Assembly: GCA_030625815.1 (NCBI GenBank)
Contig: DAOUQF010000013.1
Span: forward strand, 1 to 64,000
Reading direction: 5' to 3'
Length of the DNA stretch: 64,000 bases
Source of the DNA: Eubacteriales bacterium
Lineage (GTDB): Bacteria > Bacillota > Clostridia > Tissierellales > GPF-1
Both the position numbers and the translations under genes were made by a program. Shown here one piece after another: positions 1 through 64,000 of the stretch (positions are counted from its first letter, which is position 1; every line of letters begins with the position of its first letter). The notes beneath the pieces were generated by a model. That model saw only the letters and a list, made by a program, of their open reading frames with translations. It had not been told where the DNA came from and made no database searches.

Positions 1-131
1 TTGTTTTTTCTGTTTATATCGATTTTGTCCGATAATAACCCTTCCCACAACTTCTCTTCTTGAAGAATCATTCGTTTTTAAATAGAATGGTAAAAACCAC
101 ATCATTGAATTACACCCCCCTGGAGGAAACT

Positions 132-494
132 ATGGACGAAAGACAAACCCTGCAAGAACTTAAAGACACCATTCAATCCTTTTGCGCAGACCGGGACTGG
201 GATCAATTCCATTCTCCCAAGGAATTGGCAATCGGCATTTCCACGGAAGCCGGAGAGCTTTTGGATCACTTTCGGTTCAAGACCTTGGAACAAATGGACG
301 CCATGATGGAAGATCCTGAACGCAAGGAGGAAATCAGCGACGAGCTGGCAGATGTGTTTTTCTTCGTGCTTCGTTTTGCACAGAAAAATGAAATTGATCT
401 AACCCAAGCCTTCTTCAATAAAATGGAGAAAAACGCAGAAAAATACTCCGTTGAGGAGTATAAAGGATCAAATAAAAAATATACAGAAACATAA
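132..494 (+). CDS. MazG-like nucleotide pyrophosphohydrolase
   Basis: A 120-residue all-alpha protein of the MazG-like/RS21-C6 group, which hydrolyses (d)NTPs to the monophosphate and pyrophosphate, usually for house-cleaning. The metal-binding helix pair is visible: EAGEL near residue 38 and DELADV near residue 77, the ExxE...ExxD pattern of the family. The length fits the single-domain short form rather than the two-domain E. coli MazG. I chose ATG 132 because GGAGG lies just upstream; a longer open frame from position 60 has no ribosome-binding site. The gene stands alone, convergent with the DUF3892-like pair. The substrate nucleotide cannot be told from sequence. Confidence 0.85.
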   Translation: MDERQTLQELKDTIQSFCADRDWDQFHSPKELAIGISTEAGELLDHFRFKTLEQMDAMMEDPERKEEISDELADVFFFVLRFAQKNEIDLTQAFFNKMEKNAEKYSVEEYKGSNKKYTET

Positions 495-520
495 AAAAAC
501 CGGAAGGCTTTCGCCTTCCG
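492..520 (-). terminator. Intrinsic terminator for the DUF3892-like genes
   Basis: A 7-bp stem CGGAAGG/CCTTCCG with a 6-nt loop. On the minus strand it is followed by a run of T (seen as A on the plus strand at 493-499). It lies between two convergent units, so it probably ends the leftward transcript and may slow the rightward one. Confidence 0.7.
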
Positions 521-543
521 ATTCGCAGTTTCCCGTTACTTTA

Positions 544-846
544 TTAATAGAACTTCACCTCGTCAACTTCGTCGTGTCCAACTTTTTTACGGTCCGTACG
601 GATAAAGTCTTCCTCTCCAATATGAATCGCATTGACACGATGGCCAAGATGATCGTCCTTTAAAACCGTGTAAACATCATCTCTCACTTGAATTTCTTCC
701 AAAATCTCTTCTCGCGTATACTCTCGCAAATTATCGGTTGGCTTACAATTTCGGACACCTCTAAAATGCATTGCCTTTACGCGTTCAATGTAGTCTCGAG
801 TATTCGGGTCATGATAGTGAACTTCCTTGATCCCTAAACCTTTCAT
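544..846 (-). CDS. DUF3892-like small protein, copy 1
   Basis: A 100-residue soluble protein without signal or membrane segment. It shares with its upstream neighbour the opening pattern G-[IV]-[KT]-x-VHYHDP near residues 5-14, an aromatic-rich middle and a late [FY][IL]RTDR motif near residue 81. This resembles the DUF3892 family (small proteins with an ITxV start and YLRTD near the end); the assignment is from memory of the pattern. Start ATG 846 is preceded by AAGGGG at a good distance; the frame stays open further upstream but without a ribosome-binding site. Function unknown. Its C-terminus (EVKFY) differs from the LPEF ending of copy 2. Confidence 0.6.
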   Translation of the reverse strand: MKGLGIKEVHYHDPNTRDYIERVKAMHFRGVRNCKPTDNLREYTREEILEEIQVRDDVYTVLKDDHLGHRVNAIHIGEEDFIRTDRKKVGHDEVDEVKFY

Positions 847-939
847 CGACTCAACCCCTTCTTCTATCGAGAAACTGCATGCATTAATTCCCCTCTGCGT
901 TCCACCTATACCCGGGGAATTCACCGTTCAATCCCGAGC

Positions 940-1242
940 CTAAAACTCGGGAAGCCCAGCTATAAAATCATGGGGATACATTCTGCGATCCGTTCGCAAA
1001 TATCGCCTGCCCTGCACCTCCACCATTTCCAAATGCGGTCCCAGATCATCCAAATCGAAGAGAACAAAAACGTCGTGATTAAACTTGACCTCGTTGAGCA
1101 ATGCATCGCGACTCCATTCCCACTCTTTTTTCAAATCCAAGCGACCGTTTCGCTCTTCAAATTCAATGATTTTTACCGCCTCGATAAAGTCCCGTTGTTG
1201 TGGATCATGGTAATGAACACGAGTTACGCCATATCCATTCAT
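940..1242 (-). CDS. DUF3892-like small protein, copy 2
   Basis: A second 100-residue protein, clearly paralogous to the next gene downstream: VHYHDP near residue 9, YLRTDRR near residue 81 and the C-terminal LPEF typical of DUF3892-like proteins. It is probably transcribed with copy 1, whose start lies about 95 bases downstream. Start ATG 1242 follows GGGAG; an open frame reaching 1293 lacks such a site. A perfect 6-bp inverted repeat (CCCGAG/CTCGGG) overlaps the stop codon and may be a weak processing or attenuation hairpin. The function is unknown; the identical length of the two copies suggests tandem duplication followed by divergence. Confidence 0.6.
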   Translation of the reverse strand: MNGYGVTRVHYHDPQQRDFIEAVKIIEFEERNGRLDLKKEWEWSRDALLNEVKFNHDVFVLFDLDDLGPHLEMVEVQGRRYLRTDRRMYPHDFIAGLPEF

Positions 1243-1317
1243 CTTTTTCTCCCTTCCATCATAAATTAGTCTCTCATTAAATATATCCCTCATTCAAGAC
1301 AATTTATGCATGGAAAT

Positions 1318-4300
1318 TCATGACAATTGTTCTGGTTCATGGGTGAAATAGATCTGCGTTTCTTTTACACCATATCCCGTAATCTCTTCGAATACATCAC
1401 GATAGGCTTGAATTTGCGACTGGTAGTACGCCTCCAATTGAAGGCGATCCTTTTCCGCCTTGTAGTGATCCGTCTTATAATCGATAATCACCCAACCGTC
1501 ACCCTCTTCAAAAACCAGGTCAATGACACCTTGGAACAGGGAACCATCCGCCAAGCTGGTAGTAATCCGCATCTCCGGCATAATCGACTTCGCCGCTTCA
1601 ATTCGAGCATACAGCTTCGACTCCATAAATTTCTTCAAGATCCGTTTGCCGCGTCTTGTCATCATTGGATCTATCGCGTCCCGATCAATCACCTGGTTTG
1701 CCGCCAATTCTCCATAGCGGATCAAGCGCTCAAACGCCAAGTGAATCAAGGAACCAAAGACCGCCGATCCACCAAATTCCCGTTCAACCCCTTCCAAGAT
1801 CGAACGATCGCTATGCAGACTTGGAGTTACCACTTTATAGGTCTCTCCCTTGGCGGTTTCCTTCCAGTCCACCCATGGTGCCATCCCAGTTCTACTTTCA
1901 TCCCACTCTGCCTTGATGGCAGTTTCCGGTACCTTCAGCTCGCTTTCAACAGATGGCAACAATGCTTTCCACGGATTGTACTTGTTGTCCCCCATGCTGA
2001 TCAGTACCAAAGCGTGCTTGGCTCGGGTTGCCGCCACATACAAGAGCCTCAATTCCTCTGCCTGCAAAAATCGCTGCTCCACGTCTTGCATCTCCGAAAA
2101 ATGCGCCGGTACCGCAACCGTTTTGGATGAATATCCGATGCGCTCTTCCAGAGACAAGAATCCCTGCGCACCCCCACTCTCGCGACGAACCACCCAGGAT
2201 GGTTTCCGTTCGCGTTTCCCTTTGTTGTTCATGGCTCCCACCAAAAATACAATGGGCGCTTCAAGTCCCTTTGACTTGTGCACATTCATAATCCGAGTCT
2301 GATTCAAACTCCCGTCCGGATCCAACTCCTCCTCCAATTCATGGGAGAGATAAGTCGCGATGCGCTGATGAACCTCTTTCAATTGATAGATTCCCTGAGA
2401 CTGAAGACCGGCAACAATCTCCATCAAATGACATAGAAGTCCATAGACCGGTTTGCGGTCCATGGCGCTGGCCATAAGCCCCGACTCAAAAAGCAGGTGC
2501 CGAAAGAAGGCCGCCGGAGACAGTTTTACGCTTTCCTCCTGCCGCGTCTTCAGCCATTGTGCGGCAAAAAGAAATCGCTCGCGCAACTCAGTGTCCGGGA
2601 TCTTTCCAATCCCCTCTCCTTCCAAGGAAACCGTCCCCGCCGCTTGTTTCAAACGGAGAATTTCATCCTCGGAAAATCCAAAGAAAAGCCCCCGCAAAAC
2701 AATATAGCAATGGATCGAACTGGGTTCCACCAGATACTGCAGCAGATAATCCAACTCCTGAATTTCCGGTTCCTCAAGGGCTTTATTTTCCCCCGTCACC
2801 TGCACCGGTATTCCCCATTCTGTCAGGATTTTGGCATAGGTGCCGAGTCCCTTTTTCTGTCGAGACAACAAGAGAAAGTCTTTATATTTGGCATTCCCAA
2901 AATCTACAGCATGGCGAATTACCTTTGCAATGGCTTCCGCCTCTGCAACAAGAGCCTCCTCTTTCTTTTTCTCTGCCGACAATTCAATGGCTAACACGCC
3001 CGCTTTGATGCTCAATTCCCGATCCATCACTCGATCATTCACCGTATCCATGGGGGCATATTCCGCTTGATAGGCGTCTTCCTCCGCTGGGAACCATCCC
3101 GAGAAGATCGGCGTCAAGGCGCGAGACAAGGCATTCGTCGATCGAAAGTTCGAGGTTAAATGCAAAACCTGACCCTCATGATCCATCTCGCGCTTTACGC
3201 GATTGTAAATCTCGATATCCGCGCGGCGGAATCGATAGATCGATTGCTTGGGATCCCCCACGACAAAGAGACTTCCTTGCCGCAATTCTCCATCCCTTCT
3301 GGTAATCGCATCCATAATCTCCGTCTGGATTGGATCCGTATCTTGAAACTCATCAATAAACAAACAATGAATCTCTTCCTGATAATGCCGTGCAATTTCC
3401 GGCTTCTTCAAGACTTCCGCCGTCAAAAACAGCAAATCGTTGAAGCTCACCAGATTCTGTTCTTTCTTATATCGGTGGTAGTAGGTTGCGAATTCACGCA
3501 AAAGCAGAATGGATTCCGGGTATTGCGCCTGCATCCACTGCCTTTGCGCCGCTTCCATCTCTCCCTTAAAATCAATCAGTGTCGTCCCTTGAAATTCTTT
3601 GGCCCATTTCTTGTCCATCCATTTGTTTTGAGTGACCTTATTCTTCACTGAGGCCGCTTTTTTCAAAATCCACCACTGGTTTTCCTTCTTTTCCAGATTC
3701 AAATGCGCCAGGGAAAACTCCAGTTCAAAGAGGGTTTCCTGCACCGCATCATAAACTACACCCGATTCCGCAAACGGGATCATCGGTTTCGCTTCACCGA
3801 TCCACTCTCGAATCGCTTCTTCAATTCGTTTCCAGCCTGGATAAGGCACTGGCTCTGCCGGCAACTCCAGATCGGCATTGTTGATGACAATCTGCGTATT
3901 CTGACGAAAGAGCTCCAAGGACAACCCCAGTTCTCTCCATCGATCCGGTGCCGTTTCCGCAGGATCTTCCAGATAGACGCGCCACGCGCGATCCAGCTCC
4001 ACCTGCTCATCCAAATCCGTCATCTCGGTAAATCCCGGCAAGAGTCCGCTTTCCACGGGATACTCCTTCAGCACGCGTCCGCAAAAGCTGTGGATCGTGC
4101 CAATAAAAAGCTCGTCAAAGGTCTCTACGGCTCGACTGAAGCGTTCCTTCTCTTCCCCCGTCTGCGCGTCCACGGACGCCTTCAAAAGTCCCTCATACAC
4201 CCGTTCCTTGATCTCGCCTGCCGCCTTGTTGGTAAAGGTGATGGCAACAATCTGAGAGGGCTTCACCGTATCGGTTCGGATCAGCGAAAGGATTCTCCCC

Positions 4301-4419
4301 TTCAAGGAGGTCGTCTTTCCAGAGCCCGCTCCCGCTTCTACCAGAAAGTTTTCCGACAGGTTGTTCAGGATCTCCTTGCGCTGCGCTTCATCTTTGATTG
4401 GCATGGTTTGCTTACTCAT
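1318..4419 (-). CDS. addA: AddA-type helicase-nuclease (RecB-like)
   Basis: A 1033-residue UvrD/RecB superfamily 1A helicase fused to a C-terminal PD-(D/E)XK nuclease. Visible motifs in order: Walker A (GAGSGKT, about residues 30-36), Walker B (LFIDEFQDTD), motif III (VGDPKQSIYRFRRAD), motif IV (SNFRS), motif V (VHKSKGLEAP), motif VI (LLYVAATRAK) and the nuclease core IIDYKTD near residue 980. With AddB it should process double-strand breaks for RecA loading. It is somewhat shorter than the roughly 1200 residues of Bacillus AddA. Start ATG 4419 sits 9 nt after GGAGG; a GTG at 4425 is too close to that site. It overlaps the addB stop by 8 nt, implying coupled translation. Confidence 0.9.
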   Translation of the reverse strand: MSKQTMPIKDEAQRKEILNNLSENFLVEAGAGSGKTTSLKGRILSLIRTDTVKPSQIVAITFTNKAAGEIKERVYEGLLKASVDAQTGEEKERFSRAVETFDELFIGTIHSFCGRVLKEYPVESGLLPGFTEMTDLDEQVELDRAWRVYLEDPAETAPDRWRELGLSLELFRQNTQIVINNADLELPAEPVPYPGWKRIEEAIREWIGEAKPMIPFAESGVVYDAVQETLFELEFSLAHLNLEKKENQWWILKKAASVKNKVTQNKWMDKKWAKEFQGTTLIDFKGEMEAAQRQWMQAQYPESILLLREFATYYHRYKKEQNLVSFNDLLFLTAEVLKKPEIARHYQEEIHCLFIDEFQDTDPIQTEIMDAITRRDGELRQGSLFVVGDPKQSIYRFRRADIEIYNRVKREMDHEGQVLHLTSNFRSTNALSRALTPIFSGWFPAEEDAYQAEYAPMDTVNDRVMDRELSIKAGVLAIELSAEKKKEEALVAEAEAIAKVIRHAVDFGNAKYKDFLLLSRQKKGLGTYAKILTEWGIPVQVTGENKALEEPEIQELDYLLQYLVEPSSIHCYIVLRGLFFGFSEDEILRLKQAAGTVSLEGEGIGKIPDTELRERFLFAAQWLKTRQEESVKLSPAAFFRHLLFESGLMASAMDRKPVYGLLCHLMEIVAGLQSQGIYQLKEVHQRIATYLSHELEEELDPDGSLNQTRIMNVHKSKGLEAPIVFLVGAMNNKGKRERKPSWVVRRESGGAQGFLSLEERIGYSSKTVAVPAHFSEMQDVEQRFLQAEELRLLYVAATRAKHALVLISMGDNKYNPWKALLPSVESELKVPETAIKAEWDESRTGMAPWVDWKETAKGETYKVVTPSLHSDRSILEGVEREFGGSAVFGSLIHLAFERLIRYGELAANQVIDRDAIDPMMTRRGKRILKKFMESKLYARIEAAKSIMPEMRITTSLADGSLFQGVIDLVFEEGDGWVIIDYKTDHYKAEKDRLQLEAYYQSQIQAYRDVFEEITGYGVKETQIYFTHEPEQLS

Positions 4420-6892
4420 ATGCACTCACCTCCGCCATGGGTATGATCGCTTCCACGATCTCCTTCAGCTCATTCTTTTTAGGATTCTGCTCTGCCAGCT
4501 CCGGATATACTCTTTCCTGATTGGCGTAAGGCATCACTCCCGGCACAAAGAATCCCTGACAATAGATCTCTTGCAGAAGAGACAGGATCTGTACAACGTC
4601 CTTGCGATTCTCAACACCCTGTTCCGGATAAGCAATTCGCTTTCCGTTTCCCTTTCGCGTTGGGAACAAGTACCCGGCGCTATCCACTCTCGCACCTTGA
4701 TTCTCCTGTTCGTAGAGCAGAGCGTAAACCGCGTGCTGCAGCCGTGTTCCCCCAACAAAGTACTGATTCAAATCGTATTGCTTGCTCTTTCCCGTTTTAT
4801 AGTCATAGATCCGATATTGCCCCTCCGGGGTCTGATCAATCCGATCCACCTTGCCATGTAAAGACACCCTATTCCCATTAGGCAATTCAAATTCCCCTTT
4901 GATTTCCGCTTCCTGGTCAATAGGCGTATCCCCGCCCAAAGACAACTCCTCCATGGACAAGAAGATGCCACAGGTTTGCTCCACTTCCTCCTGGAAAACT
5001 TCCCGCGCCACCGCCAAGTGCGGCGGATTCCCCTTGGCCAAACGCTCGATCAATCCATCCGCATAGGCGATCAAGGCTTTTTCGTCCCGGCTTCGATTCG
5101 GTCTTTCTCCTTTCGGCAGAATCTTTTCATAATAGGCTTGGAAGATCTCATGCAAAAGGGTTCCCTTCTCCAAGGCGTTGAGCCAAACTGTTGGTTCATC
5201 CGGCTCCGGTTCACGCCCGATTTCCAAGACATTTTCAATAAAATACAGATACGGCGATCGAGCCAATTTCTCGAACTTCGTTACGGAACTTGGCGAATGA
5301 TCGAGATCCGGTTCGCTCCCCCATTCAATCTTTCCATTGTATGCATTCAAGTCCGCGGATTTTCTCAATTCCCTCGCGGTTCTCCCCATTGCCAAAGCAG
5401 GATAGCGTTCCTGCAAATCCAAAGGAAAAGAAAAACTGGCCAACTCCCATTCCCAAAAATTGATTGCCTTGGATAAAGGAATTCGGTATTTCGCCATAGG
5501 CGCGGCTTCGCACTCTTCTGTTGTATAGTGATTTAAAATAGTCGGCGAAGGAAACTTCTCGGTAAAATTCACGGCATCATAGCAGGAATAGGAGTAATAC
5601 ACGATCCCCGACAATCGCGCCAGGTCTTGCTTGCGCTTCTCCGCGATCTCTCGCTTTCGCTGCTTGATCGTAATCGAAGAAACCGCCATGCGCTCCCGTT
5701 CCCGGTCATAAAGAATCGGGCCGTCCGTCATGCCGTCCTGTCCTTCCAAATGATCCAACCCCAAAACAAAGGTTGCTTTTCGCTGCAAGGTGTCCGCCCC
5801 GGCCAAGTCTGTCACATAGATCGCCCCCGGCGTTCTGGTTCCCCCTCGAAGGCGAATTCGAATCAAGGATTGATGAAAGATCTCCCGTAAAAAACGGGAG
5901 TCCCCATATTGAGACGCATATCCTTGATATCGATGCAAAAGGGCATCGATCCCTTCTCGCACCTCATCCTCCAACTCAGTGGTTTTCGGCATAGACTGCC
6001 AAAAATCGGTCTCCTCAATTTCATCCAAGGTGGAGAATATCCATTTTCTCGCTTCCGGCAAGGTGAAGATCGCCTCTCCCAGCGTGGCGGAATAGGGAAT
6101 CCCCTCCGTTTTCGCAATCATGCCGATTCTCGTTAATTGTTCGGGTTTCGTGGCAATGACTTGCACCTCATCGAAGGCAAAGCCCTTCTCTTTAATCTCC
6201 TCGAAGATCTGATGAATCTCGGTACTGTCTCCGTAGGCCTTCAACAATTGTGGTTTCCGATCTACCGGGATAGCTTTTTCAATCTTTACTATCTTTGCTT
6301 CCCCATGGGTCACCCAAAAGTCTTGAAAGGCCTGCACCATCGGCATCAATTGAAACCCGTCGTCAATGATAACAATTTGAGCTCCCGTTGTCCCCTGTTG
6401 CTCTTTCGCGTCCAATGCAAGCTGATACGTCCGAGCGGCATCCCATCGCTTCCCTTTGTCCAGCCATGCTTCATAAACGGCAAGCATTTGCCGCAAGTCT
6501 GATGCCTTTTTAACATTCTCAAAAGCATCTATCGGAAAGTTCTCTGCGGTAATCCCCAGAAGCCGAAGCTCATCAAAAGAAGCCATCAGGGCTTCAATCC
6601 AATAAATATCCGTTCGCACCTCTCCATAGTACTGAAGCGTGGGCTTCAATCGATCAAAGATGGCGGCAATCGCCAACAATCGTTCATCCTTTTGGGCATA
6701 CTGCCCCTGCTGACTTTGTCTTTGATTCCATTCTTCCGCCAACATATTGTAACTGAAAACGCGATAATTCATTGCCGGCACGCCCTGAAGCGCCAATTCT
6801 CGAATCCATTGATAGATCTGCCTGACATTTTGACCAACAATCCATTTTTCTTTTAAAGGCATCGACTTAAAAACGCTCTGCAATTGATTCAT
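4412..6892 (-). CDS. addB: AddB-like PD-(D/E)XK nuclease subunit
   Basis: An 826-residue partner of AddA, identified mainly by position (immediately upstream, overlapping) and by its C-terminal RecB-family nuclease domain: GKVDRID followed by YDYKTGKS at about residues 695-703. The N-terminal half has no Walker A, as expected for the inactivated helicase half of AddB. It is far shorter than Bacillus AddB (about 1160). The four-cysteine iron-sulfur pattern that brackets the AddB nuclease domain is not visible: only isolated cysteines occur. So this is either a reduced AddB or a distinct RecB-nuclease partner. Start ATG 6892 follows AGGGGG; the frame extends seven codons upstream without a better site. 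Confidence 0.75.
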   Translation of the reverse strand: MNQLQSVFKSMPLKEKWIVGQNVRQIYQWIRELALQGVPAMNYRVFSYNMLAEEWNQRQSQQGQYAQKDERLLAIAAIFDRLKPTLQYYGEVRTDIYWIEALMASFDELRLLGITAENFPIDAFENVKKASDLRQMLAVYEAWLDKGKRWDAARTYQLALDAKEQQGTTGAQIVIIDDGFQLMPMVQAFQDFWVTHGEAKIVKIEKAIPVDRKPQLLKAYGDSTEIHQIFEEIKEKGFAFDEVQVIATKPEQLTRIGMIAKTEGIPYSATLGEAIFTLPEARKWIFSTLDEIEETDFWQSMPKTTELEDEVREGIDALLHRYQGYASQYGDSRFLREIFHQSLIRIRLRGGTRTPGAIYVTDLAGADTLQRKATFVLGLDHLEGQDGMTDGPILYDRERERMAVSSITIKQRKREIAEKRKQDLARLSGIVYYSYSCYDAVNFTEKFPSPTILNHYTTEECEAAPMAKYRIPLSKAINFWEWELASFSFPLDLQERYPALAMGRTARELRKSADLNAYNGKIEWGSEPDLDHSPSSVTKFEKLARSPYLYFIENVLEIGREPEPDEPTVWLNALEKGTLLHEIFQAYYEKILPKGERPNRSRDEKALIAYADGLIERLAKGNPPHLAVAREVFQEEVEQTCGIFLSMEELSLGGDTPIDQEAEIKGEFELPNGNRVSLHGKVDRIDQTPEGQYRIYDYKTGKSKQYDLNQYFVGGTRLQHAVYALLYEQENQGARVDSAGYLFPTRKGNGKRIAYPEQGVENRKDVVQILSLLQEIYCQGFFVPGVMPYANQERVYPELAEQNPKKNELKEIVEAIIPMAEVSAYE

Positions 6893-6951
6893 CCGACTAC
6901 CCCCTTTCTTCACTTCTTATATTTTACCATATCCAGGAATTCAAATTTTCA

Positions 6952-6976
6952 CAAAAAAAAGGAAGCTTTCGCTCCC
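6952..6976 (-). terminator. Intrinsic terminator after the 251-aa unknown gene
   Basis: On the minus strand GGGAGC-GAAA-GCTTCC (6-bp stem with one G-U pair and a GNRA tetraloop) runs into eight T. Its first base is the last base of the stop codon of the gene at 6976-7731. It separates that gene from addB. Confidence 0.8.
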
Positions 6977-7731
6977 TAAATCGACATGGAATAGATCTTC
7001 AATTTTCTGCTTTCGAATTGGGCCACCTCATAATAAAAGGCGTCTTCCGCATACATGGTAAGCGGCTCCATTTCAAGACTGACCACCTCTTGACCCAATT
7101 GATTCAATTGCAGATACAGTTCCGCTTTCTCAACGGGCATAAAAAATTGCGGCTCGAAAGTCACCCGAGCGCTCTGGTCATTGACAACCAGTTCCCCGCC
7201 AGTCATCTTCCGCAGTTCTTCAAGCTCTTGAATCACATGCTCTTGCAGCTTGTCTCCGTTAATCCCCTCAATGCGCAAACTATGCTTGGTCAACTGAACC
7301 GGCATCTCCTGATCATAGGTTTCGCTGAGCTTGTCGTGAATCGTTGCATCATAAACTGTCAAATGCCCCTGCTCAAAATAGATCAATTTCACTTCCTCAT
7401 CGTCCCGATTCAAACTGGCTCTAAAGGAAAGTAATTTTTCCATCATTCGCGTTGGATCCTCAATGTAGGCCCAAATTTTCTCAGTGGCTTCCGAGGTTAC
7501 CCCTTCAGCAATAAATTCCAGCTCATCGGAGTTCCAAATCATCTTTAAAAACCCATCTGGATCACCCTTCATCTCTTGAATGGTTTCCGATCGAAATACC
7601 CGCAAACTCTCTAGATTCGAATCCTCAATCCAATCTAAAAACATGGTTTCCAGCGCTGCACGCGCCGCCAGATCTACCCGTTCCGGCTCCTTCTCTTCCG
7701 TCCTCATCTTTGCCATTAACACATACTTCAT
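6976..7731 (-). CDS. Unknown conserved-looking cytoplasmic protein
   Basis: I do not recognise this 251-residue protein. It is acidic, without signal peptide or membrane helices, beginning MKYVLMAKMRTEE. It has helical, charged stretches and a mixed beta C-terminal half rich in aromatic residues (FFMP, EAFYYEVAQF). Start ATG 7731 is placed by GAGGAGGG eight nt upstream; the frame stays open to 7797 but without a ribosome-binding site. It is a single-gene unit, closed by its own terminator and preceded by the 7.8-8.1 kb non-coding stretch. The upstream 60 bases are AT-rich and probably hold its promoter. Confidence 0.6.
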   Translation of the reverse strand: MKYVLMAKMRTEEKEPERVDLAARAALETMFLDWIEDSNLESLRVFRSETIQEMKGDPDGFLKMIWNSDELEFIAEGVTSEATEKIWAYIEDPTRMMEKLLSFRASLNRDDEEVKLIYFEQGHLTVYDATIHDKLSETYDQEMPVQLTKHSLRIEGINGDKLQEHVIQELEELRKMTGGELVVNDQSARVTFEPQFFMPVEKAELYLQLNQLGQEVVSLEMEPLTMYAEDAFYYEVAQFESRKLKIYSMSI

Positions 7732-7977
7732 GATATGCCCTCCTCGTATACAACTCCTCCATCCTAGTATACAATATCCTGTAATCGTTTTCATCATATT
7801 GTTGTTTTTTTATCATTTTGATCATTTCTGATAGTTGCTCATTTTTTTTAAACACATTTCAAGGTTGGCAGGCCATTTTCATTGTCCAAAATCACTTTTC
7901 GATAGAAAATCACTAATTCTTCAACAATGACTTCCAGTTTGTGTAAATGTTTAGCAAAATAGTCTCATAAGCAAATG

Positions 7978-8057
7978 AAAAAGTCCAAGTTGGTACCGAC
8001 CCCTAAAAGTTAGAATGAAATCTAATCTTTGGGGGTAAACACCGTTCTGGACTTTTT
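7978..8057. repeat. 80-bp palindromic element (IS-end or MITE-like)
   Basis: The two ends are a perfect 10-bp inverted repeat (AAAAAGTCCA / TGGACTTTTT). Inside, GGT/ACC and then ACCCCTAAAAGTTAGA against TCTAATCTTTGGGGGT (13 of 16 pairs) continue the same fold around a 6-nt loop, so the whole element can form one long interrupted hairpin. Motifs like GACCCCTAAAAGTTAGA are typical of the termini of IS3-family elements of Firmicutes, so this may be a miniature derivative or two abutted ends. On both strands the outer arm ends in GGACTTTTT, so it could also act as a two-way terminator. The surrounding 7732-8165 stretch otherwise shows no gene. Confidence 0.65.
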
Positions 8058-8165
8058 GTTCATTCTTATTTCAATATTTATGTAGCTCATTACTTACCAG
8101 TGTATTCAATGAACCTCAAAATTCTCTATCTTCTTTGTTTCTGGAATAACGAAATCACTTTCCCG

Positions 8166-8888
8166 TCAATCGAAAAATATCTTTTTCAGGAACTCTCGAT
8201 CCGGCACTTCTCGCGCCTCCATCTCTTGCATCACAAGGGCCAAATCGTAGGATACCGATTCCCAATGAACTGCAAATCCCGCCTCTGAAAACTGCAGGAT
8301 TAAAAAACGGGCAATGCCCTGTCCGCTGGTTCCGAGTGCGCCGGGGTTTAAATATCGCGTCGCACTGTGTGTGCTGTAAACATCACTTCTGCAATGAGAA
8401 TGTCCATATAATACCAGATCCGCGTGGGAGACAGAAAACAGGGTGTCCAATGCTTCCGCCGTTGGCTCTTTCAACGCTGCAAAGAATTTTCCCTGCGCCA
8501 TATATGCATAATGCTGCATCCGTACCGTTGTCTCTCCAAAACACTGAGTTGTCTGCATCTTTACGTTTTTCAATTTTGCCAGGTATTCAGGTTTGATCAC
8601 CTGCTTCACCCAGCGGTGATGCTGCAGTTCTCCACGGGACATGGACACTAGCTCAGACTGGATCCCATGAATCAATTGCTGTTCATGGTTTCCCAGAAGC
8701 ATCACAACATCCTTCCGGCTCAAAAGCCGATCCAGGGTTTCATTGACATAAGGACCGATTCCAATACTATCCCCCAGAACATAAATCTCCTGGCACCGCT
8801 CCCGCTCAATCTGTTTTAAACATGCCTCCAGGGCAGGAAAATTTCCGTGAATATCACTGAGAATGGCTATTTTCCGCGTTGTTTCCAT
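8166..8888 (-). CDS. Metallophosphoesterase (YfcE/MJ0936-like)
   Basis: A 240-residue calcineurin-like phosphoesterase. Metal-ligand motifs are all present: DIHGN near residue 12, GD in LGDSIGIGP near residue 39, GNHE near residue 66 and the late GHSHCRS near residue 162. The family hydrolyses phosphodiesters with two metals; the substrate is unknown here. It lies downstream of, and overlaps by 35 nt, a small membrane-protein gene, so the two are translationally coupled. The start METTRK lies inside that gene. No terminator is obvious until the 80-bp palindrome further downstream. Confidence 0.85.
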   Translation of the reverse strand: METTRKIAILSDIHGNFPALEACLKQIERERCQEIYVLGDSIGIGPYVNETLDRLLSRKDVVMLLGNHEQQLIHGIQSELVSMSRGELQHHRWVKQVIKPEYLAKLKNVKMQTTQCFGETTVRMQHYAYMAQGKFFAALKEPTAEALDTLFSVSHADLVLYGHSHCRSDVYSTHSATRYLNPGALGTSGQGIARFLILQFSEAGFAVHWESVSYDLALVMQEMEAREVPDREFLKKIFFD

Positions 8889-9249
8889 TCATAACCTCCT
8901 GTGCTTCTCCCAGCTTGATCAGTAAGGAAAAAGCAACCAAAGCAAGTCCCAATGCAAATTGCAAAGGAAAATCGAATTCAAAAAAGGCATCTTGTCGAAT
9001 CAAAGCAATTCCATTGATTCCCAAAATAGACAAGACCGCTAAGCTCCCCCCATAAAGCGGACGGTACAATGCTCCAAGAAATCCTAGTGCCATAACGCCT
9101 CCAAGAATCAGCAACAGCAAATCCATTCCGCCAAGCGTAGAAAGAGAACCGGGGAACTCCCCTAAGATAAACGTCAACATAAGCGCACCAAAAATCGCTC
9201 CCAGTATTTTGGAAACGAATAAACCGACATGGACGATAGACTGTAACAT
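8854..9249 (-). CDS. Small four-helix membrane protein
   Basis: A 131-residue protein with four predicted membrane segments (about residues 8-30, 40-62, 66-84 and 98-114) and a polar C-terminal tail (EVMNGNNAENSHSQ). I do not recognise the family. Start ATG 9249 follows AAGGAGGGG. The last 35 nt overlap the phosphoesterase gene, so the pair forms a two-gene operon. Its role could be to anchor or partner that enzyme, but this is inference from position only. Confidence 0.65.
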   Translation of the reverse strand: MLQSIVHVGLFVSKILGAIFGALMLTFILGEFPGSLSTLGGMDLLLLILGGVMALGFLGALYRPLYGGSLAVLSILGINGIALIRQDAFFEFDFPLQFALGLALVAFSLLIKLGEAQEVMNGNNAENSHSQ

Positions 9250-9385
9250 GAAACCCCTCCTTTTGTTTTATTATATCATAAGCAGTTCTTGATTTTCCTT
9301 TCAATTTTTACAGTTATTCCCTCGATTTTCCTCACTTTTTGCGGGTAAAGTATTAATGACCGATAGTTATGAAAGGAGGATAATT

Positions 9386-9790
9386 ATGCATCGTATTTCA
9401 ATGATTGAAGGAATCGGCCCCACTTATCAAAGAAGATTAGACGCCGTTGGGATTCATACAACTGAAGAATTATTAACTATGTGCAAAAAAAGAAGTTCAC
9501 GCCACCATTTGGCAGACGATACCGGAATTTCAGAAAAAATGATTCTCCGTTGGACCAACCACGCTGACTTGTTCCGAATCAAAGGAATTGGAGAAGAGTA
9601 TGCGGAGCTGTTAGAGGCAACAGGTGTTGACACCGTGCCTGAATTGGGACGCCGCAATCAAGAACACCTTTACGAAGCCTTGCGACTCGTCAATGAAGAA
9701 AAACGATTGGTGAAGAAAATTCCAAGCGAAAACCAGATTCATCATTGGATCCAAGAAGCCAAAACCCTGCCAAGAATGATCACCTACTAA
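9386..9790 (+). CDS. DUF4332 helix-hairpin-helix protein
   Basis: A 134-residue protein made of two helix-hairpin-helix modules: IEGIGPTYQRRL near residue 7 and IKGIGEEYAELL near residue 64, each followed by a GI/GVxTxxEL segment. This is the DUF4332 arrangement, resembling DNA-binding HhH pairs; the function of stand-alone members is unknown, perhaps binding DNA non-specifically. Start ATG 9386 follows AAAGGAGG; the frame extends to 9356 without one. It is monocistronic, closed by a bidirectional terminator shared with buk. Confidence 0.8.
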   Translation: MHRISMIEGIGPTYQRRLDAVGIHTTEELLTMCKKRSSRHHLADDTGISEKMILRWTNHADLFRIKGIGEEYAELLEATGVDTVPELGRRNQEHLYEALRLVNEEKRLVKKIPSENQIHHWIQEAKTLPRMITY

Positions 9791-9795
9791 TAAGA

Positions 9796-9818
9796 AAACC
9801 TCCCATTATGGGAGGTTT
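9796..9818. terminator. Bidirectional terminator between DUF4332 gene and buk
   Basis: A perfect 10-bp stem AAACCTCCCA/TGGGAGGTTT with a 3-nt loop, with T-rich tails on both strands. It lies between two convergent genes and probably serves both. Confidence 0.85.
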
Positions 9819-9821
9819 CTC

Positions 9822-10889
9822 TTAGTTTTCCTTGTATTCTTTTGCCTCTTCACTGCCTTCCAATACCCGCAAAGTACCGAAAGCCAGGCTTTCCAACTCA
9901 TGCTCGCCAGGTTGCAAATACACCGGCGCCAGGAATGAAACCCGTTCTCGAATCCAATCCGTGATCATCTTCGAGTAGGCAATCCCTCCAGTAATGACGA
10001 TTCCATCCAATTCTCCCTTAAAGACAACAGAAAGCTCCGCAATCCCTTTGGCTATTTGGTACGCCATCGCTTCATAGATCAATTTAGCTTTTTCGTCTCC
10101 GCGCAAAATCATCTTTTCCACTTCCCGCGCATCCAGCGTACCCAAATAGGCGCTAAATCCGCCTTTCCCCTGCAATTTTTTCTTCATTGTCTGCTGATCG
10201 TATTTCCCAGAATAACATAATTTCATTAAGGATCGGCTAGGCAAGCAGCCTACTCGCTCTGGTGAAAACGAACCCTCGTCGTCAGAGACCAGATCCACCA
10301 TCCGCCCCTGCTGATGTGCAGTAACTGAAATGCCGCCTCCCAAATGCGCGACAATCAAATTCAATTCCTGATAGGGTCGTCCAAGTTCCTTCGCTGTTTT
10401 CATCGCCATGGCTCGCGCGTTTAATGCGTGGGCAAAGGACTGCCGTCTAATTTCCGGCATCCCTGAGATCTTTGCAATCTCCATCATCTCATCGACCGCC
10501 ACGGAGTCATAAATATAAGCGGGAATTTTCAATTCTTCCGCAAAGGCAAATGCAATCAAGGCGCCTAAATTGGACGCGTGTTCCACCAACGGTCTGTTCT
10601 TGAGGCGATCCACCATCTGTTCATTCACTCGATACGCGCCGGAAGAAACGGGCGGCAACAATCCACCACGCCCGACAACCGCATCCAAGGCATGATAGTC
10701 CAAGCCTTGACCTTCCAAAAGCACTTCAATAGCGCTTTTTCTCATGGCAAACTGATCCTGTACATGAGAAAACTTTTCCAGTTCCTCAACGGGGTGATCG
10801 ATCCCCTGAGAAAAAATCTTTTCTTGATCTTCGTACCAAGCGACTTTTGTTGATGTAGAACCGGGGTTTATCGCTAATATTCGCTTCAT
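9822..10889 (-). CDS. buk: Butyrate (branched-chain acid) kinase
   Basis: A 355-residue ASKHA-fold acyl kinase that converts butyryl- or isovaleryl/isobutyryl-phosphate plus ADP to acid plus ATP. Seen: N-terminal INPGSTSTK (phosphate 1), VGRGG near residue 72, HLGGGIS near residue 182, and ITGGIAYS near residue 299. The length fits Buk. It is the last gene of the ptb-iorA-iorB-membrane protein-buk operon, so its substrate is probably the acyl phosphate made from 2-oxo acids of amino acids rather than only from butyryl-CoA. Start ATG 10889 follows GGGAGG. Expression should follow the sigma-54 promoter upstream of ptb. Confidence 0.92.
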   Translation of the reverse strand: MKRILAINPGSTSTKVAWYEDQEKIFSQGIDHPVEELEKFSHVQDQFAMRKSAIEVLLEGQGLDYHALDAVVGRGGLLPPVSSGAYRVNEQMVDRLKNRPLVEHASNLGALIAFAFAEELKIPAYIYDSVAVDEMMEIAKISGMPEIRRQSFAHALNARAMAMKTAKELGRPYQELNLIVAHLGGGISVTAHQQGRMVDLVSDDEGSFSPERVGCLPSRSLMKLCYSGKYDQQTMKKKLQGKGGFSAYLGTLDAREVEKMILRGDEKAKLIYEAMAYQIAKGIAELSVVFKGELDGIVITGGIAYSKMITDWIRERVSFLAPVYLQPGEHELESLAFGTLRVLEGSEEAKEYKEN

Positions 10890-10898
10890 TTTTCCTCC

Positions 10899-11510
10899 CT
10901 ATTTCCGTTTTGCAATCGCCAGCAACACTCCCAGCGCCATCGATAGGCCCGCCGCCATCAGCAGCCGCCATACCGGAGGCAAAAGAAAAGTAATTGTATG
11001 CATTGGGATCCAAAAGAATAAATTGGTTTTTACGAGTACAAACCAGAAAAACGACGGCCAATCATTGGCCGCGAATATTTCTTGGCTCGTTGCCGCCTGC
11101 CCCTTCGCTCGCAACTCAATCCAGGTGTCCGTGATGCGATGGGTTGTCATCATTGCCGGACCGAAGCTTAGATTCATTGTCACCGAAGTAAGAAACGCCG
11201 TTAGGATTCGAGAGGATAACCCAATCTGAGCAACGCCAACGGCGTAGATCGGAAACATCCATGCAATCCACATGCCCAAAAAGCCCCAAACAACGGCTTT
11301 TTTCGGCCATCCCAAAACCCGTTGCCACTCACCAGTCCGCATTCGCAAAGCCAAGGCTTCTCCCAGACTGGCAAGCACGCCAAATTTTACAAAGGCCATC
11401 CCAAAGGGACTCACTTCGTTCCATTTGAGATAAATTTCTTGGGTTGCCGGATACAGAAAAAATCCTGCAATCCCCACAAGAATCAGAACAAAGAATCCGT
11501 CTTTTTTCAT
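10899..11510 (-). CDS. Unidentified membrane protein within the ior/buk operon
   Basis: A 203-residue integral membrane protein with about five hydrophobic segments (near residues 6-22, 34-52, 72-98, 104-118 and 150-200) and a basic KRK end. I do not recognise a named family. A late stretch (KTNLFFWIPMHTITFLLPP) followed by a hydrophobic helix is faintly like Mpv17-type proteins, but not enough to assign. Its ATG overlaps the iorB stop by 4 nt (ATGA) and buk follows 9 nt later, so it is made together with the 2-oxo-acid pathway. An acid exporter or facilitator is a plausible role, purely by context. Confidence 0.7.
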   Translation of the reverse strand: MKKDGFFVLILVGIAGFFLYPATQEIYLKWNEVSPFGMAFVKFGVLASLGEALALRMRTGEWQRVLGWPKKAVVWGFLGMWIAWMFPIYAVGVAQIGLSSRILTAFLTSVTMNLSFGPAMMTTHRITDTWIELRAKGQAATSQEIFAANDWPSFFWFVLVKTNLFFWIPMHTITFLLPPVWRLLMAAGLSMALGVLLAIAKRK

Positions 11511-12115
11511 GCAGTCTCCACTTGTTCCGTTTCGGAAGATTTCACCTGCTCCATCCCGACGCGAATCGCTTGATGATTCAATTCGACGAATTTTGGCTTA
11601 ACCTGCTCAGCAATCAACTGATCCCAATCGATGTCCTCCAATCCCACGGAACGAACCAATGCGCCCAATAGGATCACATTCATCACCCGCTCATTGCCCA
11701 ATTCCTTGGCCAACTCTACGGCTGGAATCACTATCGTTTCAATCCGAGATTCCAGTTCCTGAATGATCTCCTTGGAATAGACTGCTTTTCCCACTTTCAT
11801 CGGCATGGATTCAATGGCCGTATCGCAAACCACGACCTTTCCTTCCGGTTTTACATGATCCAGCCAGCGCAAAGCTTCCATTTTTTCAAAGGCAACCAAG
11901 ATATCCGCGCCGCCTTTTTCGATAACAGGCGATTGCACATCGGAACCATAACGCACCTGCGACGAAACAGAACCGCCGCGTTGGCTCATCCCGTGAATCT
12001 CGCTCATCTTCACATCATATCCAGCTTCCAGCAATCCCAGTGTCAGTAATTTGCTTGCCAAAATTGTTCCCTGGCCGCCAACCCCTACCAACAAAATGCT
12101 TTTCGTTTCACTCAT
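11507..12115 (-). CDS. iorB: Indolepyruvate:ferredoxin oxidoreductase, beta subunit
   Basis: A 202-residue gamma-type pyruvate-ferredoxin oxidoreductase domain. VGGQGTILASKLL near residue 11 and the SEIHGMSQRGG motif near residue 39 are typical of IorB. With IorA it oxidatively decarboxylates aryl (and other) 2-oxo acids to acyl-CoA with reduction of ferredoxin. Start ATG 12115 overlaps the iorA stop as ATGA, with GGAGG seven bases upstream inside iorA. The downstream membrane-protein gene overlaps in the same manner. The tight coupling fits a 1:1 complex. Confidence 0.92.
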   Translation of the reverse strand: MSETKSILLVGVGGQGTILASKLLTLGLLEAGYDVKMSEIHGMSQRGGSVSSQVRYGSDVQSPVIEKGGADILVAFEKMEALRWLDHVKPEGKVVVCDTAIESMPMKVGKAVYSKEIIQELESRIETIVIPAVELAKELGNERVMNVILLGALVRSVGLEDIDWDQLIAEQVKPKFVELNHQAIRVGMEQVKSSETEQVETA

Positions 12116-13899
12116 GATCGTACCTCCTTTACCTTGATCGCTTGTACCGGACATACCTGCATGCAGACCTCGCAACCCACGCATTGCATCGGATCGATGC
12201 TGGCTTTCTTCAATTCGCGATCAAAGGAAATCGCCGGGCAGCCCGTCTTTGTACACTTTTTACAGCCGATGCAGGTTTCCGTATCCACCTCGCAAAGGTG
12301 TTTGTAGTTTCCAAATTCTTCAACATCCTGCTCGGACAGTTTCTTTAATACACAAGGCCAACGGGTAATAATCACCGAAGGTTCATCCAATTCCAAGGCC
12401 CAATCCAAGGCTTCCTTCACCTCGTCGAGGCGATTCGGATCAATGGTTCGGACATGGTCGATCCCGCAAGCGCGAACCAGCGGCTCGATTTCCACAATCT
12501 TTGTCGGCATGCCCTGCAGCGTAAAGCCAGTGCCCGGATTTTGTTGGTGCCCCGTCATTCCCGTAATTCGGTTGTCAAGAATCACCGTTACGGTATTGCT
12601 TCGATTATAAGATACGGTCAACAGGGAATTGATTCCCGTATGGAAGAAAGTTGAGTCTCCCAAAACGGATACCACACGTTTTTTCGTATCGGTATAGCGG
12701 TTGAACACCTGTTGCGCCCCATGACCCATGGATACGGAAGCGCCCATGCAAATAGTCGTTTCCATCGCATTGTACGGCTCCGCGAATCCCAAGGTATAAC
12801 ACCCGATATCCCCTGTAATCATCACATTCTTTTTCTTGCCCAACTCATAGAAGAATCCACGATGCGGACAGCCTGCACACAGCGTCGGCGGTCGAGGAAC
12901 AACCTTCTCTCGATCGTATTCAATAATTGCATTTGTCTTTCCGAAGGCAGCTTCCCGCAATCGATCAGAAGTCATTTCTCCATATACCGGGAACAGCTCT
13001 TTCCCGATGCAAGGGATTCCTTCCGCCTTGATCGCTCTCTCCATCAACGGATCATTTTCTTCGATGACGTAAAGGGTACCCACCTCTTCAGCAAAGGCAC
13101 GAATCTTTCCCATCGGTATTGGGTGTGTAAACCCAAGTTTTAAGTAAGACGCCGTTTCGCCGTAAACCTCTTTGGCGTAGTGATAGCTCATCCCTGAAAC
13201 AACAATGCCGATCTTCTTGTCATGCCATTCCACTTGATTCAATGTCGTGGTTTCCGCATACTTTGCCAATTCTGCAAGGCGTTCTTCCAACTCCACGCGC
13301 AAGATCTTACTATGGGCGGGAACCGTTACAAATTTCTTTGGATTTCGCTCATAGGCTTTAACCCCAACCTCCTCGCGTTCCGCCAATTCCACCACGCTCT
13401 TGGAATGGCAAATCCGCGTTGTCATCCGAAATAGAACTGGTGTGTTGAAGGTTTCGCTAATCACAAAGGCTTCCTTAAAGAAATCCTTCGATTCCTGGCT
13501 ATTGGATGGTTCCACCAAAGGAATCTTCGCAAACCAGGCATAGTTCCGATTGTCTTGTTCGTTTTGAGAAGAGTGCTGTCCCGGTTCGTCCGCCGTGATC
13601 AGCACCATGCCCCCGTGAACCCCCGTATAGGCAAAGGAGAACAAAGGATCCGCCGCGACATTGAGCCCGACATGTTTCATGGCGGCAAAGGTTCGCGCCC
13701 CTGCAATCGAAGCTCCGATTACCGCTTCCAAAGCCACCTTTTCGTTGGGTGCCCACTCCGCCAATAAATCTTCCTTGTAGGTCGCGGTATTTTCAAGAAT
13801 TTCGGTGCTTGGCGTTCCCGGATAGGCACACGCGTAGGTTACGCCTGCTTCATAGGCACCCCTTGCAACCGCTTCATTTCCCGTTAATAGTTTTTTCAT
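12112..13899 (-). CDS. iorA: Indolepyruvate:ferredoxin oxidoreductase, alpha subunit
   Basis: A 595-residue fused pyrimidine-TPP/PP-TPP subunit. Seen in order: N-terminal GNEAVARGAYEAG and YPGTPSTEI (TPP-pyrimidine domain), a middle domain II, the CAGCPHRG motif and GDIGCYTLG (TPP/Mg binding) near residue 380, and a C-terminal 2[4Fe-4S] ferredoxin (CIGCKKC and CVGCEVCMQVCP). It oxidises 2-oxo acids from amino acids, passing electrons to ferredoxin. Start ATG 13899 follows AAGGAGG and overlaps the ptb stop as ATGA. Pairing with ptb and buk means the acyl-CoA formed can yield ATP. Confidence 0.93.
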   Translation of the reverse strand: MKKLLTGNEAVARGAYEAGVTYACAYPGTPSTEILENTATYKEDLLAEWAPNEKVALEAVIGASIAGARTFAAMKHVGLNVAADPLFSFAYTGVHGGMVLITADEPGQHSSQNEQDNRNYAWFAKIPLVEPSNSQESKDFFKEAFVISETFNTPVLFRMTTRICHSKSVVELAEREEVGVKAYERNPKKFVTVPAHSKILRVELEERLAELAKYAETTTLNQVEWHDKKIGIVVSGMSYHYAKEVYGETASYLKLGFTHPIPMGKIRAFAEEVGTLYVIEENDPLMERAIKAEGIPCIGKELFPVYGEMTSDRLREAAFGKTNAIIEYDREKVVPRPPTLCAGCPHRGFFYELGKKKNVMITGDIGCYTLGFAEPYNAMETTICMGASVSMGHGAQQVFNRYTDTKKRVVSVLGDSTFFHTGINSLLTVSYNRSNTVTVILDNRITGMTGHQQNPGTGFTLQGMPTKIVEIEPLVRACGIDHVRTIDPNRLDEVKEALDWALELDEPSVIITRWPCVLKKLSEQDVEEFGNYKHLCEVDTETCIGCKKCTKTGCPAISFDRELKKASIDPMQCVGCEVCMQVCPVQAIKVKEVRS

Positions 13900-14822
13900 T
13901 TCCTGCCTCCTTCTTTGATCCATCCAGCGATTACACTCCCCAGCGCAATCGAATGCAGTTTATCCTCATGTGAATCCGCGCGAGATGTCAATACCACGGG
14001 TACGGTTGCACCCATCACAATCCCTGCCGATTGACCCTTCGCAAAATACGTAATGGCCTTTCCAATTCCATTTCCCATCTCAATGTTCGGAACCAAAAGA
14101 ATGTCTGCCTCGCCGGCAACGGAGCTCTCATACCCCTTCACTTCCGCGGCCCGCTTCGAGATAGCCAGATCCAAGGCCATGGGCCCTTCCACCAACACAT
14201 CGTCGCCGAATAGTCCTGCCAGACCCTGTTGCTTCAAGGCATCTGCATCCACCGTTGCCGGCATCTTTGGATTGACCTTTTCCTTTGCCGCCAAACATGC
14301 AACCTTGATCTCTCGATTTCCCAATGCGCGAGATACATCTGCGCTGTTTCTTAAGATCTGTCCCTTTTTCTCAAGATCGGGATAAAGATTCATTCCGCCA
14401 TCGGTCAAGAGCAATAATTTGTGGTAGGTTTCCACCTCATATACCATGACATGGCTTAATAATTGATCCGTACGCAATCCATTTTCCTTGTTCAAGACCG
14501 CCTTCAGGAAGATGGAGGTATCCACCAATCCCTTCATCAAGAAATCGGCTTTTCCTTCCCGGACATACTGAACCGCAAGCCGTGCCGCTTCCTGCATGGA
14601 ATCCGCCTTAACAAGCTTAAAAGAGGAAAGATTAATCCCCTGCGCTTCAGCGATTCGCTTCATCGCGCCGATCTCACCAAAAAGAATTGCATCGATCAAG
14701 CCCTTTTCTACGGCTTCATGAACTGCTTTGAGCACCGCTTCCTCTTCCGCGGCAACCACTGCCAATCGCATGGAATTTTGCGTCTGCGCTTGTGTAATGA
14801 GTTCCTTAACATGTCGAATCAT
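13896..14822 (-). CDS. ptb: Phosphate butyryltransferase
   Basis: A 308-residue PTA/PTB-family enzyme exchanging CoA of butyryl- or branched-chain acyl-CoA for phosphate. KADFLMKGLVDTS near residue 90, DGGMN near residue 142 and the C-terminal GATVPVVLTSRAD pattern are seen, the last being typical of the family. First gene of the operon, preceded by a -24/-12 promoter whose predicted start lies about 20 nt before ATG 14822, leaving a very short leader with GAGGTGAT as ribosome-binding site. Its product feeds Buk at the other end of the operon. Confidence 0.92.
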   Translation of the reverse strand: MIRHVKELITQAQTQNSMRLAVVAAEEEAVLKAVHEAVEKGLIDAILFGEIGAMKRIAEAQGINLSSFKLVKADSMQEAARLAVQYVREGKADFLMKGLVDTSIFLKAVLNKENGLRTDQLLSHVMVYEVETYHKLLLLTDGGMNLYPDLEKKGQILRNSADVSRALGNREIKVACLAAKEKVNPKMPATVDADALKQQGLAGLFGDDVLVEGPMALDLAISKRAAEVKGYESSVAGEADILLVPNIEMGNGIGKAITYFAKGQSAGIVMGATVPVVLTSRADSHEDKLHSIALGSVIAGWIKEGGRK

Positions 14823-14852
14823 TTCATCACCTCATCCTTCTGCCCCTTACTC

Positions 14853-14870
14853 TTGCAACTTTCATGCCAA
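14853..14870 (-). promoter_or_regulatory. Sigma-54 (-24/-12) promoter of ptb-ior-buk
   Basis: On the minus strand TTGGCATGAAAGTTGCAA matches the RpoN consensus TGGCAC-N5-TTGCA in all key bases: GG at -24 and GC at -12 with correct spacing. It lies about 30 nt upstream of ptb and immediately below the gene for a sigma-54 activator, which supports function. Predicted transcription start is near 14843. Confidence 0.88.
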
Positions 14871-14897
14871 AGAAAAAACGGGGATTTCTCCCCGTTT
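14871..14897 (-). terminator. Terminator of the sigma-54 activator gene
   Basis: An 8-bp stem AAACGGGG/CCCCGTTT with a 6-nt loop, followed on the minus strand by a T-rich run. It lies just upstream of the -24 element, isolating the ptb promoter from read-through of the regulator gene. Confidence 0.8.
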
Positions 14898-14920
14898 CAG
14901 CTTTTCTCCATATAATTTAT

Positions 14921-14946
14921 GTTAACTTACGTTAACATCGGTTAAC
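14921..14946. promoter_or_regulatory. Three phased GTTAAC boxes: enhancer for the sigma-54 activator
   Basis: The palindrome GTTAAC occurs three times, beginning at 14921, 14931 and 14941, exactly one helical turn apart. The boxes sit about 50-75 bp upstream of the -24 element, ending just before the stop codon of the activator gene. Position and phasing fit an upstream activator sequence bound on one DNA face by the Fis-type domain of the adjacent regulator. That the adjacent regulator binds here is inference. Confidence 0.7.
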
Positions 14947-14948
14947 AC

Positions 14949-16802
14949 TTATTCTTTCATCTTCTTCCACAGCGCGGTTCGACTAATCCCCAAGAGCTTC
15001 GCAATCTCCGTTTTATTATGCCCGGCTTGCACCAGCATATCGATCACTTCCGTTTCCACCCGCTGCTGAATCTCTCGAATTGAAATGACGCCCTCCTCCA
15101 CAACTTTCGCCCGAGGTCTTGTCTGATCGAGATTCAATTCGCCCAACAGGGCATACCGCTGCGCCGCGTTGCGCAACTCCCGCACATTCCCCGGCCAATC
15201 ATATGCCATCAATTGAGTTTGCACATCCTCAGCCCTGCGATCCGTTTTTGTTTCTTTCAAAAATCGTTTAAACAGCGGGGAAATATCCGCCTTCCGCTCC
15301 CGCAGCGGTGCAATCATCAACTCCAACACATCGAGGCGATAAAACAAATCGGCGCGAAACGCCCCTTCCGAAACGCTTCGCTTCAAAGAAACATCGGAAG
15401 CGGCAATAATCCGCACATCCAAAGGAATCACGTAGTCCGATCCAATCCGCATCACCTCTCGCTCTTCCAGCACGCGCAAAAGCTTCACCTGCAACGAGGG
15501 CGTAATGCTATTGATTTCATCCAAAAAAATAGTTCCCCCGTGGGCCAGTTCAAAGAGCCCGGGCTTTCCGCCCTTTCTCGCCCCCGTAAAGGCACCTTCC
15601 TCATATCCGAACAACTCGCTTTCCAAGAGAGTCTCCGTCAATGCCGCGCAATTGACCGCAACAAAGGGTGCGTGATCACGCGTGCTATCATTGTGAATGC
15701 TTTGGGCATAGACCTCTTTCCCTACTCCGCTTTCGCCGTAGATCAGGATTGTGCCCTCGGTTTTCGCCATAACACGAGCAGCCTCGCGGCAGGACACGCT
15801 AAGGGGATCCTCCGCAATCATATCCTGAAACCGAAGCTTGGCGACCAAGCCTCGCTTATTCAGCTGATATCGAATTTTCTTTTCCAGCATTTGCAAGTGC
15901 GTAATGTCCTGAAAGGTGCACAGCACGCCTTTGATCCGATCATCCACAAAAATCAAGGTGGCGTTCACGCTCACTATCAGATCGGGGTGCAGCACGCGGA
16001 TCGATTCCGTAATGGGCTGCCCCATTGTCAGAGCATCGTGCAAAAAGGAAAGCTCCGGCAGAACCTCCAAAAGCGGCCGCTTAACCACATCCACCATTTC
16101 TTTTTTTAACAATTGCCGGGCTCGTTCATTAAAAATGGATACCACGCCCGACTCATCCACAGCGACCACTGCGTCGTGAATCTTTTCCAACATGTTCTCC
16201 ACCAATTCGGACCTCACCATTTCCCGCTCCAATTTTTCGATCAATTGCTCCGCCGAGCTGACCGTCTCCCGAATCGACTCCTCAGAGGCATTCAAGAACA
16301 CCGAATCGAATCCGAAAGCGGGAGCCAAAGCATGACACAATCCGCCGCCGAGAAAGGTCACAGACTCTTCCCGATCGGCATAACTTTGAATAATCGGTTC
16401 CACCTCTTCCGGATTATGATAATACTCCACCTGAACCGGCACGGACAATCCCAACACCGATTTCCATTCCTCATAGGAAAACGCGATATGGTCGCGTTGG
16501 ATAAATACAATCTTTCGGCCAAAGCGTTCCGCTTCCTTTAGAGAAAAGATGATGTCCGTCGCTGTGATTTTCAAACGGATCACAGGTACCGATACGCTTT
16601 TGCACACCCATTCATAAGCGCCAGACCGCGCGATCAATACTCGCGCACCCTGCCTGACAAGTTCCTTGGACTGCCATTCCAGTTGACCCTCTTCATAGAC
16701 CTCGATTTTCATCTCGCCCCGCGCAATCTTCCCCGGATAGCATTGCGTCATTCTCTGCTTCAAGGCTTCACTATTGGCGATAACGCCCAGCCGTCCCTTC
16801 AT
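14949..16802 (-). CDS. PrpR-type sigma-54-dependent activator of the ptb-ior-buk operon
   Basis: A 617-residue enhancer-binding protein. Domains: PrpR_N-like sensor (about residues 1-180, with VLIARSGAYEWV), PAS (about 200-310), AAA+ sigma-54 interaction domain (GESGVGKE Walker A; GAFTGA loop intact; FLDEI Walker B) and a C-terminal Fis helix-turn-helix (TEIAKLLGISRTALWKKM). PrpR_N domains sense small ligands such as acyl-CoA or 2-methylcitrate; here a 2-oxo acid or acyl-CoA is a likely effector. The intact GAFTGA means it can activate RpoN. Of two adjacent ATGs, 16802 has better spacing from GAGGAGG. The HAD gene ends 13 nt upstream, so the two may be cotranscribed. Confidence 0.9.
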   Translation of the reverse strand: MKGRLGVIANSEALKQRMTQCYPGKIARGEMKIEVYEEGQLEWQSKELVRQGARVLIARSGAYEWVCKSVSVPVIRLKITATDIIFSLKEAERFGRKIVFIQRDHIAFSYEEWKSVLGLSVPVQVEYYHNPEEVEPIIQSYADREESVTFLGGGLCHALAPAFGFDSVFLNASEESIRETVSSAEQLIEKLEREMVRSELVENMLEKIHDAVVAVDESGVVSIFNERARQLLKKEMVDVVKRPLLEVLPELSFLHDALTMGQPITESIRVLHPDLIVSVNATLIFVDDRIKGVLCTFQDITHLQMLEKKIRYQLNKRGLVAKLRFQDMIAEDPLSVSCREAARVMAKTEGTILIYGESGVGKEVYAQSIHNDSTRDHAPFVAVNCAALTETLLESELFGYEEGAFTGARKGGKPGLFELAHGGTIFLDEINSITPSLQVKLLRVLEEREVMRIGSDYVIPLDVRIIAASDVSLKRSVSEGAFRADLFYRLDVLELMIAPLRERKADISPLFKRFLKETKTDRRAEDVQTQLMAYDWPGNVRELRNAAQRYALLGELNLDQTRPRAKVVEEGVISIREIQQRVETEVIDMLVQAGHNKTEIAKLLGISRTALWKKMKE

Positions 16803-16815
16803 CATATCCTCCTCG

Positions 16816-17625
16816 CTAGCCAAACACCCGGTCAAGCGCGTCCTTCACGCCATCGGAGTCATGATCAACAGTCATCCAGTCCGCCGCTTCCTTTGCCGCC
16901 TCGGTCGCATTGCCCATGGCAATGCCAAGCCCGGCTTCTCTCAACGCTTCAACATCGTTATTGTGATCCCCCATAAAGACGATCTCCTCCATGGTAATTC
17001 CGTAGTAATCCGCAATGGCCTTCAAGCCGACCGCCTTGCTTACCCCTCGACGCATCACATCGATAGCGTCCGGCATGGAATCAATGACCTCCAGCCCGGT
17101 CAATTTGCGAAGTTTTTCAACCCGCCTTTTTTTCTCCCCCTCATCCGCGCAGAAAACCAATAATTTATAGATGGTTTCTTGGTCAAACAGCTTTTCAAAA
17201 TCCGGTTGAATCCGAATATCCATCCGGTCCTCCGGCGCCAACTTCCGATTCCATTCAATCCATTTGCCCATGGTGAATTTCACAGAAGGCAACCACAAGG
17301 TTGAATCCGTATAAGCCAAGTAATACGCCTTTTCTTCTTTCAAAACCTCCGCAGCCAAATCCAAGTCCACCTTCTCGATTGCATTGGATACAATCACCCG
17401 CTCCGTTTTGGGTTCCATCACCAATCCGCCGTTGCAACAAACAATCGGTTCGTCCAAACCCAATTGATTATAGTACGGACGCATCGTCGATGCCGCCCGC
17501 CCCGACGCCAAAACAACCTTTACTCCCTGCTCGCGCAATTCCTGCAGCCGTTTCTGATTTCCGGCTGAAATTCGCTTCTTTTTATCCAATAAAGTTCCGT
17601 CTAAATCCAATGCGATTACTTTCAT
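16816..17625 (-). CDS. Cof-type HAD-IIB phosphatase
   Basis: A 269-residue haloacid-dehalogenase phosphatase of the Cof/YidA type: DLDGTLLD near residue 7 (nucleophile Asp), SGR near residue 44, the large IIB cap in the middle, SKAVGLK (motif III Lys) near residue 193 and GDHNNDVEAL near residue 217. Members dephosphorylate sugar phosphates, FMN or PLP precursors; substrate not predictable. Start ATG 17625 has a modest GAGGGG site; the upstream open frame to 17697 has none. It is divergent from upp and leads into the sigma-54 activator gene. Confidence 0.85.
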   Translation of the reverse strand: MKVIALDLDGTLLDKKKRISAGNQKRLQELREQGVKVVLASGRAASTMRPYYNQLGLDEPIVCCNGGLVMEPKTERVIVSNAIEKVDLDLAAEVLKEEKAYYLAYTDSTLWLPSVKFTMGKWIEWNRKLAPEDRMDIRIQPDFEKLFDQETIYKLLVFCADEGEKKRRVEKLRKLTGLEVIDSMPDAIDVMRRGVSKAVGLKAIADYYGITMEEIVFMGDHNNDVEALREAGLGIAMGNATEAAKEAADWMTVDHDSDGVKDALDRVFG

Positions 17626-17690
17626 CTGCCCATTTCCCCTCTCTCTTTGTACCCAGTGTACCATAGAAATTTCCGAATCGTAACTTTTCA

Positions 17691-17719
17691 TTGACAAGCA
17701 ACTCGATTATAATTATGAT
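17691..17719 (+). promoter_or_regulatory. Sigma-A promoter of upp
   Basis: TTGACA at 17691-17696 and TATGAT at 17714-17719 with a 17-bp spacer, 32 bp before the upp start. A perfect -35 and near-perfect -10 suggest strong constitutive expression. Confidence 0.8.
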
Positions 17720-17751
17720 AGTATGGATGAAAATTTGAAGGAGGCTGAATC

Positions 17752-18381
17752 ATGAAAAATGTCAAATTATTGGATCACCCGCTTCTGCAACATAAATTAA
17801 CACACCTGCGAATGAAGGAAACAGGCTCGAAAGAGTTCCGCGAACTTGTGCGCGAGGTGGCTATGCTGATGGCATATGAAGTAACACGTGATCTTCCATT
17901 GGAAGACATTGAAATCGAAACACCTGTTTCAAAAACGACTTCCAAAGTTGTGAGTGGTAAAAAAGTAGCGATCGTTCCCATCCTGCGTGCAGGACTAGGA
18001 ATGGTTGACGGGGTATTGGAATTAATCCCGGTTGCAAAGGTCGGACATATCGGCCTATACCGAGATGAAGAGACTTTGCAACCCGTAGAATACTACTGCA
18101 AATTACCACAAGATATCACCAAGCGTACGGTGATCATTACCGAACCAATGCTTGCGACTGGCGGCTCGGTTGTAGCAGCTGTCGATCTATTGAAAAAACG
18201 CGGCATCACCGATATCAAGATTATGTGCTTGGTTTGTTCGCGACAGGGTCTTGAAGTCGTTGTCAAACATCATCCAGACATTGAGATCTACACGACTGCT
18301 ATCGATGAGCACTTGAATGAAGTTGGATATATCACGCCGGGTCTTGGCGATGCAGGAGACCGAATTTTCGGCACAAAATAA
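17752..18381 (+). CDS. upp: Uracil phosphoribosyltransferase
   Basis: A 209-residue UPRTase, the family's standard length, converting uracil and PRPP to UMP in pyrimidine salvage. Conserved [11 protein letters not shown] near residue 80, the PRPP-binding loop region (EPMLATGGS) near residue 130 and the uracil-binding C-terminal [13 protein letters not shown] are all intact. Start ATG 17752 follows GAAGGAGG. Monocistronic with its own promoter and terminator. Confidence 0.96.
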
Positions 18382-18387
18382 ACAGAA

Positions 18388-18422
18388 ATGCCACCATTAA
18401 AAACAATGGTGGCATTTTTTTA
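18388..18422 (+). terminator. Terminator of upp
   Basis: A perfect 11-bp stem ATGCCACCATT/AATGGTGGCAT, 6-nt loop, followed by seven T. Confidence 0.92.
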
Positions 18423-18423
18423 T

Positions 18424-18647
18424 CGTTTTCCAGGGAAATATTGATTGAGGGCTTGTAAAATCCCAGGACCATCCCCTCCTTTCTTTATCATAACGATGCG
18501 GCGATTTACATGCAAATCAAAGAAAAAAACAATTGGAAATTCTAACAGAATTTTCACAATGATCAAACATCTGGGTGTAAAAAGCCTTTTCCTGTAACAC
18601 TACTGTCATATAAGCCTTTTTTTCATCAGCTTGTAATATTCTCTTTC
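18424..18647. other. Non-coding stretch, nothing recognised
   Basis: About 220 bases between the upp terminator and the promoter of the lytic transglycosylase gene. Short open frames here lack ribosome-binding sites and codon bias. I looked for riboswitch-like cores and found none. Confidence 0.5.
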
Positions 18648-18676
18648 TTGACTTTTGGGTAGGAGTTTCGTAGTAT
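18648..18676 (+). promoter_or_regulatory. Sigma-A promoter of the lytic transglycosylase gene
   Basis: TTGACT and TAGTAT separated by 17 bp, 35 bp upstream of the start codon. Confidence 0.65.
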
Positions 18677-18711
18677 ATGCGAGTACTAAAATTTGAGAGG
18701 GGGAACAAGAG

Positions 18712-20052
18712 ATGAGAAAAAGATTACTCTCCATCTTCATTGTTACCATCTTGATCACTGCTATCTTCTCCCCGGGATTTGCTGCAACCTATACGAACCC
18801 GGATCGAGAAACCATTGAACAAAAAATTGAAGAAGTCGCACTGCGCCGAGGAATTCCAAGCATCATTATGAAATCCATCGCCCGTGTCGAATCCAGCTTT
18901 ACACAATTCACATCAAAAGGAACACCCTTTATATCATCAACCAATGATATCGGGGTTATGCAGATCAATGATCGATCCAATTTCGATCGTGATATGTTGA
19001 AATATGACATCGATTATAATATCGAAGTTGGAGCCAATATCCTGCTTTACAAATGGGATTATGTGAAAAACACACTTCCATCGATTGGCGACATGGATCC
19101 AAATGTATTAGAGAATTGGTATTTTGTCCTTTGGGCTTATAATGGTTGGTCAAAGGTCAACAACCCCAACGCGGGGTACAAAAATTTAGCATATCAAGAA
19201 CAGGTATTTTTAATGGCGGACCGCGAGTACAATCAACCCGTAACCGTCATCGATCGAGGAGAACTGCCATCCTCTGGACTTCCGTCCAAAAACGGTCAGT
19301 ACGAAACACCTTCGCCCAGTCATACCGGTGATATTCTATTGTATGAATATGGCGATCGTTTGGCATCCTATTCATGGACCAAGATTGATTTATACGATGA
19401 CCCAAACGGCAAAAAAATCGCAAAACTTTCACCCAGCACAGAAATGGTCGTCATCGGCGCTCCGGTTCTGATGAACGGATACTATTGGGAACCCGTCCGC
19501 GGCCTCAACGACCCCTTCGAGGGGTGGGTGCTCCGCAACTGGGTTGAAAAAGTTGGGGATTACCAAATGGGCGTCTATTCCGATGTGAATGATCCCGTTT
19601 TGCAAAACCAATTGCGTGTCTTGGGAACTGAGGGAATTATGCAAGGTTATGCGGACCTCTTTGAGCCCCTTGAATTCTTGCACCAAGAAGAACTCGCTGT
19701 GATCCTGACTCGCGCCTTTGCCATCGAGACTAAAGAGTCACAAGAATTCACCATGGTCGATGTATCCGACTGGGCGGAAGATTCTGTAACCCTTGTTGTC
19801 AACGCCGGTCTTATGTCGCTGGATGAAGGCACTTTCAATGGCGAAAAACTGGTTACCCAAGAAGACTTTTTGGGGACGATTATCAAATTGACAGAGAGCG
19901 GTGCCGTATTCCGTGGCCTTGACGAAACGCGCGTTGATCCATCAACTCTGCCAGTCAATCTTCCCGTCGATCTCTTTTCCTATATAACAAGAGAAGACAC
20001 GGCACGACTGATTTACAACTTGTTTACAGAAAATCAGAATCTTTATTCATAA
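18712..20052 (+). CDS. Secreted SLT-family lytic transglycosylase with SH3-like and SLH-like regions
   Basis: A 446-residue exported cell-wall enzyme. Signal peptide residues 1-24 (MRKR, hydrophobic core, AFA-like cleavage region). Residues about 30-170 are a lysozyme-like SLT domain: catalytic Glu in ARVESSF near residue 58, GVMQIN near residue 82 and a late AYNGW motif. Residues about 200-275 look like a bacterial SH3 module (GDRLASYSWTKIDLYDDPNGKKI...GWVLRNWV). The C-terminal third has SLH-like repeats (LGTEGIMQGYADLFEPLEFLHQEELAVILTRAF, then another copy) that would bind secondary wall polymer. It cleaves peptidoglycan to 1,6-anhydro muropeptides. Start follows AGAGGGGG. Confidence 0.85.
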   Translation: MRKRLLSIFIVTILITAIFSPGFAATYTNPDRETIEQKIEEVALRRGIPSIIMKSIARVESSFTQFTSKGTPFISSTNDIGVMQINDRSNFDRDMLKYDIDYNIEVGANILLYKWDYVKNTLPSIGDMDPNVLENWYFVLWAYNGWSKVNNPNAGYKNLAYQEQVFLMADREYNQPVTVIDRGELPSSGLPSKNGQYETPSPSHTGDILLYEYGDRLASYSWTKIDLYDDPNGKKIAKLSPSTEMVVIGAPVLMNGYYWEPVRGLNDPFEGWVLRNWVEKVGDYQMGVYSDVNDPVLQNQLRVLGTEGIMQGYADLFEPLEFLHQEELAVILTRAFAIETKESQEFTMVDVSDWAEDSVTLVVNAGLMSLDEGTFNGEKLVTQEDFLGTIIKLTESGAVFRGLDETRVDPSTLPVNLPVDLFSYITREDTARLIYNLFTENQNLYS

Positions 20053-20055
20053 GTC

Positions 20056-20084
20056 TTGACAGCGGTTTATCATCATGTTACTAT
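20056..20084 (+). promoter_or_regulatory. Promoter of the riboswitch-antiporter unit
   Basis: TTGACA and TACTAT with a 17-bp spacer, starting 4 bp after the stop codon of the transglycosylase gene. Predicted start near 20091 puts the whole aptamer in the leader. Confidence 0.75.
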
Positions 20085-20100
20085 CTGAACAATGACAGCA

Positions 20101-20182
20101 ATGGGAGATGAAGCTCTCCTGAGTTTACTCGAACTGCTACAATGCTAATGGCTTCTGCAGAAATTCTGCAGAAGTCTTTTTT
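20101..20182 (+). promoter_or_regulatory. Probable fluoride (crcB-type) riboswitch
   Basis: The leader holds GGGAGATGAAGCTCTCC: a GGAG/CTCC stem closing a loop that begins GATG, as in fluoride aptamers. Downstream come TAATGG and GCTTC; the GCTTC can pair with GAAGC in that loop, giving the pseudoknot of the family. A small extra GAGT/ACTC hairpin lies between the helices, and the second helix is short (GC/GC) here. The pseudoknot strand overlaps the 5' arm of a terminator, the classic off-switch layout: fluoride would stabilise the aptamer and allow read-through. The gene controlled is a cation/proton antiporter, a known fluoride-riboswitch partner class. No tool was run to score it. Confidence 0.7.
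20152..20182 (+). terminator. Conditional terminator of the riboswitch
   Basis: A perfect 9-bp stem CTTCTGCAG/CTGCAGAAG with a 5-nt loop and a T-rich tail (TCTTTTTTATTT), ending about 20 nt before the antiporter start. Its 5' arm overlaps the aptamer pseudoknot strand. Confidence 0.85.
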
Positions 20183-20201
20183 ATTTGAAGGAGAACAACA
20201 T

Positions 20202-21377
20202 ATGGCGATATCTTTAGCACTTATTCTTACACTTGGTATGATTGCAAATTACCTATTCGAGAAAATCAAGCTTCCTGGGCTTTTAGGCATGCTGCTCTTA
20301 GGAATCGCCATTGGACCCTATGGCTTCGATTTGATGCAATCTGAGATTATGGCGGTTTCAGCCGATTTGCGAAAGATCGCTTTAATCGTGATCCTGCTTC
20401 GGGCAGGACTTGGACTAAAAAAAGAAACCCTGCAAAAGGTTGGAAAGAATGCCATCCGCATGAGCTTTATCCCTTGTTTGCTGGAAGGCTTTACGGTCAT
20501 GTATTTTACCCATCTTCTACTCGGCATCTCCTTTGCCGAAGCGGGAATTTTAGGATTTATGCTGGCAGCCGTTTCTCCAGCCGTTATCGTTCCCTCTATG
20601 CTGACACTGATCGAAAGCGGAAAGGGTTCCGAGAAAGGCATTCCTACCATGATTTTGGCCGGTGCGTCTGTCGATGACGTCTTTGCCATCACCTTGTTTT
20701 CATCCATGATCTCCATGTATTTCAGCCAAACCGTCTCCATCGGAAACCAGCTGCTTCAGATCCCCATATCCATCGCGCTGGGAGTTCTCTTGGGGATCGC
20801 GGTCGGCTTATTCTTTGTTCAACTTTTTAAGCGCATGCGGATCCGCGACACCAAGAAAGCATTATTGCTTTTGGGGGCTGCCATCTTTATGACCGCTTTG
20901 GAAGACGGACTTTCCAATACCGTTGAAATCGCCAGCCTCTTGGGCGTCATGACCCTCGGGTTTATCCTCTTAGAAAAGTATCCAAAGGTTTCAAAACGGC
21001 TCTCAGTGAAATTAAATAAGATCTGGGTCTTCGCTGAAATCATCCTTTTTGTTCTTGTCGGCGCTCAAGTCAATATCGCCGTTGCCAGCCAATCCTTTGG
21101 CATTGGGATCCTCTTGATCTTCTTCGGCCTGATTGCAAGAAGCATTGGCGTTTTGATTTCGATCTCCGGTTCCGGTTACAGCTTTGGCGAGAAACTCTTT
21201 TCCGTTGTGGCCTATTGGCCAAAGGCAACGGTACAGGCCGCCATCGGTTCTGTCCCCTTGGCCATGGGCGTCGCCCACGGCGAGGTATTCTTAGCCATCG
21301 CCGTATTGTCCATTCTAATTACCGCACCCCTCGGCGCCATTGGCATTCGCGTAATCGGCGATAAAGTATTACAATAA
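20202..21377 (+). CDS. Cation:proton antiporter (CPA family), probably fluoride-linked
   Basis: A 391-residue polytopic protein with about 11-12 membrane segments and the sodium/hydrogen exchanger fold: LFEKIKLPGLLGMLLLGIAIGP near the start, AAVSPAVIVPSML near residue 126 and ASVDDVFAITLFSS near residue 160, the last carrying the acidic pair expected at the ion site. Such antiporters exchange Na+ or K+ for H+; behind a fluoride riboswitch it may help counter fluoride or acid stress. Start ATG 20202 follows GAAGGAG; the frame opens further upstream within the terminator hairpin, which rules out an earlier start. Confidence 0.85.
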   Translation: MAISLALILTLGMIANYLFEKIKLPGLLGMLLLGIAIGPYGFDLMQSEIMAVSADLRKIALIVILLRAGLGLKKETLQKVGKNAIRMSFIPCLLEGFTVMYFTHLLLGISFAEAGILGFMLAAVSPAVIVPSMLTLIESGKGSEKGIPTMILAGASVDDVFAITLFSSMISMYFSQTVSIGNQLLQIPISIALGVLLGIAVGLFFVQLFKRMRIRDTKKALLLLGAAIFMTALEDGLSNTVEIASLLGVMTLGFILLEKYPKVSKRLSVKLNKIWVFAEIILFVLVGAQVNIAVASQSFGIGILLIFFGLIARSIGVLISISGSGYSFGEKLFSVVAYWPKATVQAAIGSVPLAMGVAHGEVFLAIAVLSILITAPLGAIGIRVIGDKVLQ

Positions 21378-21381
21378 AAAA

Positions 21382-21400
21382 GAATCCAATAATTGGATTC
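21382..21400. terminator. Terminator between antiporter and dha operon
   Basis: A hairpin GAATCCAA/TTGGATTC. On the minus strand it is followed by a T run, on the plus strand by CCTCTTATTA, so it may serve both convergent transcripts, best the leftward one. Confidence 0.65.
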
Positions 21401-21462
21401 CCTCTTATTAAGCCTGGATGGTGGTTGGATTGCCCTCCGACCGCCTTTCCATATTATTCCCA

Positions 21463-21517
21463 CACAGTGCTTGCCCGCACTGTGCAGCTCCCTTCTACCC
21501 GAAGGGAGCTTTTCCTT
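21463..21517 (+). terminator. Two tandem hairpins downstream of dhaM
   Basis: First hairpin CACAGTGC/GCACTGTG (21463-21484), then AGCTCCCTTC/GAAGGGAGCT (21486-21510) followed by TTTCCTTTTTTT on the plus strand. The second is a good rightward terminator, although the antiporter transcript already meets a hairpin at 21382. On the minus strand they lie in the 3' region of the dha transcript and could protect it. Confidence 0.6.
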
Positions 21518-21520
21518 TTT

Positions 21521-21910
21521 TTACTCTCGTACTTTCACCATTTGGCTCGCCGCCTCAACGGTTTCCAATACCTTTTCAAAATTACCGCCAATTTCCGCCT
21601 CCACACCACCTACAACAGCTCCCTCTACCAAGGGACCATTGGCAATCGCAACAGGTTGAATGTCAGGAAGCATTTCCATGGCCAATTGCGCGCTCATTAC
21701 TGCGCTTCCAAGGTCGACCAGCAGAATAACACCGTCTCCTTGGTTCGCTTGTTCCATGGCTCCCATAATCAAATCCATTTCCGTTCCAATTCGATCATCA
21801 GAGGTACCGCCCGCCGGAAAAATCGGGATGTTCGGTGCCATTTGCTTCACCAAATCAATGACCCCAGAAGCAATTTTCGCACTATGGGAAATTACGACCA
21901 TTCCTACCAT
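21521..21910 (-). CDS. dhaM: PTS-dependent dihydroxyacetone kinase, phosphotransferase DhaM
   Basis: A 129-residue EIIA-Man-like domain that receives phosphate from HPr and passes it to ADP on DhaL. The phosphorylated His is in VVISHSAKIA at residue 9, and GGTSDDRIGT near residue 38 is typical. It is the single-domain form, without fused HPr or EI domains. Start ATG 21910 follows AAAGGAG; the frame continues upstream into dhaL without a site. Third gene of dhaK-dhaL-dhaM. Confidence 0.92.
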   Translation of the reverse strand: MVGMVVISHSAKIASGVIDLVKQMAPNIPIFPAGGTSDDRIGTEMDLIMGAMEQANQGDGVILLVDLGSAVMSAQLAMEMLPDIQPVAIANGPLVEGAVVGGVEAEIGGNFEKVLETVEAASQMVKVRE

Positions 21911-21920
21911 ATCTTCTCCT

Positions 21921-22541
21921 TTATGCGAGGAAATCACGAACAACAGTCAAGATCACCAAACTGGAAGTAGCGCCCGGGTCTTGATGCCCGATGCTTCGCT
22001 CGCCCAAATAACTGGCTCGGCCTTTGGTTGCGATGATGGTTTTGGTGTACTCCACCCCGGCTTCCGCCGCTTCAACCGCTTCCACGAAACAAACTTTGGC
22101 TTCCTTTCCCGCCTCCAAGCATTCTTTCAATGCTTCATAGGCTGGAACCAAAGAATCCAACATGGTCTTTTCTCCCGTTGTGGACTTCCCCAACTTCATA
22201 ACGCCTTTGATCGCAGCATCCATCATAAGAATCGCTTCTTCAACGCCAACCTCTTCTTTGCCTTTGATGGCATCGCCCGCCTTCATAAAGGCTGTGCCGT
22301 ACAAAGGTCCTGCAGCGCCCCCCACGGTCGATACCAAGGTCATGCCAGTCTGCTTCATGCACATCGACACATCATCCGGCATGGACGGTATCTTCTCCAA
22401 TACTTTTGAGAATCCACGATCCATGTTGATCCCATGATCGCCGTCACCGATGACTCGATCCAGATCTGTCAGGTATTGACGATTCTCTTTGATCTTCTCT
22501 GCAATTTCCTCTAATAGTTTTTTGAATACTTGACCGTCCAT
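21921..22541 (-). CDS. dhaL: Dihydroxyacetone kinase ADP-binding subunit DhaL
   Basis: A 206-residue all-alpha subunit holding a tightly bound ADP. The metal/nucleotide motif DRVIGDGDHGINM is at about residue 27 with three Asp/His ligands; GGAAGPLYGT near residue 77, GEKTMLDSL near residue 125 and the C-terminal GHQDPGATS are typical. It transfers phosphate from phospho-DhaM to dihydroxyacetone on DhaK. Start ATG 22541 follows CGGAGGG. Lies 20 nt after dhaK and 10 nt before dhaM. Confidence 0.94.
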   Translation of the reverse strand: MDGQVFKKLLEEIAEKIKENRQYLTDLDRVIGDGDHGINMDRGFSKVLEKIPSMPDDVSMCMKQTGMTLVSTVGGAAGPLYGTAFMKAGDAIKGKEEVGVEEAILMMDAAIKGVMKLGKSTTGEKTMLDSLVPAYEALKECLEAGKEAKVCFVEAVEAAEAGVEYTKTIIATKGRASYLGERSIGHQDPGATSSLVILTVVRDFLA

Positions 22542-22561
22542 AACGCCCTCCGTTCTTATGT

Positions 22562-23554
22562 CTAGAGTTTCAAACCAACCGTATCCGCCGGCTCATTCAA
22601 TAATCCTTCCAATTCGTCATCGAGTTTCAAGACACTGATCGCACCGCCTTGCATTTCAATAGAGGTCATATAGTTGCCAACCAAGGTCTTCTTCACTTCA
22701 ATGCCTTTTTCCTTCATGACTCCCGCCACACGACGATTCAAGATATATAATTCGCTGACAGGGGTTCCCCCGCAACCATTGACCATAACTGCAACCTTGT
22801 CGCCTTTGCCCATTGGCATATCCTCAAAAATTTTGCCCAACAGCAGATCAACGATTTCATCCGCCGGCAACATTTTCGATTTATGTGTTCCTGGCTCGCC
22901 ATGGATCCCAAGTCCAACTTCCATTTCATCTTCCGCCAAATCAAATCCTGGTTTTCCAGCTGCAGGCACCGTACATGGAGTCAATGCTACACCCATGGTA
23001 CGCACATTGGCGATCGCCTTCTCAGCAACCCGCTTAACCTCATCCAATTCAGCGCCGCGCTCTGCCATGGCACCAGCAATCTTATGAACAAATACCGTTC
23101 CCGCAACACCGCGGCGGCCTGTGGTATACAGGCTATTCATTACGGCAACATCATCATTCACGACAACCTTGTCAACCTTGATGCCTTCCATTTCTGCCAT
23201 ATCCGCTGCCATTTCGAAGTTCAATACGTCGCCCGTGTAATTTTTGATAACCAATAGAACACCTTTGCCAGCATCCACCGCCTTCACCGCTTCAAAAACT
23301 TGATCCGGTGTAGGTGATGTAAACATTGCACCTGCTACTGCACCGTCTAACATGCCCGTGCCGACATATCCACCATGAGCAGGCTCATGGCCGCTACCGC
23401 CACCAGAAACCAAAGCCACTTTGCCTTGCTTCTTGTTCGCTCGAACCAAAACATTGAAGCCTTCCAGTTTTCGCAGAAGATCGCCATGGGCAAATTCCAT
23501 GCCCTCCAGCATTTCCACTTCGACATTTTCCGGTTTGTTAATTAACTTTTTCAC
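22562..23554 (-). CDS. dhaK: Dihydroxyacetone kinase substrate-binding subunit DhaK
   Basis: A 330-residue subunit that binds dihydroxyacetone covalently through a hemiaminal to His. VSGGGSGHEPAHGGYVG near residue 50 and NYTGDVLNFEMA near residue 105 are typical; the substrate His is expected near residue 217 in the GIHGEPG stretch. First gene of the operon, with AAGGAGGG upstream. Product glycerone phosphate enters glycolysis. No glycerol dehydrogenase lies in this window, so the source of dihydroxyacetone is elsewhere. A cre-like site just above the promoter suggests catabolite control. Confidence 0.95.
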   Translation of the reverse strand: MKKLINKPENVEVEMLEGMEFAHGDLLRKLEGFNVLVRANKKQGKVALVSGGGSGHEPAHGGYVGTGMLDGAVAGAMFTSPTPDQVFEAVKAVDAGKGVLLVIKNYTGDVLNFEMAADMAEMEGIKVDKVVVNDDVAVMNSLYTTGRRGVAGTVFVHKIAGAMAERGAELDEVKRVAEKAIANVRTMGVALTPCTVPAAGKPGFDLAEDEMEVGLGIHGEPGTHKSKMLPADEIVDLLLGKIFEDMPMGKGDKVAVMVNGCGGTPVSELYILNRRVAGVMKEKGIEVKKTLVGNYMTSIEMQGGAISVLKLDDELEGLLNEPADTVGLKL

Positions 23555-23646
23555 GTATTTCCCTCCTTTTATTTATATATCCCTTTACAAAAAAGGACAT
23601 AATTCGAACCTATACTCGCGTTCTCCTCATCCCCTTCGCTATTACT

Positions 23647-23675
23647 AATTTATCAAATATTCAGTAAACTTTCAA
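23647..23675 (-). promoter_or_regulatory. Promoter of dhaKLM
   Basis: On the minus strand TTGAAA and TAAATT with a 17-bp spacer. The -10 is weak, consistent with a regulated promoter. About 90 bp leader before dhaK. Confidence 0.5.
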
Positions 23676-23682
23676 CTTTTTT

Positions 23683-23696
23683 TGAAAACGTTTCCA
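23683..23696. promoter_or_regulatory. cre-like CcpA site
   Basis: TGAAAACGTTTCCA matches the cre consensus TGWAANCGNTNWCA at all but one position. It lies just upstream of the -35 of the dha promoter and about 5 bp from the -35 of glnS. Its target is probably dhaKLM, a sugar-related operon; upstream placement could even mean activation. Confidence 0.65.
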
Positions 23697-23700
23697 TTCG

Positions 23701-23729
23701 TTGAGGTGGAGAACCCTTTGTGATACAAT
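23701..23729 (+). promoter_or_regulatory. Promoter of glnS
   Basis: TTGAGG and TACAAT with a 17-bp spacer, 33 bp before the start codon; divergent from dha. Confidence 0.7.
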
Positions 23730-23762
23730 ATACCCATTCATTATGAGAACTTGGAGGTTACT

Positions 23763-25436
23763 ATGGATAATTCTGAAAAAAAATCTACCAATTTTATCCA
23801 CGAGGTCATTGAAAAAGATCTCGAGGCTGGAAAATATCAAAACCGCGTGCATACCCGCTTCCCGCCGGAACCAAACGGATACCTGCATATCGGACATGCA
23901 AAGGCGATCACCATCGATTTTGCAACGGCTGAAAAATATCAGGGACTCTATAATTTACGCTTTGACGATACAAACCCCGTCAAAGAAGACACTGAATATG
24001 TTGAGTCTATTATGGAAGATATCAAATGGCTCGGATTCGACTGGAAAGATCGATTGTTTTACGCATCGGACTACTTTGAAAAGATGTACAACTACGCCGT
24101 CGAATTGATTGAAAAAGGCTTGGCTTACGTCGATGACCTAACGGCTGAAGAAATGCGGGAATACCGAGGAACCTTAACGGAACCTGGAAAAAACTCCCCA
24201 TACCGCAATCGCAACATAGAAGAAAACAAGCAACTCTTCCAAGAGATGCGAGAAGGAAAATACGAAGACGGTTCCAAGATCGTACGCGCCAAGATCGATA
24301 TGGCTTCGCCAAACCTGACTATGCGGGATCCCGCGCTTTATCGCATCGCGCACTTTAACCATCACCGAACCGGCGATGCATGGTGCATCTACCCGATGTA
24401 CGACTTCGCTCACCCATTGGAAGACGCCATTGAAGGGATCACGCATTCCCTATGCACCCTGGAATTCGAATCCCATCGCCCCCTTTACAACTGGGTATTA
24501 GCGCATCTTGACGATTTCCAAGTGGACGCGCCGAAACAAATCGAATTTGCCCGTTTGGAGATCACGCGAACCGTAATGAGCAAGCGAAAATTGAAGCTAT
24601 TGGTTGACGCTGGCATCGTTTCCGGATGGGATGATCCGCGCATGCCGACTTTATCCGGCATGCGACGAAGAGGATTCACACCGGAATCCATCAAAAACTT
24701 CTGTGAAATGGTAGGAGTTTCCAAATCCAACAGCGTGGTTGATTCCGCGATGCTGGAGCACGCGATCCGCGATGATTTGAAATTGAAGGCGCCTCGATTG
24801 ATGGCGGTATTGAATCCATTAAAAATCGTCATCACCAATTGGCCAAAAGGCGAAGTGGAGATGCTGGATGTGCCATTGAATCAAGAGGTTCCGGAAATGG
24901 GAACGCGCCAAATCCCATTCAGCGGTGAAGTCCTTGTCGATCGGGATGACTTTATGGAAGAACCTGTGAAAAAATTCTATCGTCTCTTCCCCGGCAACGA
25001 AGTTCGCCTGCGTGGCGCATACTTTGTCAAATGCAACGAAGTCATTAAAAATGAAGCCGGCGAAGTAATCGAACTGCGTTGCACCTATGATCCAGAAACC
25101 AAATCAGGAAGCGGATTTACCGGTCGAAAAGTACGCGGCACCCTGCATTGGGTTCCCGCCAATGAATCCGTCAAAACCCAGGTTCGCCTTTATGATTATT
25201 TGTTGCTGGATGAAGAAGAGCAAACCAGTAAAGACTTCCTGGACAATATCAATCCAAACTCCTTGGAAACCATGGATGTATGGATTGAACCGGAATTGGC
25301 GAAAGCAAAAGCTCACGATAAATTCCAATTTATCCGTCACGGATACTTCTCCGTGGATCCCAAAGATTCAACCGATGAAATCCCGGTATTCAACCGCGTG
25401 GTGTCCTTGAAGAGTTCTTGGAAAAAGAAAAAGTGA
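23763..25436 (+). CDS. glnS: Glutaminyl-tRNA synthetase
   Basis: A 557-residue class I synthetase charging tRNA-Gln. The HIGH-type motif appears in [15 protein letters not shown] near residue 33, the KMSKS-type motif as MSKRK near residue 273, and DDTNP near residue 65 is typical of GlnRS. The C-terminal beta-barrel anticodon domain is complete ([16 protein letters not shown]). Its presence means the organism need not use only the GatCAB route. Start ATG 23763 follows TTGGAGG. Single gene with own promoter and terminator. Confidence 0.96.
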
Positions 25437-25441
25437 TTTTC

Positions 25442-25473
25442 GGACTGCAGACTAGGACTGCAGTCCTTTTTTT
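25442..25473 (+). terminator. Terminator of glnS
   Basis: A perfect 9-bp stem GGACTGCAG/CTGCAGTCC with a 7-nt loop followed by seven T. Confidence 0.92.
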
Positions 25474-25516
25474 GTCCGCCTCATTTTTTCTATAATAAAG
25501 GAAAAAGAAGAAAGTG

Positions 25517-26373
25517 ATGAGAAGTAAAAGCCATTACTACCGTTGCTGGCAATTGCCATCTTCATTATGCCACCGCCAACGCCCTGGCAAGCATCGAGGT
25601 TGCCAACACCTATCGTCCCAAGGTCTACGAGGGCATGGATCGCCCGCTGTTTAGAGAAGCAACCCGCGCCGAGCTCGTCCATGGCGTTAACGGCATGAGC
25701 GACATAAAGCTTCCTTACATCACTCAAACCAAAGAGGAGATGCATGCAATCGACGCCCTCATCGAACACGCAAAGGCCTCAGACGGCGAATTGGAGCTGA
25801 TCAGCTTGGGGTCCTGCCACCAACTTGGCCATGGCTATTCGAAAGGACCCTGTAGCCATGGGCCGCTATAAGCACCTTTATATGATGATGGGCACCGGCA
25901 ATGGACCTGGAAATGTCACACCTACTGCCGAATTCAACGCCTTCGCCGACCCAGAAGCCCTAAAGATTGTGTTGGAGTTTTCCATTCCCGTCACCCTGAT
26001 CGGCTGGGACGCGTCAATAAATGGCTGCTTCCTTGATCAAGACTATCTGACCGAGATGAAAAAACTCAATAATCCCATCAGTCAATTCGCATTGGATTGC
26101 AATGCCGTCTTGATTCAATTCAATCGAGATCGCTTTAATCTAGAAGGATTGGACTTGCCGGATCCCGTTGCCATGGCTGCGGTTCTATATCCAGAAATAA
26201 TCACCGAATCCGATCATTTCTATGCGGAAGTCGAAGTGCATTCACCCCTGACCTACGGCACCATCGCCACCGATTTTATGAATACCCTGGAAAAAGAAGC
26301 CAATGTCGAAATCATCTTCCGCATAGACGGCGATGCATTTCGAAACAAACTAAAAGCATGCCTCACAATCTAA
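25517..26373 (+). pseudogene. Broken nucleoside hydrolase (IunH-like)
   Basis: Remnant of an inosine-uridine nucleoside N-ribohydrolase. Translating from 25521 gives EVKAITTVAGN, then YEGMDRPLFREATRAELVHG, the family's interior. Two lesions are seen. First, the N-terminal roughly 35 codons with the catalytic DxDxGxDD metal site are gone: ATG 25517 with TATAAT and a purine-rich site is joined, out of frame, to the middle of the gene. Second, an extra base near 25812 shifts the frame; dropping it restores LGPATNLAMAIRKDPVAMGRYKH. The rest (GNVTPTAEFN, LPDPVAMA) is intact. It cannot make an active enzyme. Ends at a strong terminator. Confidence 0.85.
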
Positions 26374-26383
26374 AAACACTCGA

Positions 26384-26424
26384 AAAATCGCCGAGAGCCT
26401 AATTTGCTCCCGGCGATTTTTTTC
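26384..26424 (+). terminator. Terminator after the nucleoside hydrolase remnant
   Basis: A stem AATCGCCG-GAGC/GCTC-CGGCGATT (one bulge) followed by seven T. Confidence 0.9.
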
Positions 26425-26469
26425 TTGCCTCAAATTTGTTAAAATAAAGAAAAGAGAGGAGGCCGTCCG

Positions 26470-27009
26470 ATGAATTTTCTTGATTATTGTCCCGAGTCGA
26501 TTCAAAGTTTTATTCAAGTTCTTAAATATGAACCAGATGAACATCTGATGCGCCAGGGAGACCCGGCAGACTATATTTATCATCTGATTGATGGCGAACT
26601 CCAATGCTTCGCCATTACAGAAAAAGGGTTGCGCCATATCGTCTATATCTACCAGCCCGGTGAAATTGTAGGTGAGATCGAAGCCTTTACGAACAGTCCC
26701 ATTTTGACTGGTGTTGTTGCCACACAACTGGGCTATAAATTATCGAACACATTCGCCCTGTCTTCCATGAATTTACAATACTCCATCAAAAAGCAATTTA
26801 TGCAGCACCTTTATCACGCCCAACGAAAAAATTCCGGTGCCTTCTATGTCGATAAAAAGGAAATTGCCGCCATTTTGGGCTGCCATTATCGAAGCATCAA
26901 TCGAATCGTACAGGATTTGACAGAAGAGGGCTTCATCCAATATCATAAAGGCACATTTAAAATCACGAACCTAGCTGCTTTTCACGAAGCATTGCGCAAA
27001 CAAGACTGA
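26470..27009 (+). CDS. Crp/Fnr-type regulator, internally deleted paralog
   Basis: A 179-residue protein with an N-terminal cNMP-binding-like beta roll (RQGDPADYIYHLIDGEL...PGEIVGEIEAFTNSP) and a C-terminal winged helix (DKKEIAAILGCHYRSINRIVQDL). Compared with the adjacent 219-residue paralog it lacks about 29 residues directly after VVAT, covering the last strands of the beta roll and most of the dimerisation helix; the sequence resumes in frame at L-x-x-x-L-x(8)-SMN. It may therefore not dimerise or sense normally. No FNR cysteine cluster is present. Start ATG 26470 follows GAGGAGG. The paralog follows 18 nt later, so both are one operon. Confidence 0.8.
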   Translation: MNFLDYCPESIQSFIQVLKYEPDEHLMRQGDPADYIYHLIDGELQCFAITEKGLRHIVYIYQPGEIVGEIEAFTNSPILTGVVATQLGYKLSNTFALSSMNLQYSIKKQFMQHLYHAQRKNSGAFYVDKKEIAAILGCHYRSINRIVQDLTEEGFIQYHKGTFKITNLAAFHEALRKQD

Positions 27010-27027
27010 AAGGAGTCTTTTATCGAT

Positions 27028-27687
27028 ATGAAGCGAAAGGGCAAAAAACTATTAAGCTATAAAGAACTCCTTGCCATTTGCCCACCGGATTTGCAGGATG
27101 AGCTTGAGATCATCTCCTTTTCACCCGATGACTTTTTTATGAGACAAAACGATCAAGAGCATTGGGTGTACATTCTTCTCAGCGGAGAAGCGCAAGCCTT
27201 TTCCACGACCCCCTCAGGAATCCGCCATGTGCGATATATCCATCATGCCGGCGAGGTGATCGGCGAGATCGAAGCGATTACCAATGGACCCATTATCTGC
27301 TCAGTCGTGGCAACCTCCGCCGGAGAAGCGATCAAACTCAATCAAAAAACCTATCTGGAATTAATTCGAACCTCGCCCGATTTCGCCATGTTCGTCGTTG
27401 GTCAATTGGCAGAAAGCCTGGGTATTATGTCAACCTATACATCCATGAACATTCAATACTCCCTGAAACAGCGGCTGATGAAATTCTTTATGCAAAAGCA
27501 TCAACAATTCGGCAATCCCTTCTATGTGGACAAAAAACTGGCAGCCGACCTTTTCGGCTGTCATCTGCGCAGTGTCAATCGCGTTGTCAAAGACCTGGAA
27601 GAAAAGAACTTGTTGGAATATGAAAAAGGGAAATTTCAAATTCTCGATTTAGACAAATTTAAAGACGCCTTGGATCACCAGGAATAA
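27028..27687 (+). CDS. Crp/Fnr-type regulator, full-length paralog
   Basis: A 219-residue regulator: cNMP-binding-like domain (about residues 20-120, GEVIGEIEAITNGP), dimer helix (about 125-150) and HTH_Crp (DKKLAADLFGCHLRSVNRVVKDL). It lacks the phosphate-binding RxS arginine pattern of cAMP-binding Crp and the FNR cysteines, so the effector is unknown; the YeiL/CooA-like divergent group is possible. Start ATG 27028 follows AAAGGAG. It lies convergent with the polyferredoxin pair, whose promoter holds TGTGACA repeats that a Crp-type protein could bind. Confidence 0.85.
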   Translation: MKRKGKKLLSYKELLAICPPDLQDELEIISFSPDDFFMRQNDQEHWVYILLSGEAQAFSTTPSGIRHVRYIHHAGEVIGEIEAITNGPIICSVVATSAGEAIKLNQKTYLELIRTSPDFAMFVVGQLAESLGIMSTYTSMNIQYSLKQRLMKFFMQKHQQFGNPFYVDKKLAADLFGCHLRSVNRVVKDLEEKNLLEYEKGKFQILDLDKFKDALDHQE

Positions 27688-27710
27688 TGGTGAATCAGGC
27701 GTCTTTTCTT
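27661..27710 (+). terminator. Terminator overlapping the end of the second crp-like gene
   Basis: AAAGACGCC...GGATCACC pairs imperfectly with GGTGAATC...GGCGTCTTT across the stop codon and is followed by a short T-rich run (TTTTCTT). The 5' arm is coding sequence. Confidence 0.75.
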
Positions 27711-27736
27711 ATCAACCTATTGCTCTTCTGAAACTG

Positions 27737-28441
27737 CTACTCTTCCGCCAATTCTTGCAACGTCAGCTTTGCCGCAGAAAATGCAACTCCATTGCTGTTG
27801 CAAACATCCCGCACCACTTCTCCCTTGGATCCATACTCGCCAATCACCGAAATAATCTCCTCTTCCGATAAACCGAGGGCAAAGAGATCAGCCACGGTTG
27901 TGTTTCCTTTCACCAATGGCTCCACATGCTCCTCTTCAATGACCGTTTCTTCCTCCTGTTTCAGCACTGCCTTTGGCTCCATGGTCGGAATCAGCACCGC
28001 CTCTTCCCCGGAAAGTTTTCCTTCCTGTACCAGAAACTCAACCGCATGGGAAAAGAGCGCTTCTTCCCCAGTCCGCTCATAGGGCAGCCCCGTATATCGT
28101 GCCACAAAAAGCCGAACCGATGACGTTCCCATTTCAACTTCACCCTCAGAAGGATAATTTGCTTCCAATACTTTCAATTGGAAATCAGCGGGATTTTCCT
28201 CAACGGAAAACGCTTCTGCCAAAACCTCAACTGAAATCGGAAAGGCATTTGCAATATCCGAAAAGGTATAGGAACCGCGAATATCAACAGGATCCCCCTC
28301 ACCCGCAAAGGCTCCCGTTTCAATTTTTTGCGGTGTCTTGCTCGATTCTGTCTGCCAAAGCCCCATCGCGGAGCTGATCAGCACCCCGCCAAAAATTATG
28401 CCCACAATCAACACCGCAAGGGTCGCATGCTTAATTCTCAT
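27737..28441 (-). CDS. Membrane-anchored partner of the NapH-like polyferredoxin
   Basis: A 234-residue protein with one N-terminal membrane helix (residues 7-29) and an outside domain. Two related segments are seen: DIRGSYTFSDIANAF-PISVEVLAEAF near residue 53 and VKGNTTVADLF-ALGLSEEEIISVIG near residue 176, a short helical motif I have seen as a companion or extension of 4Fe-4S NapH/NosR-like proteins. Between them is a Glu-rich linker. The motif's role is not established; it may mediate contact with an electron-transfer partner. Its start overlaps the polyferredoxin gene by 11 nt, so it is translated with it. Start ATG 28441 follows AGGAGG. Confidence 0.65.
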   Translation of the reverse strand: MRIKHATLAVLIVGIIFGGVLISSAMGLWQTESSKTPQKIETGAFAGEGDPVDIRGSYTFSDIANAFPISVEVLAEAFSVEENPADFQLKVLEANYPSEGEVEMGTSSVRLFVARYTGLPYERTGEEALFSHAVEFLVQEGKLSGEEAVLIPTMEPKAVLKQEEETVIEEEHVEPLVKGNTTVADLFALGLSEEEIISVIGEYGSKGEVVRDVCNSNGVAFSAAKLTLQELAEE

Positions 28442-29243
28442 TGGGCTTTCCTCCTAACAATTCAACCGTTTCCGGAATCGGACAGGCCGCGTCCGAGGTG
28501 CATTCCATACAAGTTATGCAACGAAGATCTCGCACCTTAGTGGTTGTTGACACCTCAATCCCCATGGGACAGACCGCATTGCACTTCTTGCAACCGATGC
28601 AAGTCGCCGGCTTTCTTCGAATCGCAAAGATTCGAAAGAGATTGGTAATCCCCAACAAGGCGCCAAAGGGACAGGCATATCGGCACCATGGCCGCTCAAC
28701 AATCAAGGACAGTCCCAATACAACCAACAGGACCACGATTGCGGATATCGCAACCTCTCCCGTCCAAAATTGAAACAAGGCGTAATAGGGATCAACCGCC
28801 GAAAACACCAGCTGAACGGATTGCGCCGTCACCATCAACACCCGAATCAGAATCAGATACCTGAGCCACCGTAAAATTTGATCCGCTCGGTTTGGAATCA
28901 GGTTGTTGAACCGCTTCCCCATCAATTTCCGGCCAAGCTTTCCAATCCATTCCTGAATTGAACCCAAAGGACAGACCCACCCGCAGAATGCCGGTCCCAC
29001 CAATATGCTGAGAAATAGAACCAATCCCATCAGAATCAAAGAAGATTCATGAATCTTTTTGATCAATAATCCGTCCGTTACATATGTATATAGGGTGACA
29101 ACACCACCGAAGGGACAGATCGCATGCAAGGATGCATTGGGAATCCATGAGATTCCACCCCCCGCTTCCGTCAATCCATGGTTCACCGCTATTGCCGCAA
29201 TAAATAGAAAAAATCCAATTTGTACCCACCGTCTGCTCTTCAT
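28431..29243 (-). CDS. NapH/NosR-like membrane polyferredoxin
   Basis: A 270-residue electron-transfer membrane protein: about five membrane helices, two inner CxxxCP motifs (FCGWVCPLG near residue 87 and CRYACPFG near residue 193) and a C-terminal ferredoxin domain with CIGCKKCNAVCP and CITCMECTSDAACP, giving two [4Fe-4S] clusters. NapH, NosR and CcoG share this layout and pass electrons between quinol, flavin or ferredoxin and outside enzymes. No nap, nos or cco gene is nearby; the extracytoplasmic flavoprotein at 55-56.8 kb is a conceivable acceptor, but that is speculation. Start ATG 29243 follows AAGGAGG. Confidence 0.8.
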   Translation of the reverse strand: MKSRRWVQIGFFLFIAAIAVNHGLTEAGGGISWIPNASLHAICPFGGVVTLYTYVTDGLLIKKIHESSLILMGLVLFLSILVGPAFCGWVCPLGSIQEWIGKLGRKLMGKRFNNLIPNRADQILRWLRYLILIRVLMVTAQSVQLVFSAVDPYYALFQFWTGEVAISAIVVLLVVLGLSLIVERPWCRYACPFGALLGITNLFRIFAIRRKPATCIGCKKCNAVCPMGIEVSTTTKVRDLRCITCMECTSDAACPIPETVELLGGKPNEN

Positions 29244-29265
29244 GAATAATCCTCCTTATTCCTTG

Positions 29266-29298
29266 ACTATACCTAAAGTCTGTGACAGCTTTGTGACA
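29266..29298 (-). promoter_or_regulatory. Regulatory region of the polyferredoxin operon with TGTGACA repeats
   Basis: Plus-strand TGTGACA at 29281-29287 and again at 29292-29298 (11 bp apart, direct orientation) upstream of a TATAGT -10 on the minus strand (29266-29271). TGTGA is the Crp half-site, and two Crp-type genes lie 2 kb away. No clear -35 is seen, which fits an activator-dependent promoter. Confidence 0.4.
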
Positions 29299-29325
29299 AA
29301 AAAAACCACTTCAGGAATGAAGTGG
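29298..29325 (-). terminator. Terminator of the esterase-patatin operon
   Basis: An 8-bp stem CCACTTCA/TGAAGTGG with a 4-nt loop, followed on the minus strand by eight T. Confidence 0.88.
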
Positions 29326-29381
29326 CTGGCAAATGCTAGATTTTTATTTGCTGTTTGAGGTACACGCCAAGAATGAAGCGG

Positions 29382-30584
29382 TCAGCAAAAAACATGCTTC
29401 ATCATTTGATAGAACAATTCTTCCCGCACCTGCTTGCTGACAATGCCCCCATACGGGATCTTTCGGACAAAACTGGAAACGTCGGAAGTTTCCTTCGTCT
29501 CGTAATGATCACGAACCAAGCGATAAAACTCGCTGAAGGAGTAGATGGCAAAGCGCGGAATCTCAAGCTGTACGGCGACATGATCCAAAAGGCGAATCAC
29601 AATCTCATCGTAATCATCCTTCGCATCCACCTCCAGATATCTGGCCACCATGGGAATCACTTTCTCTAAAAGCAGACGCTTCGCCGGCATCTCCTCGTCA
29701 AGCCCCATCTCTTTCGCAATATTTCGAATTACTTCATCATCAAGGGCCAACATGTACTCCAAAATCTCGCTAGCGGTTCGATCCATCTGCAGATAATAAC
29801 GATCCCCGCGCAATTTTTGGAAATGGCGATAGACGTCATAATAGCCCAATTGCAGATTGTGGCGCGTTTTTTCTTGAGTAAAATCGAAGGTTCCCCCCAG
29901 ATTTTCTCTCGGCGCAATTTCAATCAAATTGACGCGACCTGTATCATATCGCTGCTTCATCCCCATTCCGAAGATCCGAAGCGCAATGATATTCACATAT
30001 CCTCGGCGCAGCAACAGATTAATAGGCAGATTGTCATACATCCCGCCATCCGTAAACTTTTTTCCCGCCAAAGGCTCATTCTTAAAGGCAGGATGATTGG
30101 CGCTCGCCAATACATACTCTGTAATTTCTCCCGGGGGAATTTCATTTTTATACAATTCCATTCCCTTGAAATCCGTCAAGGAGATGGTAACCAAACCAAA
30201 ATCCACCGTTGACCGCCTCAATTTTTCTTCATCGAGAGAATCCATAACCAGGGCTCTAAGGGGCGCCGTATCAATCCCGCCATCCTTGACAATCTTTGTT
30301 ATCCTCGTTCGTATGGTTTTCCAGTCCTCCCGCTCCAATTGCAGATTCACCAATTTTTGATACTCGGAATCCGTCATATCCACAACCAACGAAGGTTTCA
30401 TATTTTCCCACAATTCATAGGCGCGATCAAAATCGCCTTGGGCGATCATCGCCCCATTCAAAGCGCCAACGGAGGTTCCCGCAACCGCTTCAAACTCAAA
30501 TCCCAATTCATACAACGCCTTGACCGCACCAATCTGATACGCTCCCTTAGCGCCGCCGCCTTCTAATGCCAGTGCATATTTCAT
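29382..30584 (-). CDS. Patatin-like phospholipase
   Basis: A 400-residue patatin/RssA-type lipid acyl hydrolase. Oxyanion loop LEGGGAKGAYQIG at residues 7-19, nucleophile GTSVG near residue 40 and the catalytic Asp in DGGMYDNLP near residue 179 form the Ser-Asp dyad. The C-terminal 200 residues are helical and lack a signal or membrane anchor, so it acts in the cytoplasm, likely on membrane phospholipids or acyl esters. Start ATG 30584 follows AGGAGG and lies one base after the esterase stop codon, so translation is coupled. Confidence 0.9.
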   Translation of the reverse strand: MKYALALEGGGAKGAYQIGAVKALYELGFEFEAVAGTSVGALNGAMIAQGDFDRAYELWENMKPSLVVDMTDSEYQKLVNLQLEREDWKTIRTRITKIVKDGGIDTAPLRALVMDSLDEEKLRRSTVDFGLVTISLTDFKGMELYKNEIPPGEITEYVLASANHPAFKNEPLAGKKFTDGGMYDNLPINLLLRRGYVNIIALRIFGMGMKQRYDTGRVNLIEIAPRENLGGTFDFTQEKTRHNLQLGYYDVYRHFQKLRGDRYYLQMDRTASEILEYMLALDDEVIRNIAKEMGLDEEMPAKRLLLEKVIPMVARYLEVDAKDDYDEIVIRLLDHVAVQLEIPRFAIYSFSEFYRLVRDHYETKETSDVSSFVRKIPYGGIVSKQVREELFYQMMKHVFC

Positions 30585-30585
30585 G

Positions 30586-31365
30586 CTATTCCTCCTGTTT
30601 TTCAATTGGCAGCCACGCCAATACCCGCTGAATATTTCGATCCCAAAAGTCCCACGTATGCGCCCCCGACTCTTCAAATACCTTCGCTTGAATATCCTGC
30701 GCTTTCAATGCCTCCAAGAAATGCAGATGGCTCGGATATAAAAAATCCTCTGTTCCGCACATCACAAAAAGCTCCGGAAGCTCGCCACGCGTTTTCGCCT
30801 GCTTCAGCAGGGTAAATAAATCATTGAGGCTCCCTTCAAATCGATCCAAATCCCCAAAAATATTTTCCATCTCCGGACGAATCACCGCCATTTCCGGTGC
30901 CCCCTGCGTAATCTGATATTGATAATACAAATCCACCACACCCGATAGACTCGCCGCATAACTAAATCGATCCGGACATCCCAAGGCCCATTTCAAGGCG
31001 CCATACCCGCCCATGGACAGACCGGCGACAAATCGATTTTCTCTTTTTTTGGACAAGGGAAAATAGTATTCCATCATTCTGGGCAATTCCTCTGAAAGAA
31101 AGGTCCAATAGGAATATCCAACCGCCATATCCGTATAAAAACTTCGGTGAACCTCCGGCATGACAATCGCAATCTTATACTTCGACGCATACCGTTCAAT
31201 TGCTGTTTTTCTACACCAAGAACTATAATTCCCCGAGAGTCCATGCAACAAATACAAAGTGGGCAATTCCTCCGGCAGAGTTTCAACCTGATCCGGAAGA
31301 ATCACATATACGGACATCTCAAGATCCAATACTTTTGAATCGATCTGACAATGAAGCAAGGCCAT
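30586..31365 (-). CDS. EstA/esterase D-type alpha/beta hydrolase
   Basis: A 259-residue serine esterase resembling tributyrin esterase EstA and S-formylglutathione hydrolase. LYLLHGLSGNYSSW near residue 40, nucleophile GLSMGGYGA near residue 122, acid GTEDFLYPS near residue 209 and catalytic His in GAHTWDFWD near residue 238 complete the triad. No signal peptide. It is followed directly by the patatin gene, suggesting joint handling of short-chain or lipid esters. The upstream 40 bases hold a ribosome-binding site (GGAGG). Confidence 0.85.
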   Translation of the reverse strand: MALLHCQIDSKVLDLEMSVYVILPDQVETLPEELPTLYLLHGLSGNYSSWCRKTAIERYASKYKIAIVMPEVHRSFYTDMAVGYSYWTFLSEELPRMMEYYFPLSKKRENRFVAGLSMGGYGALKWALGCPDRFSYAASLSGVVDLYYQYQITQGAPEMAVIRPEMENIFGDLDRFEGSLNDLFTLLKQAKTRGELPELFVMCGTEDFLYPSHLHFLEALKAQDIQAKVFEESGAHTWDFWDRNIQRVLAWLPIEKQEE

Positions 31366-31430
31366 TTTTCTTCCTCCTAGCAGTTTTTTTACTTTTTTTC
31401 AGTATAGCAGATTCTTGAATTTGCGCCAAA

Positions 31431-31651
31431 ATGCACGAAAACTTGCACAAAACATCAAAATGCAAGTATTTTTTGTCAACCATTCATTCTGAAAACATTT
31501 TCACGATGCAAGTTTTAGCCGCTTTATTAAAATAAAGCAGGCTCAACCCCTTGAAACCACTGGATTTATGCATGTTTTCTTGCAATATTAGCCTTTGACT
31601 AATCATTCAGAAAGCTTTATAATAATGCAATAAGAATAAATTTTCTTGCAT
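31431..31651. promoter_or_regulatory. TGCA-box cluster around the acn promoter
   Basis: TGCA occurs eight times in 220 bp (near 31432, 31444, 31461, 31507, 31569, 31581, 31626 and 31647), most often as TTGCA or TGCAA, in a stretch rich in A and T where one would be expected by chance. ATGCAA just after the -10 and TTGCAT before the start codon form an inverted pair. The pattern suggests a cooperative operator controlling the citrate operon. The regulator is not identified; it does not resemble the CcpC (ATAA-N7-TTAT) site. Confidence 0.55.
31595..31623 (+). promoter_or_regulatory. Promoter of acn-icd-citrate synthase
   Basis: TTGACT and a perfect TATAAT with a 17-bp spacer, 38 bp before the start codon, lying within the TGCA-box cluster. 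Confidence 0.85.
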
Positions 31652-31661
31652 GGAGGGAAAA

Positions 31662-33596
31662 ATGGGAAAAACATTAGCGTACAAAATTTTGGAAAAAAAT
31701 TTACAAGCTGGCACACTCGCACAAGGAGAAGAGCTCTCCATCCGTGTCAATCAAACTTTGACTCAGGATTCAACAGGCACTATGGTTTATTTGCAATTGG
31801 AAGCGATGGACATCGATTCCATTCAAACCGACCGCTCCGTTGCCTATATCGACCACAATACCCTGCAAGCCGGTTTTGAAAATGCAGATGATCATCTCTT
31901 TATTCAAACCGCAGCCGCCAAGTACGGAATTATCTTCTCAAAACCCGGAAACGGGATCTGTCACCAATTGCATCTGGAACGTTTCGGAAAGCCCGGCGAA
32001 GTATTAATCGGCTCGGACAGCCATACCCCGACCGGCGGCGGACTCAGCATGATTGCCATCGGTTCCGGCGGCTTGGACGTTGCCGTTGCCATGGCGAAGG
32101 GCAGCTACCCGATGAAAGCGCCAAAGGTATACGAGATACACTTAACCGGCAGCTTGCCGCCATGGTCTTCCGCGAAGGACGTGATCCTGGAAGTGCTTAG
32201 AAACCTCAGTGTAAAGGGCGGCGTCGGTTATATCATTGAATACACAGGACAGGGCGTAGGGTCCCTATCCGTTACGGATCGTGCAACCATCACCAATATG
32301 GGCGCGGAATTGGGTGCTACGACATCCATCTTCCCTTCAGACGAGATGACCCTCGATTTTCTGACTCGTCAGGGACGCGCAGAAGACTATCAGCCTCTGG
32401 CAGCCGATAAAGACGCCGTATACGACGCGCGATTGGAAATCGATCTGTCTGCCTTGGTACCAATGGTCGCGAAACCCCACAGTCCGGATGCCGTTGCAAC
32501 CCTCTCCGAGATTGCGGGAATGAAAGTGGATCAAGTCGCCATCGGAAGCTGCACAAACTCTTCCTATACCGACCTGATGAAGGTAGCGGCGATTTTAAAA
32601 GACAAGAGCGTTCATCCAAACGTCAGCCTGGTTATTTCTCCTGGATCCAGCAATATCCTCAAAATGATGAGTGAAAACGGCGCCCTAGGCGATTTGATCG
32701 CTGCCGGAGCGCGAATATTGGAAGCCGCTTGCGGACCATGCATCGGCATGGGACAAGCGCCAAAGAGCGGTGCCATCTCCCTTCGCACCTTCAACCGAAA
32801 TTTCCAAGGACGCTGCGGAACCATGGATGCCGATGTCTATCTGGTCAGTCCGGAGATGGCGGCAATCGCAGCCATCACAGGTACTGTCACCCTGCCAACC
32901 GAATATGGCATGGAGGCACCGACGATCGTCTTGCCGGAGACCTTTGCGAATTTTGAAAACTACTTTATTTATCCTCCAGAAGATCGAAGCGGATTATCCG
33001 TCGTAATGGGACCGAATATCAAACCCTTCCCACTCAATAGCGACCTTCCCGAAAATCTATCTGGATCCTTGTTGCTGAAAACGGGAGACAATATCACCAC
33101 GGATGACATTATGCCGTCCAACGCCAAGCTATTGCCGTTCCGATCGAATATTCCAGAATTGTCGAAGTACTGCTTCGGCACCATTATTCCAGACTTTAAA
33201 ATGAGAGCGGAAGCTGCCGGCGGAGGATTTGTCATCGGCGGCGACAATTACGGACAGGGCTCATCGCGTGAGCATGCCGCCCTTGTGCCTCTTTACTTGG
33301 GTGTAAAGGCCGTCATTGCCAAATCCTTTGCAAGAATCCACAAGAAGAACCTGCTCAACTCAGGAATCCTTCCACTTGTCTTTGTTGATCCGACTGATTA
33401 CGATCGCTTTAATGAGTCTGATGAATTAAAGTTCAATGCGGTTCATGCTGCATTGGCTGGAAATATCAAGTTCGAACTGGTTAATGAAACCCAAGGCTTC
33501 GCTTGCGAGGTAGCGTTTGAAGGTTCCGATCGGGATGTTGAAGTCCTTTTGATTGGCGGCACCTTGAATTTCACGAAAAAGGAGATCCTATCATGA
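31662..33596 (+). CDS. acn: Aconitate hydratase
   Basis: A 644-residue aconitase of the short single-chain type common in anaerobes. [4Fe-4S] ligands are seen in GSCTNSSYTD near residue 288 and ACGPCIGMG near residue 350; the C-terminal swivel domain has GDNITTDDIMPS and GDNYGQGSSREHA near residue 530. It isomerises citrate to isocitrate. Start ATG 31662 is chosen because the earlier ATG at 31650 forms part of the ribosome-binding region (GGAGGG). Its stop overlaps the icd start as ATGA. First gene of the acn-icd-citrate synthase operon. Confidence 0.93.
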   Translation: MGKTLAYKILEKNLQAGTLAQGEELSIRVNQTLTQDSTGTMVYLQLEAMDIDSIQTDRSVAYIDHNTLQAGFENADDHLFIQTAAAKYGIIFSKPGNGICHQLHLERFGKPGEVLIGSDSHTPTGGGLSMIAIGSGGLDVAVAMAKGSYPMKAPKVYEIHLTGSLPPWSSAKDVILEVLRNLSVKGGVGYIIEYTGQGVGSLSVTDRATITNMGAELGATTSIFPSDEMTLDFLTRQGRAEDYQPLAADKDAVYDARLEIDLSALVPMVAKPHSPDAVATLSEIAGMKVDQVAIGSCTNSSYTDLMKVAAILKDKSVHPNVSLVISPGSSNILKMMSENGALGDLIAAGARILEAACGPCIGMGQAPKSGAISLRTFNRNFQGRCGTMDADVYLVSPEMAAIAAITGTVTLPTEYGMEAPTIVLPETFANFENYFIYPPEDRSGLSVVMGPNIKPFPLNSDLPENLSGSLLLKTGDNITTDDIMPSNAKLLPFRSNIPELSKYCFGTIIPDFKMRAEAAGGGFVIGGDNYGQGSSREHAALVPLYLGVKAVIAKSFARIHKKNLLNSGILPLVFVDPTDYDRFNESDELKFNAVHAALAGNIKFELVNETQGFACEVAFEGSDRDVEVLLIGGTLNFTKKEILS

Positions 33597-34597
33597 ATCG
33601 AGTAACCTTTATTCCAGGCGACGGAATTGGACCCGAAGTCGCCCAGGCAGCAAAAGAAGTCATCGATGCAACTGGTGTAGCCATTGAATGGGAAACCGTA
33701 AATGCCGGGGAAGCCGTTTTTCAAAAGACAGGCGTTCTCGTTCCCGATGAAGTTTATAAAAGCATCGAAAAAAATCGCATTGCCTTGAAGGGGCCGATCA
33801 CAACCCCTGTCGGCAGCGGATTTCGAAGCATCAATGTTCATTTGAGAAACCGATACGATCTCTACGCCAATATTCGTCCAATCATCAGCTTGCAGGGCGA
33901 TCGAGCGCGATATCCAAATCTTGATCTTGTCATCTTCCGCGAAAATACGGAAGGCCTTTATATCGGAGACGAAGAATTCCTGGATGCCGACACAGTAATC
34001 GCCAGAAAAAGAATCACCCGCAAAGGCTCGACTCGAATCATGGAAAGCGCCTTTGCCTATGCCGCATCAAACGGACGAAAAAAAGTCACCGTTGCCCATA
34101 AGGCAAATATCCTCAAGGACACCGACGGACTATTTTTGACCTGCGCTCGCACAGTTGCTGAGAAGTATCCCGAGATTGAATACGAAGAAGTCATCATCGA
34201 CAATATGTGCATGCAATTGGTGATCAACCCCTATCAATTCGATGTTGTCGCCACCATGAATCTCTATGGCGATATCCTGTCCGATCTTTGCGCAGGCTTG
34301 GTCGGCGGATTGGGATTGGTTCCCGGCGCCAATATCGGAAGTGACATTGCCATCTTTGAAGCCGTCCACGGCAGCGCGCCGAAATTGGCCGGGCAAAACA
34401 AAGCCAATCCGGTCGCATTGATCCTTTCAGGCGCCAGCCTATTGGATCACTTGGGGGAACCGGAAGCAGCGGAGAAAGTAAGAAATGCCGTTGCCGCCAT
34501 CGTCAAAGAAGGCATCCACGTAACAAAAGATCTAGGCGGCAACGCAACGACAACCGAAATGACTGCCGCGATCATTAAAAACATGCAGGGGAAGTGA
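33593..34597 (+). CDS. icd: Isocitrate dehydrogenase, NAD-type (IDH3-like)
   Basis: A 334-residue beta-decarboxylating dehydrogenase. The substrate loop GSGFRSINVHLRNRYDLYAN near residue 79 has the Ser and Arg set of isocitrate enzymes, FRENTEGLYIG near residue 117 is conserved, and HGSAPKLAGQNKANP near residue 260 forms the cofactor site. The short length and sequence fit the NAD-linked IDH3-like group; isopropylmalate or homoisocitrate activity is less likely given its aconitase and citrate synthase neighbours. Coupled to acn by a 4-nt overlap. It makes 2-oxoglutarate. Confidence 0.87.
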   Translation: MNRVTFIPGDGIGPEVAQAAKEVIDATGVAIEWETVNAGEAVFQKTGVLVPDEVYKSIEKNRIALKGPITTPVGSGFRSINVHLRNRYDLYANIRPIISLQGDRARYPNLDLVIFRENTEGLYIGDEEFLDADTVIARKRITRKGSTRIMESAFAYAASNGRKKVTVAHKANILKDTDGLFLTCARTVAEKYPEIEYEEVIIDNMCMQLVINPYQFDVVATMNLYGDILSDLCAGLVGGLGLVPGANIGSDIAIFEAVHGSAPKLAGQNKANPVALILSGASLLDHLGEPEAAEKVRNAVAAIVKEGIHVTKDLGGNATTTEMTAAIIKNMQGK

Positions 34598-34601
34598 GAA
34601 A

Positions 34602-35948
34602 ATGAAGAAGGATTTCTTTGAATACTTAACAGCTTTAGCGACAAAAAACAATCATATCCCCGCCATTGATTATGCTCGATACAATATCAAGAGAGGCCTT
34701 CGAAATGCCAATGGCACAGGGGTTCTGGTCGGCCTGACAGAAATCGGCAACGTTGACGGTTACGATATCGTTAACAAAACCAAGATCGCCAAAGAAGGCC
34801 GCCTGTTCTATCGCGGAATCGACGTCTTCGATCTGGTTGACGGATTTCAGACAGAACGGCGCCGCGGCTTTGAAGAGACAGCTTTCCTTCTGCTCTTCGG
34901 CAAATTACCGACCGCAGAAGAATTGGACGCCTTCAACACCCTCTTGGATGAAAGAAGAAATCTGCCGGATGGCTTTACAGATTCCATGATTCTGGGAATC
35001 CCATCCCGCAACGTCATGAACAAATTGCAGCGCAGCACCTTGGTTCTATACTCCTACGACGATAATCCGGATGATTTAAGCATACGCAACCTGATGGAAC
35101 AAAGCATCAATCTGATTGCCAAGTTCCCAACCATCATCGCCTATGGCTATCAAGCGAAAGCCCGCGCTTTTGACGGGAAAAGCTTGTATATCCACTCGCC
35201 CAAAGCAAATGTGGGCGCCGCGGAGAATATTCTTCACATGATCCGCTCAAACAATCATTATTCGGTTCTGGAAGCCGAGACCTTGGACCTGCTCTTGGTG
35301 ATTATGGCAGAACACGGCGGCGGCAACAACTCGACCTTCGCCACCCACGTGGTGGCCTCTACCGGCACGGATACCTACTCCGCCGTAGCCACAGCCGTTG
35401 GCTCCCTCAAGGGACCCAAACACGGCGGTGCAAACCTGAAGGTCTGCCAGATGATCCGCGCAATCAAAGATGAAGTCGATGATTGGCGCGATCCCGCGCA
35501 ATTGCGCCATTATCTGGAGCGCCTGCTAAACAAAGACGCCTTTGATAAAAAGGGCTTGATTTACGGAATGGGACACGCCGTCTACACCAAATCAGATCCC
35601 CGTTCCGTCCTCCTTCAAAAAAAGGCAAGAGAACTCGCTGTTGAAAAAGGACGGGTAGAGGAATTTGAGCTTTACGCCAATCTCGAATCGATTACTCGCG
35701 CGCTTTTTTATGAAAGACGCGGCCCTCACGCCCATATCGCCGCCAATGTGGATCTCTATTCGGGATTTGTTTTGGAGATGTTGGATATTCCAGAGGATCT
35801 GTACACACCAATCTTTGCTACAAGCCGAATTGCCGGCTGGTGTGCACACCGCTTGGAACAATTGGTCAGTGACGATAAAATTATTCGTCCCGCTTATAAA
35901 ACCGTCAATGAATTGCACCACTATCATCCATTAAAAGAACGGAAATAA
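34602..35948 (+). CDS. Citrate synthase
   Basis: A 448-residue citrate synthase of the clostridial/methylcitrate synthase-like group, condensing oxaloacetate and acetyl-CoA. Catalytic His in MAEHGGGNNSTF near residue 228, His in GPKHGGAN near residue 273 and Asp in ANVDLYSGF near residue 385 are present; AEHGGG replaces the more usual DHE form of the first motif. Starts 4 nt after icd. Together the three genes supply 2-oxoglutarate for glutamate, the oxidative half of the cycle, with no other cycle genes nearby. A strong terminator follows. Confidence 0.92.
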   Translation: MKKDFFEYLTALATKNNHIPAIDYARYNIKRGLRNANGTGVLVGLTEIGNVDGYDIVNKTKIAKEGRLFYRGIDVFDLVDGFQTERRRGFEETAFLLLFGKLPTAEELDAFNTLLDERRNLPDGFTDSMILGIPSRNVMNKLQRSTLVLYSYDDNPDDLSIRNLMEQSINLIAKFPTIIAYGYQAKARAFDGKSLYIHSPKANVGAAENILHMIRSNNHYSVLEAETLDLLLVIMAEHGGGNNSTFATHVVASTGTDTYSAVATAVGSLKGPKHGGANLKVCQMIRAIKDEVDDWRDPAQLRHYLERLLNKDAFDKKGLIYGMGHAVYTKSDPRSVLLQKKARELAVEKGRVEEFELYANLESITRALFYERRGPHAHIAANVDLYSGFVLEMLDIPEDLYTPIFATSRIAGWCAHRLEQLVSDDKIIRPAYKTVNELHHYHPLKERK

Positions 35949-35949
35949 C

Positions 35950-35978
35950 AAAAGGACATCTTCGGATGTCCTTTTGTG
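35950..35978. terminator. Terminator after citrate synthase
   Basis: A perfect 10-bp stem AAAGGACATC/GATGTCCTTT with the very stable UUCG loop. T-rich tails occur on both strands, so it probably also serves the convergent MFS gene. Confidence 0.9.
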
Positions 35979-35988
35979 TTCCACAATT

Positions 35989-37173
35989 CTATTTTTTACG
36001 CCTCAACCTTGCGCCTCTTATGCGCACCCATACAAATCCGTGAAAGAAAAGCGAAACCACGAGCATGACAGGAATCAGAAAGAAGGTGCGATAGGCTGTA
36101 ATCTGATCATTGAGCACCCCGACAACAACCCCGGTGAACATATTGATAAAGGAAATGCTGGTCAATACAAGACTTGTCGCGCGAACCGATTGCGCCGGGA
36201 ACAAGGATTGAGCCAGCAGCAAGCTCATTGGAAAATTGATGGACATAAAGAGGCCTGCCGCCGCAATCAAGAACAGACCTTGTTCCTTGAGCAGGATTCC
36301 GGTCAATGTAAGCACACAGGCCGCGAACAACGCGCTCACAAGGGTTTTTTGCGTCCCAAACCGTCCCGCAACAAACCCGCCAATTAAACGCCCAATTGCA
36401 TGCAAGGCCAGATAGTAAAACAGCAGATTTGCCGCCTGGTTCACTTCAAAAGAAAAGCTCTCCACCATATAATTGCTAAACCATTGCCCAATGGCCGTCT
36501 CCGCAACAATAGAGGCAGAAAATGCGCCGATCACACCAAACAGCAAGGGATTCTTAATCGATAAGGTCCCTTCCGCCTTCCCATGAGGGTGCACCTGATT
36601 CTGTATCGATGGATAGGTTGCGAAAAGATTGAACACGACAACCGAGATCAATCCAATTGAGGTAAGCAAATAGATCCTGGGCCAAGCAAAGCCCGTTCCA
36701 AGTAATTGCCCAATGGATTTCGACATGGTCATGGCGCCCAGGCTGTAGCAAAAATGCAATAGATTCATCAGCAAAGCCGAATTTCGAACCGGAATCAACG
36801 GCACCATGGTATTCAATCCAAAAACCAAAGGCGCAATAAAGATCGACTGTCCCACAAACAATACCGCAAAAGCAAGGGTCGATTGCACGCGCCAAATCCC
36901 CAGCGCCACCAACACGAGTCCCATCATGCTCCCGACAATGGTCTTTTGATGACCCCATTTCCCACAAATTTTTTCTGAAAAATAGGTCATAATGGTAAAA
37001 GAAATGCTCGATGCGAACACCAGGCTGCCCATCACCGTGTTTCCGATTTCAAAAGACTGCTTGAAGGCTGGGATTAAGATGTTTTTCGGGCTATCGAACA
37101 GGGCAAAAAACACCATCGTCCCCAATAGGAGCAAGGCTAGTTTTCTTGAATCACGGTTCTGTTTCTGCTGCAT
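35989..37173 (-). CDS. MFS transporter
   Basis: A 394-residue protein with about 12 membrane segments. The general layout and paired acidic/basic loops (SEKICGKWGHQK near residue 66; GGFVAGRFGTQK near residue 265) fit the major facilitator superfamily, perhaps the sugar-transporting FHS branch; substrate unknown. Start ATG 37173 follows GGAGG; the frame extends seven codons upstream without a site. Single gene. Confidence 0.8.
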   Translation of the reverse strand: MQQKQNRDSRKLALLLLGTMVFFALFDSPKNILIPAFKQSFEIGNTVMGSLVFASSISFTIMTYFSEKICGKWGHQKTIVGSMMGLVLVALGIWRVQSTLAFAVLFVGQSIFIAPLVFGLNTMVPLIPVRNSALLMNLLHFCYSLGAMTMSKSIGQLLGTGFAWPRIYLLTSIGLISVVVFNLFATYPSIQNQVHPHGKAEGTLSIKNPLLFGVIGAFSASIVAETAIGQWFSNYMVESFSFEVNQAANLLFYYLALHAIGRLIGGFVAGRFGTQKTLVSALFAACVLTLTGILLKEQGLFLIAAAGLFMSINFPMSLLLAQSLFPAQSVRATSLVLTSISFINMFTGVVVGVLNDQITAYRTFFLIPVMLVVSLFFHGFVWVRIRGARLRRKK

Positions 37174-37240
37174 AAGGTCCTCCACGTTTATCAACTAGTA
37201 GCAGTATACCAGAAGCAGTTCCATTTGCAATCTCCGCCAA

Positions 37241-37265
37241 TAAAAAAAGGCGGATTCCTCCGCCT
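37241..37265 (-). terminator. Terminator of the HAD phosphatase gene
   Basis: A 7-bp stem AGGCGGA/TCCGCCT with a 4-nt loop; on the minus strand seven T follow. Its outer arm overlaps the stop codon of the HAD gene. Confidence 0.88.
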
Positions 37266-37914
37266 ATTTTTCACCATCTAAAATTTCCAATATTTCTCTC
37301 GAATCCTCCAACAGCCAATCCGGTTGTTCCACCTCAAGAAATTGTCTGTCATTATACCCCCAAACCACGGAAGCAATATGCACACCCGACGCTCGGGCCG
37401 AATGAATATCTCGCACCTCATCTCCCACATAGAGAATTTCCTCTGGAGACAAGTTGTATTTTTTCATAATATGTCGAACCTTCGATTGTTTGTTAAACAA
37501 GGATGCCGCCAAAACGAATTCGAAGATTTCAATGTTTTTGTGCTTTAAAAATCGCAAAACATTCTTTTTTGTGTTGGATGTAATAATCCCCAAGATCAAC
37601 TCCCGTTGCCGCAAATCATCCAAAAACTCCGGAAAATGTTCTTCACAAAATTGAACCTCATGCATATTGTGACGAAGCAATTTTTGTCCTCGCCGCAAAA
37701 TAAACGGAAGCTGGCGCGCCGATACCTCAATGTATTCCAACAATTCCTTGAAATGCATCTTCTTCATATCGCTCAATTCTTCCCGGGTGATCTTTTTGAA
37801 GTTATATCGTTCCGCCAATTCATTGGAGATGTGAAACGCAAAATGTTCCGTATCCGCAATTGTACCGTCAAAATCGAAAATGATGCATCGAATCACTGAA
37901 CTTTTCCTTTCCAT
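37264..37914 (-). CDS. HAD phosphatase (phosphoglycolate phosphatase-like)
   Basis: A 216-residue haloacid-dehalogenase hydrolase with an alpha-helical cap: nucleophile FDFDGTIADTE near residue 12, ITSNTKKN near residue 114 (motif II), and GDEVRDIHSARASG near residue 167 (motif IV). It resembles Gph/PpaX enzymes acting on phosphoglycolate or pyrophosphate; the substrate is not certain. Start ATG 37914 follows AAGGAGG at seven nt; a GTG at 37920 is too close to that site. Confidence 0.85.
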   Translation of the reverse strand: MERKSSVIRCIIFDFDGTIADTEHFAFHISNELAERYNFKKITREELSDMKKMHFKELLEYIEVSARQLPFILRRGQKLLRHNMHEVQFCEEHFPEFLDDLRQRELILGIITSNTKKNVLRFLKHKNIEIFEFVLAASLFNKQSKVRHIMKKYNLSPEEILYVGDEVRDIHSARASGVHIASVVWGYNDRQFLEVEQPDWLLEDSREILEILDGEK

Positions 37915-37985
37915 CGCCACTCCTCCTTAACCGCGCCCTTTATTATACCATTTTTCACGGCCTTCCGTCATCTTCTCCCTCAAAA

Positions 37986-38435
37986 TTACTCGGTTTTAAC
38001 TAAAAGGAGATAATTGGCTTGCGCCTCTTGTACCATGGATGTCCAAAGCAATTCAAGATCCGACCCATCAATGACAGGCACCTCTTTCGATATGGGCAGT
38101 CCAATCAATTCCTGCTGCCAGTTTTGAATCGTTTCTCCGTCCGTATCACTCAAATTTTCAAATCCCAAAAAGGATTCCGCAATCGGATCCACTTCGATCA
38201 ATACCCGATACGGCTCATTGTCATATGCAAACTCAAAAATTTGAACAATCTTTGCCGCTACACCCTCTTCACTCACCATATACGCCCGAATCAAATTTTC
38301 CGACTCCAAGGAAATGCGCGCAAACTCTTGCCCTTCCTCCACACGATCTTGCATAACGGTTGCATATTCATCCGAACACCCCGTCATCAATAAACCGAAG
38401 AGCAAAATGCCCCATACACCAATCCACTTTTTCAT
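37986..38435 (-). CDS. Small lipoprotein, unknown
   Basis: A 149-residue exported protein with a lipoprotein signal: MKKW, hydrophobic core and lipobox LMTGC at residues 16-20. The mature part is acidic, with no recognised domain. It would be tethered to the outer face of the membrane. Start ATG 38435 follows GGAGG. It stands alone between the kinase-like gene and the HAD gene. Confidence 0.65.
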   Translation of the reverse strand: MKKWIGVWGILLFGLLMTGCSDEYATVMQDRVEEGQEFARISLESENLIRAYMVSEEGVAAKIVQIFEFAYDNEPYRVLIEVDPIAESFLGFENLSDTDGETIQNWQQELIGLPISKEVPVIDGSDLELLWTSMVQEAQANYLLLVKTE

Positions 38436-38469
38436 AAAGAACCTCCATCTTTTCCTATCCCTGCAAAGA

Positions 38470-38498
38470 AAAAAATTAAGTACCTTTCGGCACTTAAT
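38470..38498 (-). terminator. Terminator of the kinase-like gene
   Basis: ATTAAGTaCC/GGcACTTAAT with a TTTC loop; on the minus strand a T run follows. It overlaps the stop codon of the kinase-like gene. Confidence 0.8.
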
Positions 38499-39156
38499 CA
38501 AAAATCAATTCTATCGATTTCCATTCTTCCTTTTCACTCATCTCTTCCATGGCTTGACGAACCAATGTCAAATTGTATCGAAATTCACCCTCTACGCCTT
38601 TCAACATCTGCTTCACAAATTCATAACGCCACTCAAACTCTCCGCCGCGCATCAAGAAGATCATAAACCGGCCAAAATCCGTCTCGGCAACCCCGGGACG
38701 GCAATCCTCGAAATCCAATCCATAGATCTGTCCTCGTCTCATCACGAAATTGCTTGGATGAACATCATACATCACCAAATTTTGATGCTCCATGCATGAT
38801 GCGATGGTATGAAAATCATAAAACCAATTAATTAAACGATAAATCAAAGACTCATTGGCCTGTGCATCATATTGCCCCACTTGAGCCTCTTCCATTTGAA
38901 AAAGGATCTCCTCTACCGTAAGCCCGGCGATCCACTCTCGAAGAATTCCCTCATCATCGACTTCCAACACCTTCGGAACACGCAACGCGTGTCGCCTCAG
39001 GGTTTTTAACAGCATTGCTTCTCGCTCTTTTGCTTTCTGCGAAGAAAACACCTTATACGCGCATGACGTTTTTTCATCATTTTCAATTTCTGCATAAAAT
39101 ACACGGTTTTGATGATTGCCTTCGCGCGTTATTTCTCTTTTCTGTATCCACTTCAT
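38494..39156 (-). CDS. Protein kinase-like fold protein (Kdo/RIO/APH-like)
   Basis: A 220-residue protein with a small kinase fold. A Lys in CAYKVFSS near residue 35, the catalytic-loop-like YDVHPSNFV near residue 135 (Asp and Asn as in HxDxxxxN) and LDFEDC near residue 150 (for DFG) suggest phosphotransfer to a small molecule or lipid sugar, as in Kdo-kinase or aminoglycoside phosphotransferase relatives. It is short for an APH enzyme and the target is unknown. Start ATG 39156 follows AGGTGAT; the upstream frame lacks a site. Confidence 0.65.
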   Translation of the reverse strand: MKWIQKREITREGNHQNRVFYAEIENDEKTSCAYKVFSSQKAKEREAMLLKTLRRHALRVPKVLEVDDEGILREWIAGLTVEEILFQMEEAQVGQYDAQANESLIYRLINWFYDFHTIASCMEHQNLVMYDVHPSNFVMRRGQIYGLDFEDCRPGVAETDFGRFMIFLMRGGEFEWRYEFVKQMLKGVEGEFRYNLTLVRQAMEEMSEKEEWKSIELIFD

Positions 39157-39236
39157 GTCATCACCTAACTTTTCTTTATTAGTCAAGATTATAACAGATT
39201 TTTCTTCATTTGTGAATACGATTTCCCTTTTAATCC

Positions 39237-39902
39237 TTATATTTTAACAATCCAAGCCTGAATTACCAACAAAATTGCGATATGTGCCGGATAAAAAACG
39301 TATCCTGTCCATTTCGGCAATTGAACCTGCCACCGAAACTCATGCCAAATTACCGGCAAGGCCGCTACACAAGCCAATTGAATCATCACGACCCACTCAA
39401 AATGTCCCAATGACAAAACGCTGAGTGTCCCATAAAGGGCAGTCAATCCAAATAAATAGAGAAAGCTTTTCTGCTTGTCCTCTCCGAACCGATAAAAAAT
39501 ATAAATAATTAATAGTCCATATCCCGCATAGTCCGTCCGCAGAAATTCAGCCGCCAGAATCGCAGCGATCATGCCCAGGGGTTCCTGCTTTTCAGATGCC
39601 GTTAAAAAGAAAATGCCCAACAAAAAGGTAAATAAGACATTTAAATGACCCGCAAAGATTTGAAAGGGAATCTGGGTAATCAGCGCAAACACGCCCAACC
39701 GCATGGCATATTTTTTCCGATCGCGGGTTCGTTGAAATCCAACCGCCAACAAATAAGCGAAGATCGGAAAGGCCAATCGTCCGAATACGCGCAATGCATA
39801 ATAAAAAATCGTAGGATCCTCGGAAAAAAATTGAACTCCCACATGATCTGCCACCATGCTGATCATCCCAATCAATTTCAGAATATCATTCCGTTTCTTC
39901 AT
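39237..39902 (-). CDS. TraX-family membrane protein
   Basis: A 221-residue TraX-type protein with about eight membrane helices. The family signature start ILKLIGMISMVADHVG near residue 6, then LRVFGRLAFPIFAYLLA near residue 37, is intact. TraX of F plasmid acetylates pilin, but chromosomal Firmicute members have no proven role; an acyltransferase in the membrane is likely. Start ATG 39902 follows GGGAGG, lying inside the end of the upstream gene (17-nt overlap). Confidence 0.8.
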   Translation of the reverse strand: MKKRNDILKLIGMISMVADHVGVQFFSEDPTIFYYALRVFGRLAFPIFAYLLAVGFQRTRDRKKYAMRLGVFALITQIPFQIFAGHLNVLFTFLLGIFFLTASEKQEPLGMIAAILAAEFLRTDYAGYGLLIIYIFYRFGEDKQKSFLYLFGLTALYGTLSVLSLGHFEWVVMIQLACVAALPVIWHEFRWQVQLPKWTGYVFYPAHIAILLVIQAWIVKI

Positions 39903-40884
39903 CCGCCAGCGATCCTCCCTTGCTCTCTCTGTTTTTGAAAACGCCAGATTGTTCGAATGCAGCCGGATCTCCCGTACATGACAAGATTCGCTCTCCATTT
40001 TTCCTCTCCAGCCAAAGATCAACCTTTCCAGCGATTGTTTCTTTCACTTTTCGATTCATCGTCCCAGCTTGCGGCGCACGCACTTCTCCGCCACCAGATC
40101 GCAAGATCCGAATCATCAGACGATATTTGCGATCCTCCAGCGTCAGGTGAATCGCCTTGCCCTCCTCTTCCCAATGCACAATCTTCGCGCCTGTGTAGGT
40201 CGCAAATCGATACAATCGCTCCGGTGTCTGCACATAGGCCACAAATCCTTCAAAGGAAGAACCCCACCATGGAATATCCGCAATCGACAGCATAAAACTG
40301 GTTCCCGTTTGCTTAAATTGATTGGACTGAACCCAAATCCATGCAGAGGGAAAGTTTGCGCCCCAATTCTTTTCAACGTATAGCCTGCCGCCCGTAAAAT
40401 CAATCAAATGATCCTGAATCTGAATCTCGCCCGTAAGTTCCGCATCCACCACCACAACGGCATGGTAACACTCCATCTTCGGCACATAGCGATACCAGCC
40501 CATGATCCCCGGCGCCGCCAGCGTCACCGGATAGGCCTTCGCTCTCTTGATTTTCAAATCACCCCGTATCCGCCGCGGCGAATTGATGGTGAGATGAATC
40601 CGTTCAAGAGAAAAGAAGTTTTCACCCGCGTGCACCCCAAAGGGACGGTCAGTAATCACCACCTCCTCCATGGGATAGGAAATCCACATGCCCGTGTCCC
40701 AGCCTTGCACCAAAACTTGAAGAAAGCCCTCCTCTTTTTCACCCCTATAAAACCCAGGAATCAGGGCAAGAGAGTGATGATGATCCGCACTGACCAATCG
40801 GTAGTACCACCCTTCGAATCCTGCTTGATGAACCGCTAGCTGCCTCCAAACAGGATGATAGATCTTTTCAATTGATCGAATCAT
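39886..40884 (-). CDS. Tocopherol cyclase-like beta-barrel protein
   Basis: A 332-residue protein resembling the tocopherol cyclase-like family (PF14249 type): GFYRG near the start, then the family stretch DFTGGRLYVEKNWGANFPSAWIW (about residues 163-185) with many Trp and Asp residues. Plants use it to close tocopherol's ring; in anaerobic Firmicutes there is no tocopherol, so the substrate is unknown, perhaps a lipid. No signal peptide. Start ATG 40884 lacks a strong ribosome-binding site, and a GTG one codon upstream is an alternative. Overlaps the TraX gene by 17 nt. Confidence 0.75.
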   Translation of the reverse strand: MIRSIEKIYHPVWRQLAVHQAGFEGWYYRLVSADHHHSLALIPGFYRGEKEEGFLQVLVQGWDTGMWISYPMEEVVITDRPFGVHAGENFFSLERIHLTINSPRRIRGDLKIKRAKAYPVTLAAPGIMGWYRYVPKMECYHAVVVVDAELTGEIQIQDHLIDFTGGRLYVEKNWGANFPSAWIWVQSNQFKQTGTSFMLSIADIPWWGSSFEGFVAYVQTPERLYRFATYTGAKIVHWEEEGKAIHLTLEDRKYRLMIRILRSGGGEVRAPQAGTMNRKVKETIAGKVDLWLERKNGERILSCTGDPAAFEQSGVFKNRESKGGSLADEETE

Positions 40885-40901
40885 CACAACCGCCTTCTTT
40901 C

Positions 40902-41855
40902 TTATCGCATGGTATCTCGAATTACCCGCAACCCGTTCTCACAGAAAATCTTATCGATACTCGACGAAGATACCCCCGCCTTTCTCAGCCCCTGCACCAA
41001 TCGTTCCATTTCGCCCACATGAGCCAAATCCATCTTTCCGCCAATTCCATCAAAATCTGTCCCGATCGCGGCAACCTCAATTCCGCCCTGATCGATGATA
41101 TGAATCAGATGCTGCACCAAGGAATCAACGGTTTCATGATTCTCTTTATTCAAGAAGAATGGACAAAAATTCAATCCAATGACGCCGCCCTGATCGGCGA
41201 CGGCGCGAATCATCGGATCCGTCAGGTTTCGTGTCACATCCTTGATCGCGCGAGCATTGGAGTGGGAAGCAATAAATGGTTTCTTGGAAATCTCCACGAC
41301 ATCCCAAAACCCGCCGTCAGAAAGATGAGACACATCCACAATCATTCCCAACTCGTTCATTCGTTCCACGACATTTTTCCCGAATGGCTTCAATCCTTTT
41401 TCCATCAAGATCGGGTCCTTGGCATTAGGATACCCCAACGAGTTTTCATAATTCCATGTCAAGGTAATCAATCGAACCCCTTCTTGATACAGTTTCTCAA
41501 GGCGCTCCATCTTTCCTTCTAAAATTGCGCCTTCTTCAATGGTTATAATCCCCGCCAATCGTTTTTCTTTTTCCAACTGAAGAATCTCGTTCAGGTTATG
41601 CGCGATTCCAATTTGATCCTGATAGGTTTCTACTTGACTCTTGAAATACTGAATCGCATTGATGGCATAACCGAAAGGATCCGGTTTTACCGCTTCATCT
41701 TCCCAATCAATAAAAACCGCAAAAAACTGAGCCAAGGCCCCAATAGTCTTCAATCTCTCCAGATCCAAATGACCGTCGTTCTTCATTAAATCCCCGGTTG
41801 CCGATCCATTCACCAATCGCAAAATCGTATCGCAATGAAAATCTACCAATCGCAT
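40902..41855 (-). CDS. Membrane dipeptidase-type peptidase (renal dipeptidase family)
   Basis: A 317-residue zinc dipeptidase of the amidohydrolase fold. Zinc ligands: HCD at residues 7-9, the bridging Glu in ITIEEGA near residue 103, and His residues in DVSHLSD near residue 174 and ASHSNAR near residue 195. No signal peptide, so it is cytoplasmic, unlike the mammalian form. It hydrolyses dipeptides, including some with D-residues. Start follows AAAGGAGG. It begins 14 nt after the TauE gene end and may share its transcript. Confidence 0.9.
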   Translation of the reverse strand: MRLVDFHCDTILRLVNGSATGDLMKNDGHLDLERLKTIGALAQFFAVFIDWEDEAVKPDPFGYAINAIQYFKSQVETYQDQIGIAHNLNEILQLEKEKRLAGIITIEEGAILEGKMERLEKLYQEGVRLITLTWNYENSLGYPNAKDPILMEKGLKPFGKNVVERMNELGMIVDVSHLSDGGFWDVVEISKKPFIASHSNARAIKDVTRNLTDPMIRAVADQGGVIGLNFCPFFLNKENHETVDSLVQHLIHIIDQGGIEVAAIGTDFDGIGGKMDLAHVGEMERLVQGLRKAGVSSSSIDKIFCENGLRVIRDTMR

Positions 41856-41868
41856 GCACTTTCCTCCT

Positions 41869-42579
41869 TTAATTCCATACAGACATCATCGTCATCACTC
41901 CAGACAGCAGAACAATGCCATAGGTCAAACGTTTAAACTTCATCTCATCGATTCGCTTAAAAATCAAATTTCCTGCCACCAATCCCGCAACCGCCGCTCC
42001 AAATCCCCGAATGGATTGAAAAAACATGGCTTGCGTGAACAACCCTGCCTGTAAATAATTTGGGATCGCAAAAATACCAATCAAGAAAAAATAGGTCAGG
42101 ATATTGGCGCGATAGGTTTGCTTATCCAAATCATAATTGCTGAGAAGGATGACAATGGGCGGTCCGCCAATGGCTGCGGCTCCCTTCAACAGTCCGCTTA
42201 AGAACCCTCCAACCACCGTATGAAGTATCTTTCCTCCACGCCGAACCCGATACCCTTTTGCCAACAAAACAGCCGCAACAATCAAAACAAGTCCGACAAT
42301 TCCTTTCAATAGCGCATCCTCAACGGAAACCAGAATCCATGTACCCAAAGGTACTCCGGCCATCCCTGAGATCAGCAGAATACTCACCATCTTCACATCC
42401 GGCTTCTTGCGAATCTGGAACAATTGCGCTGTGCCCAAAAACAATCCCACAAGGGTCAAAAGCGGCACCGCCACTTTCAAGGGCATAAACAAGCCCAATA
42501 GGGGAAGCGCAATGAGAACAAAGCCAAAATTAGCCGCTCCCTGAACCGCTCCCGCAAGAAATAAAAACAAATATTCCAT
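41869..42579 (-). CDS. TauE/SafE-family exporter
   Basis: A 236-residue membrane protein with about eight helices in two repeats, as in the TauE/SafE anion-permease family (GAVQGAANFGFVLIALPLL near the start; GGFLSGLLKGAAAIGGPPIVI near residue 133). Members export sulfite, sulfoacetate or similar organic anions. Its start lies 2 nt after the 2-hydroxyacid dehydrogenase stop, so a link with a 2-hydroxy or 2-oxo acid is possible. Start ATG 42579 follows AAGGAG. Confidence 0.85.
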   Translation of the reverse strand: MEYLFLFLAGAVQGAANFGFVLIALPLLGLFMPLKVAVPLLTLVGLFLGTAQLFQIRKKPDVKMVSILLISGMAGVPLGTWILVSVEDALLKGIVGLVLIVAAVLLAKGYRVRRGGKILHTVVGGFLSGLLKGAAAIGGPPIVILLSNYDLDKQTYRANILTYFFLIGIFAIPNYLQAGLFTQAMFFQSIRGFGAAVAGLVAGNLIFKRIDEMKFKRLTYGIVLLSGVMTMMSVWN

Positions 42580-42581
42580 AC

Positions 42582-43535
42582 TTACTCCTTCACATTTTGC
42601 GGTGTTCCATCCATCCAAGCGGTTACATTGTCAAAGGTAACCTGCGCTCGGCGCTCAATGGACTCCTTCGTCGCAAAAGCCACATGAGGTGCCAGCCATA
42701 TATTCTTCGCTTGATGCAAGGGCTCCTCTGCCGGCAGCGGCGGTTCCATATCAAAAACATCAATTCCCGCTCCACGAATTTTTCCCGCATTCAAAGCATC
42801 CGCCAAGGCTTGATTGTCTACAATGGGACCTCGCGCCACATTGATAAACAGCGCATCCGGTTTCATATGCGCAATCAGATCGCGATTGATCATGCCCTTT
42901 GTCGCCCCCGTTAACGGCGTATGAACAGAAATAATGTCGCTCTCTTCCATCACCTCGATCAAACTCTTATATTCCAAACCTAACTCTTTTGCCTCTTCCC
43001 GCTCGCTGCGGGAGTATCCAATCAATCGGCACCGAAAGGCACGGAACAATTCGGCAGTTCTCAGTCCAATGGCTCCAGTACCGATAATCCCAACGGTTTT
43101 CCCCGCCAACTCATTGCCAACCAACCCAACCCGTGTTTTCCCTTCCCGGGTTGCCTGATCCGACCCACGTCCATTTCGAAGAAGGTTCAGACTCATGCCC
43201 AGAGCCAATTCCGCCACGGCATCATCGCAATACCCCGCCGCATTGCTGATGACAATACCCCGCTCCTTGCAGGAATCCAAGGCGATATGATCCACACCGA
43301 CAAAGGCAACAGAAATCATCTTAAGCTTTGCTGCCGCATCAATCACAGCCGCCGGCAAAGGATGATTCGCAATCATCAATACATCCGCTTCTTTGGCGCG
43401 TGCAATCATTTCCTCTTCATCCGCCGCGACCGAATCACAAGCGACAAATTCATGACCTTGGCCGCATAGTACCTCAGCCATTTCATTCACTTTTCCCGCG
43501 GCCACACCCAACGGCTCCATTAAAACAATTTTCAT
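42582..43535 (-). CDS. D-2-hydroxyacid dehydrogenase
   Basis: A 317-residue NAD(P)-dependent dehydrogenase reducing 2-oxo acids to D-2-hydroxy acids or the reverse. NAD-binding GIIGTGAIG near residue 150, catalytic Arg in NVARGPIVD near residue 236, Glu in FDMEPP near residue 264 and His in LAPHVAF near residue 286 are present. The substrate (phosphoglycerate, hydroxypyruvate, lactate or other) is undetermined. Start ATG 43535 follows GGAGGAG. First gene of the group with TauE and probably the dipeptidase. Confidence 0.88.
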   Translation of the reverse strand: MKIVLMEPLGVAAGKVNEMAEVLCGQGHEFVACDSVAADEEEMIARAKEADVLMIANHPLPAAVIDAAAKLKMISVAFVGVDHIALDSCKERGIVISNAAGYCDDAVAELALGMSLNLLRNGRGSDQATREGKTRVGLVGNELAGKTVGIIGTGAIGLRTAELFRAFRCRLIGYSRSEREEAKELGLEYKSLIEVMEESDIISVHTPLTGATKGMINRDLIAHMKPDALFINVARGPIVDNQALADALNAGKIRGAGIDVFDMEPPLPAEEPLHQAKNIWLAPHVAFATKESIERRAQVTFDNVTAWMDGTPQNVKE

Positions 43536-43600
43536 TCTGTCACTCCTCCTCCACATATAACCTTATTTTATCATAAAAAGAAAGACCGACTCTCGTCGAT

Positions 43601-44743
43601 CTAGAACTTTTCCGCATATTTTCTTTGAATCACAAACAATAAACCGACACAGATCAAGGCCGAGATACTGGAGATCCAACCGATCCCCAAAAACCCAAAC
43701 TTCCCATAGATCCATGGCGCGATGGCATACATCGCAATGTTCGAAACGGAAACCGTCAAATACATCACCGTCATAAAAGTGGCTCGCCTCTCCACCATCA
43801 CTTCCGATGCCAACGCTTGAAACACCGGCCAGCCCCCATCATACCCGAAAGCAAAAAGAAACAAGAGGATTGCTGTGCCTGCAACCGGCACCTTCGTCAC
43901 AAAGAAAATGGATACCGCCATCACAGAAAAAGCCATCCGACCAAAATTCATTTTCCCCCAGCGATCCGCCCGCCACATGGAGAGCAAAACCCCGACAGCC
44001 GTTCCCGAACCTGAAACCAAATAGATCCATCCGATATGGCTTTGAGACACCGATAATTCATTCAAATAAATACTCAAATACCCATAGACAAAAACCGCTG
44101 GAATCGCCAAGACAAATTGAAAGAGCAAAAATATCTTTGCCGCAGGCGCTTGCGGAATCGCCTTGATTTCTTGCCAGCTCAACTTGCCGCTCAATTCGTG
44201 ATGCGCAGGCTTCGGCAAACGCAAGGACAATGCCAAGGCCACTAAGGTACCCGCCATATATTGCAGATACAAACCCTTGATTCCGATATGCCCCACCAAT
44301 GACGACGCGTATATCGGCGCCAAAAGAATCCCGATCGCAAAGGCAAATCGAATAAATCCAAGGGCACGGCCCCGTTTTTCATAGGGAACCAAGTCTCCCA
44401 TATATCCTACAAGCAATCCGGATAGGCTGAAAAATCCCGCTCCAATAATGGCGCGGCCTATAAAGAATTGAAGGGCGGATTGTGAAAAAGCCGTCACACC
44501 CATACCGAAAGCCAAAACTCCCAGGCTTCCTGTAATCACCTTTCGCGATCCAATCCGATCCGCCATCATGCCAAAAATCGGCGCAACCAACCCAAAGACT
44601 GCAAACCCTATATTAATCAAAATAATCTTAGATGCTTCAATTCCAAAAAGCTCCGCCAAATAGGGTGCAATGGGGTACACGCTCCCCAATTCCATGGTCA
44701 TAATAAATTGAATAAAAAATACCGTCATATATGCAAATCTCAT
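43601..44743 (-). CDS. MFS exporter, drug-efflux type
   Basis: A 380-residue 12-helix major facilitator. The family signature GMMADRIGSRKVI near residue 58 (loop 2-3) and the long middle loop after helix 6 fit the DHA1 drug:H+ antiporters. Substrate unknown. Start ATG 44743 follows TAGGAGG, which is itself part of an 11-bp operator-like repeat (next entry). Single gene. Confidence 0.82.
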   Translation of the reverse strand: MRFAYMTVFFIQFIMTMELGSVYPIAPYLAELFGIEASKIILINIGFAVFGLVAPIFGMMADRIGSRKVITGSLGVLAFGMGVTAFSQSALQFFIGRAIIGAGFFSLSGLLVGYMGDLVPYEKRGRALGFIRFAFAIGILLAPIYASSLVGHIGIKGLYLQYMAGTLVALALSLRLPKPAHHELSGKLSWQEIKAIPQAPAAKIFLLFQFVLAIPAVFVYGYLSIYLNELSVSQSHIGWIYLVSGSGTAVGVLLSMWRADRWGKMNFGRMAFSVMAVSIFFVTKVPVAGTAILLFLFAFGYDGGWPVFQALASEVMVERRATFMTVMYLTVSVSNIAMYAIAPWIYGKFGFLGIGWISSISALICVGLLFVIQRKYAEKF

Positions 44744-44750
44744 AAATCCT

Positions 44751-44797
44751 CCTAAACAGCTCTCTAAGTATATCCAAAGCTGTTTAGGCTGTCTAGG
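44751..44797 (-). promoter_or_regulatory. Promoter with triple operator repeat for the MFS exporter
   Basis: On the minus strand -35 TAGACA and -10 TATACT with a 17-bp spacer. A perfect 11-bp inverted repeat CCTAAACAGCT (44751-44761) / AGCTGTTTAGG (44778-44788) flanks the -10, and a third, near copy (CTGTCTAGG) covers the -35. The lower arm merges with the ribosome-binding site. This looks like a repressor operator. No regulator gene is adjacent. Confidence 0.6.
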
Positions 44798-44805
44798 ACA
44801 TAAGA

Positions 44806-44832
44806 CCCTAAAAAAACGGCCAAAGGCCGTTT
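44806..44832 (-). terminator. Terminator of the GNAT gene
   Basis: An 8-bp stem AAACGGCC/GGCCGTTT with a 3-nt loop and a T run on the minus strand, ending one base before the stop codon of the GNAT gene. Confidence 0.88.
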
Positions 44833-44833
44833 C

Positions 44834-45613
44834 TTATCGTTGAATCATCATATACTTTCCAATTTCATGGAATCCAATGCGATTGTAAATCCTTCCCGCC
44901 TTCGGATTGTCATAGAACAAATAGAGTTGTTTGCCAATCTCTCCATATTCCTTCACCAGCTTGGTCACACAGGCGGAGGCATAGCCATGCTGTCGGTGCT
45001 TAGGATCCGTACACACCGCAACCACCATGGCAGACTGGGAATTTTCAGCCGTGGTCGCAGCTCCCGCTACCACCTTACCGTCAATTTTACAGATCACATC
45101 GCGTCCCGTCTTGGTTTCCATCTTATGGCGAATCATTTTTTCGCCGTCCTTCGGCTGACTGAATTCCTCGATCGTGCTGCGCAAGGAGAGAATCCCGTCG
45201 ATATCGTCAAAATCAGCTTCCACCACCGAATCCGGAATCGGATACTCCGTTTCCAGTTCCTTGCATTCCGCAAAATACATCTCTTTGCTGTCGCCTTCCT
45301 CGACATAGGGAATCACTTGTCGAATCGCTTCCGCCCAGCCATTGATATTCGTCCAATTCGAATTTTCCTGAATCTTCGCAGCCATCGCCGCCGCGTCAAA
45401 GGTGTCCGGTGCATAGATCACATAATTGGTATAGTACCTGAGCAAGACCCCCCGGAGAGCTCCATGATCGTCTCGATCCCCCCAAATCGTCTGAAATGAT
45501 GAATCATAACCAAAGTTTTCAATGTCTCCAATGATAAACAAAGCAAATCCCGGTGCTTGCGCCAAAAAAGTTTCAACCTCTCCAGCATGAATTTGATGCA
45601 ATTGCTCCAACAT
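44834..45613 (-). CDS. GNAT-family acetyltransferase
   Basis: A 259-residue protein whose C-terminal half is a GNAT acetyltransferase: VVAVCTDPKHRQHGYASACVT near residue 195 is the acetyl-CoA binding motif (V-x-T-x-P-x-x-R-x-x-G-x-[AG]), followed by LFYDNPKAGRIYNRIGF near residue 232. The N-terminal half resembles the GNAT-like extension of two-domain enzymes. Substrate unknown. Start ATG 45613 follows AAAGGAGGAG. Single gene flanked by terminators. Confidence 0.85.
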   Translation of the reverse strand: MLEQLHQIHAGEVETFLAQAPGFALFIIGDIENFGYDSSFQTIWGDRDDHGALRGVLLRYYTNYVIYAPDTFDAAAMAAKIQENSNWTNINGWAEAIRQVIPYVEEGDSKEMYFAECKELETEYPIPDSVVEADFDDIDGILSLRSTIEEFSQPKDGEKMIRHKMETKTGRDVICKIDGKVVAGAATTAENSQSAMVVAVCTDPKHRQHGYASACVTKLVKEYGEIGKQLYLFYDNPKAGRIYNRIGFHEIGKYMMIQR

Positions 45614-45646
45614 GTTCTCTCCTCCTTTCAATTTCCGTAATTTTAC

Positions 45647-45677
45647 AAAAAAAGGCTTGAAAAATCAAGCCTTTTTT
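45647..45677. terminator. Terminator after ridA
   Basis: AAGGCTTGA/TCAAGCCTT with long A and T runs on each side; it can act in both directions. On the minus strand it ends the ridA transcript. Confidence 0.88.
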
Positions 45678-45709
45678 AAATCATCTCTTATTCGGTTATA
45701 AATAGGCTC

Positions 45710-46084
45710 TTATACTTCCGCGATTACTTCAATCTCTACCAACGCGTCTTTTGGCAAACGAGCAACTTCCACACAGCTTCTTGCAGGGAAATTCTCTGTG
45801 AAGAATTGTTGATATACTCCATTCATCGCGCCAAAGTCTTCCATGTTTTTGATGAAAACCAAAGTCTTAATAACCTTTGAAAGATCTGTGCCCGCTTCTG
45901 TTAAGATGGCTTTCACATTTTCCAAAGATTTTTTTGTCTGCTCTTCAATTGTTGCTGGCATCTCACCGGCCGTGTTCATTCCCAATTGCCCTGAAGTATA
46001 CACCAAGTTCCCAATTTGAACTGCCTGTGAATAAGGGCCAATCGCTCCCGGCGCGTTTGTTGTTGCGATAATTTTTTTTGCCAT
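45710..46084 (-). CDS. ridA: RidA-family imine/enamine deaminase
   Basis: A 124-residue YjgF/RidA protein that hydrolyses reactive 2-aminoacrylate and other enamines from PLP enzymes. APGAIGPYSQAVQIG near residue 11, GQLGMN near residue 32, and the catalytic Arg in PARSCVEVARLPKDALVEIE near residue 100 are intact. Start follows AAGGAGG. The YheO-type regulator ends 3 nt upstream, so both are one operon, and the threonine aldolase nearby is a possible source of PLP-enzyme by-products. Confidence 0.95.
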   Translation of the reverse strand: MAKKIIATTNAPGAIGPYSQAVQIGNLVYTSGQLGMNTAGEMPATIEEQTKKSLENVKAILTEAGTDLSKVIKTLVFIKNMEDFGAMNGVYQQFFTENFPARSCVEVARLPKDALVEIEVIAEV

Positions 46085-46087
46085 GAT

Positions 46088-46735
46088 TTACTCCTCCTTG
46101 TTTGTTCGAACTTCTTCTATATAGTTATAAATGGAAAACTTAGATACCTTGATCTTGGCTGCCAGCACACTCACGGCGCCGCGAATCGAAAACACATTGC
46201 GCTTCTCCAACTCCGCCACCACCCGCAGGCGATCTTCCTTTTCCCAGTACGGCAAGGGCTTCTCGCTTTTGGCAATCGCGCGGTCAATCATGCTCTCCAT
46301 AAAAGACTCCGCATCATGCAAATGGGTTTCTTTCTTCTTCTCTTCAGTGTCCGTCAATGCTTTCAGCTTTGCCAAGTACGCCAAATCGTCTGTAATGTCC
46401 TGATTGATGCAAAGGGCTCCAATTACCTGTTCCCCGTCTCGAATCAACACCGTTGAGGACTTCAAGATCCGTCCTTCCGGGGTTTCGCTTCGATAATTCA
46501 GCAACATCTCGTCTCTCACTTCGCCGGATTCCAAGGACTCTGCTATTTCGATCAATAGATCCGTCGCTGGCGAGCCCACTTGGCGACCGGTTACCTCGCC
46601 ATTGGCAATGGCAATCACCGTTGAAATTTCTCTCGTCAATTGATGCAAAACGACTTCACATTGCTTTCCCATGGTCTCGCCTATGGCTTGAACCACAGGC
46701 AAATAGGTTTGTAAAATTGGATGAATCGATTCCAT
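46088..46735 (-). CDS. YheO/DauR-type PAS-HTH regulator
   Basis: A 215-residue regulator with an N-terminal YheO-like PAS domain (about residues 5-120; TVIAIANGEVTGRQVG; VIGALCINQDIT) and a C-terminal HTH (VFSIRGAVSVLAAKIKVSKFSIYNYIEEV). DauR of Pseudomonas, a relative, senses D-arginine catabolites. Gene order with ridA fits control of a reactive-nitrogen or amino acid pathway. The start ATG 46735 has no strong ribosome-binding site directly upstream (GGAGGGGGGGATTG is 5-18 nt away), which may be fine. Confidence 0.85.
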   Translation of the reverse strand: MESIHPILQTYLPVVQAIGETMGKQCEVVLHQLTREISTVIAIANGEVTGRQVGSPATDLLIEIAESLESGEVRDEMLLNYRSETPEGRILKSSTVLIRDGEQVIGALCINQDITDDLAYLAKLKALTDTEEKKKETHLHDAESFMESMIDRAIAKSEKPLPYWEKEDRLRVVAELEKRNVFSIRGAVSVLAAKIKVSKFSIYNYIEEVRTNKEE

Positions 46736-46810
46736 TCAATCCCCCCCCTCCACTCTATTTGTATCATAGGTATTAAAATAAATCAATAACCCTTAAAATT
46801 TTTTAGCAAG

Positions 46811-46839
46811 TTGCTTCCAAACTTTTGTACCGATATAAT
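46811..46839 (+). promoter_or_regulatory. Promoter of the truncated tag gene
   Basis: TTGCTT and TATAAT with a 17-bp spacer; AAGGAGG follows at 46849-46855. The elements survived although the start of the gene is gone. Confidence 0.7.
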
Positions 46840-46851
46840 AAAAGGAAAAAG

Positions 46852-47313
46852 GAGGCCGCACAGGCCGGCTTAAACTGGAGCACCATTTTAAAAAAAGGAG
46901 AAAACTATCGAATCGCATACAAAAGTTTTGACGCCAAAGCCGTTGCCGCTTTCACCGAAGAGGATCAGGCGATCCTGTTGCAAAATTCCGGTATTGTCCG
47001 AAATCGATTAAAGATCAAAGCCTCCATCAACAACGCCAAGCTCTTTCTTCAAATCCAAGAGGAGTTCGGCTCCTTCGATGCCTATCTCTGGGGATTTGTT
47101 GACGGAAAACCCATTGTCAATGCATTTGAAACCGTCGAAGAACTTCCGGCCAAAACCCCGCTTTCCGAAGAAATCAGCAAAGACTTGAAGAAAAGAGGCT
47201 TCAAATTCTTGGGACCAACCATCATGTACGCCCATCTGCAAGCGGTCGGCATCATCAACGATCATTTGCTTTCTTGCTTCCGAAGACAAGAGATTCTGAA
47301 TCAAAATGCATAG
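46852..47313 (+). pseudogene. tag: 5'-deleted DNA-3-methyladenine glycosylase I (tag)
   Basis: The frame encodes EAAQAGLNWSTILKK, then IVRNRLKI, FGSFDAYLW, GFKFLGPTIMYAH and NDHLLSCFR: the last three-quarters of Tag with the C-terminal zinc His and Cys. Missing are the first roughly 40 residues with the N-terminal zinc ligands and the catalytic Glu. A promoter and AAGGAGG sit directly before GAGGCCGCA, so a deletion has joined the ribosome-binding site to codon 40, perhaps through GGAGG/GAGG homology. No start codon is left except a TTG without site. The rest has no stop or frameshift, suggesting a recent event. Confidence 0.85.
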
Positions 47314-47393
47314 AGCAAATCCGTCCATTTTCTTGCATTTTTATCCAAAAAACTCTATACTCATAAATAATTAAAGGTACGAGGAGGATTTCA

Positions 47394-48407
47394 ATGTATT
47401 ACTTTACCAACGATTATAGCGAAGGCGCCCACGAAAGCATTCTTCAGGCGTTGATCCAATCCAACCTGGAACAAGAACCCGGCTATGGCTATGATACGCA
47501 TACCCTAAACGCCGTTGAGAAGATTCGGGTAGCCGTTGAGAACCAAGATGTCGACGTCCATCTGATACCCGGGGGAACCCAGGCCAACCTGACAGCCCTC
47601 GGCTCCTTTATGCGCCCCCACGAGGCTTGCATCGCCGTTGAATCCGGACATATCGCCACCCACGAAACCGGCGCCATTGAAGCGACTGGACACAAGATCA
47701 TCACCGTTCCATCCGGAGACGGAAAGATCCGACCCGCACAAATTCAAGAGGTTGTCGATTGGCACAAGGATGAACATTCCGTCAAACCGCGACTCGTGTA
47801 TATCTCCAATTCCACAGAGGTGGGCACGCTTTATACCAGAAATGAATTGTTGGACATTCGTCAAACCTGTGACCGAAACAATCTCCTATTGTATATCGAC
47901 GGCGCTCGAATCGGTGCCGCCATCGTTGTGAACGAAGCGGAAATCGATCTTCCCCTTCATTGCGAAGTCGCAGACGCCTTTACCATTGGAGCCACAAAGA
48001 ATGGCGCCCTTGTGGGAGAAGCCATTATCATTCGCAATAAATCCCTCAAAGAGGATTTTCGATATTTGATCAAACAACGCGGCGCATTGATGGCCAAGGG
48101 CCGAATTATGGGAATTCAGTTCGAGACACTCTTTACGGATGATCTGTATTTCGATTTGGCTCGACATGCAAAAAAAATGGCCGATCAATTGACACACGGC
48201 TTGCGAAGCAAGGGCATGACCTTCTTGGTCGATTCTCCGACCAATCAGGTTTTCCCAATTTTGACTAAGGAACAAATTCAAAAGTTGGAAAAAGATTTCA
48301 CCTTTTATGAATGGGAACCCGTCGGCGATCAAGTTGCTATCCGCCTCGTTACCTCTTGGGCAACCCCGCAAAAAGCGATCGATGACTTTCTTGCGGCAAT
48401 CGACTAA
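47394..48407 (+). CDS. Threonine aldolase-family PLP enzyme
   Basis: A 337-residue beta-eliminating lyase of the low-specificity threonine aldolase type, cleaving L-threonine (or allo-threonine) to glycine and acetaldehyde. The PLP Lys is in FTIGATKNGALVGE near residue 203; IDGARIGAA near residue 168 holds the Asp that binds the ring nitrogen; YGYDTHTLNA near residue 31 is conserved. Start ATG 47394 follows GAGGAGG. Single gene convergent with the ArsR unit, divided by a hairpin. Confidence 0.88.
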   Translation: MYYFTNDYSEGAHESILQALIQSNLEQEPGYGYDTHTLNAVEKIRVAVENQDVDVHLIPGGTQANLTALGSFMRPHEACIAVESGHIATHETGAIEATGHKIITVPSGDGKIRPAQIQEVVDWHKDEHSVKPRLVYISNSTEVGTLYTRNELLDIRQTCDRNNLLLYIDGARIGAAIVVNEAEIDLPLHCEVADAFTIGATKNGALVGEAIIIRNKSLKEDFRYLIKQRGALMAKGRIMGIQFETLFTDDLYFDLARHAKKMADQLTHGLRSKGMTFLVDSPTNQVFPILTKEQIQKLEKDFTFYEWEPVGDQVAIRLVTSWATPQKAIDDFLAAID

Positions 48408-48414
48408 AAAGATA

Positions 48415-48466
48415 CAAAAACCACTTATTCCGGGAATTTATTCATCCCAGGAACAAGTGGTTTTCT
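48415..48466. terminator. Terminator between threonine aldolase and ArsR genes
   Basis: AAAAACCACTT pairs with AAGTGGTTTT through a longer imperfect stem (TTCC/GGAA inside); T-rich tail on the plus strand. Confidence 0.8.
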
Positions 48467-48467
48467 T

Positions 48468-48560
48468 GTTTCAGTTTCTTTCTTTTCTCCCAAACAAACA
48501 ATCCCATCACGGCAATGGTTGCAGGCAATATCAAAAGCTGAATCCGCCCATGATCATCGA
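48468..48560 (-). other. Open minus-strand remnant with a membrane-helix signature
   Basis: Directly after the ArsR stop, one minus-strand frame stays open for about 37 codons and reads RIQLLILPATIAVMGLFVW then EKRKKLKQ, a hydrophobic helix followed by positive charges, as at the C-terminus of a membrane protein. There is no start codon with a ribosome-binding site. It could be a gene remnant; chance is not excluded. Confidence 0.25.
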
Positions 48561-49607
48561 CTATTCCTCTCCCGTTAAGTCCTTGACCACATCCGCCAAT
48601 TGCTTGCCCAATCGTTCCATATTCAGATGATAATATACTCGATTTTGTTCCACCCGAATCGTCACCAATCCCTGCTCAATAATGAGATTCATATGATAAC
48701 TGATCGTCGCCTTCGTCAATCCCAATTCTCTCGCCAATTCCGTAGCATAGCGCGGCTTCTTTCCGACCATACGCAGGATTTCCAAGCGGCGTTCATCGGA
48801 CAGAACCTTAAACAACTTCATCGTTTGCATCTTTATAAACGCTTTATCGAAGCGTTGCAGATATCCGAATCCATAGATCCCCATAATTTTATTCTCATCA
48901 ATACTGACACTATGAGAGAGTTCTCCAATCCAAGTCACCGTGAATTGAATATCCTCGCTTTGATCATAATCCTCTTCCTTCATCCAAAGAATCTCTTCCA
49001 TAAATTCCTTGGGGTGCTCCTCTAAAAACTGCTGATGGATTTCTACAATTTGCTTTAATTTATCCTGCAGCATTGCTTCTCTTTTTTGAAAATGCTTTTG
49101 ATAAAAATTGCGATAAAGTTGAACAATCTGCCCCTTCGACTCCTCCGCGTATTTCCGTAACTCAATCACTATCTCTTCGTCCCGATTGGGAAGATCCCAA
49201 CTGGGCTTAATTTGTTCCTCTATAATGGTTCGAATCTCCTGATCCGTGCAGTTTGCCATAACCGTTTGTTGATCATTCAGGGTGAAATAGTATTGTAGCC
49301 ACGCTTCTGCATCCATTGCTTCAATGGCATCGATCATTTCAACCGGTGAATCGTATCCCTTCTCCAGGGACAAGATCAATGGAATCGACACCGTTCCCGT
49401 AAAGTTCAACACAAAATAATCGAGGTCCCTCTTTAAAAAAGGACTGATCTCTTTTCGTATTTCTTCAATGGTTTCTTTCACCTCGGAATCCTGTCGATAA
49501 TGCTGGATAATCGGATGATTCTGAAAGAGATCTTTGTTACTGATGCGTGTAAGTAAGTATAGATATTCAATAACGAGACTAGATTTCAGTTTCAATTTTT
49601 GGTTCAT
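48561..49607 (-). CDS. ArsR-type regulator with large N-terminal domain
   Basis: A 348-residue protein: about 250 residues of a mostly helical domain of unknown type, then an ArsR winged helix at the C-terminus (KLFKVLSDERRLEILRMVGKKPRYATELARELGLTKATISYHMNLL-like pattern). No metal-binding cysteine motif of ArsR/SmtB is seen, so the ligand is probably organic and sensed by the N-terminal domain. The gene start overlaps the MFS gene by 29 nt, so regulator and exporter form one transcript, probably self-regulated through the palindrome at 50890-50913. Confidence 0.8.
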   Translation of the reverse strand: MNQKLKLKSSLVIEYLYLLTRISNKDLFQNHPIIQHYRQDSEVKETIEEIRKEISPFLKRDLDYFVLNFTGTVSIPLILSLEKGYDSPVEMIDAIEAMDAEAWLQYYFTLNDQQTVMANCTDQEIRTIIEEQIKPSWDLPNRDEEIVIELRKYAEESKGQIVQLYRNFYQKHFQKREAMLQDKLKQIVEIHQQFLEEHPKEFMEEILWMKEEDYDQSEDIQFTVTWIGELSHSVSIDENKIMGIYGFGYLQRFDKAFIKMQTMKLFKVLSDERRLEILRMVGKKPRYATELARELGLTKATISYHMNLIIEQGLVTIRVEQNRVYYHLNMERLGKQLADVVKDLTGEE

Positions 49608-50865
49608 AAGTCACCGTTCTCCTTTCAAGTCGTATACCGGATCGATACAGATCGCCCACCAAAGCGAGGGTCGCGACACCTGCATATAAGAATAGTATAT
49701 AGCTTGGAAGCACATCCGACAAATATCCGTGAAGCAAGAAACCCAATGGAGAAATCAACATCGCAATCATATTTAAAAATCCCATGACGCGACCGCGATT
49801 TTCATCTTCCGTATTCTTTTGAATATATACCATCATTGGAATGTTGATCGCCATAATACTCGCCCCCATGGAGAAGGCAAGAATCCCATAGTATACAACC
49901 GGCGGAATCACATTTAGAATTTCAATGCCCGGAATGACGGCAAATCCCATGGCCAGTGTCAAAAGCGGCAGCCAAATCAATTTTTTCGAATACCCAAGGA
50001 GAGTCACGTCCGCATCCTCTTGCCGGCTCATTTTAATCGACCAGATCAAGGCACCAATGGAGAACAAGGCTTCTGTAATGCCAAATTGCCGGCTTGAAAG
50101 CTGCAAATCCCGTACCAGAACAACTGGAATCATAATCCCGATCACCGTAAAGAAAAAATTAATTCCGATAATATTTCGAATCATTGCCTTCATCATAGGG
50201 TTCTTCGCCATATATCCATAGCCTTCCTTGATGGAAGCAAAATATCCGTGTTCCTCCTCTTCCTTTGGTTTTGCCGGGGCAACGCGCCAGTAAAAATCAA
50301 TAAACATTTCTGAAATTCCCGAACAAACAAAAGAGATTCCATTCGCCAACAAGAAGAGTTGCGGTGAGATCATCGCATATAAAACCGCGCCAAAAATTGG
50401 TCCTAATATGCTGGTTCCCTGCGTCGCGGCTTGAGAAAGCGATTGAATCTGACCGATTTTTTCCTCTCGAACCAGATTGGGCATTGCCGCATCAAAGGTA
50501 ACATTGAAAAAAACACTGACACTGCGCAAAAGGAAGGTAGAAAGATAAACCAGGCTCACTTTTAATCCCACATTCATGGTAACCGCAAAGACGATCAACA
50601 TAATCACACCGCTTAGAAGATCAGTGCCAACCACAATTTTTTTCCGGTTTTTCCGATCAGCAAGCGATCCTGCAAGAGGAGAAAAGATGATCGCTGGAAT
50701 CGTAGAAAGCAGGATATTAATTGCAAAACTCATCCCGGATCCTGTTAACTGTAATATGTAAAGCCCCATTGCAAATCCATACATCTGTGATCCCAAAAGG
50801 GAAACGAATTTGCCTGATAAGAATAGACCCAAATTTCTTCTTTCCATTCTTTGATCTTGGTTCAT
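49579..50865 (-). CDS. MFS exporter (MFS_3/EntS-like), copy 1
   Basis: A 428-residue 12-helix transporter of the type common for macrolide, drug or siderophore efflux: N-terminal LGLFLSGKFVSLLGSQMYGFAMGLYIL pattern, LAGSLADRKNRKKIVVGTDLLSG near residue 65 (loop 2-3). Its nearest relative in the window is the gene at 51006-52295 with the same opening (SGKLVSLLGTKMFSFAMGLYIL). Start ATG 50865 follows GGGAG. It precedes and overlaps the ArsR gene. Substrate unknown. Confidence 0.85.
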   Translation of the reverse strand: MNQDQRMERRNLGLFLSGKFVSLLGSQMYGFAMGLYILQLTGSGMSFAINILLSTIPAIIFSPLAGSLADRKNRKKIVVGTDLLSGVIMLIVFAVTMNVGLKVSLVYLSTFLLRSVSVFFNVTFDAAMPNLVREEKIGQIQSLSQAATQGTSILGPIFGAVLYAMISPQLFLLANGISFVCSGISEMFIDFYWRVAPAKPKEEEEHGYFASIKEGYGYMAKNPMMKAMIRNIIGINFFFTVIGIMIPVVLVRDLQLSSRQFGITEALFSIGALIWSIKMSRQEDADVTLLGYSKKLIWLPLLTLAMGFAVIPGIEILNVIPPVVYYGILAFSMGASIMAINIPMMVYIQKNTEDENRGRVMGFLNMIAMLISPLGFLLHGYLSDVLPSYILFLYAGVATLALVGDLYRSGIRLERRTVTYEPKIETEI

Positions 50866-50889
50866 GGTTTTCTCCCATCTAACTTTTTA

Positions 50890-50944
50890 TTTGTTAGAAT
50901 TAAATCTAACAAACTCAGTATATCATCGTTTTTGATCATGTCAA
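50890..50944 (-). promoter_or_regulatory. Promoter and ArsR-type operator of the MFS-arsR operon
   Basis: On the minus strand -35 TTGACA (50939-50944), 16-bp spacer, -10 TATACT (50917-50922). Directly downstream, covering the start point, is a 9-bp perfect palindrome TTTGTTAGA-N6-TCTAACAAA (50890-50913). Extra GTTAGA half-sites lie nearby in the leader and around 50965. The winged-helix regulator encoded in the operon is the likely repressor. Confidence 0.7.
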
Positions 50945-50993
50945 GTGAATTTCGAAATTATTTAAGTTAGATGAATTTCTACCTTAAACTATA

Positions 50994-51021
50994 AAAAAAA
51001 GACCTCTATGAGGTCTTTGCT
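50994..51021 (-). terminator. Terminator of MFS copy 2
   Basis: AAAGACCTC/GAGGTCTTT with a TAT loop and a T run on the minus strand; it overlaps the stop codon of the gene at 51006. Confidence 0.85.
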
Positions 51022-52295
51022 TCTTGCTCTTGTGGAATCGGCTGATAGTAATTTTGAGTAATCGAGTCCCTATAAAACAGCATTGCAACAATCAACATCG
51101 CCACTCCGCCATAAATCATCAAGACATAAGCCGGTACCCGATCCGATAAAATCCCATGAATTAAAAGCCCCAATGGACTAATTACCCTTGAAATCGTCGC
51201 GCAAAATCCCATCACGCGTCCCCGATAGCGATCTTCGGTTCCCATTTGAATCATTACCATCATTGGAATATTGATCATCATCAATACGCCGCCGACAACA
51301 AATCCCAACACAATATAGATCGGCACGACTTGATCCACAAAAAAAGGCAGCGGATGCGGCAACACAGGCAATGCATACAGCAAGATCATGCTGGCAATCA
51401 AGACCATCTGACCGGTAAATCGACGAATCTGAAAGGCACCCATCTTTTTTGCGCCAATCAAGCTGAAGATCAAAGCTCCCGCAAAGAAACTTCCCTGCAC
51501 CAGTCCATACGAATGATCGGTCACTCGCAAGGTTGCTACCAGAATCAAAGGCATCAACACATCCCATACAGTAAAAAAGAAATTATAGAGCATCACGTGC
51601 TTATACAAGCTCAAGATTTCCTTCTTCTCGGAGAAGTATTCGTATCCCTCTTTCAGGTCGTTGAAAATAGAGGATACGCTCAATGGCATTCGATTCTCGT
51701 TTATGGTCTCATCCCGATTGAATTCAAAAGAAATAAAGGTTTCTGTGGCCGCAGATAACAAAAATGTAATCCCATTAATCAGCATAAAACTTTTTGGGTC
51801 CACCCAAGAATAAACAACTCCGCCTAAAACCGGTCCCAATATATCCGTCAAATTACGAATAGAATGACTGTAGGCTTGCATGGATCCAAGATTATTTCGT
51901 TCCACCAAATTCGGCAACGAGGCCTCAAAAGTAACATCAAAGAAAATATTCAAAGCATTCAACAAGACAATGGCAATGTAAATAAGGAGCACACTCAAGC
52001 CTTGCGTATTTGCAAACCAAAGCGTAGTCAACATCACGACACCGCTCAAAGCATCCATCCAGATGACAATTTTTTTGCGGTCAAATCGATCGGCAAAAGA
52101 ACCGGCAATCGGCCCAAAAATCAAACTCGGAACCATGCTTAAAAACAAGGAAAAGGCAAAGCTCATTCCAGAACCCGTGATGCGCAAGATGTACAAGCCC
52201 ATTGCGAAGCTGAACATTTTTGTACCCAACAGAGAAACAAGTTTCCCCGATAGATAGAAAAACATATTTCTTTTTTCTATTCTTCTCAACCGCAT
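51006..52295 (-). CDS. MFS exporter (MFS_3/EntS-like), copy 2
   Basis: A 429-residue paralog of the downstream exporter: GSFADRFDRKKIVIWMDALSG near residue 65 aligns with the copy 1 loop, and both end with the IHGILSDRVPAYVL-type stretch. It lacks an adjacent regulator, but has its own promoter about 90 bp upstream and a terminator, so it is a separate unit. Two adjacent ATGs start it (52298 and 52295); the second is further from the only GGAG and is more likely, though spacing is tight. Substrate unknown. Confidence 0.83.
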   Translation of the reverse strand: MRLRRIEKRNMFFYLSGKLVSLLGTKMFSFAMGLYILRITGSGMSFAFSLFLSMVPSLIFGPIAGSFADRFDRKKIVIWMDALSGVVMLTTLWFANTQGLSVLLIYIAIVLLNALNIFFDVTFEASLPNLVERNNLGSMQAYSHSIRNLTDILGPVLGGVVYSWVDPKSFMLINGITFLLSAATETFISFEFNRDETINENRMPLSVSSIFNDLKEGYEYFSEKKEILSLYKHVMLYNFFFTVWDVLMPLILVATLRVTDHSYGLVQGSFFAGALIFSLIGAKKMGAFQIRRFTGQMVLIASMILLYALPVLPHPLPFFVDQVVPIYIVLGFVVGGVLMMINIPMMVMIQMGTEDRYRGRVMGFCATISRVISPLGLLIHGILSDRVPAYVLMIYGGVAMLIVAMLFYRDSITQNYYQPIPQEQEAKTS

Positions 52296-52383
52296 CATCT
52301 CCGATTCAAAATATGTTTAAAAATAATCAGATATCACCGAAACTAAAATTCTTTTACGACTATTTTTAAGCAGTAACAATAAA

Positions 52384-52412
52384 ATTATAAGGGATTTATT
52401 ACCGAATTGCAA
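52384..52412 (-). promoter_or_regulatory. Promoter of MFS copy 2
   Basis: On the minus strand TTGCAA and TATAAT with a 17-bp spacer, giving a leader of about 80 nt. Confidence 0.7.
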
Positions 52413-52465
52413 CAGCTTTCACTAATTTGACATGAGTTCATCTCATTTTCGAAACAACTTCGCCA

Positions 52466-52497
52466 CAAAAAAAGAGTGCTGTTTATCACCCTTTTTT
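52466..52497 (-). terminator. Terminator of the response regulator gene
   Basis: AAAAGAGTG/CACCCTTTT (one G-U pair) with a T run on the minus strand, overlapping the end of the gene. Confidence 0.75.
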
Positions 52498-53223
52498 CCG
52501 ATTTGTCTTTCTATATGTCTGAGGGGTTTCTCCTCGTTGCTTTCGAAATACCCGGCTAAAATAATGTTGACTGCCATATCCGCAATTTTCGGCAATCTCA
52601 TACATTTTTTGCTCCGTATTCGACAAAAGACAACAGGCTTTTCCAATCCGAAGCGCGGTGATATATTCCCCAAAACTCATGCCAAATTCTTTCTGCATGC
52701 TTCTAGTTAAGGAAGAAGCACTCACATGCAAAGCGCCCGCAATTCCATTGAGGGTCGTCTCTGGGTCCGTAAAACGGCCCTCCAACAACACCCGGGCTTG
52801 CCGTGCAAGACTCAACTCGTCAGCCATTTCCTCCACCCGTTCAACGGTTTCTTTGGCGATCCTTTCCCCCGCTTCCCGCAAGACCATAAATAGTTGTTCG
52901 CGATCAACCGGTTTCAGCAAATAATCCAACACACCCAAGCGAATTCCCTGTTGCGCATAAGAAAATTGATCATAGCCCGATAAAATCACAACTTGGATAC
53001 GCGGCATAATGGATCGCAGCTTTTCAATCATCTCCAATCCATTCATCTCCGGCATATTAATATCAACGAGAACAATCTGCGGTTTCTCTTGGGTGGCAAT
53101 CCGCAAGGCCTGCTTCCCATTTTCCGCCAACCCAACAATCTCCCAGCTCGGAAACCAGTTTCGGATCAATCCCGCCAAACCATTTCGAATGGTGCGCTCG
53201 TCATCTGCAATCAAAATTTTCAT
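52486..53223 (-). CDS. YesN-type response regulator (receiver + AraC HTH)
   Basis: A 245-residue response regulator: receiver domain residues 1-120 (DDE near residue 6, phospho-Asp in LVDINMPEMNG near residue 54, Lys in LKPVD near residue 104), a helical linker, and an AraC-type double helix-turn-helix at the C-terminus (MYEIAENCGYGSQHYFSRVFRKQRGETPQTYR). It overlaps the kinase gene by 4 nt (ATGA). Its target is unknown; the secreted flavoprotein gene upstream in the same direction is the obvious candidate. Confidence 0.92.
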   Translation of the reverse strand: MKILIADDERTIRNGLAGLIRNWFPSWEIVGLAENGKQALRIATQEKPQIVLVDINMPEMNGLEMIEKLRSIMPRIQVVILSGYDQFSYAQQGIRLGVLDYLLKPVDREQLFMVLREAGERIAKETVERVEEMADELSLARQARVLLEGRFTDPETTLNGIAGALHVSASSLTRSMQKEFGMSFGEYITALRIGKACCLLSNTEQKMYEIAENCGYGSQHYFSRVFRKQRGETPQTYRKTNRKKG

Positions 53224-54910
53224 CCTTGTCCTCCCCGTTTCGGGATCCGCAGCTCAATCCGCGTCCCTCCGCTTCCCGAAAGGATCCGTGTAATGCCATA
53301 AGCCTTTCCATAAACCAATTGCAGCCTCCGTTGCACATTCTTCATGCCAACACCCAGCGATTCGCCGTCACCCGCTACACTCTCCCGCAATTTCCGAAGC
53401 GCCATCGGCTCCATGCCAATCCCCGTGTCGCAAATCGCAATCTCCAGCCGCCTCGCTTCCTCATAAATCTCAATGCGAATCGAACCGCCTTTTGCTTTGG
53501 GTTTGATACCATGATAAATCGCATTTTCCACCAAAGGCTGCAGAATTAATTTTGGAATCTCCCATTGCATATCTGCACGGCAATCAATCTCAAACTGCAA
53601 ACGCTCCTCATAGCGGATCTTTTGAATAAATAGATAGTTTCGAATCTGCTGAACTTCATTTTCCAAACTCGTCCATTCTTTGCCTTGATTCAAGGAGTAT
53701 CGAAAGAATTTCGACAATGCCTGAATCATATCGGCCGCTTCATCGGCGCCATGCTCCAAAGCCTTCCATTGAATCGTATCCAAGGTATTATATAGAAAAT
53801 GAGGCTGAATCTGCGCTTGCAACGCTGTCATTTCCGCCCTTTGCTTTTCCTTTTCCTTCTCTTTGACTTGCCCGATCAAATCCTGTATCTGGCCCAAAAG
53901 CCAATTGAACCGCTCTCCCAGCCGCCCAATTTCATCCCTTCTTTTCTCTTCAAAGCGAACGGAAAGGTCCCCCGCTCCCGCTTGTTCAATCAATGCCGTC
54001 AACCGATTCATGGGTCGAAAGATCCCACTGATAATAACGCCAACCAAAAAAACCGCAATCAACAAAATTCCGCCTCCAAGACCCATTAACGATGTGATCA
54101 GTTTCTGCGTTGGCGCGGCCATGGCTTCCTCTGAAATCACAATGCCCATCTGCCAGCCCGGCACGCTCTTCAATGGAGCCAAAAACAAGCGCCCTTCCTG
54201 ACCATTTTGCCCTTCGACTCGATACCCCTGTTGATCTCTGACAGCAGCGGCACCCAACGTTTGAAAGGCTTCCAATTCCGTCACCTCGTATCCCGCTTGG
54301 GTCGGGGTGAAAATATGATCGCTGCCGTCCACCAGCCAGCCTTGTCCATCCTCCACAACCACTTCACTGGCCAATTCCGAGAGTTTGGACAATCGGATTG
54401 CCGCGTTCACATACCCCGATGTTTTATCCTCCACGCCAAATATGCGATGGTGAATGATTACTATGGGTTCTTCATTGGATTTTGAAATAATCGGATCGCT
54501 GATCACAAAATCAGCCCCGGTCTCTTGAATCCGTTGAAAATATTCCCGATCGCGAATGTCAATCACCGTATCATCGGAGATCCACATCATGCCCTCTTCA
54601 TCGCAAATGCCAAAGGATTCAAAGGCATCATCGTGCTGCGCGTCAAAGGCACGCATATAGGGCTTGATTCTTGTCATATCCATGGACGAAGCAATTCGCT
54701 CTCTGTCAGCACCTGAACCTCTGCAATTCGCTGGTCCATCCATCCGCTGATCTGCGCCGACTTCGCTTCAATAATTTGTTCCGTCAGATTTCTCGTCATT
54801 TCCATATTCTGTTGATTGACTTCTTGCCGCGTCACGGCAAGAAAGCTTGTTAAGATGATGCCTAAGGCAACCACCACAATCCATACAATTCGATTTCGTA
54901 AAGAGCCCAT
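53220..54910 (-). pseudogene. YesM-type sensor histidine kinase, frameshifted in an AG repeat
   Basis: The kinase should run from ATG 54910 (GGAGG five nt upstream) to 53220: an N-terminal membrane helix, an outside Cache-like sensor domain, a second helix near 54050, HAMP, then His_kinase (QAQIQPHFLYNTLDTIQW with the phospho-His) and HATPase (LILQPLVENAIYHGI; GIGMG). The frame breaks at 54699-54704, CTCTCT on the plus strand: with three AG units the N-terminal part ends at LLRPWI-stop; with two units it reads LTERIASSMDM and continues in frame. So a 2-nt slippage event turns it off. It may be a phase-variable gene, a young pseudogene or a sequencing error. Confidence 0.8.
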
Positions 54911-54956
54911 GCCAGCCTCCTGTTTTTCTTCCTCTGCCATTATACAGGATTTTTAC

Positions 54957-54987
54957 AAAAAGAAAAGGTTGCGCAGTTGCGCAACCT
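54957..54987 (-). terminator. Terminator of the flavoprotein gene
   Basis: An 8-bp stem GGTTGCGC/GCGCAACC with a 4-nt loop and a T-rich tail on the minus strand. Confidence 0.88.
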
Positions 54988-54995
54988 CGAATTCT

Positions 54996-56780
54996 CTATT
55001 TGACTACCTCTTCACCAGCGATTCGACCAAATACCGTCAAATCCGTGATGGCATTTCCACCCAGTCGGTTCTTGCCGTGAATGCCGCCTGTCACTTCTCC
55101 GGCCGCATACAAACCTTCAACGACTTGTCCTTCTGCCGTCATCACCTGAGCTTGTGTATTGATCACAACCCCACCCATGGTATGGTGAACAGAAGGTGCT
55201 ACTTTTTGAATATAGAACGGCGCTTCTTCAATCGAGAATTTCAAACCACGGCGATTCCAAACAGAATCCTCACCCGTTGTTTTCATATCTTCATTGTATT
55301 GATCCAACACCGCTTGCATCTTCTCAAGATTTAAACCAAAGTGATTGGCCAATTCTTCCACGCTGTCCGCTTTGAACAATTCACCGTTTTTCACCAATTC
55401 GTCGTACTCTTTTTGGAAGTGATCCATATGGCTGGCTTCCGTGACTTGATTGTCCCATACCAGGTAGCCAATGCTGTCCGTTTGCGCCAGGATTCCTTTC
55501 GAAATCACATCGCGACGATCCAACTCTCCGACAAAACGATCACCTTCTTTATTGAACAAAAGCGCTCCGTCAAATCGCGTATCCGCTACGTACGAAAGGA
55601 TTCCTGTTTTCACGCTGCAGGCCGGGTAAGTCTGAATGAATTCCATGTCAACCAAAGCGGCTCCAATTTTCTCCGCCATGGCAATACCATCGCCTGTTGT
55701 TCCTTCCTGATCTGTTGAGTTGTATCGCTCATCATATTCAGCATTATACGCCATACGCATTTCCACATTGGCACCGAATCCGCCGGTTGCCAATACGACA
55801 CCATTCTCGGCAAAGAAGGTCACGGTTTGATCACCCTTTGTCGCTTCCACGCCAATCACTCGGTCGTTCTCATCCGTCAAAAGCGTTGTCGCCCGCGTAT
55901 TCATATGGAAAGGAATTTCCATTCCATCCGCCTTTGCCTTCAGCTTACTGATCATTTCATATCCAGATCCGCCTTCAGGGAAGATGGCGCGCGGTACGGA
56001 ATGACCGCCAAACTGCATCAAATAATCCGGCTGATAATTCACCTTGATTTCATCACGCAACCACTCGGCGCCCGACAAAGCATTTTCCGCCAATACAGCG
56101 ACCAATTCCGGATTCGCTTGATTGTCTCCGCCCTTTAAGGTGTCGGCTGTATATTGCTCAATCGAATCTTGAACGCCTTTATTTTCCTGAACCCAGCTGC
56201 CCGGTACATTCAATTCTCCGCCCGACACCAATGTGTTGCCGCCTACAAAGCTCATTTTTTCCAGCACGATTACATCCGCGCCGGCCTCTGTCGCCGTAAT
56301 CGCCGCTGTCATACCGGCACCGCCAGCACCCACAACGACCACATCAACACGATACTCCAAAGGAGTTTGATCCGAAGCCGCTGCCGCAACCGCAACCAAA
56401 TCCGCTACCGTCACACCCGCCGCGCCCAAAGCGCTCTCAATGGCTTCCAATAGACCATTTGTCGAATAAGAGGCACCGCTCACTTCATCGATGCTTAAGC
56501 TGTTCTTCGTCAAAACTTGATCGATGACTTCTTGCATGGGAGCTTCTGAAAGTCCTTCTGTCTCATGACTTTCCAGAATCTCAATCCCTGTAATCACATT
56601 TTTTTCCAAAGTTACATTCACTCGAATCGCGCCGTCTTTTCCTTCGCCAGCTCCTTCAAAAGTGCCGCTAACACCTGTGACTTCCGTTGCTGGTTCTTCT
56701 GTCGCCGTCGATGCGCCTGTGCATCCCGCTAGCGAAAACACCATCAAAACAGCAAGCATCATTGCTAAAAATCGTTTCAT
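54996..56780 (-). CDS. Secreted FMN/FAD flavoprotein reductase (fumarate/urocanate reductase-like lipoprotein)
   Basis: A 594-residue exported lipoprotein: signal with lipobox LAGC at residues 17-20. Residues about 40-130 are an FMN-binding domain with SGASYST, where the final Thr would carry FMN covalently. Residues about 150-590 are the flavocytochrome c/fumarate reductase FAD domain: VVVGAGGAGMTAAITATEAGA, HHTMGG near residue 530 and the C-terminal GKNRLGGNAITDLTVFG with the substrate Arg. It would reduce an enoate (fumarate, urocanate, methacrylate or similar) at the cell surface, taking electrons from membrane flavin or polyferredoxin systems. No heme motif. Start follows CGGAGG. Confidence 0.88.
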   Translation of the reverse strand: MKRFLAMMLAVLMVFSLAGCTGASTATEEPATEVTGVSGTFEGAGEGKDGAIRVNVTLEKNVITGIEILESHETEGLSEAPMQEVIDQVLTKNSLSIDEVSGASYSTNGLLEAIESALGAAGVTVADLVAVAAAASDQTPLEYRVDVVVVGAGGAGMTAAITATEAGADVIVLEKMSFVGGNTLVSGGELNVPGSWVQENKGVQDSIEQYTADTLKGGDNQANPELVAVLAENALSGAEWLRDEIKVNYQPDYLMQFGGHSVPRAIFPEGGSGYEMISKLKAKADGMEIPFHMNTRATTLLTDENDRVIGVEATKGDQTVTFFAENGVVLATGGFGANVEMRMAYNAEYDERYNSTDQEGTTGDGIAMAEKIGAALVDMEFIQTYPACSVKTGILSYVADTRFDGALLFNKEGDRFVGELDRRDVISKGILAQTDSIGYLVWDNQVTEASHMDHFQKEYDELVKNGELFKADSVEELANHFGLNLEKMQAVLDQYNEDMKTTGEDSVWNRRGLKFSIEEAPFYIQKVAPSVHHTMGGVVINTQAQVMTAEGQVVEGLYAAGEVTGGIHGKNRLGGNAITDLTVFGRIAGEEVVK

Positions 56781-56987
56781 ATTTTTCCTCCGTTGTTATA
56801 GTTTTCACAATCACTATCGATTATAGCGTCCAAGGAGAAAAGAATCTTTAGACTGATTTTCCAAACTTTGCACTTTTTTGCAGGTGATCCGGAAACAGTC
56901 GCGTAAAATTACAATCATCACCCGCTTACCTCACTCTCACAAGCTGGAACTTACCTTTACACTTTACAACACGTTCGGATTCAAAAC

Positions 56988-57016
56988 TTGACTAGAACGT
57001 ATGTTCGCGTTACTCT
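56988..57016 (+). promoter_or_regulatory. dinB promoter with LexA box
   Basis: TTGACT and TACTCT with a 17-bp spacer. AGAACGTATGTTCG (56994-57007) fills most of that spacer and matches the Gram-positive SOS box CGAAC-N4-GTTCG in 13 of 14 positions, so LexA binding would block RNA polymerase directly. Confidence 0.85.
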
Positions 57017-57041
57017 AAAGCTGAAAAGAGAAGGTGAACCC

Positions 57042-58199
57042 ATGATTATCTTTCATATTGATGTAAACTCCGCTTACCTCAGCTGGCAAGCGGCTTATGA
57101 ACTCGAAAACGGAAGCGCCCGCGACCTGCGCACCCTTCCTTCCATTATCGGCGGCGATCAGGCCAAACGCCACGGCATTGTACTGGCCAAATCCCTCCCC
57201 GCTAAAAAACAGGGGATCATTACGGGCGAATCCCTGATGGAAGCCCGACTCAAGTGCCCCAGCCTCCTGGTGATCCCGCCTAACTATCAATTATTTGCTC
57301 AATGCAGTGAAGCCATGTACGAGTTGCTGCTGGAATATTCACCTCACGTGCAACGCTACTCCGTGGATGAATGCTTTTTGGACTATACGGCGTCTCAGCG
57401 CCTATTCGGAGACCCTGAGGAAACGGCTCACACCATCCGCAACCGCATCAAGGAGGAATTAGGGTTCACCGTCAACATTGGAATCTCCTCCAATAAGTTA
57501 TTGGCTAAAATGGGCGGCGAACTGCAAAAACCCGATCAGGTCCATACCCTGTTTCCCGCCGAGGTCGCGGAAAAAATGTGGCCCCTGCCTGTAGGCGATC
57601 TCTTTATGGTGGGCCGCGCCACAAGAAAAAAACTCAAGCGCCTCAATATTCAAACCATCGGGGCATTGGCAAATAGCGAGCCAGCCTTCCTGCGGCTTCA
57701 CTTCAAAAGCTACGGCACCCTCCTTTGGCAATACGCCAACGGCATCGACGACAGTTTCGTCCGCGAATCCAATTTCCCCGCGCAAAAGGGCGTGGGGAAC
57801 AGCACCACCATTTCCTTCGATGTGACGGACCGCAAAGAAGCGCTCTTGGTGCTTCTGTCCCTCACCGAAAAGGTAGCCATCCGCATGCGAAGGAAAAAGG
57901 CTCTCGGGCAGGTGGTGGCCATCTCCATCAAGAGTTTTCAATTGGAGCGAGTCAGTCATCAGCGCCGGCTACCTCACCCCTGTCAGTCCACCCGCGCCCT
58001 CTATGAGGTGGTGGAATCTCTTTTCGATACCTACGATCGCGAAAAGGACGCCACCCTTGATGCAACCATGGACAGAATCCGAAAACGGTACGGAGAAAAA
58101 ATTCTAATTCGCGGCTGTTTTCCCCACAGCGGAATCAAATCCATTCAGGGCGGTGTCGCCGAAAACGATGATTATCCGATTATGACCAGTCTCTTATAG
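57042..58199 (+). CDS. dinB: Y-family DNA polymerase IV-like protein
   Basis: A 385-residue translesion polymerase: MIIFHIDVNSAYLSW start with the first catalytic Asp (residue 6), YSVDECFLDYT near residue 105 with the Asp-Glu pair, GISSNKLLAKMGGELQKP near residue 149, HhH thumb and little-finger domains. It is more like the UmuC/DinB branch of Clostridia than E. coli Pol IV (it has a longer N-terminal YELENGSARDLRTLPSIIGGD loop). The LexA box makes it SOS-induced. Start ATG 57042 follows GAAGGTG; the longer frame from 56988 covers the promoter. Confidence 0.92.
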   Translation: MIIFHIDVNSAYLSWQAAYELENGSARDLRTLPSIIGGDQAKRHGIVLAKSLPAKKQGIITGESLMEARLKCPSLLVIPPNYQLFAQCSEAMYELLLEYSPHVQRYSVDECFLDYTASQRLFGDPEETAHTIRNRIKEELGFTVNIGISSNKLLAKMGGELQKPDQVHTLFPAEVAEKMWPLPVGDLFMVGRATRKKLKRLNIQTIGALANSEPAFLRLHFKSYGTLLWQYANGIDDSFVRESNFPAQKGVGNSTTISFDVTDRKEALLVLLSLTEKVAIRMRRKKALGQVVAISIKSFQLERVSHQRRLPHPCQSTRALYEVVESLFDTYDREKDATLDATMDRIRKRYGEKILIRGCFPHSGIKSIQGGVAENDDYPIMTSLL

Positions 58200-58212
58200 A
58201 AAGGAGGAAGCC

Positions 58213-58476
58213 ATGCGCATTGTTTCCAAGCCCATCGAAATGATCGCTTGGTTCCCCACAAAGAACCAACCGCGACCGCTTCGTTTCCGAATCCAGCAAC
58301 CCGATGAATCCTATAAAGTTGTGCAAGTCCACCGCGTCCAAGAAGTGCGAAAGGAACGCCTTGCCGGCATCGACTCCTTTGTTTTTCGATGCGAAAGCGA
58401 AGTGAACGGCCACCTGCAGCTCTACGAGCTCAAATACCTGATTCGAGAATGCCGCTGGCTGCTCTATAAAATGTAA
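58213..58476 (+). CDS. Small dinB-partner protein, unknown
   Basis: An 87-residue soluble basic protein starting MRIVSKPIEMIAWF and ending CRWLLYKM. It starts 13 nt after dinB with AAAGGAGG, so it shares the LexA-controlled transcript. I recall similar small genes beside dinB in other Clostridia, but no named family; it does not look like YolD. A role as a polymerase accessory or SOS-response factor is inference. Its last 20 residues are repeated as a fragment at 62391-62453 with only silent differences. Confidence 0.75.
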   Translation: MRIVSKPIEMIAWFPTKNQPRPLRFRIQQPDESYKVVQVHRVQEVRKERLAGIDSFVFRCESEVNGHLQLYELKYLIRECRWLLYKM

Positions 58477-58512
58477 ACAGGGATGCATGCCCATCGGCAT
58501 GCATCCCTGTTT
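58475..58512. terminator. Terminator after the dinB operon
   Basis: A perfect 17-bp stem AAACAGGGATGCATGCC with a CATC loop; T-rich 3' end on both strands. Confidence 0.88.
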
Positions 58513-58549
58513 ATCCGTTATTCTTTTCTCACTTTGCACGCTTCGCCGA

Positions 58550-58660
58550 TTAAAAAGTTCCCGGTGCAGGCGCTTTCACTACAATCAATTCCAACAAGGC
58601 ATCATCCTTGTTGCCCACATTCATCTTGGTCTGAACCGGAATTTTCAACACCGTTCCTGT
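58550..58660 (-). pseudogene. Cupin gene remnant
   Basis: The minus strand encodes TVLKIPVQTKMNVGNKDD then LIVVKAPAPGTF-stop, matching the C-terminal third of the intact cupin gene at 62524-62841. Upstream it jumps straight to the promoter-side sequence with no start codon. Two deletions explain this by comparison with the intact copy: one between two GGTTCC repeats and one between two TTCG repeats. Confidence 0.8.
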
Positions 58661-58714
58661 TCGTCATCTTTTCTTCCTCATTCTTTGAATCCCTGAAGTA
58701 TATAAAAAAACAAA

Positions 58715-58740
58715 AGAAAAAAGTGTTACCGAAGTAACAC
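58715..58740 (-). terminator. Terminator of the opuC operon
   Basis: On the minus strand GTGTTAC-TTCG-GTAACAC followed by a T run. The same hairpin ends the EamA gene at 62899-62916. Confidence 0.88.
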
Positions 58741-58749
58741 TTTCTTTTC

Positions 58750-59649
58750 TTATTCCGTAATCAGTCCCGCATTTACCAAGAACTCATGGGCAACGTCTTC
58801 AATCGGAGTCTTCTCCACATCAACATTATAATTCAATTGCTGCATGGCTGCCTCGTCCATGATCTGATCCAACTTTTGCAATTCCGCTACCACTTCCGGA
58901 TACTCCAGATAACTTTCTCCATTCATAATTGGTGCCACATAATATGGCGGGAAGAAGTTTTTATCGTCTTCCATAATCACCAAATCATATTCAAGAATTT
59001 TTCCATCCGTCGAAAATGCATCAATAATATCCGTTTGTCCTGATTTTATCGTTTCATAGCGAAGCCCGGGATCAATACCCAGTTCTTCTTTGAATTTAAA
59101 ATCTTTATAGTGTTTTTTGATGCCTGGAAGTCCATCCTCCCGAGCCAAGAATTCAACGGTTGCCGTAAATCGCAATTCATCAGCAACCTCAATCATCTCC
59201 GAAACCGTTTTTATATTATACTGCTCGGCAACTTCTCTTCGAATTGAGAATGTATAGGTATTGTTGTATCCCAAATCCGGCAACCATTCGACATCAAATT
59301 GCTCTTTGTATTCCTTTACGACATAGTCATATACCGCTTGCGGATCCTTTAATTCGTTTTGAGCAAGAATCGCCCCGTAGGCCGTCCCTGTATATTCTGG
59401 ATAAACATCGACTTCTCGCGCCTTCAAAGCCTCGAAAACAATGCTCGTACCACCAAATTCTGTAAGTTCAGTCGTATAGTCCGTATTCGCTTCAATTAAT
59501 TGCGCAAAGATTTGTCCTAAGATTCGAGCTTCCGTATAGTTTTTAGTTCCCACCTTGATCACTTTAGCATCCGCATCCGTTCCACCGGAGCAACCTGACA
59601 AGACCAACGCCACCGCTAAAAATACAATCATTACTATTCTTTTTTTCAT
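58750..59649 (-). CDS. Osmoprotectant ABC transporter, substrate-binding lipoprotein (OpuCC-like)
   Basis: A 299-residue solute-binding protein of the OpuAC/ProX type for glycine betaine, carnitine or choline: lipobox LSGC at residues 17-20, VIKVGTKNYTEARILGQI near residue 30, FGGTSIVFEALKAREVDVYPEYTGTAYG near residue 65. Tyr and Trp residues for a betaine cage are present, but binding specificity is not certain. Starts immediately after the permease stop. Third gene of the ATPase-permease-binding protein operon. Confidence 0.9.
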   Translation of the reverse strand: MKKRIVMIVFLAVALVLSGCSGGTDADAKVIKVGTKNYTEARILGQIFAQLIEANTDYTTELTEFGGTSIVFEALKAREVDVYPEYTGTAYGAILAQNELKDPQAVYDYVVKEYKEQFDVEWLPDLGYNNTYTFSIRREVAEQYNIKTVSEMIEVADELRFTATVEFLAREDGLPGIKKHYKDFKFKEELGIDPGLRYETIKSGQTDIIDAFSTDGKILEYDLVIMEDDKNFFPPYYVAPIMNGESYLEYPEVVAELQKLDQIMDEAAMQQLNYNVDVEKTPIEDVAHEFLVNAGLITE

Positions 59650-60291
59650 TTATTCTTCCCCCTTCAAACCCTTTGGTGTAAGTTTCACTTCAACAAAATT
59701 TAATAGCGCGTCCATAACCAACGCCAGCAACGCAGTTGGAATTGCACCTGTAAGAATCATCATATTGTCTGCCATTGAAATTCCTCGGAAAATGAAATCA
59801 CCAAGACCACCGGCGCCAATCAAAGCCGCAATCGTCGCTGTACCAATATTGATAACGGTCGAAATCCGAATTCCTCCCATAATCATGGGAAGCGATAATG
59901 GCACTTCGATCATTTTCAAAATCTGCATCCTTGTCATGCCCATTCCACGGCCCGCCTCAATCACGGCTGCATCTACCGTTGTAATGCCGATATAGGTGTT
60001 TTTAATAATTGGCATTAATGCATACAGCAACAAGACAAATACCGAAGGCTTGAATCCAATTCCCATAATCGGAATAATCAAACCGAACAACGCCAGACTT
60101 GGAATCGTCTGCATAATATTGGCGACTCCCAACACAAAACCGGCAATATTTTGTTTCTTTGAAATCCAAATCCCAATGGGAACCCCAATCAAAATAGCAA
60201 ATGCTACAGCAATTCCCGTAATTTTCATATGCTGGATCAACGCACCGAAAATATCTTCGGCATGCGCCACCATAAATCGAATCAACTCCAT
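59650..60291 (-). CDS. Osmoprotectant ABC transporter, permease (OpuCB-like)
   Basis: A 213-residue permease with about six helices and the ABC permease loop EAGRGMGMTRMQILKMIEVPLSLPMIMGG near residue 112 that contacts the ATPase. It shares one base with the end of opuCA (TGATG) and its stop abuts the binding-protein start. Only one permease is seen, so it probably acts as a homodimer, unlike OpuC of Bacillus with OpuCB and OpuCD. Confidence 0.9.
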   Translation of the reverse strand: MELIRFMVAHAEDIFGALIQHMKITGIAVAFAILIGVPIGIWISKKQNIAGFVLGVANIMQTIPSLALFGLIIPIMGIGFKPSVFVLLLYALMPIIKNTYIGITTVDAAVIEAGRGMGMTRMQILKMIEVPLSLPMIMGGIRISTVINIGTATIAALIGAGGLGDFIFRGISMADNMMILTGAIPTALLALVMDALLNFVEVKLTPKGLKGEE

Positions 60292-61439
60292 CAGTCCTCA
60301 TCCCCCTCTTCTTCATATTCAGAAACGAGGTCTGCCAATACATCCAAAACACTGGACTGCGTTACAACACCTACCATCTTCTCCTCATCATCGACAACCA
60401 CCAAACGATTGGCTTCCGTTTCCTTCATCAAAGCCAACACATTGGGAAGATTCTCTGTTTCATGTACGGCCTGAATCTCTACCTTCACCAAATCTCGCAA
60501 GATTTTTTCTTCCGCTTTCTGGCCACGCAATTGGTTGATATGAATCCAGCCCAATGGTACCTGCTGCTGTTTCCCTTCTTTTTCCACGACAATCGCCCGT
60601 CTAATTCCACGCGATTTCATAATTTCAAAAGCCTGCAAGCCGCGACGACGCGCGCCGATGACTTCCACTTTTCGATTCATAATGTCTTTGGCATACATCA
60701 TCTCAGGCAATTTCCACAAACGGTCTTTGCCCACGAAGTTTTCTACATAATCGTTAACCGGATGTTTTAAAATTCGCTCCGGTGTATCAAATTGCAGAAT
60801 TTTGCCATCTTTCATGACGGCAATTTTATCGCCAATCTTTAAAGCCTCATCCATATCATGGGTAACGAACACAATGGTCTTGCCCAACTCATCCTGCAAT
60901 TTCAGCAACTCCCGCTGCAATTGTTCCCGCGTCATTGGATCCAACGCAGAAAACGGCTCATCCATCAGAATCACATCCGGATTGGTCGCCAAGGCCCGGG
61001 CAACGCCAATTCGCTGTTGCTGCCCCCCGGACAATTCATGAGCGTAACGGTGATAATAGGATTTATCCAAATCCACCAATTCCAGTAATTCCAATGCGCG
61101 CAACCGACGCTTCTTTTTGTCCCAATTCAACAGCTTGGGTACCAGCTCAATATTTTCCCCGATGGTAATATGTGGGAGCAAACCAACCTTCTGAATCACG
61201 TACCCAATTTTTCTTCGCAACTCCACCGGACTATAGTCCATAATGGATTTCCCATCAAACAAAATTTCTCCGTCGCTCATAGGGATAAGCCGGTTGATCA
61301 TCTTCATACTTGTCGTTTTCCCACAACCACTCTCACCAATCAGGACAATAATCTGCCCTTTTTCAATCTTCAAATTCAGTCGATCCACTACAATCGTCTT
61401 TTGATCATAGGTTTTCACGACGTTTTTTAATTCAATCAT
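60291..61439 (-). CDS. Osmoprotectant ABC transporter, ATPase with CBS domains (OpuCA-like)
   Basis: A 382-residue ATPase: Walker A GESGCGKTTS near residue 37, signature LSGGQQQRIGVARAL near residue 137, Walker B VILMDEPFSALDP near residue 157 and His in FVTHDMDEA near residue 193. The C-terminal 130 residues are two CBS domains, typical of OpuA/OpuC ATPases, which sense ionic strength or c-di-AMP. Start ATG 61439 follows GGAGG five nt upstream; a GTG at 61445 is too close. First gene of the operon, with an operator-like repeat over its promoter. Confidence 0.93.
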   Translation of the reverse strand: MIELKNVVKTYDQKTIVVDRLNLKIEKGQIIVLIGESGCGKTTSMKMINRLIPMSDGEILFDGKSIMDYSPVELRRKIGYVIQKVGLLPHITIGENIELVPKLLNWDKKKRRLRALELLELVDLDKSYYHRYAHELSGGQQQRIGVARALATNPDVILMDEPFSALDPMTREQLQRELLKLQDELGKTIVFVTHDMDEALKIGDKIAVMKDGKILQFDTPERILKHPVNDYVENFVGKDRLWKLPEMMYAKDIMNRKVEVIGARRRGLQAFEIMKSRGIRRAIVVEKEGKQQQVPLGWIHINQLRGQKAEEKILRDLVKVEIQAVHETENLPNVLALMKETEANRLVVVDDEEKMVGVVTQSSVLDVLADLVSEYEEEGDED

Positions 61440-61460
61440 GTGCACCTCCGTTTTTCAACA

Positions 61461-61498
61461 ACAACTTAAGCTTATCACACAAGTTGTTTTTTTGTCAA
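61461..61498 (-). promoter_or_regulatory. Promoter and operator of the opuC operon
   Basis: On the minus strand -35 TTGACA (61493-61498) with a weak -10 about 17 bp downstream. An inverted repeat ACAACTT-N13-AAGTTGT (61461-61487) covers the spacer and -10. The BusR-like gene upstream is a plausible repressor. Confidence 0.6.
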
Positions 61499-61528
61499 AG
61501 ATATTAAGAACTCCGTTTATTAGTAAAA

Positions 61529-61558
61529 CAAAAAAACAACCTATAAAATAAGTTGTTT
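61529..61558 (-). terminator. Terminator of the BusR-like gene
   Basis: On the minus strand AAACAACTT / AGGTTGTTT with a 7-nt loop then a T run. Its arms resemble the ACAACTT operator arms, so it may also bind the regulator. Confidence 0.65.
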
Positions 61559-62173
61559 TTATTTTATATATTCAACTAATTTTTCTTCCGCCTCTCGGCT
61601 TCCAACGGCAAAAATAATATCCTCTTCGCAAAAATTATAATTCGGACCCGGCGACAAAATCATTTGCCCGCGGGTGCTGACCGCCGCCACCGTCACACCG
61701 GTTTTCTGCCAAATTCGAAGGGCGCTAATTGTTTGACCAATAAAATGAGAACCCTGAGAAATTTCAATTTCATAAGGCTGCACCACTTGAATCGATCGAT
61801 AGCGCTCCGCATAATCGACCAACCTGGCGACCAATTCCTTCTGTCTGACATCCAAATTCCGGCGGGTTTCATCCAGCTTGCGCATTTCCTGCAACAACAT
61901 GCGAATTGATTCCCTCTCCCGGAATTTTTCAACAAAGGCTAATGCATTCGCCTTGCTGTGGATCACAATCCCCCAGCCTGAAGACACTTCAATCACTTTC
62001 ATTTCTTCCAGAAGGCGCAAAGCCCGCCGGATCGTTTCCGTAGACACGCCATACTGGCTCGCCAATGTAGAGCGTCCGCGAATTTTCTCTTTTTCCTGAT
62101 ATTCTCCCGACACAATTTTGCTCGCAATATCTGTTGCAATAGCAATATATCGTACCTTTAACATTTTTGACAT
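61559..62173 (-). CDS. BusR-like GntR/RCK_C regulator
   Basis: A 204-residue regulator: N-terminal YtrA/GntR winged helix (SGEYQEKEKIRGRSTLASQYGVSTETIRRALRLLEEMKVI), a coiled coil of about residues 80-120 (RESIRMLLQEMRKLDETRRNLDVRQKEL) and a C-terminal RCK_C (TrkA-C) domain (GQTISALRIWQKTGVTVAAVSTRG). BusR of streptococci and lactococci has exactly this order and represses the busAB betaine transporter when bound to c-di-AMP. Its place just upstream of an opuC operon supports the same job: osmotic and c-di-AMP control of osmolyte uptake. Two adjacent ATGs; 62173 chosen for spacing. Confidence 0.85.
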   Translation of the reverse strand: MSKMLKVRYIAIATDIASKIVSGEYQEKEKIRGRSTLASQYGVSTETIRRALRLLEEMKVIEVSSGWGIVIHSKANALAFVEKFRERESIRMLLQEMRKLDETRRNLDVRQKELVARLVDYAERYRSIQVVQPYEIEISQGSHFIGQTISALRIWQKTGVTVAAVSTRGQMILSPGPNYNFCEEDIIFAVGSREAEEKLVEYIK

Positions 62174-62264
62174 CATCTCACCCTACTTTTTTATTACTCT
62201 AAGAATATCAGATTTCGAACAACTTCAGCAACTAAAATGTTTTTTGCCGAATCATTTTCTTCGT

Positions 62265-62396
62265 CTTTTCCAATTCCTGCGATTGTCGTTTCGTCACCGC
62301 AAATCCTTTTTTGCTACCTCCTAGATAAATTCCCGCTGCAATGTTCGCCAATAAAAACCGGTAAAACACCACGGATACCGTCGGCATGCCCTGCAG
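62265..62396 (-). pseudogene. Fragment of an EamA transporter gene
   Basis: About 44 codons on the minus strand read LQGMPTVSVVFYRFLLAN-IAAGIYLGGSKKGFAVTKRQ, close to residues 24-60 of the intact EamA gene at 62916-63812 (LQGMPTVSVVFYRFLLAH-LAIGIYLLASKKGLRVTKRQ). At the DNA level it is roughly three-quarters identical. It has no start and no further homology. Its end joins the next fragment at CTGCAG, a sequence shared by both partners. Confidence 0.8.
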
Positions 62397-62453
62397 CTTT
62401 ACGAGCTCAAATACTTGATTCGAGAATGCCGCTGGCTGCTCTATAAAATGTAA
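62391..62453 (+). pseudogene. Fragment of the dinB-partner gene
   Basis: Encodes the last 20 residues (LQLYELKYLIRECRWLLYKM) and stop of the protein at 58213-58476, with two silent differences in 63 bases. The remainder of the gene is absent; upstream comes EamA-like sequence. The near identity points to a recent duplication, or to selection on the protein in an intact copy elsewhere. Confidence 0.85.
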
Positions 62454-62487
62454 AAAGGATGCATGCCAATTGGCATGCATCCTTTTT
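62452..62487. terminator. Terminator between partner-gene fragment and cupin
   Basis: A perfect 16-bp stem AAAAAGGATGCATGCC with an AATT loop and T tails on both strands. Confidence 0.88.
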
Positions 62488-62523
62488 ACATTCTTTTTGT
62501 TCTTCCTTCGCACTCTCCGCTGA

Positions 62524-62841
62524 TTAAAAAGTTCCCGGTGCCGGCGCCTTTACGACAATCAATTCCAATAAGTCATCGTCCTTGTTTCCTACATTCATCT
62601 TTGTTTGATACGGAATCTTCAATACGGTTCCCGCCTCATAAGGATGCGGTTCCTGTTCGCCAAGCTGAATCGTCAATCGACCCTTCACCACGGTCATATA
62701 CACCATAGAATTGGAAAAATGCTCCGGCAACCCTTCCCCTTTATTGAATAACATATGAATATAATGAACATTATCATCTTGAATCAACTTTTCAACCGCT
62801 TTTTCATTTCCCGTTGAATATTTAAAAATTTGCTCTATCAT
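62524..62841 (-). CDS. Small cupin-domain protein
   Basis: A 105-residue single-domain cupin. HMLFNKGEGLPEHFSNSMVYMTVVKG (about residues 28-53) and PHPYEAGTVLKIP (about residues 66-78) fit the two cupin motifs; the metal ligands may be His, Glu and His, though the first motif is H-x-F rather than the usual HxH. The function of such small cupins is not predictable. Start 62841 or 62844 (ATGATG) follows AAGGAGG; I prefer the second ATG for spacing. A decayed copy lies at 58550-58660. Confidence 0.75.
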   Translation of the reverse strand: MIEQIFKYSTGNEKAVEKLIQDDNVHYIHMLFNKGEGLPEHFSNSMVYMTVVKGRLTIQLGEQEPHPYEAGTVLKIPYQTKMNVGNKDDDLLELIVVKAPAPGTF

Positions 62842-62884
62842 CATTCGTCCTCCTTATCCTATGAATACCCTTAGTATAAGAAAA

Positions 62885-62916
62885 GAAAAAAGAAAGAAGT
62901 GTTACCGAAGTAACAC
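62885..62916 (-). terminator. Terminator of the EamA gene
   Basis: On the minus strand GTGTTAC-TTCG-GTAACAC then a T-rich run; overlaps the EamA stop codon. Confidence 0.85.
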
Positions 62917-63812
62917 TATCCCATTGATTTTTTCATTTTTAAAACCTGCTTTTTCTCAGCCGCACCATCGAAAGCAATGCAGACAACCGCCAAAAAGATT
63001 GCCATGCAGCCCAATCCTGAGCGAAAATCCAACCGTTCTCCATAGACAACCATCCCGGAAACCATCCCCACAACGGGCTCCAGCATGTTGATCATAGATG
63101 CCTTCGTCGCACCAATGGTTTTGATTCCATAGGTCAACAGCAAAAGCGCAAAGACTGTTGACACCTGCGAGATAAAGAGCAGATCGCCCCATGCCCGTAC
63201 ATTCGAAGGAACTACCAACTGTCCCTTCCAAATCGCCTGTAATCCAAAGAAAACCACTGATACCAAAGTAACATAAAAGAGAATCTGAGGGGCCGGCAAC
63301 TCCCGCAAGCTCGTTTCCCGATTGCCGATTACATAGACCGCGTAAGTAATCCCAGACAATACCGCCCAGGTAATCCCTTTAACAGATAATCCGCCGCTCA
63401 AGTCCATCAAAAGTACCAATCCAATCACCGCCGAGATCACAGCAAGCCACTTCATCCCGGAAGCTTTTTCATGAAAAACGCCTATCATCAACAAAACAAC
63501 AAAAATCGGATAGGTGAAATGAAACATGGTAGCCAAGCCTACCGGTAAGGTTTCATAGGAACTAGCCAGAAAAAAGGCCGTCAAACCAAATCCAGCCACA
63601 CCCAAAACAACAAGATCCCTCAATTGCCGCTTTGTTACACGCAATCCTTTTTTACTTGCCAGCAAATAAATGCCGATTGCAAGATGCGCCAGTAGAAATC
63701 GGTAAAACACCACTGATACCGTCGGCATGCCCTGCAAAATCAAATCCTTTGTAAAAACCGGCATAATTCCATAAGCAATGGATGCCAATCCTACCGCTAT
63801 TATTCCCTTCAT
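62916..63812 (-). CDS. EamA/DMT-family transporter
   Basis: A 298-residue drug/metabolite transporter with ten predicted helices in two EamA halves (GMPTVSVVFYRFLLAHLAIGIYL near residue 27; ATKASMINMLEPVVGMVSGMVVYGERLD near residue 235). Such proteins move metabolites or drugs, usually outward; substrate unknown. Start ATG 63812 has only a distant GAGGG. A fragment of a related gene at 62265-62396 shows there was once a second copy. Confidence 0.85.
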   Translation of the reverse strand: MKGIIAVGLASIAYGIMPVFTKDLILQGMPTVSVVFYRFLLAHLAIGIYLLASKKGLRVTKRQLRDLVVLGVAGFGLTAFFLASSYETLPVGLATMFHFTYPIFVVLLMIGVFHEKASGMKWLAVISAVIGLVLLMDLSGGLSVKGITWAVLSGITYAVYVIGNRETSLRELPAPQILFYVTLVSVVFFGLQAIWKGQLVVPSNVRAWGDLLFISQVSTVFALLLLTYGIKTIGATKASMINMLEPVVGMVSGMVVYGERLDFRSGLGCMAIFLAVVCIAFDGAAEKKQVLKMKKSMG

Positions 63813-64000
63813 TTCACGAATACCCTCATTCTTTCTCTGAATTCTCCCTTGCCAAAAAGTCCGCTCGCCTGCAGTATAAACCACAACCCATTTTTTGTAT
63901 AGTAGAATTCTTTTTTTATTCCTTCCCACCCATCGGGTGAGAAGAAACGTCTTCTTTTTATTTAACCTAGCTAACCGATTTCACTTCTTCTTTCAATGAA
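63813..64000. other. Window end, no gene seen
   Basis: About 190 bases upstream of the EamA gene. CACCC/GGGTG and AGAAGA/TCTTCT hairpins near 63929-63956 followed by a T-rich run could be a rightward terminator, but no gene precedes it here. Nothing else is recognised. Confidence 0.35.

Follow-up and report, generated by a model that had tools for sequence, protein, structure and literature searches.

BusR combines an N-terminal GntR-type HTH domain with a C-terminal RCK_C/TrkA_C domain and is encoded beside an osmolyte importer, BusAB. With c-di-AMP bound, BusR occupies its operator and represses (PMC8517857), and this c-di-AMP-dependent binding takes place at paired GAC motifs 22 bp apart (PMC8517857). 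ABC importers of the OpuC/ProU type, which take up glycine betaine, choline or carnitine, consist of an OpuAC-domain binding protein, a ProV-type ATPase with a CBS domain, and ProW/ChoW-like permeases, for which classical OpuC has two genes (OpuCB and OpuCD). Here, we describe a locus in which genes of both kinds lie between two direct copies of a short segment, and we weigh how this arrangement may have come about.

The locus is located in a stretch of 64,000 nt, called the window hereafter. Its regulator gene (61559-62176, reverse strand) encodes the winged HTH and RCK_C domains of the BusR subfamily (Pfam GntR and TrkA_C), and the predicted protein aligns with BusR along its whole length (PDB 7b5t, E 9e-31, residues 3-203). 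While BusR is known from beside BusAB, the regulator here adjoins a three-gene importer on the same strand, made up of a substrate-binding protein (58750-59649; Pfam OpuAC, 6e-62), a permease (59650-60291; Pfam BPD_transp_1, with NCBIfam ProW/ChoW below cut-off) and an ATPase with a C-terminal CBS domain (60291-61439; Pfam ABC_tran and CBS, with NCBIfam proV above cut-off at 399 bits). An OpuAC-type binding protein and a CBS-bearing ATPase are shared with OpuC. However, there is one permease gene in the operon instead of two, and the importer is therefore named OpuC/ProU-like only. Judged by its predicted domains, the whole is an ordinary BusR-type regulated osmolyte uptake operon (opuC-busR).

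Two genes on the forward strand precede the operon: dinB (57042-58199), a Y-family DNA polymerase IV-like gene recognized by Pfam IMS/IMS_C and by comparison with two congeners (G001 and G002), and, downstream of it, a complete small gene for 87 aa (58213-58476). The small gene has no family match in Pfam or NCBIfam; homologues of its protein are found at 95% amino acid identity in G002, at 93% in G001, and at ~40-50% in many genomes of the order. The dinB gene of the window lacks 30 aa (DEAWTG...QPFEQLSLF) at 58017-58027 that both congeners have, an in-frame deletion bounded by short repeats of TTCGAT. Its last residues, QLSLF, look like a beta-clamp-binding motif, and the polymerase of the window may be inactive or clamp-independent.

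The original prediction held that a segment comprising the end of the small gene, a hairpin, a cupin gene and a second hairpin occurs twice in the same direction around the opuC-like genes and the BusR-like regulator. Alignment of the two segments shows this duplication to be real. Copy 1 (58414-58744) and copy 2 (62391-62920) have the same direction and an offset of ~3976 nt, and they align in four blocks that span 81-96% identity. The first block, 69 nt at the end of the small gene (the dinB-partner gene), is 96% identical (58413-58481/62390-62458), with the remaining blocks at 81-83%: a long hairpin (58476-58511/62452-62487; 83%), 137 nt of the cupin 3′ part (58521-58657/62495-62631; 82%) and the cupin promoter with the upstream terminator (58672-58744/62848-62920; 81%). 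The longest exact run common to both copies is 39 nt. When copy 2 is used to query the whole genome, copy 1 is matched at E 7e-72 and 5e-13, and the segment occurs nowhere beyond the two copies, apart from self-matches of the palindromic hairpins to the opposite strand. The hairpins between small gene and cupin (hairpin 1, 58476-58511, resembles a convergent terminator) fold with z-scores of -9.7 and -10.5 relative to shuffled sequences, the terminators with -6.6 and -3.7; all look like convergent or intergenic terminators. A search for plasmid matches returned no match, and an Rfam search no family.

The two copies differ in what they contain. Copy 1 runs from the 3′ end of the complete small gene through hairpin 1 to a cupin pseudogene (cupin 1; 58550-58669, reverse strand), its promoter and its terminator. 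Aligned to the intact cupin 1 of G002, this pseudogene retains the C-terminal 34 codons in frame and the start region, with ~200 nt deleted. In copy 2, the final 66 nt of the small gene are followed by hairpin 2, an intact 106-aa cupin (cupin 2; 62524-62844, reverse strand), a promoter and a terminator, so that one cupin is broken and one is whole, as had been foreseen. Cupin 2 is 90% identical at the amino acid level to the cupin of G002 and 93% to that of G001, and it matches Pfam Cupin_2 at 8e-6, slightly under the gathering score. Copy 2 is flanked by sequences of an EamA transporter, also on the reverse strand. An intact gene (EamA copy 2; 62916-63812, Pfam EamA) lies beyond the cupin, and a fragment of copy 1 of the gene with an open frame (62275-62395), which shares 75% identity with the intact EamA at 63616-63736, lies on the side of busR. 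The fragment meets the small-gene tail at CCTGCA (62390-62395), a sequence common to EamA and the small gene, in keeping with the proposal that the two were joined by microhomology.

To place these copies in a wider context, the window was compared with stretches of the genomes of the two congeners, giving three genomes of the genus. In G002, the order is dinB, small gene, hairpin, intact cupin, terminator, opuC, busR, EamA remnant, a mannose-type PTS operon and an intact EamA; cupin 1 is kept, and the locus contains no second cupin. In G001, the order is dinB, small gene, hairpin, opuC, busR, ~150 nt, hairpin, intact cupin, terminator and EamA; cupin 2 is kept, and cupin 1 is absent. The operon thus occupies the same place in 3/3 species, and exactly one full cupin is present per genome, at the copy-1 site in G002 and at the copy-2 site in G001 and the window. 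EamA remnants of differing extent adjoin busR in the window and in G002, where the full EamA lies ~6.6 kb beyond the remnant.

Further differences between the genomes were observed along the way. The ~150 nt before cupin 2 in G001 (C1:751640-751805) is a remnant with no Pfam family and nothing else similar in the three genomes. In G002, ~700 nt is inserted between opuCA and busR (L026 5667-6361), and this insert includes an ORF for 87 aa without a clear family assignment. The PTS operon of G002, which comes with a LevR-like regulator between the EamA remnant and the full EamA in direct order (C80:70597-77336), occupies the position that cupin 2 has in the window and G001; the same site gained another operon with similar duplicated edges.

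Flanking direct repeats with a 39-nt identical run could mark the operon as a recombinationally active module, excised or amplified through its repeats, as the original prediction suggested. That prediction also named the observation that would speak against it, namely relatives in which the operon occupies this place but the repeats are missing, and both congeners fit that description. The operon is kept in 3/3 species, two of them without the repeat pair, excision or amplification is seen in neither relative, and there is no second copy of the regulator or of the cupin segment elsewhere in the genome. An active module is therefore very improbable, and there is no sign of a role of the repeats in the operon. 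The same repeats might also suggest a composite-transposon-like or phage-borne insertion of opuC-busR. As anticipated, no transposase was found in or between the repeats, judged by the ORFs and Pfam matches of the segment and its contents, and the genes of the segment include no integrase either. Since the repeats are moreover ordinary gene ends without terminal inverted repeats of their own, such an insertion is hardly conceivable.

The age of the duplication was addressed by counting informative sites separately for the left flank, the cupin 3′ part and the promoter/terminator, counts that are small in each case. In the promoter/terminator, the sites split 8:1:1, the majority uniting copy 1 of the window with cupin 1 of G002, and copy 2 of the window with cupin 2 of G001. 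As 8/10 sites pair the copies across species, the duplication predates these species, and two promoter/terminator copies most likely existed before the species split. The sites of the cupin 3′ part (3:0:2) agree weakly with this grouping. Between the cupin 1 remnant and cupin 2, there are 13 synonymous and two nonsynonymous codons, with 13/16 changes at third positions. This codon pattern rules out decay as the source of the divergence between the cupins; both cupins were under selection for long, with copy 1 diverging as a working gene and breaking late. The EamA fragment, whose reading frame is also open, differs by 13 synonymous and 10 nonsynonymous codons, which suggests a similar but looser history.

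These results bear on the idea that a recent illegitimate tandem duplication in the lineage of the window was followed by decay of the copies in complementary ways. The CCTGCA join and the small-gene tail are private to the window, in neither congener, and the microhomology at the join is what such an event would leave. However, the orthology pattern (8:1:1) and the synonymous-biased divergence of cupin 1 both argue against it, and in the cupin part the copies are 15-19% divergent, similar to the divergence between species. As an account of the locus, a recent duplication is accordingly quite improbable: it is contradicted for the cupin, although it could still apply to just the 66-nt tail and the hairpin. 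Instead of complementary decay, the copies appear to be paralogues older than the species split, of which cupin 1 was selected until recently.

The left end (62391-62522) of copy 2, which comprises the small-gene tail, hairpin and spacer, has a different ancestry from the cupin of this copy. It is 94% identical to the flank between small gene and cupin 1 of G002 and 84% to copy 1 of the window, compared with only 57%, over the alignable part, to the flank of cupin 2 in G001. The left-flank sites likewise split 5:1:0 in favor of pairing window copy 2 with G002, and window copy 1 with G001. In contrast, the cupin body of copy 2 is 85-89% identical to G001 and 82-85% to G002. The hairpin and spacer of window copy 1 are themselves divergent (73% to copy 2, 69% to G002), which is unexpected and not predicted by a simple within-lineage duplication. 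Loss of the small gene from copy 2, as originally proposed, is disfavored: no small-gene tail is recognizable before cupin 2 in G001, and the tail in the window groups with copy-1-type sequence. The 66-nt tail and hairpin are probably a later patch of copy-1-type sequence, making copy 2 a mosaic.

Exchange between species offers another route to such a mosaic. A tract within the intact EamA (63087-63587) is ~97% identical to G002, compared with an average of 85.5% outside the locus, suggestive of sequence exchange between these lineages at this locus; a second, similar tract lies near 50450-50900. Both tracts are likely the result of recent recombination between species. The whole arrangement might therefore be an import, in which a relative's version of the locus recombined beside the resident one, the copies being xenologues joined by homologous recombination. 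The 94% identity of the left flank of copy 2 to G002 and the two tracts of high identity (in EamA and near 50600) would fit this, as would opuCA-busR of the window being closer to G001 though its flanks are closer to G002. On the other hand, each promoter/terminator copy has its orthologue in a different species, at the matching one of the two positions. The two-copy state therefore seems common to the species and not peculiar to the window, which would leave import to account for no more than the left patch and a part of EamA. As an explanation of the locus as a whole, we consider import unlikely, though the least so of the alternatives to an ancient duplication.

The best reading, to which we assign a probability of roughly 0.66, is an ancient duplication with opuC-busR between the copies, followed by later recombination and reciprocal loss. 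The genus ancestor would have carried the cupin with its promoter and terminator, probably together with its EamA neighbor, twice in direct order, with the opuC-busR operon between cupin 1 and EamA copy 1. Both cupins would have remained functional for long while diverging, and the copies would have been reshuffled by homologous recombination, partly between species. In the window, a copy-1-type patch (small-gene tail, hairpin and spacer) would have been joined to EamA copy 1 at CCTGCA, forming the left end of copy 2; it may have arrived by duplication of a ~4-kb unit and subsequent deletion between the cupins, or by import from a relative, and either route would yield the gene order observed. 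One cupin would then have been lost per lineage, with G002 losing cupin 2, G001 losing cupin 1 and the window breaking cupin 1, while EamA copy 1 was reduced to remnants and the operon stayed in place. Of this sequence of events, the data show the two ancestral copies of the promoter/terminator, the single intact cupin of each species at differing positions, the mosaic nature of copy 2 and the selection on cupin 1 until late. Whether the duplication or the gain of the operon came first, that EamA was duplicated as part of one unit with the cupin, and how precisely the join at CCTGCA arose are our reconstruction.

An empty site, in which small gene, cupin and EamA adjoin without opuC, was not seen in the three genomes of the genus. 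EamA of this type (E<=1e-50) was found only in the genus. The outgroup search covered cupin relatives in 27 named contigs, G002 among them, and in 50 of the 391 genomes that represent the class. Among the cupin neighborhoods read outside the genus, none contained EamA or a small gene next to the cupin; adjacency of cupin and EamA, or of small gene and cupin, was met outside the genus in one distant MAG only, with a gap of 2 kb.

The small cupin could work together with the osmolyte module instead of being a bystander, which we regard as doubtful. One intact cupin lies directly beside opuC-busR in 3/3 species, and it is not always the same copy. In Anaerotalea alkaliphila, an alkaliphile from a different lineage, a cupin (70% identical), a BusR-like regulator and three importer genes have the same order and strand as here, the only case of cupin-busR-opuC outside the genus among the loci inspected. 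Its BusR is only 36% identical, and no dinB, small gene or EamA is nearby. There, a lysine 2,3-aminomutase/acetyltransferase-like gene pair precedes the cupin, busR and opuC in one run (L042 7747-14064), an apparent osmoprotectant island; genes of this kind make N-acetyl-beta-lysine. No BusR-like gene was found beside a cupin in the other named contigs outside the genus or in the other loci of the class inspected (1.5-kb flanks), and relatives of opuC in other orders often have busR nearby, with no cupin except in A. alkaliphila. That each of the three species has one cupin, and that the arrangement recurs in A. alkaliphila, provides one weak lead to the function of this cupin family.

The locus is a product of ordinary genome evolution, by duplication, insertion and reciprocal loss. 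It offers a small, clean example of how a seemingly repeat-flanked module can be the residue of reciprocally lost ancestral duplicates, patched by recombination, and a warning that mobility or amplification should not be read from flanking direct repeats in a single genome. We found nothing directly applicable in the literature on bacterial microhomology duplications. The closest parallel is tandem duplication with reciprocal (divergent) loss, with which the locus shares two ancestral copies in direct order, the keeping of different copies, and remnants or deletions at the lost ones. It differs in having an unrelated operon between the copies, and in the mosaic nature of the copy that survives in the window.
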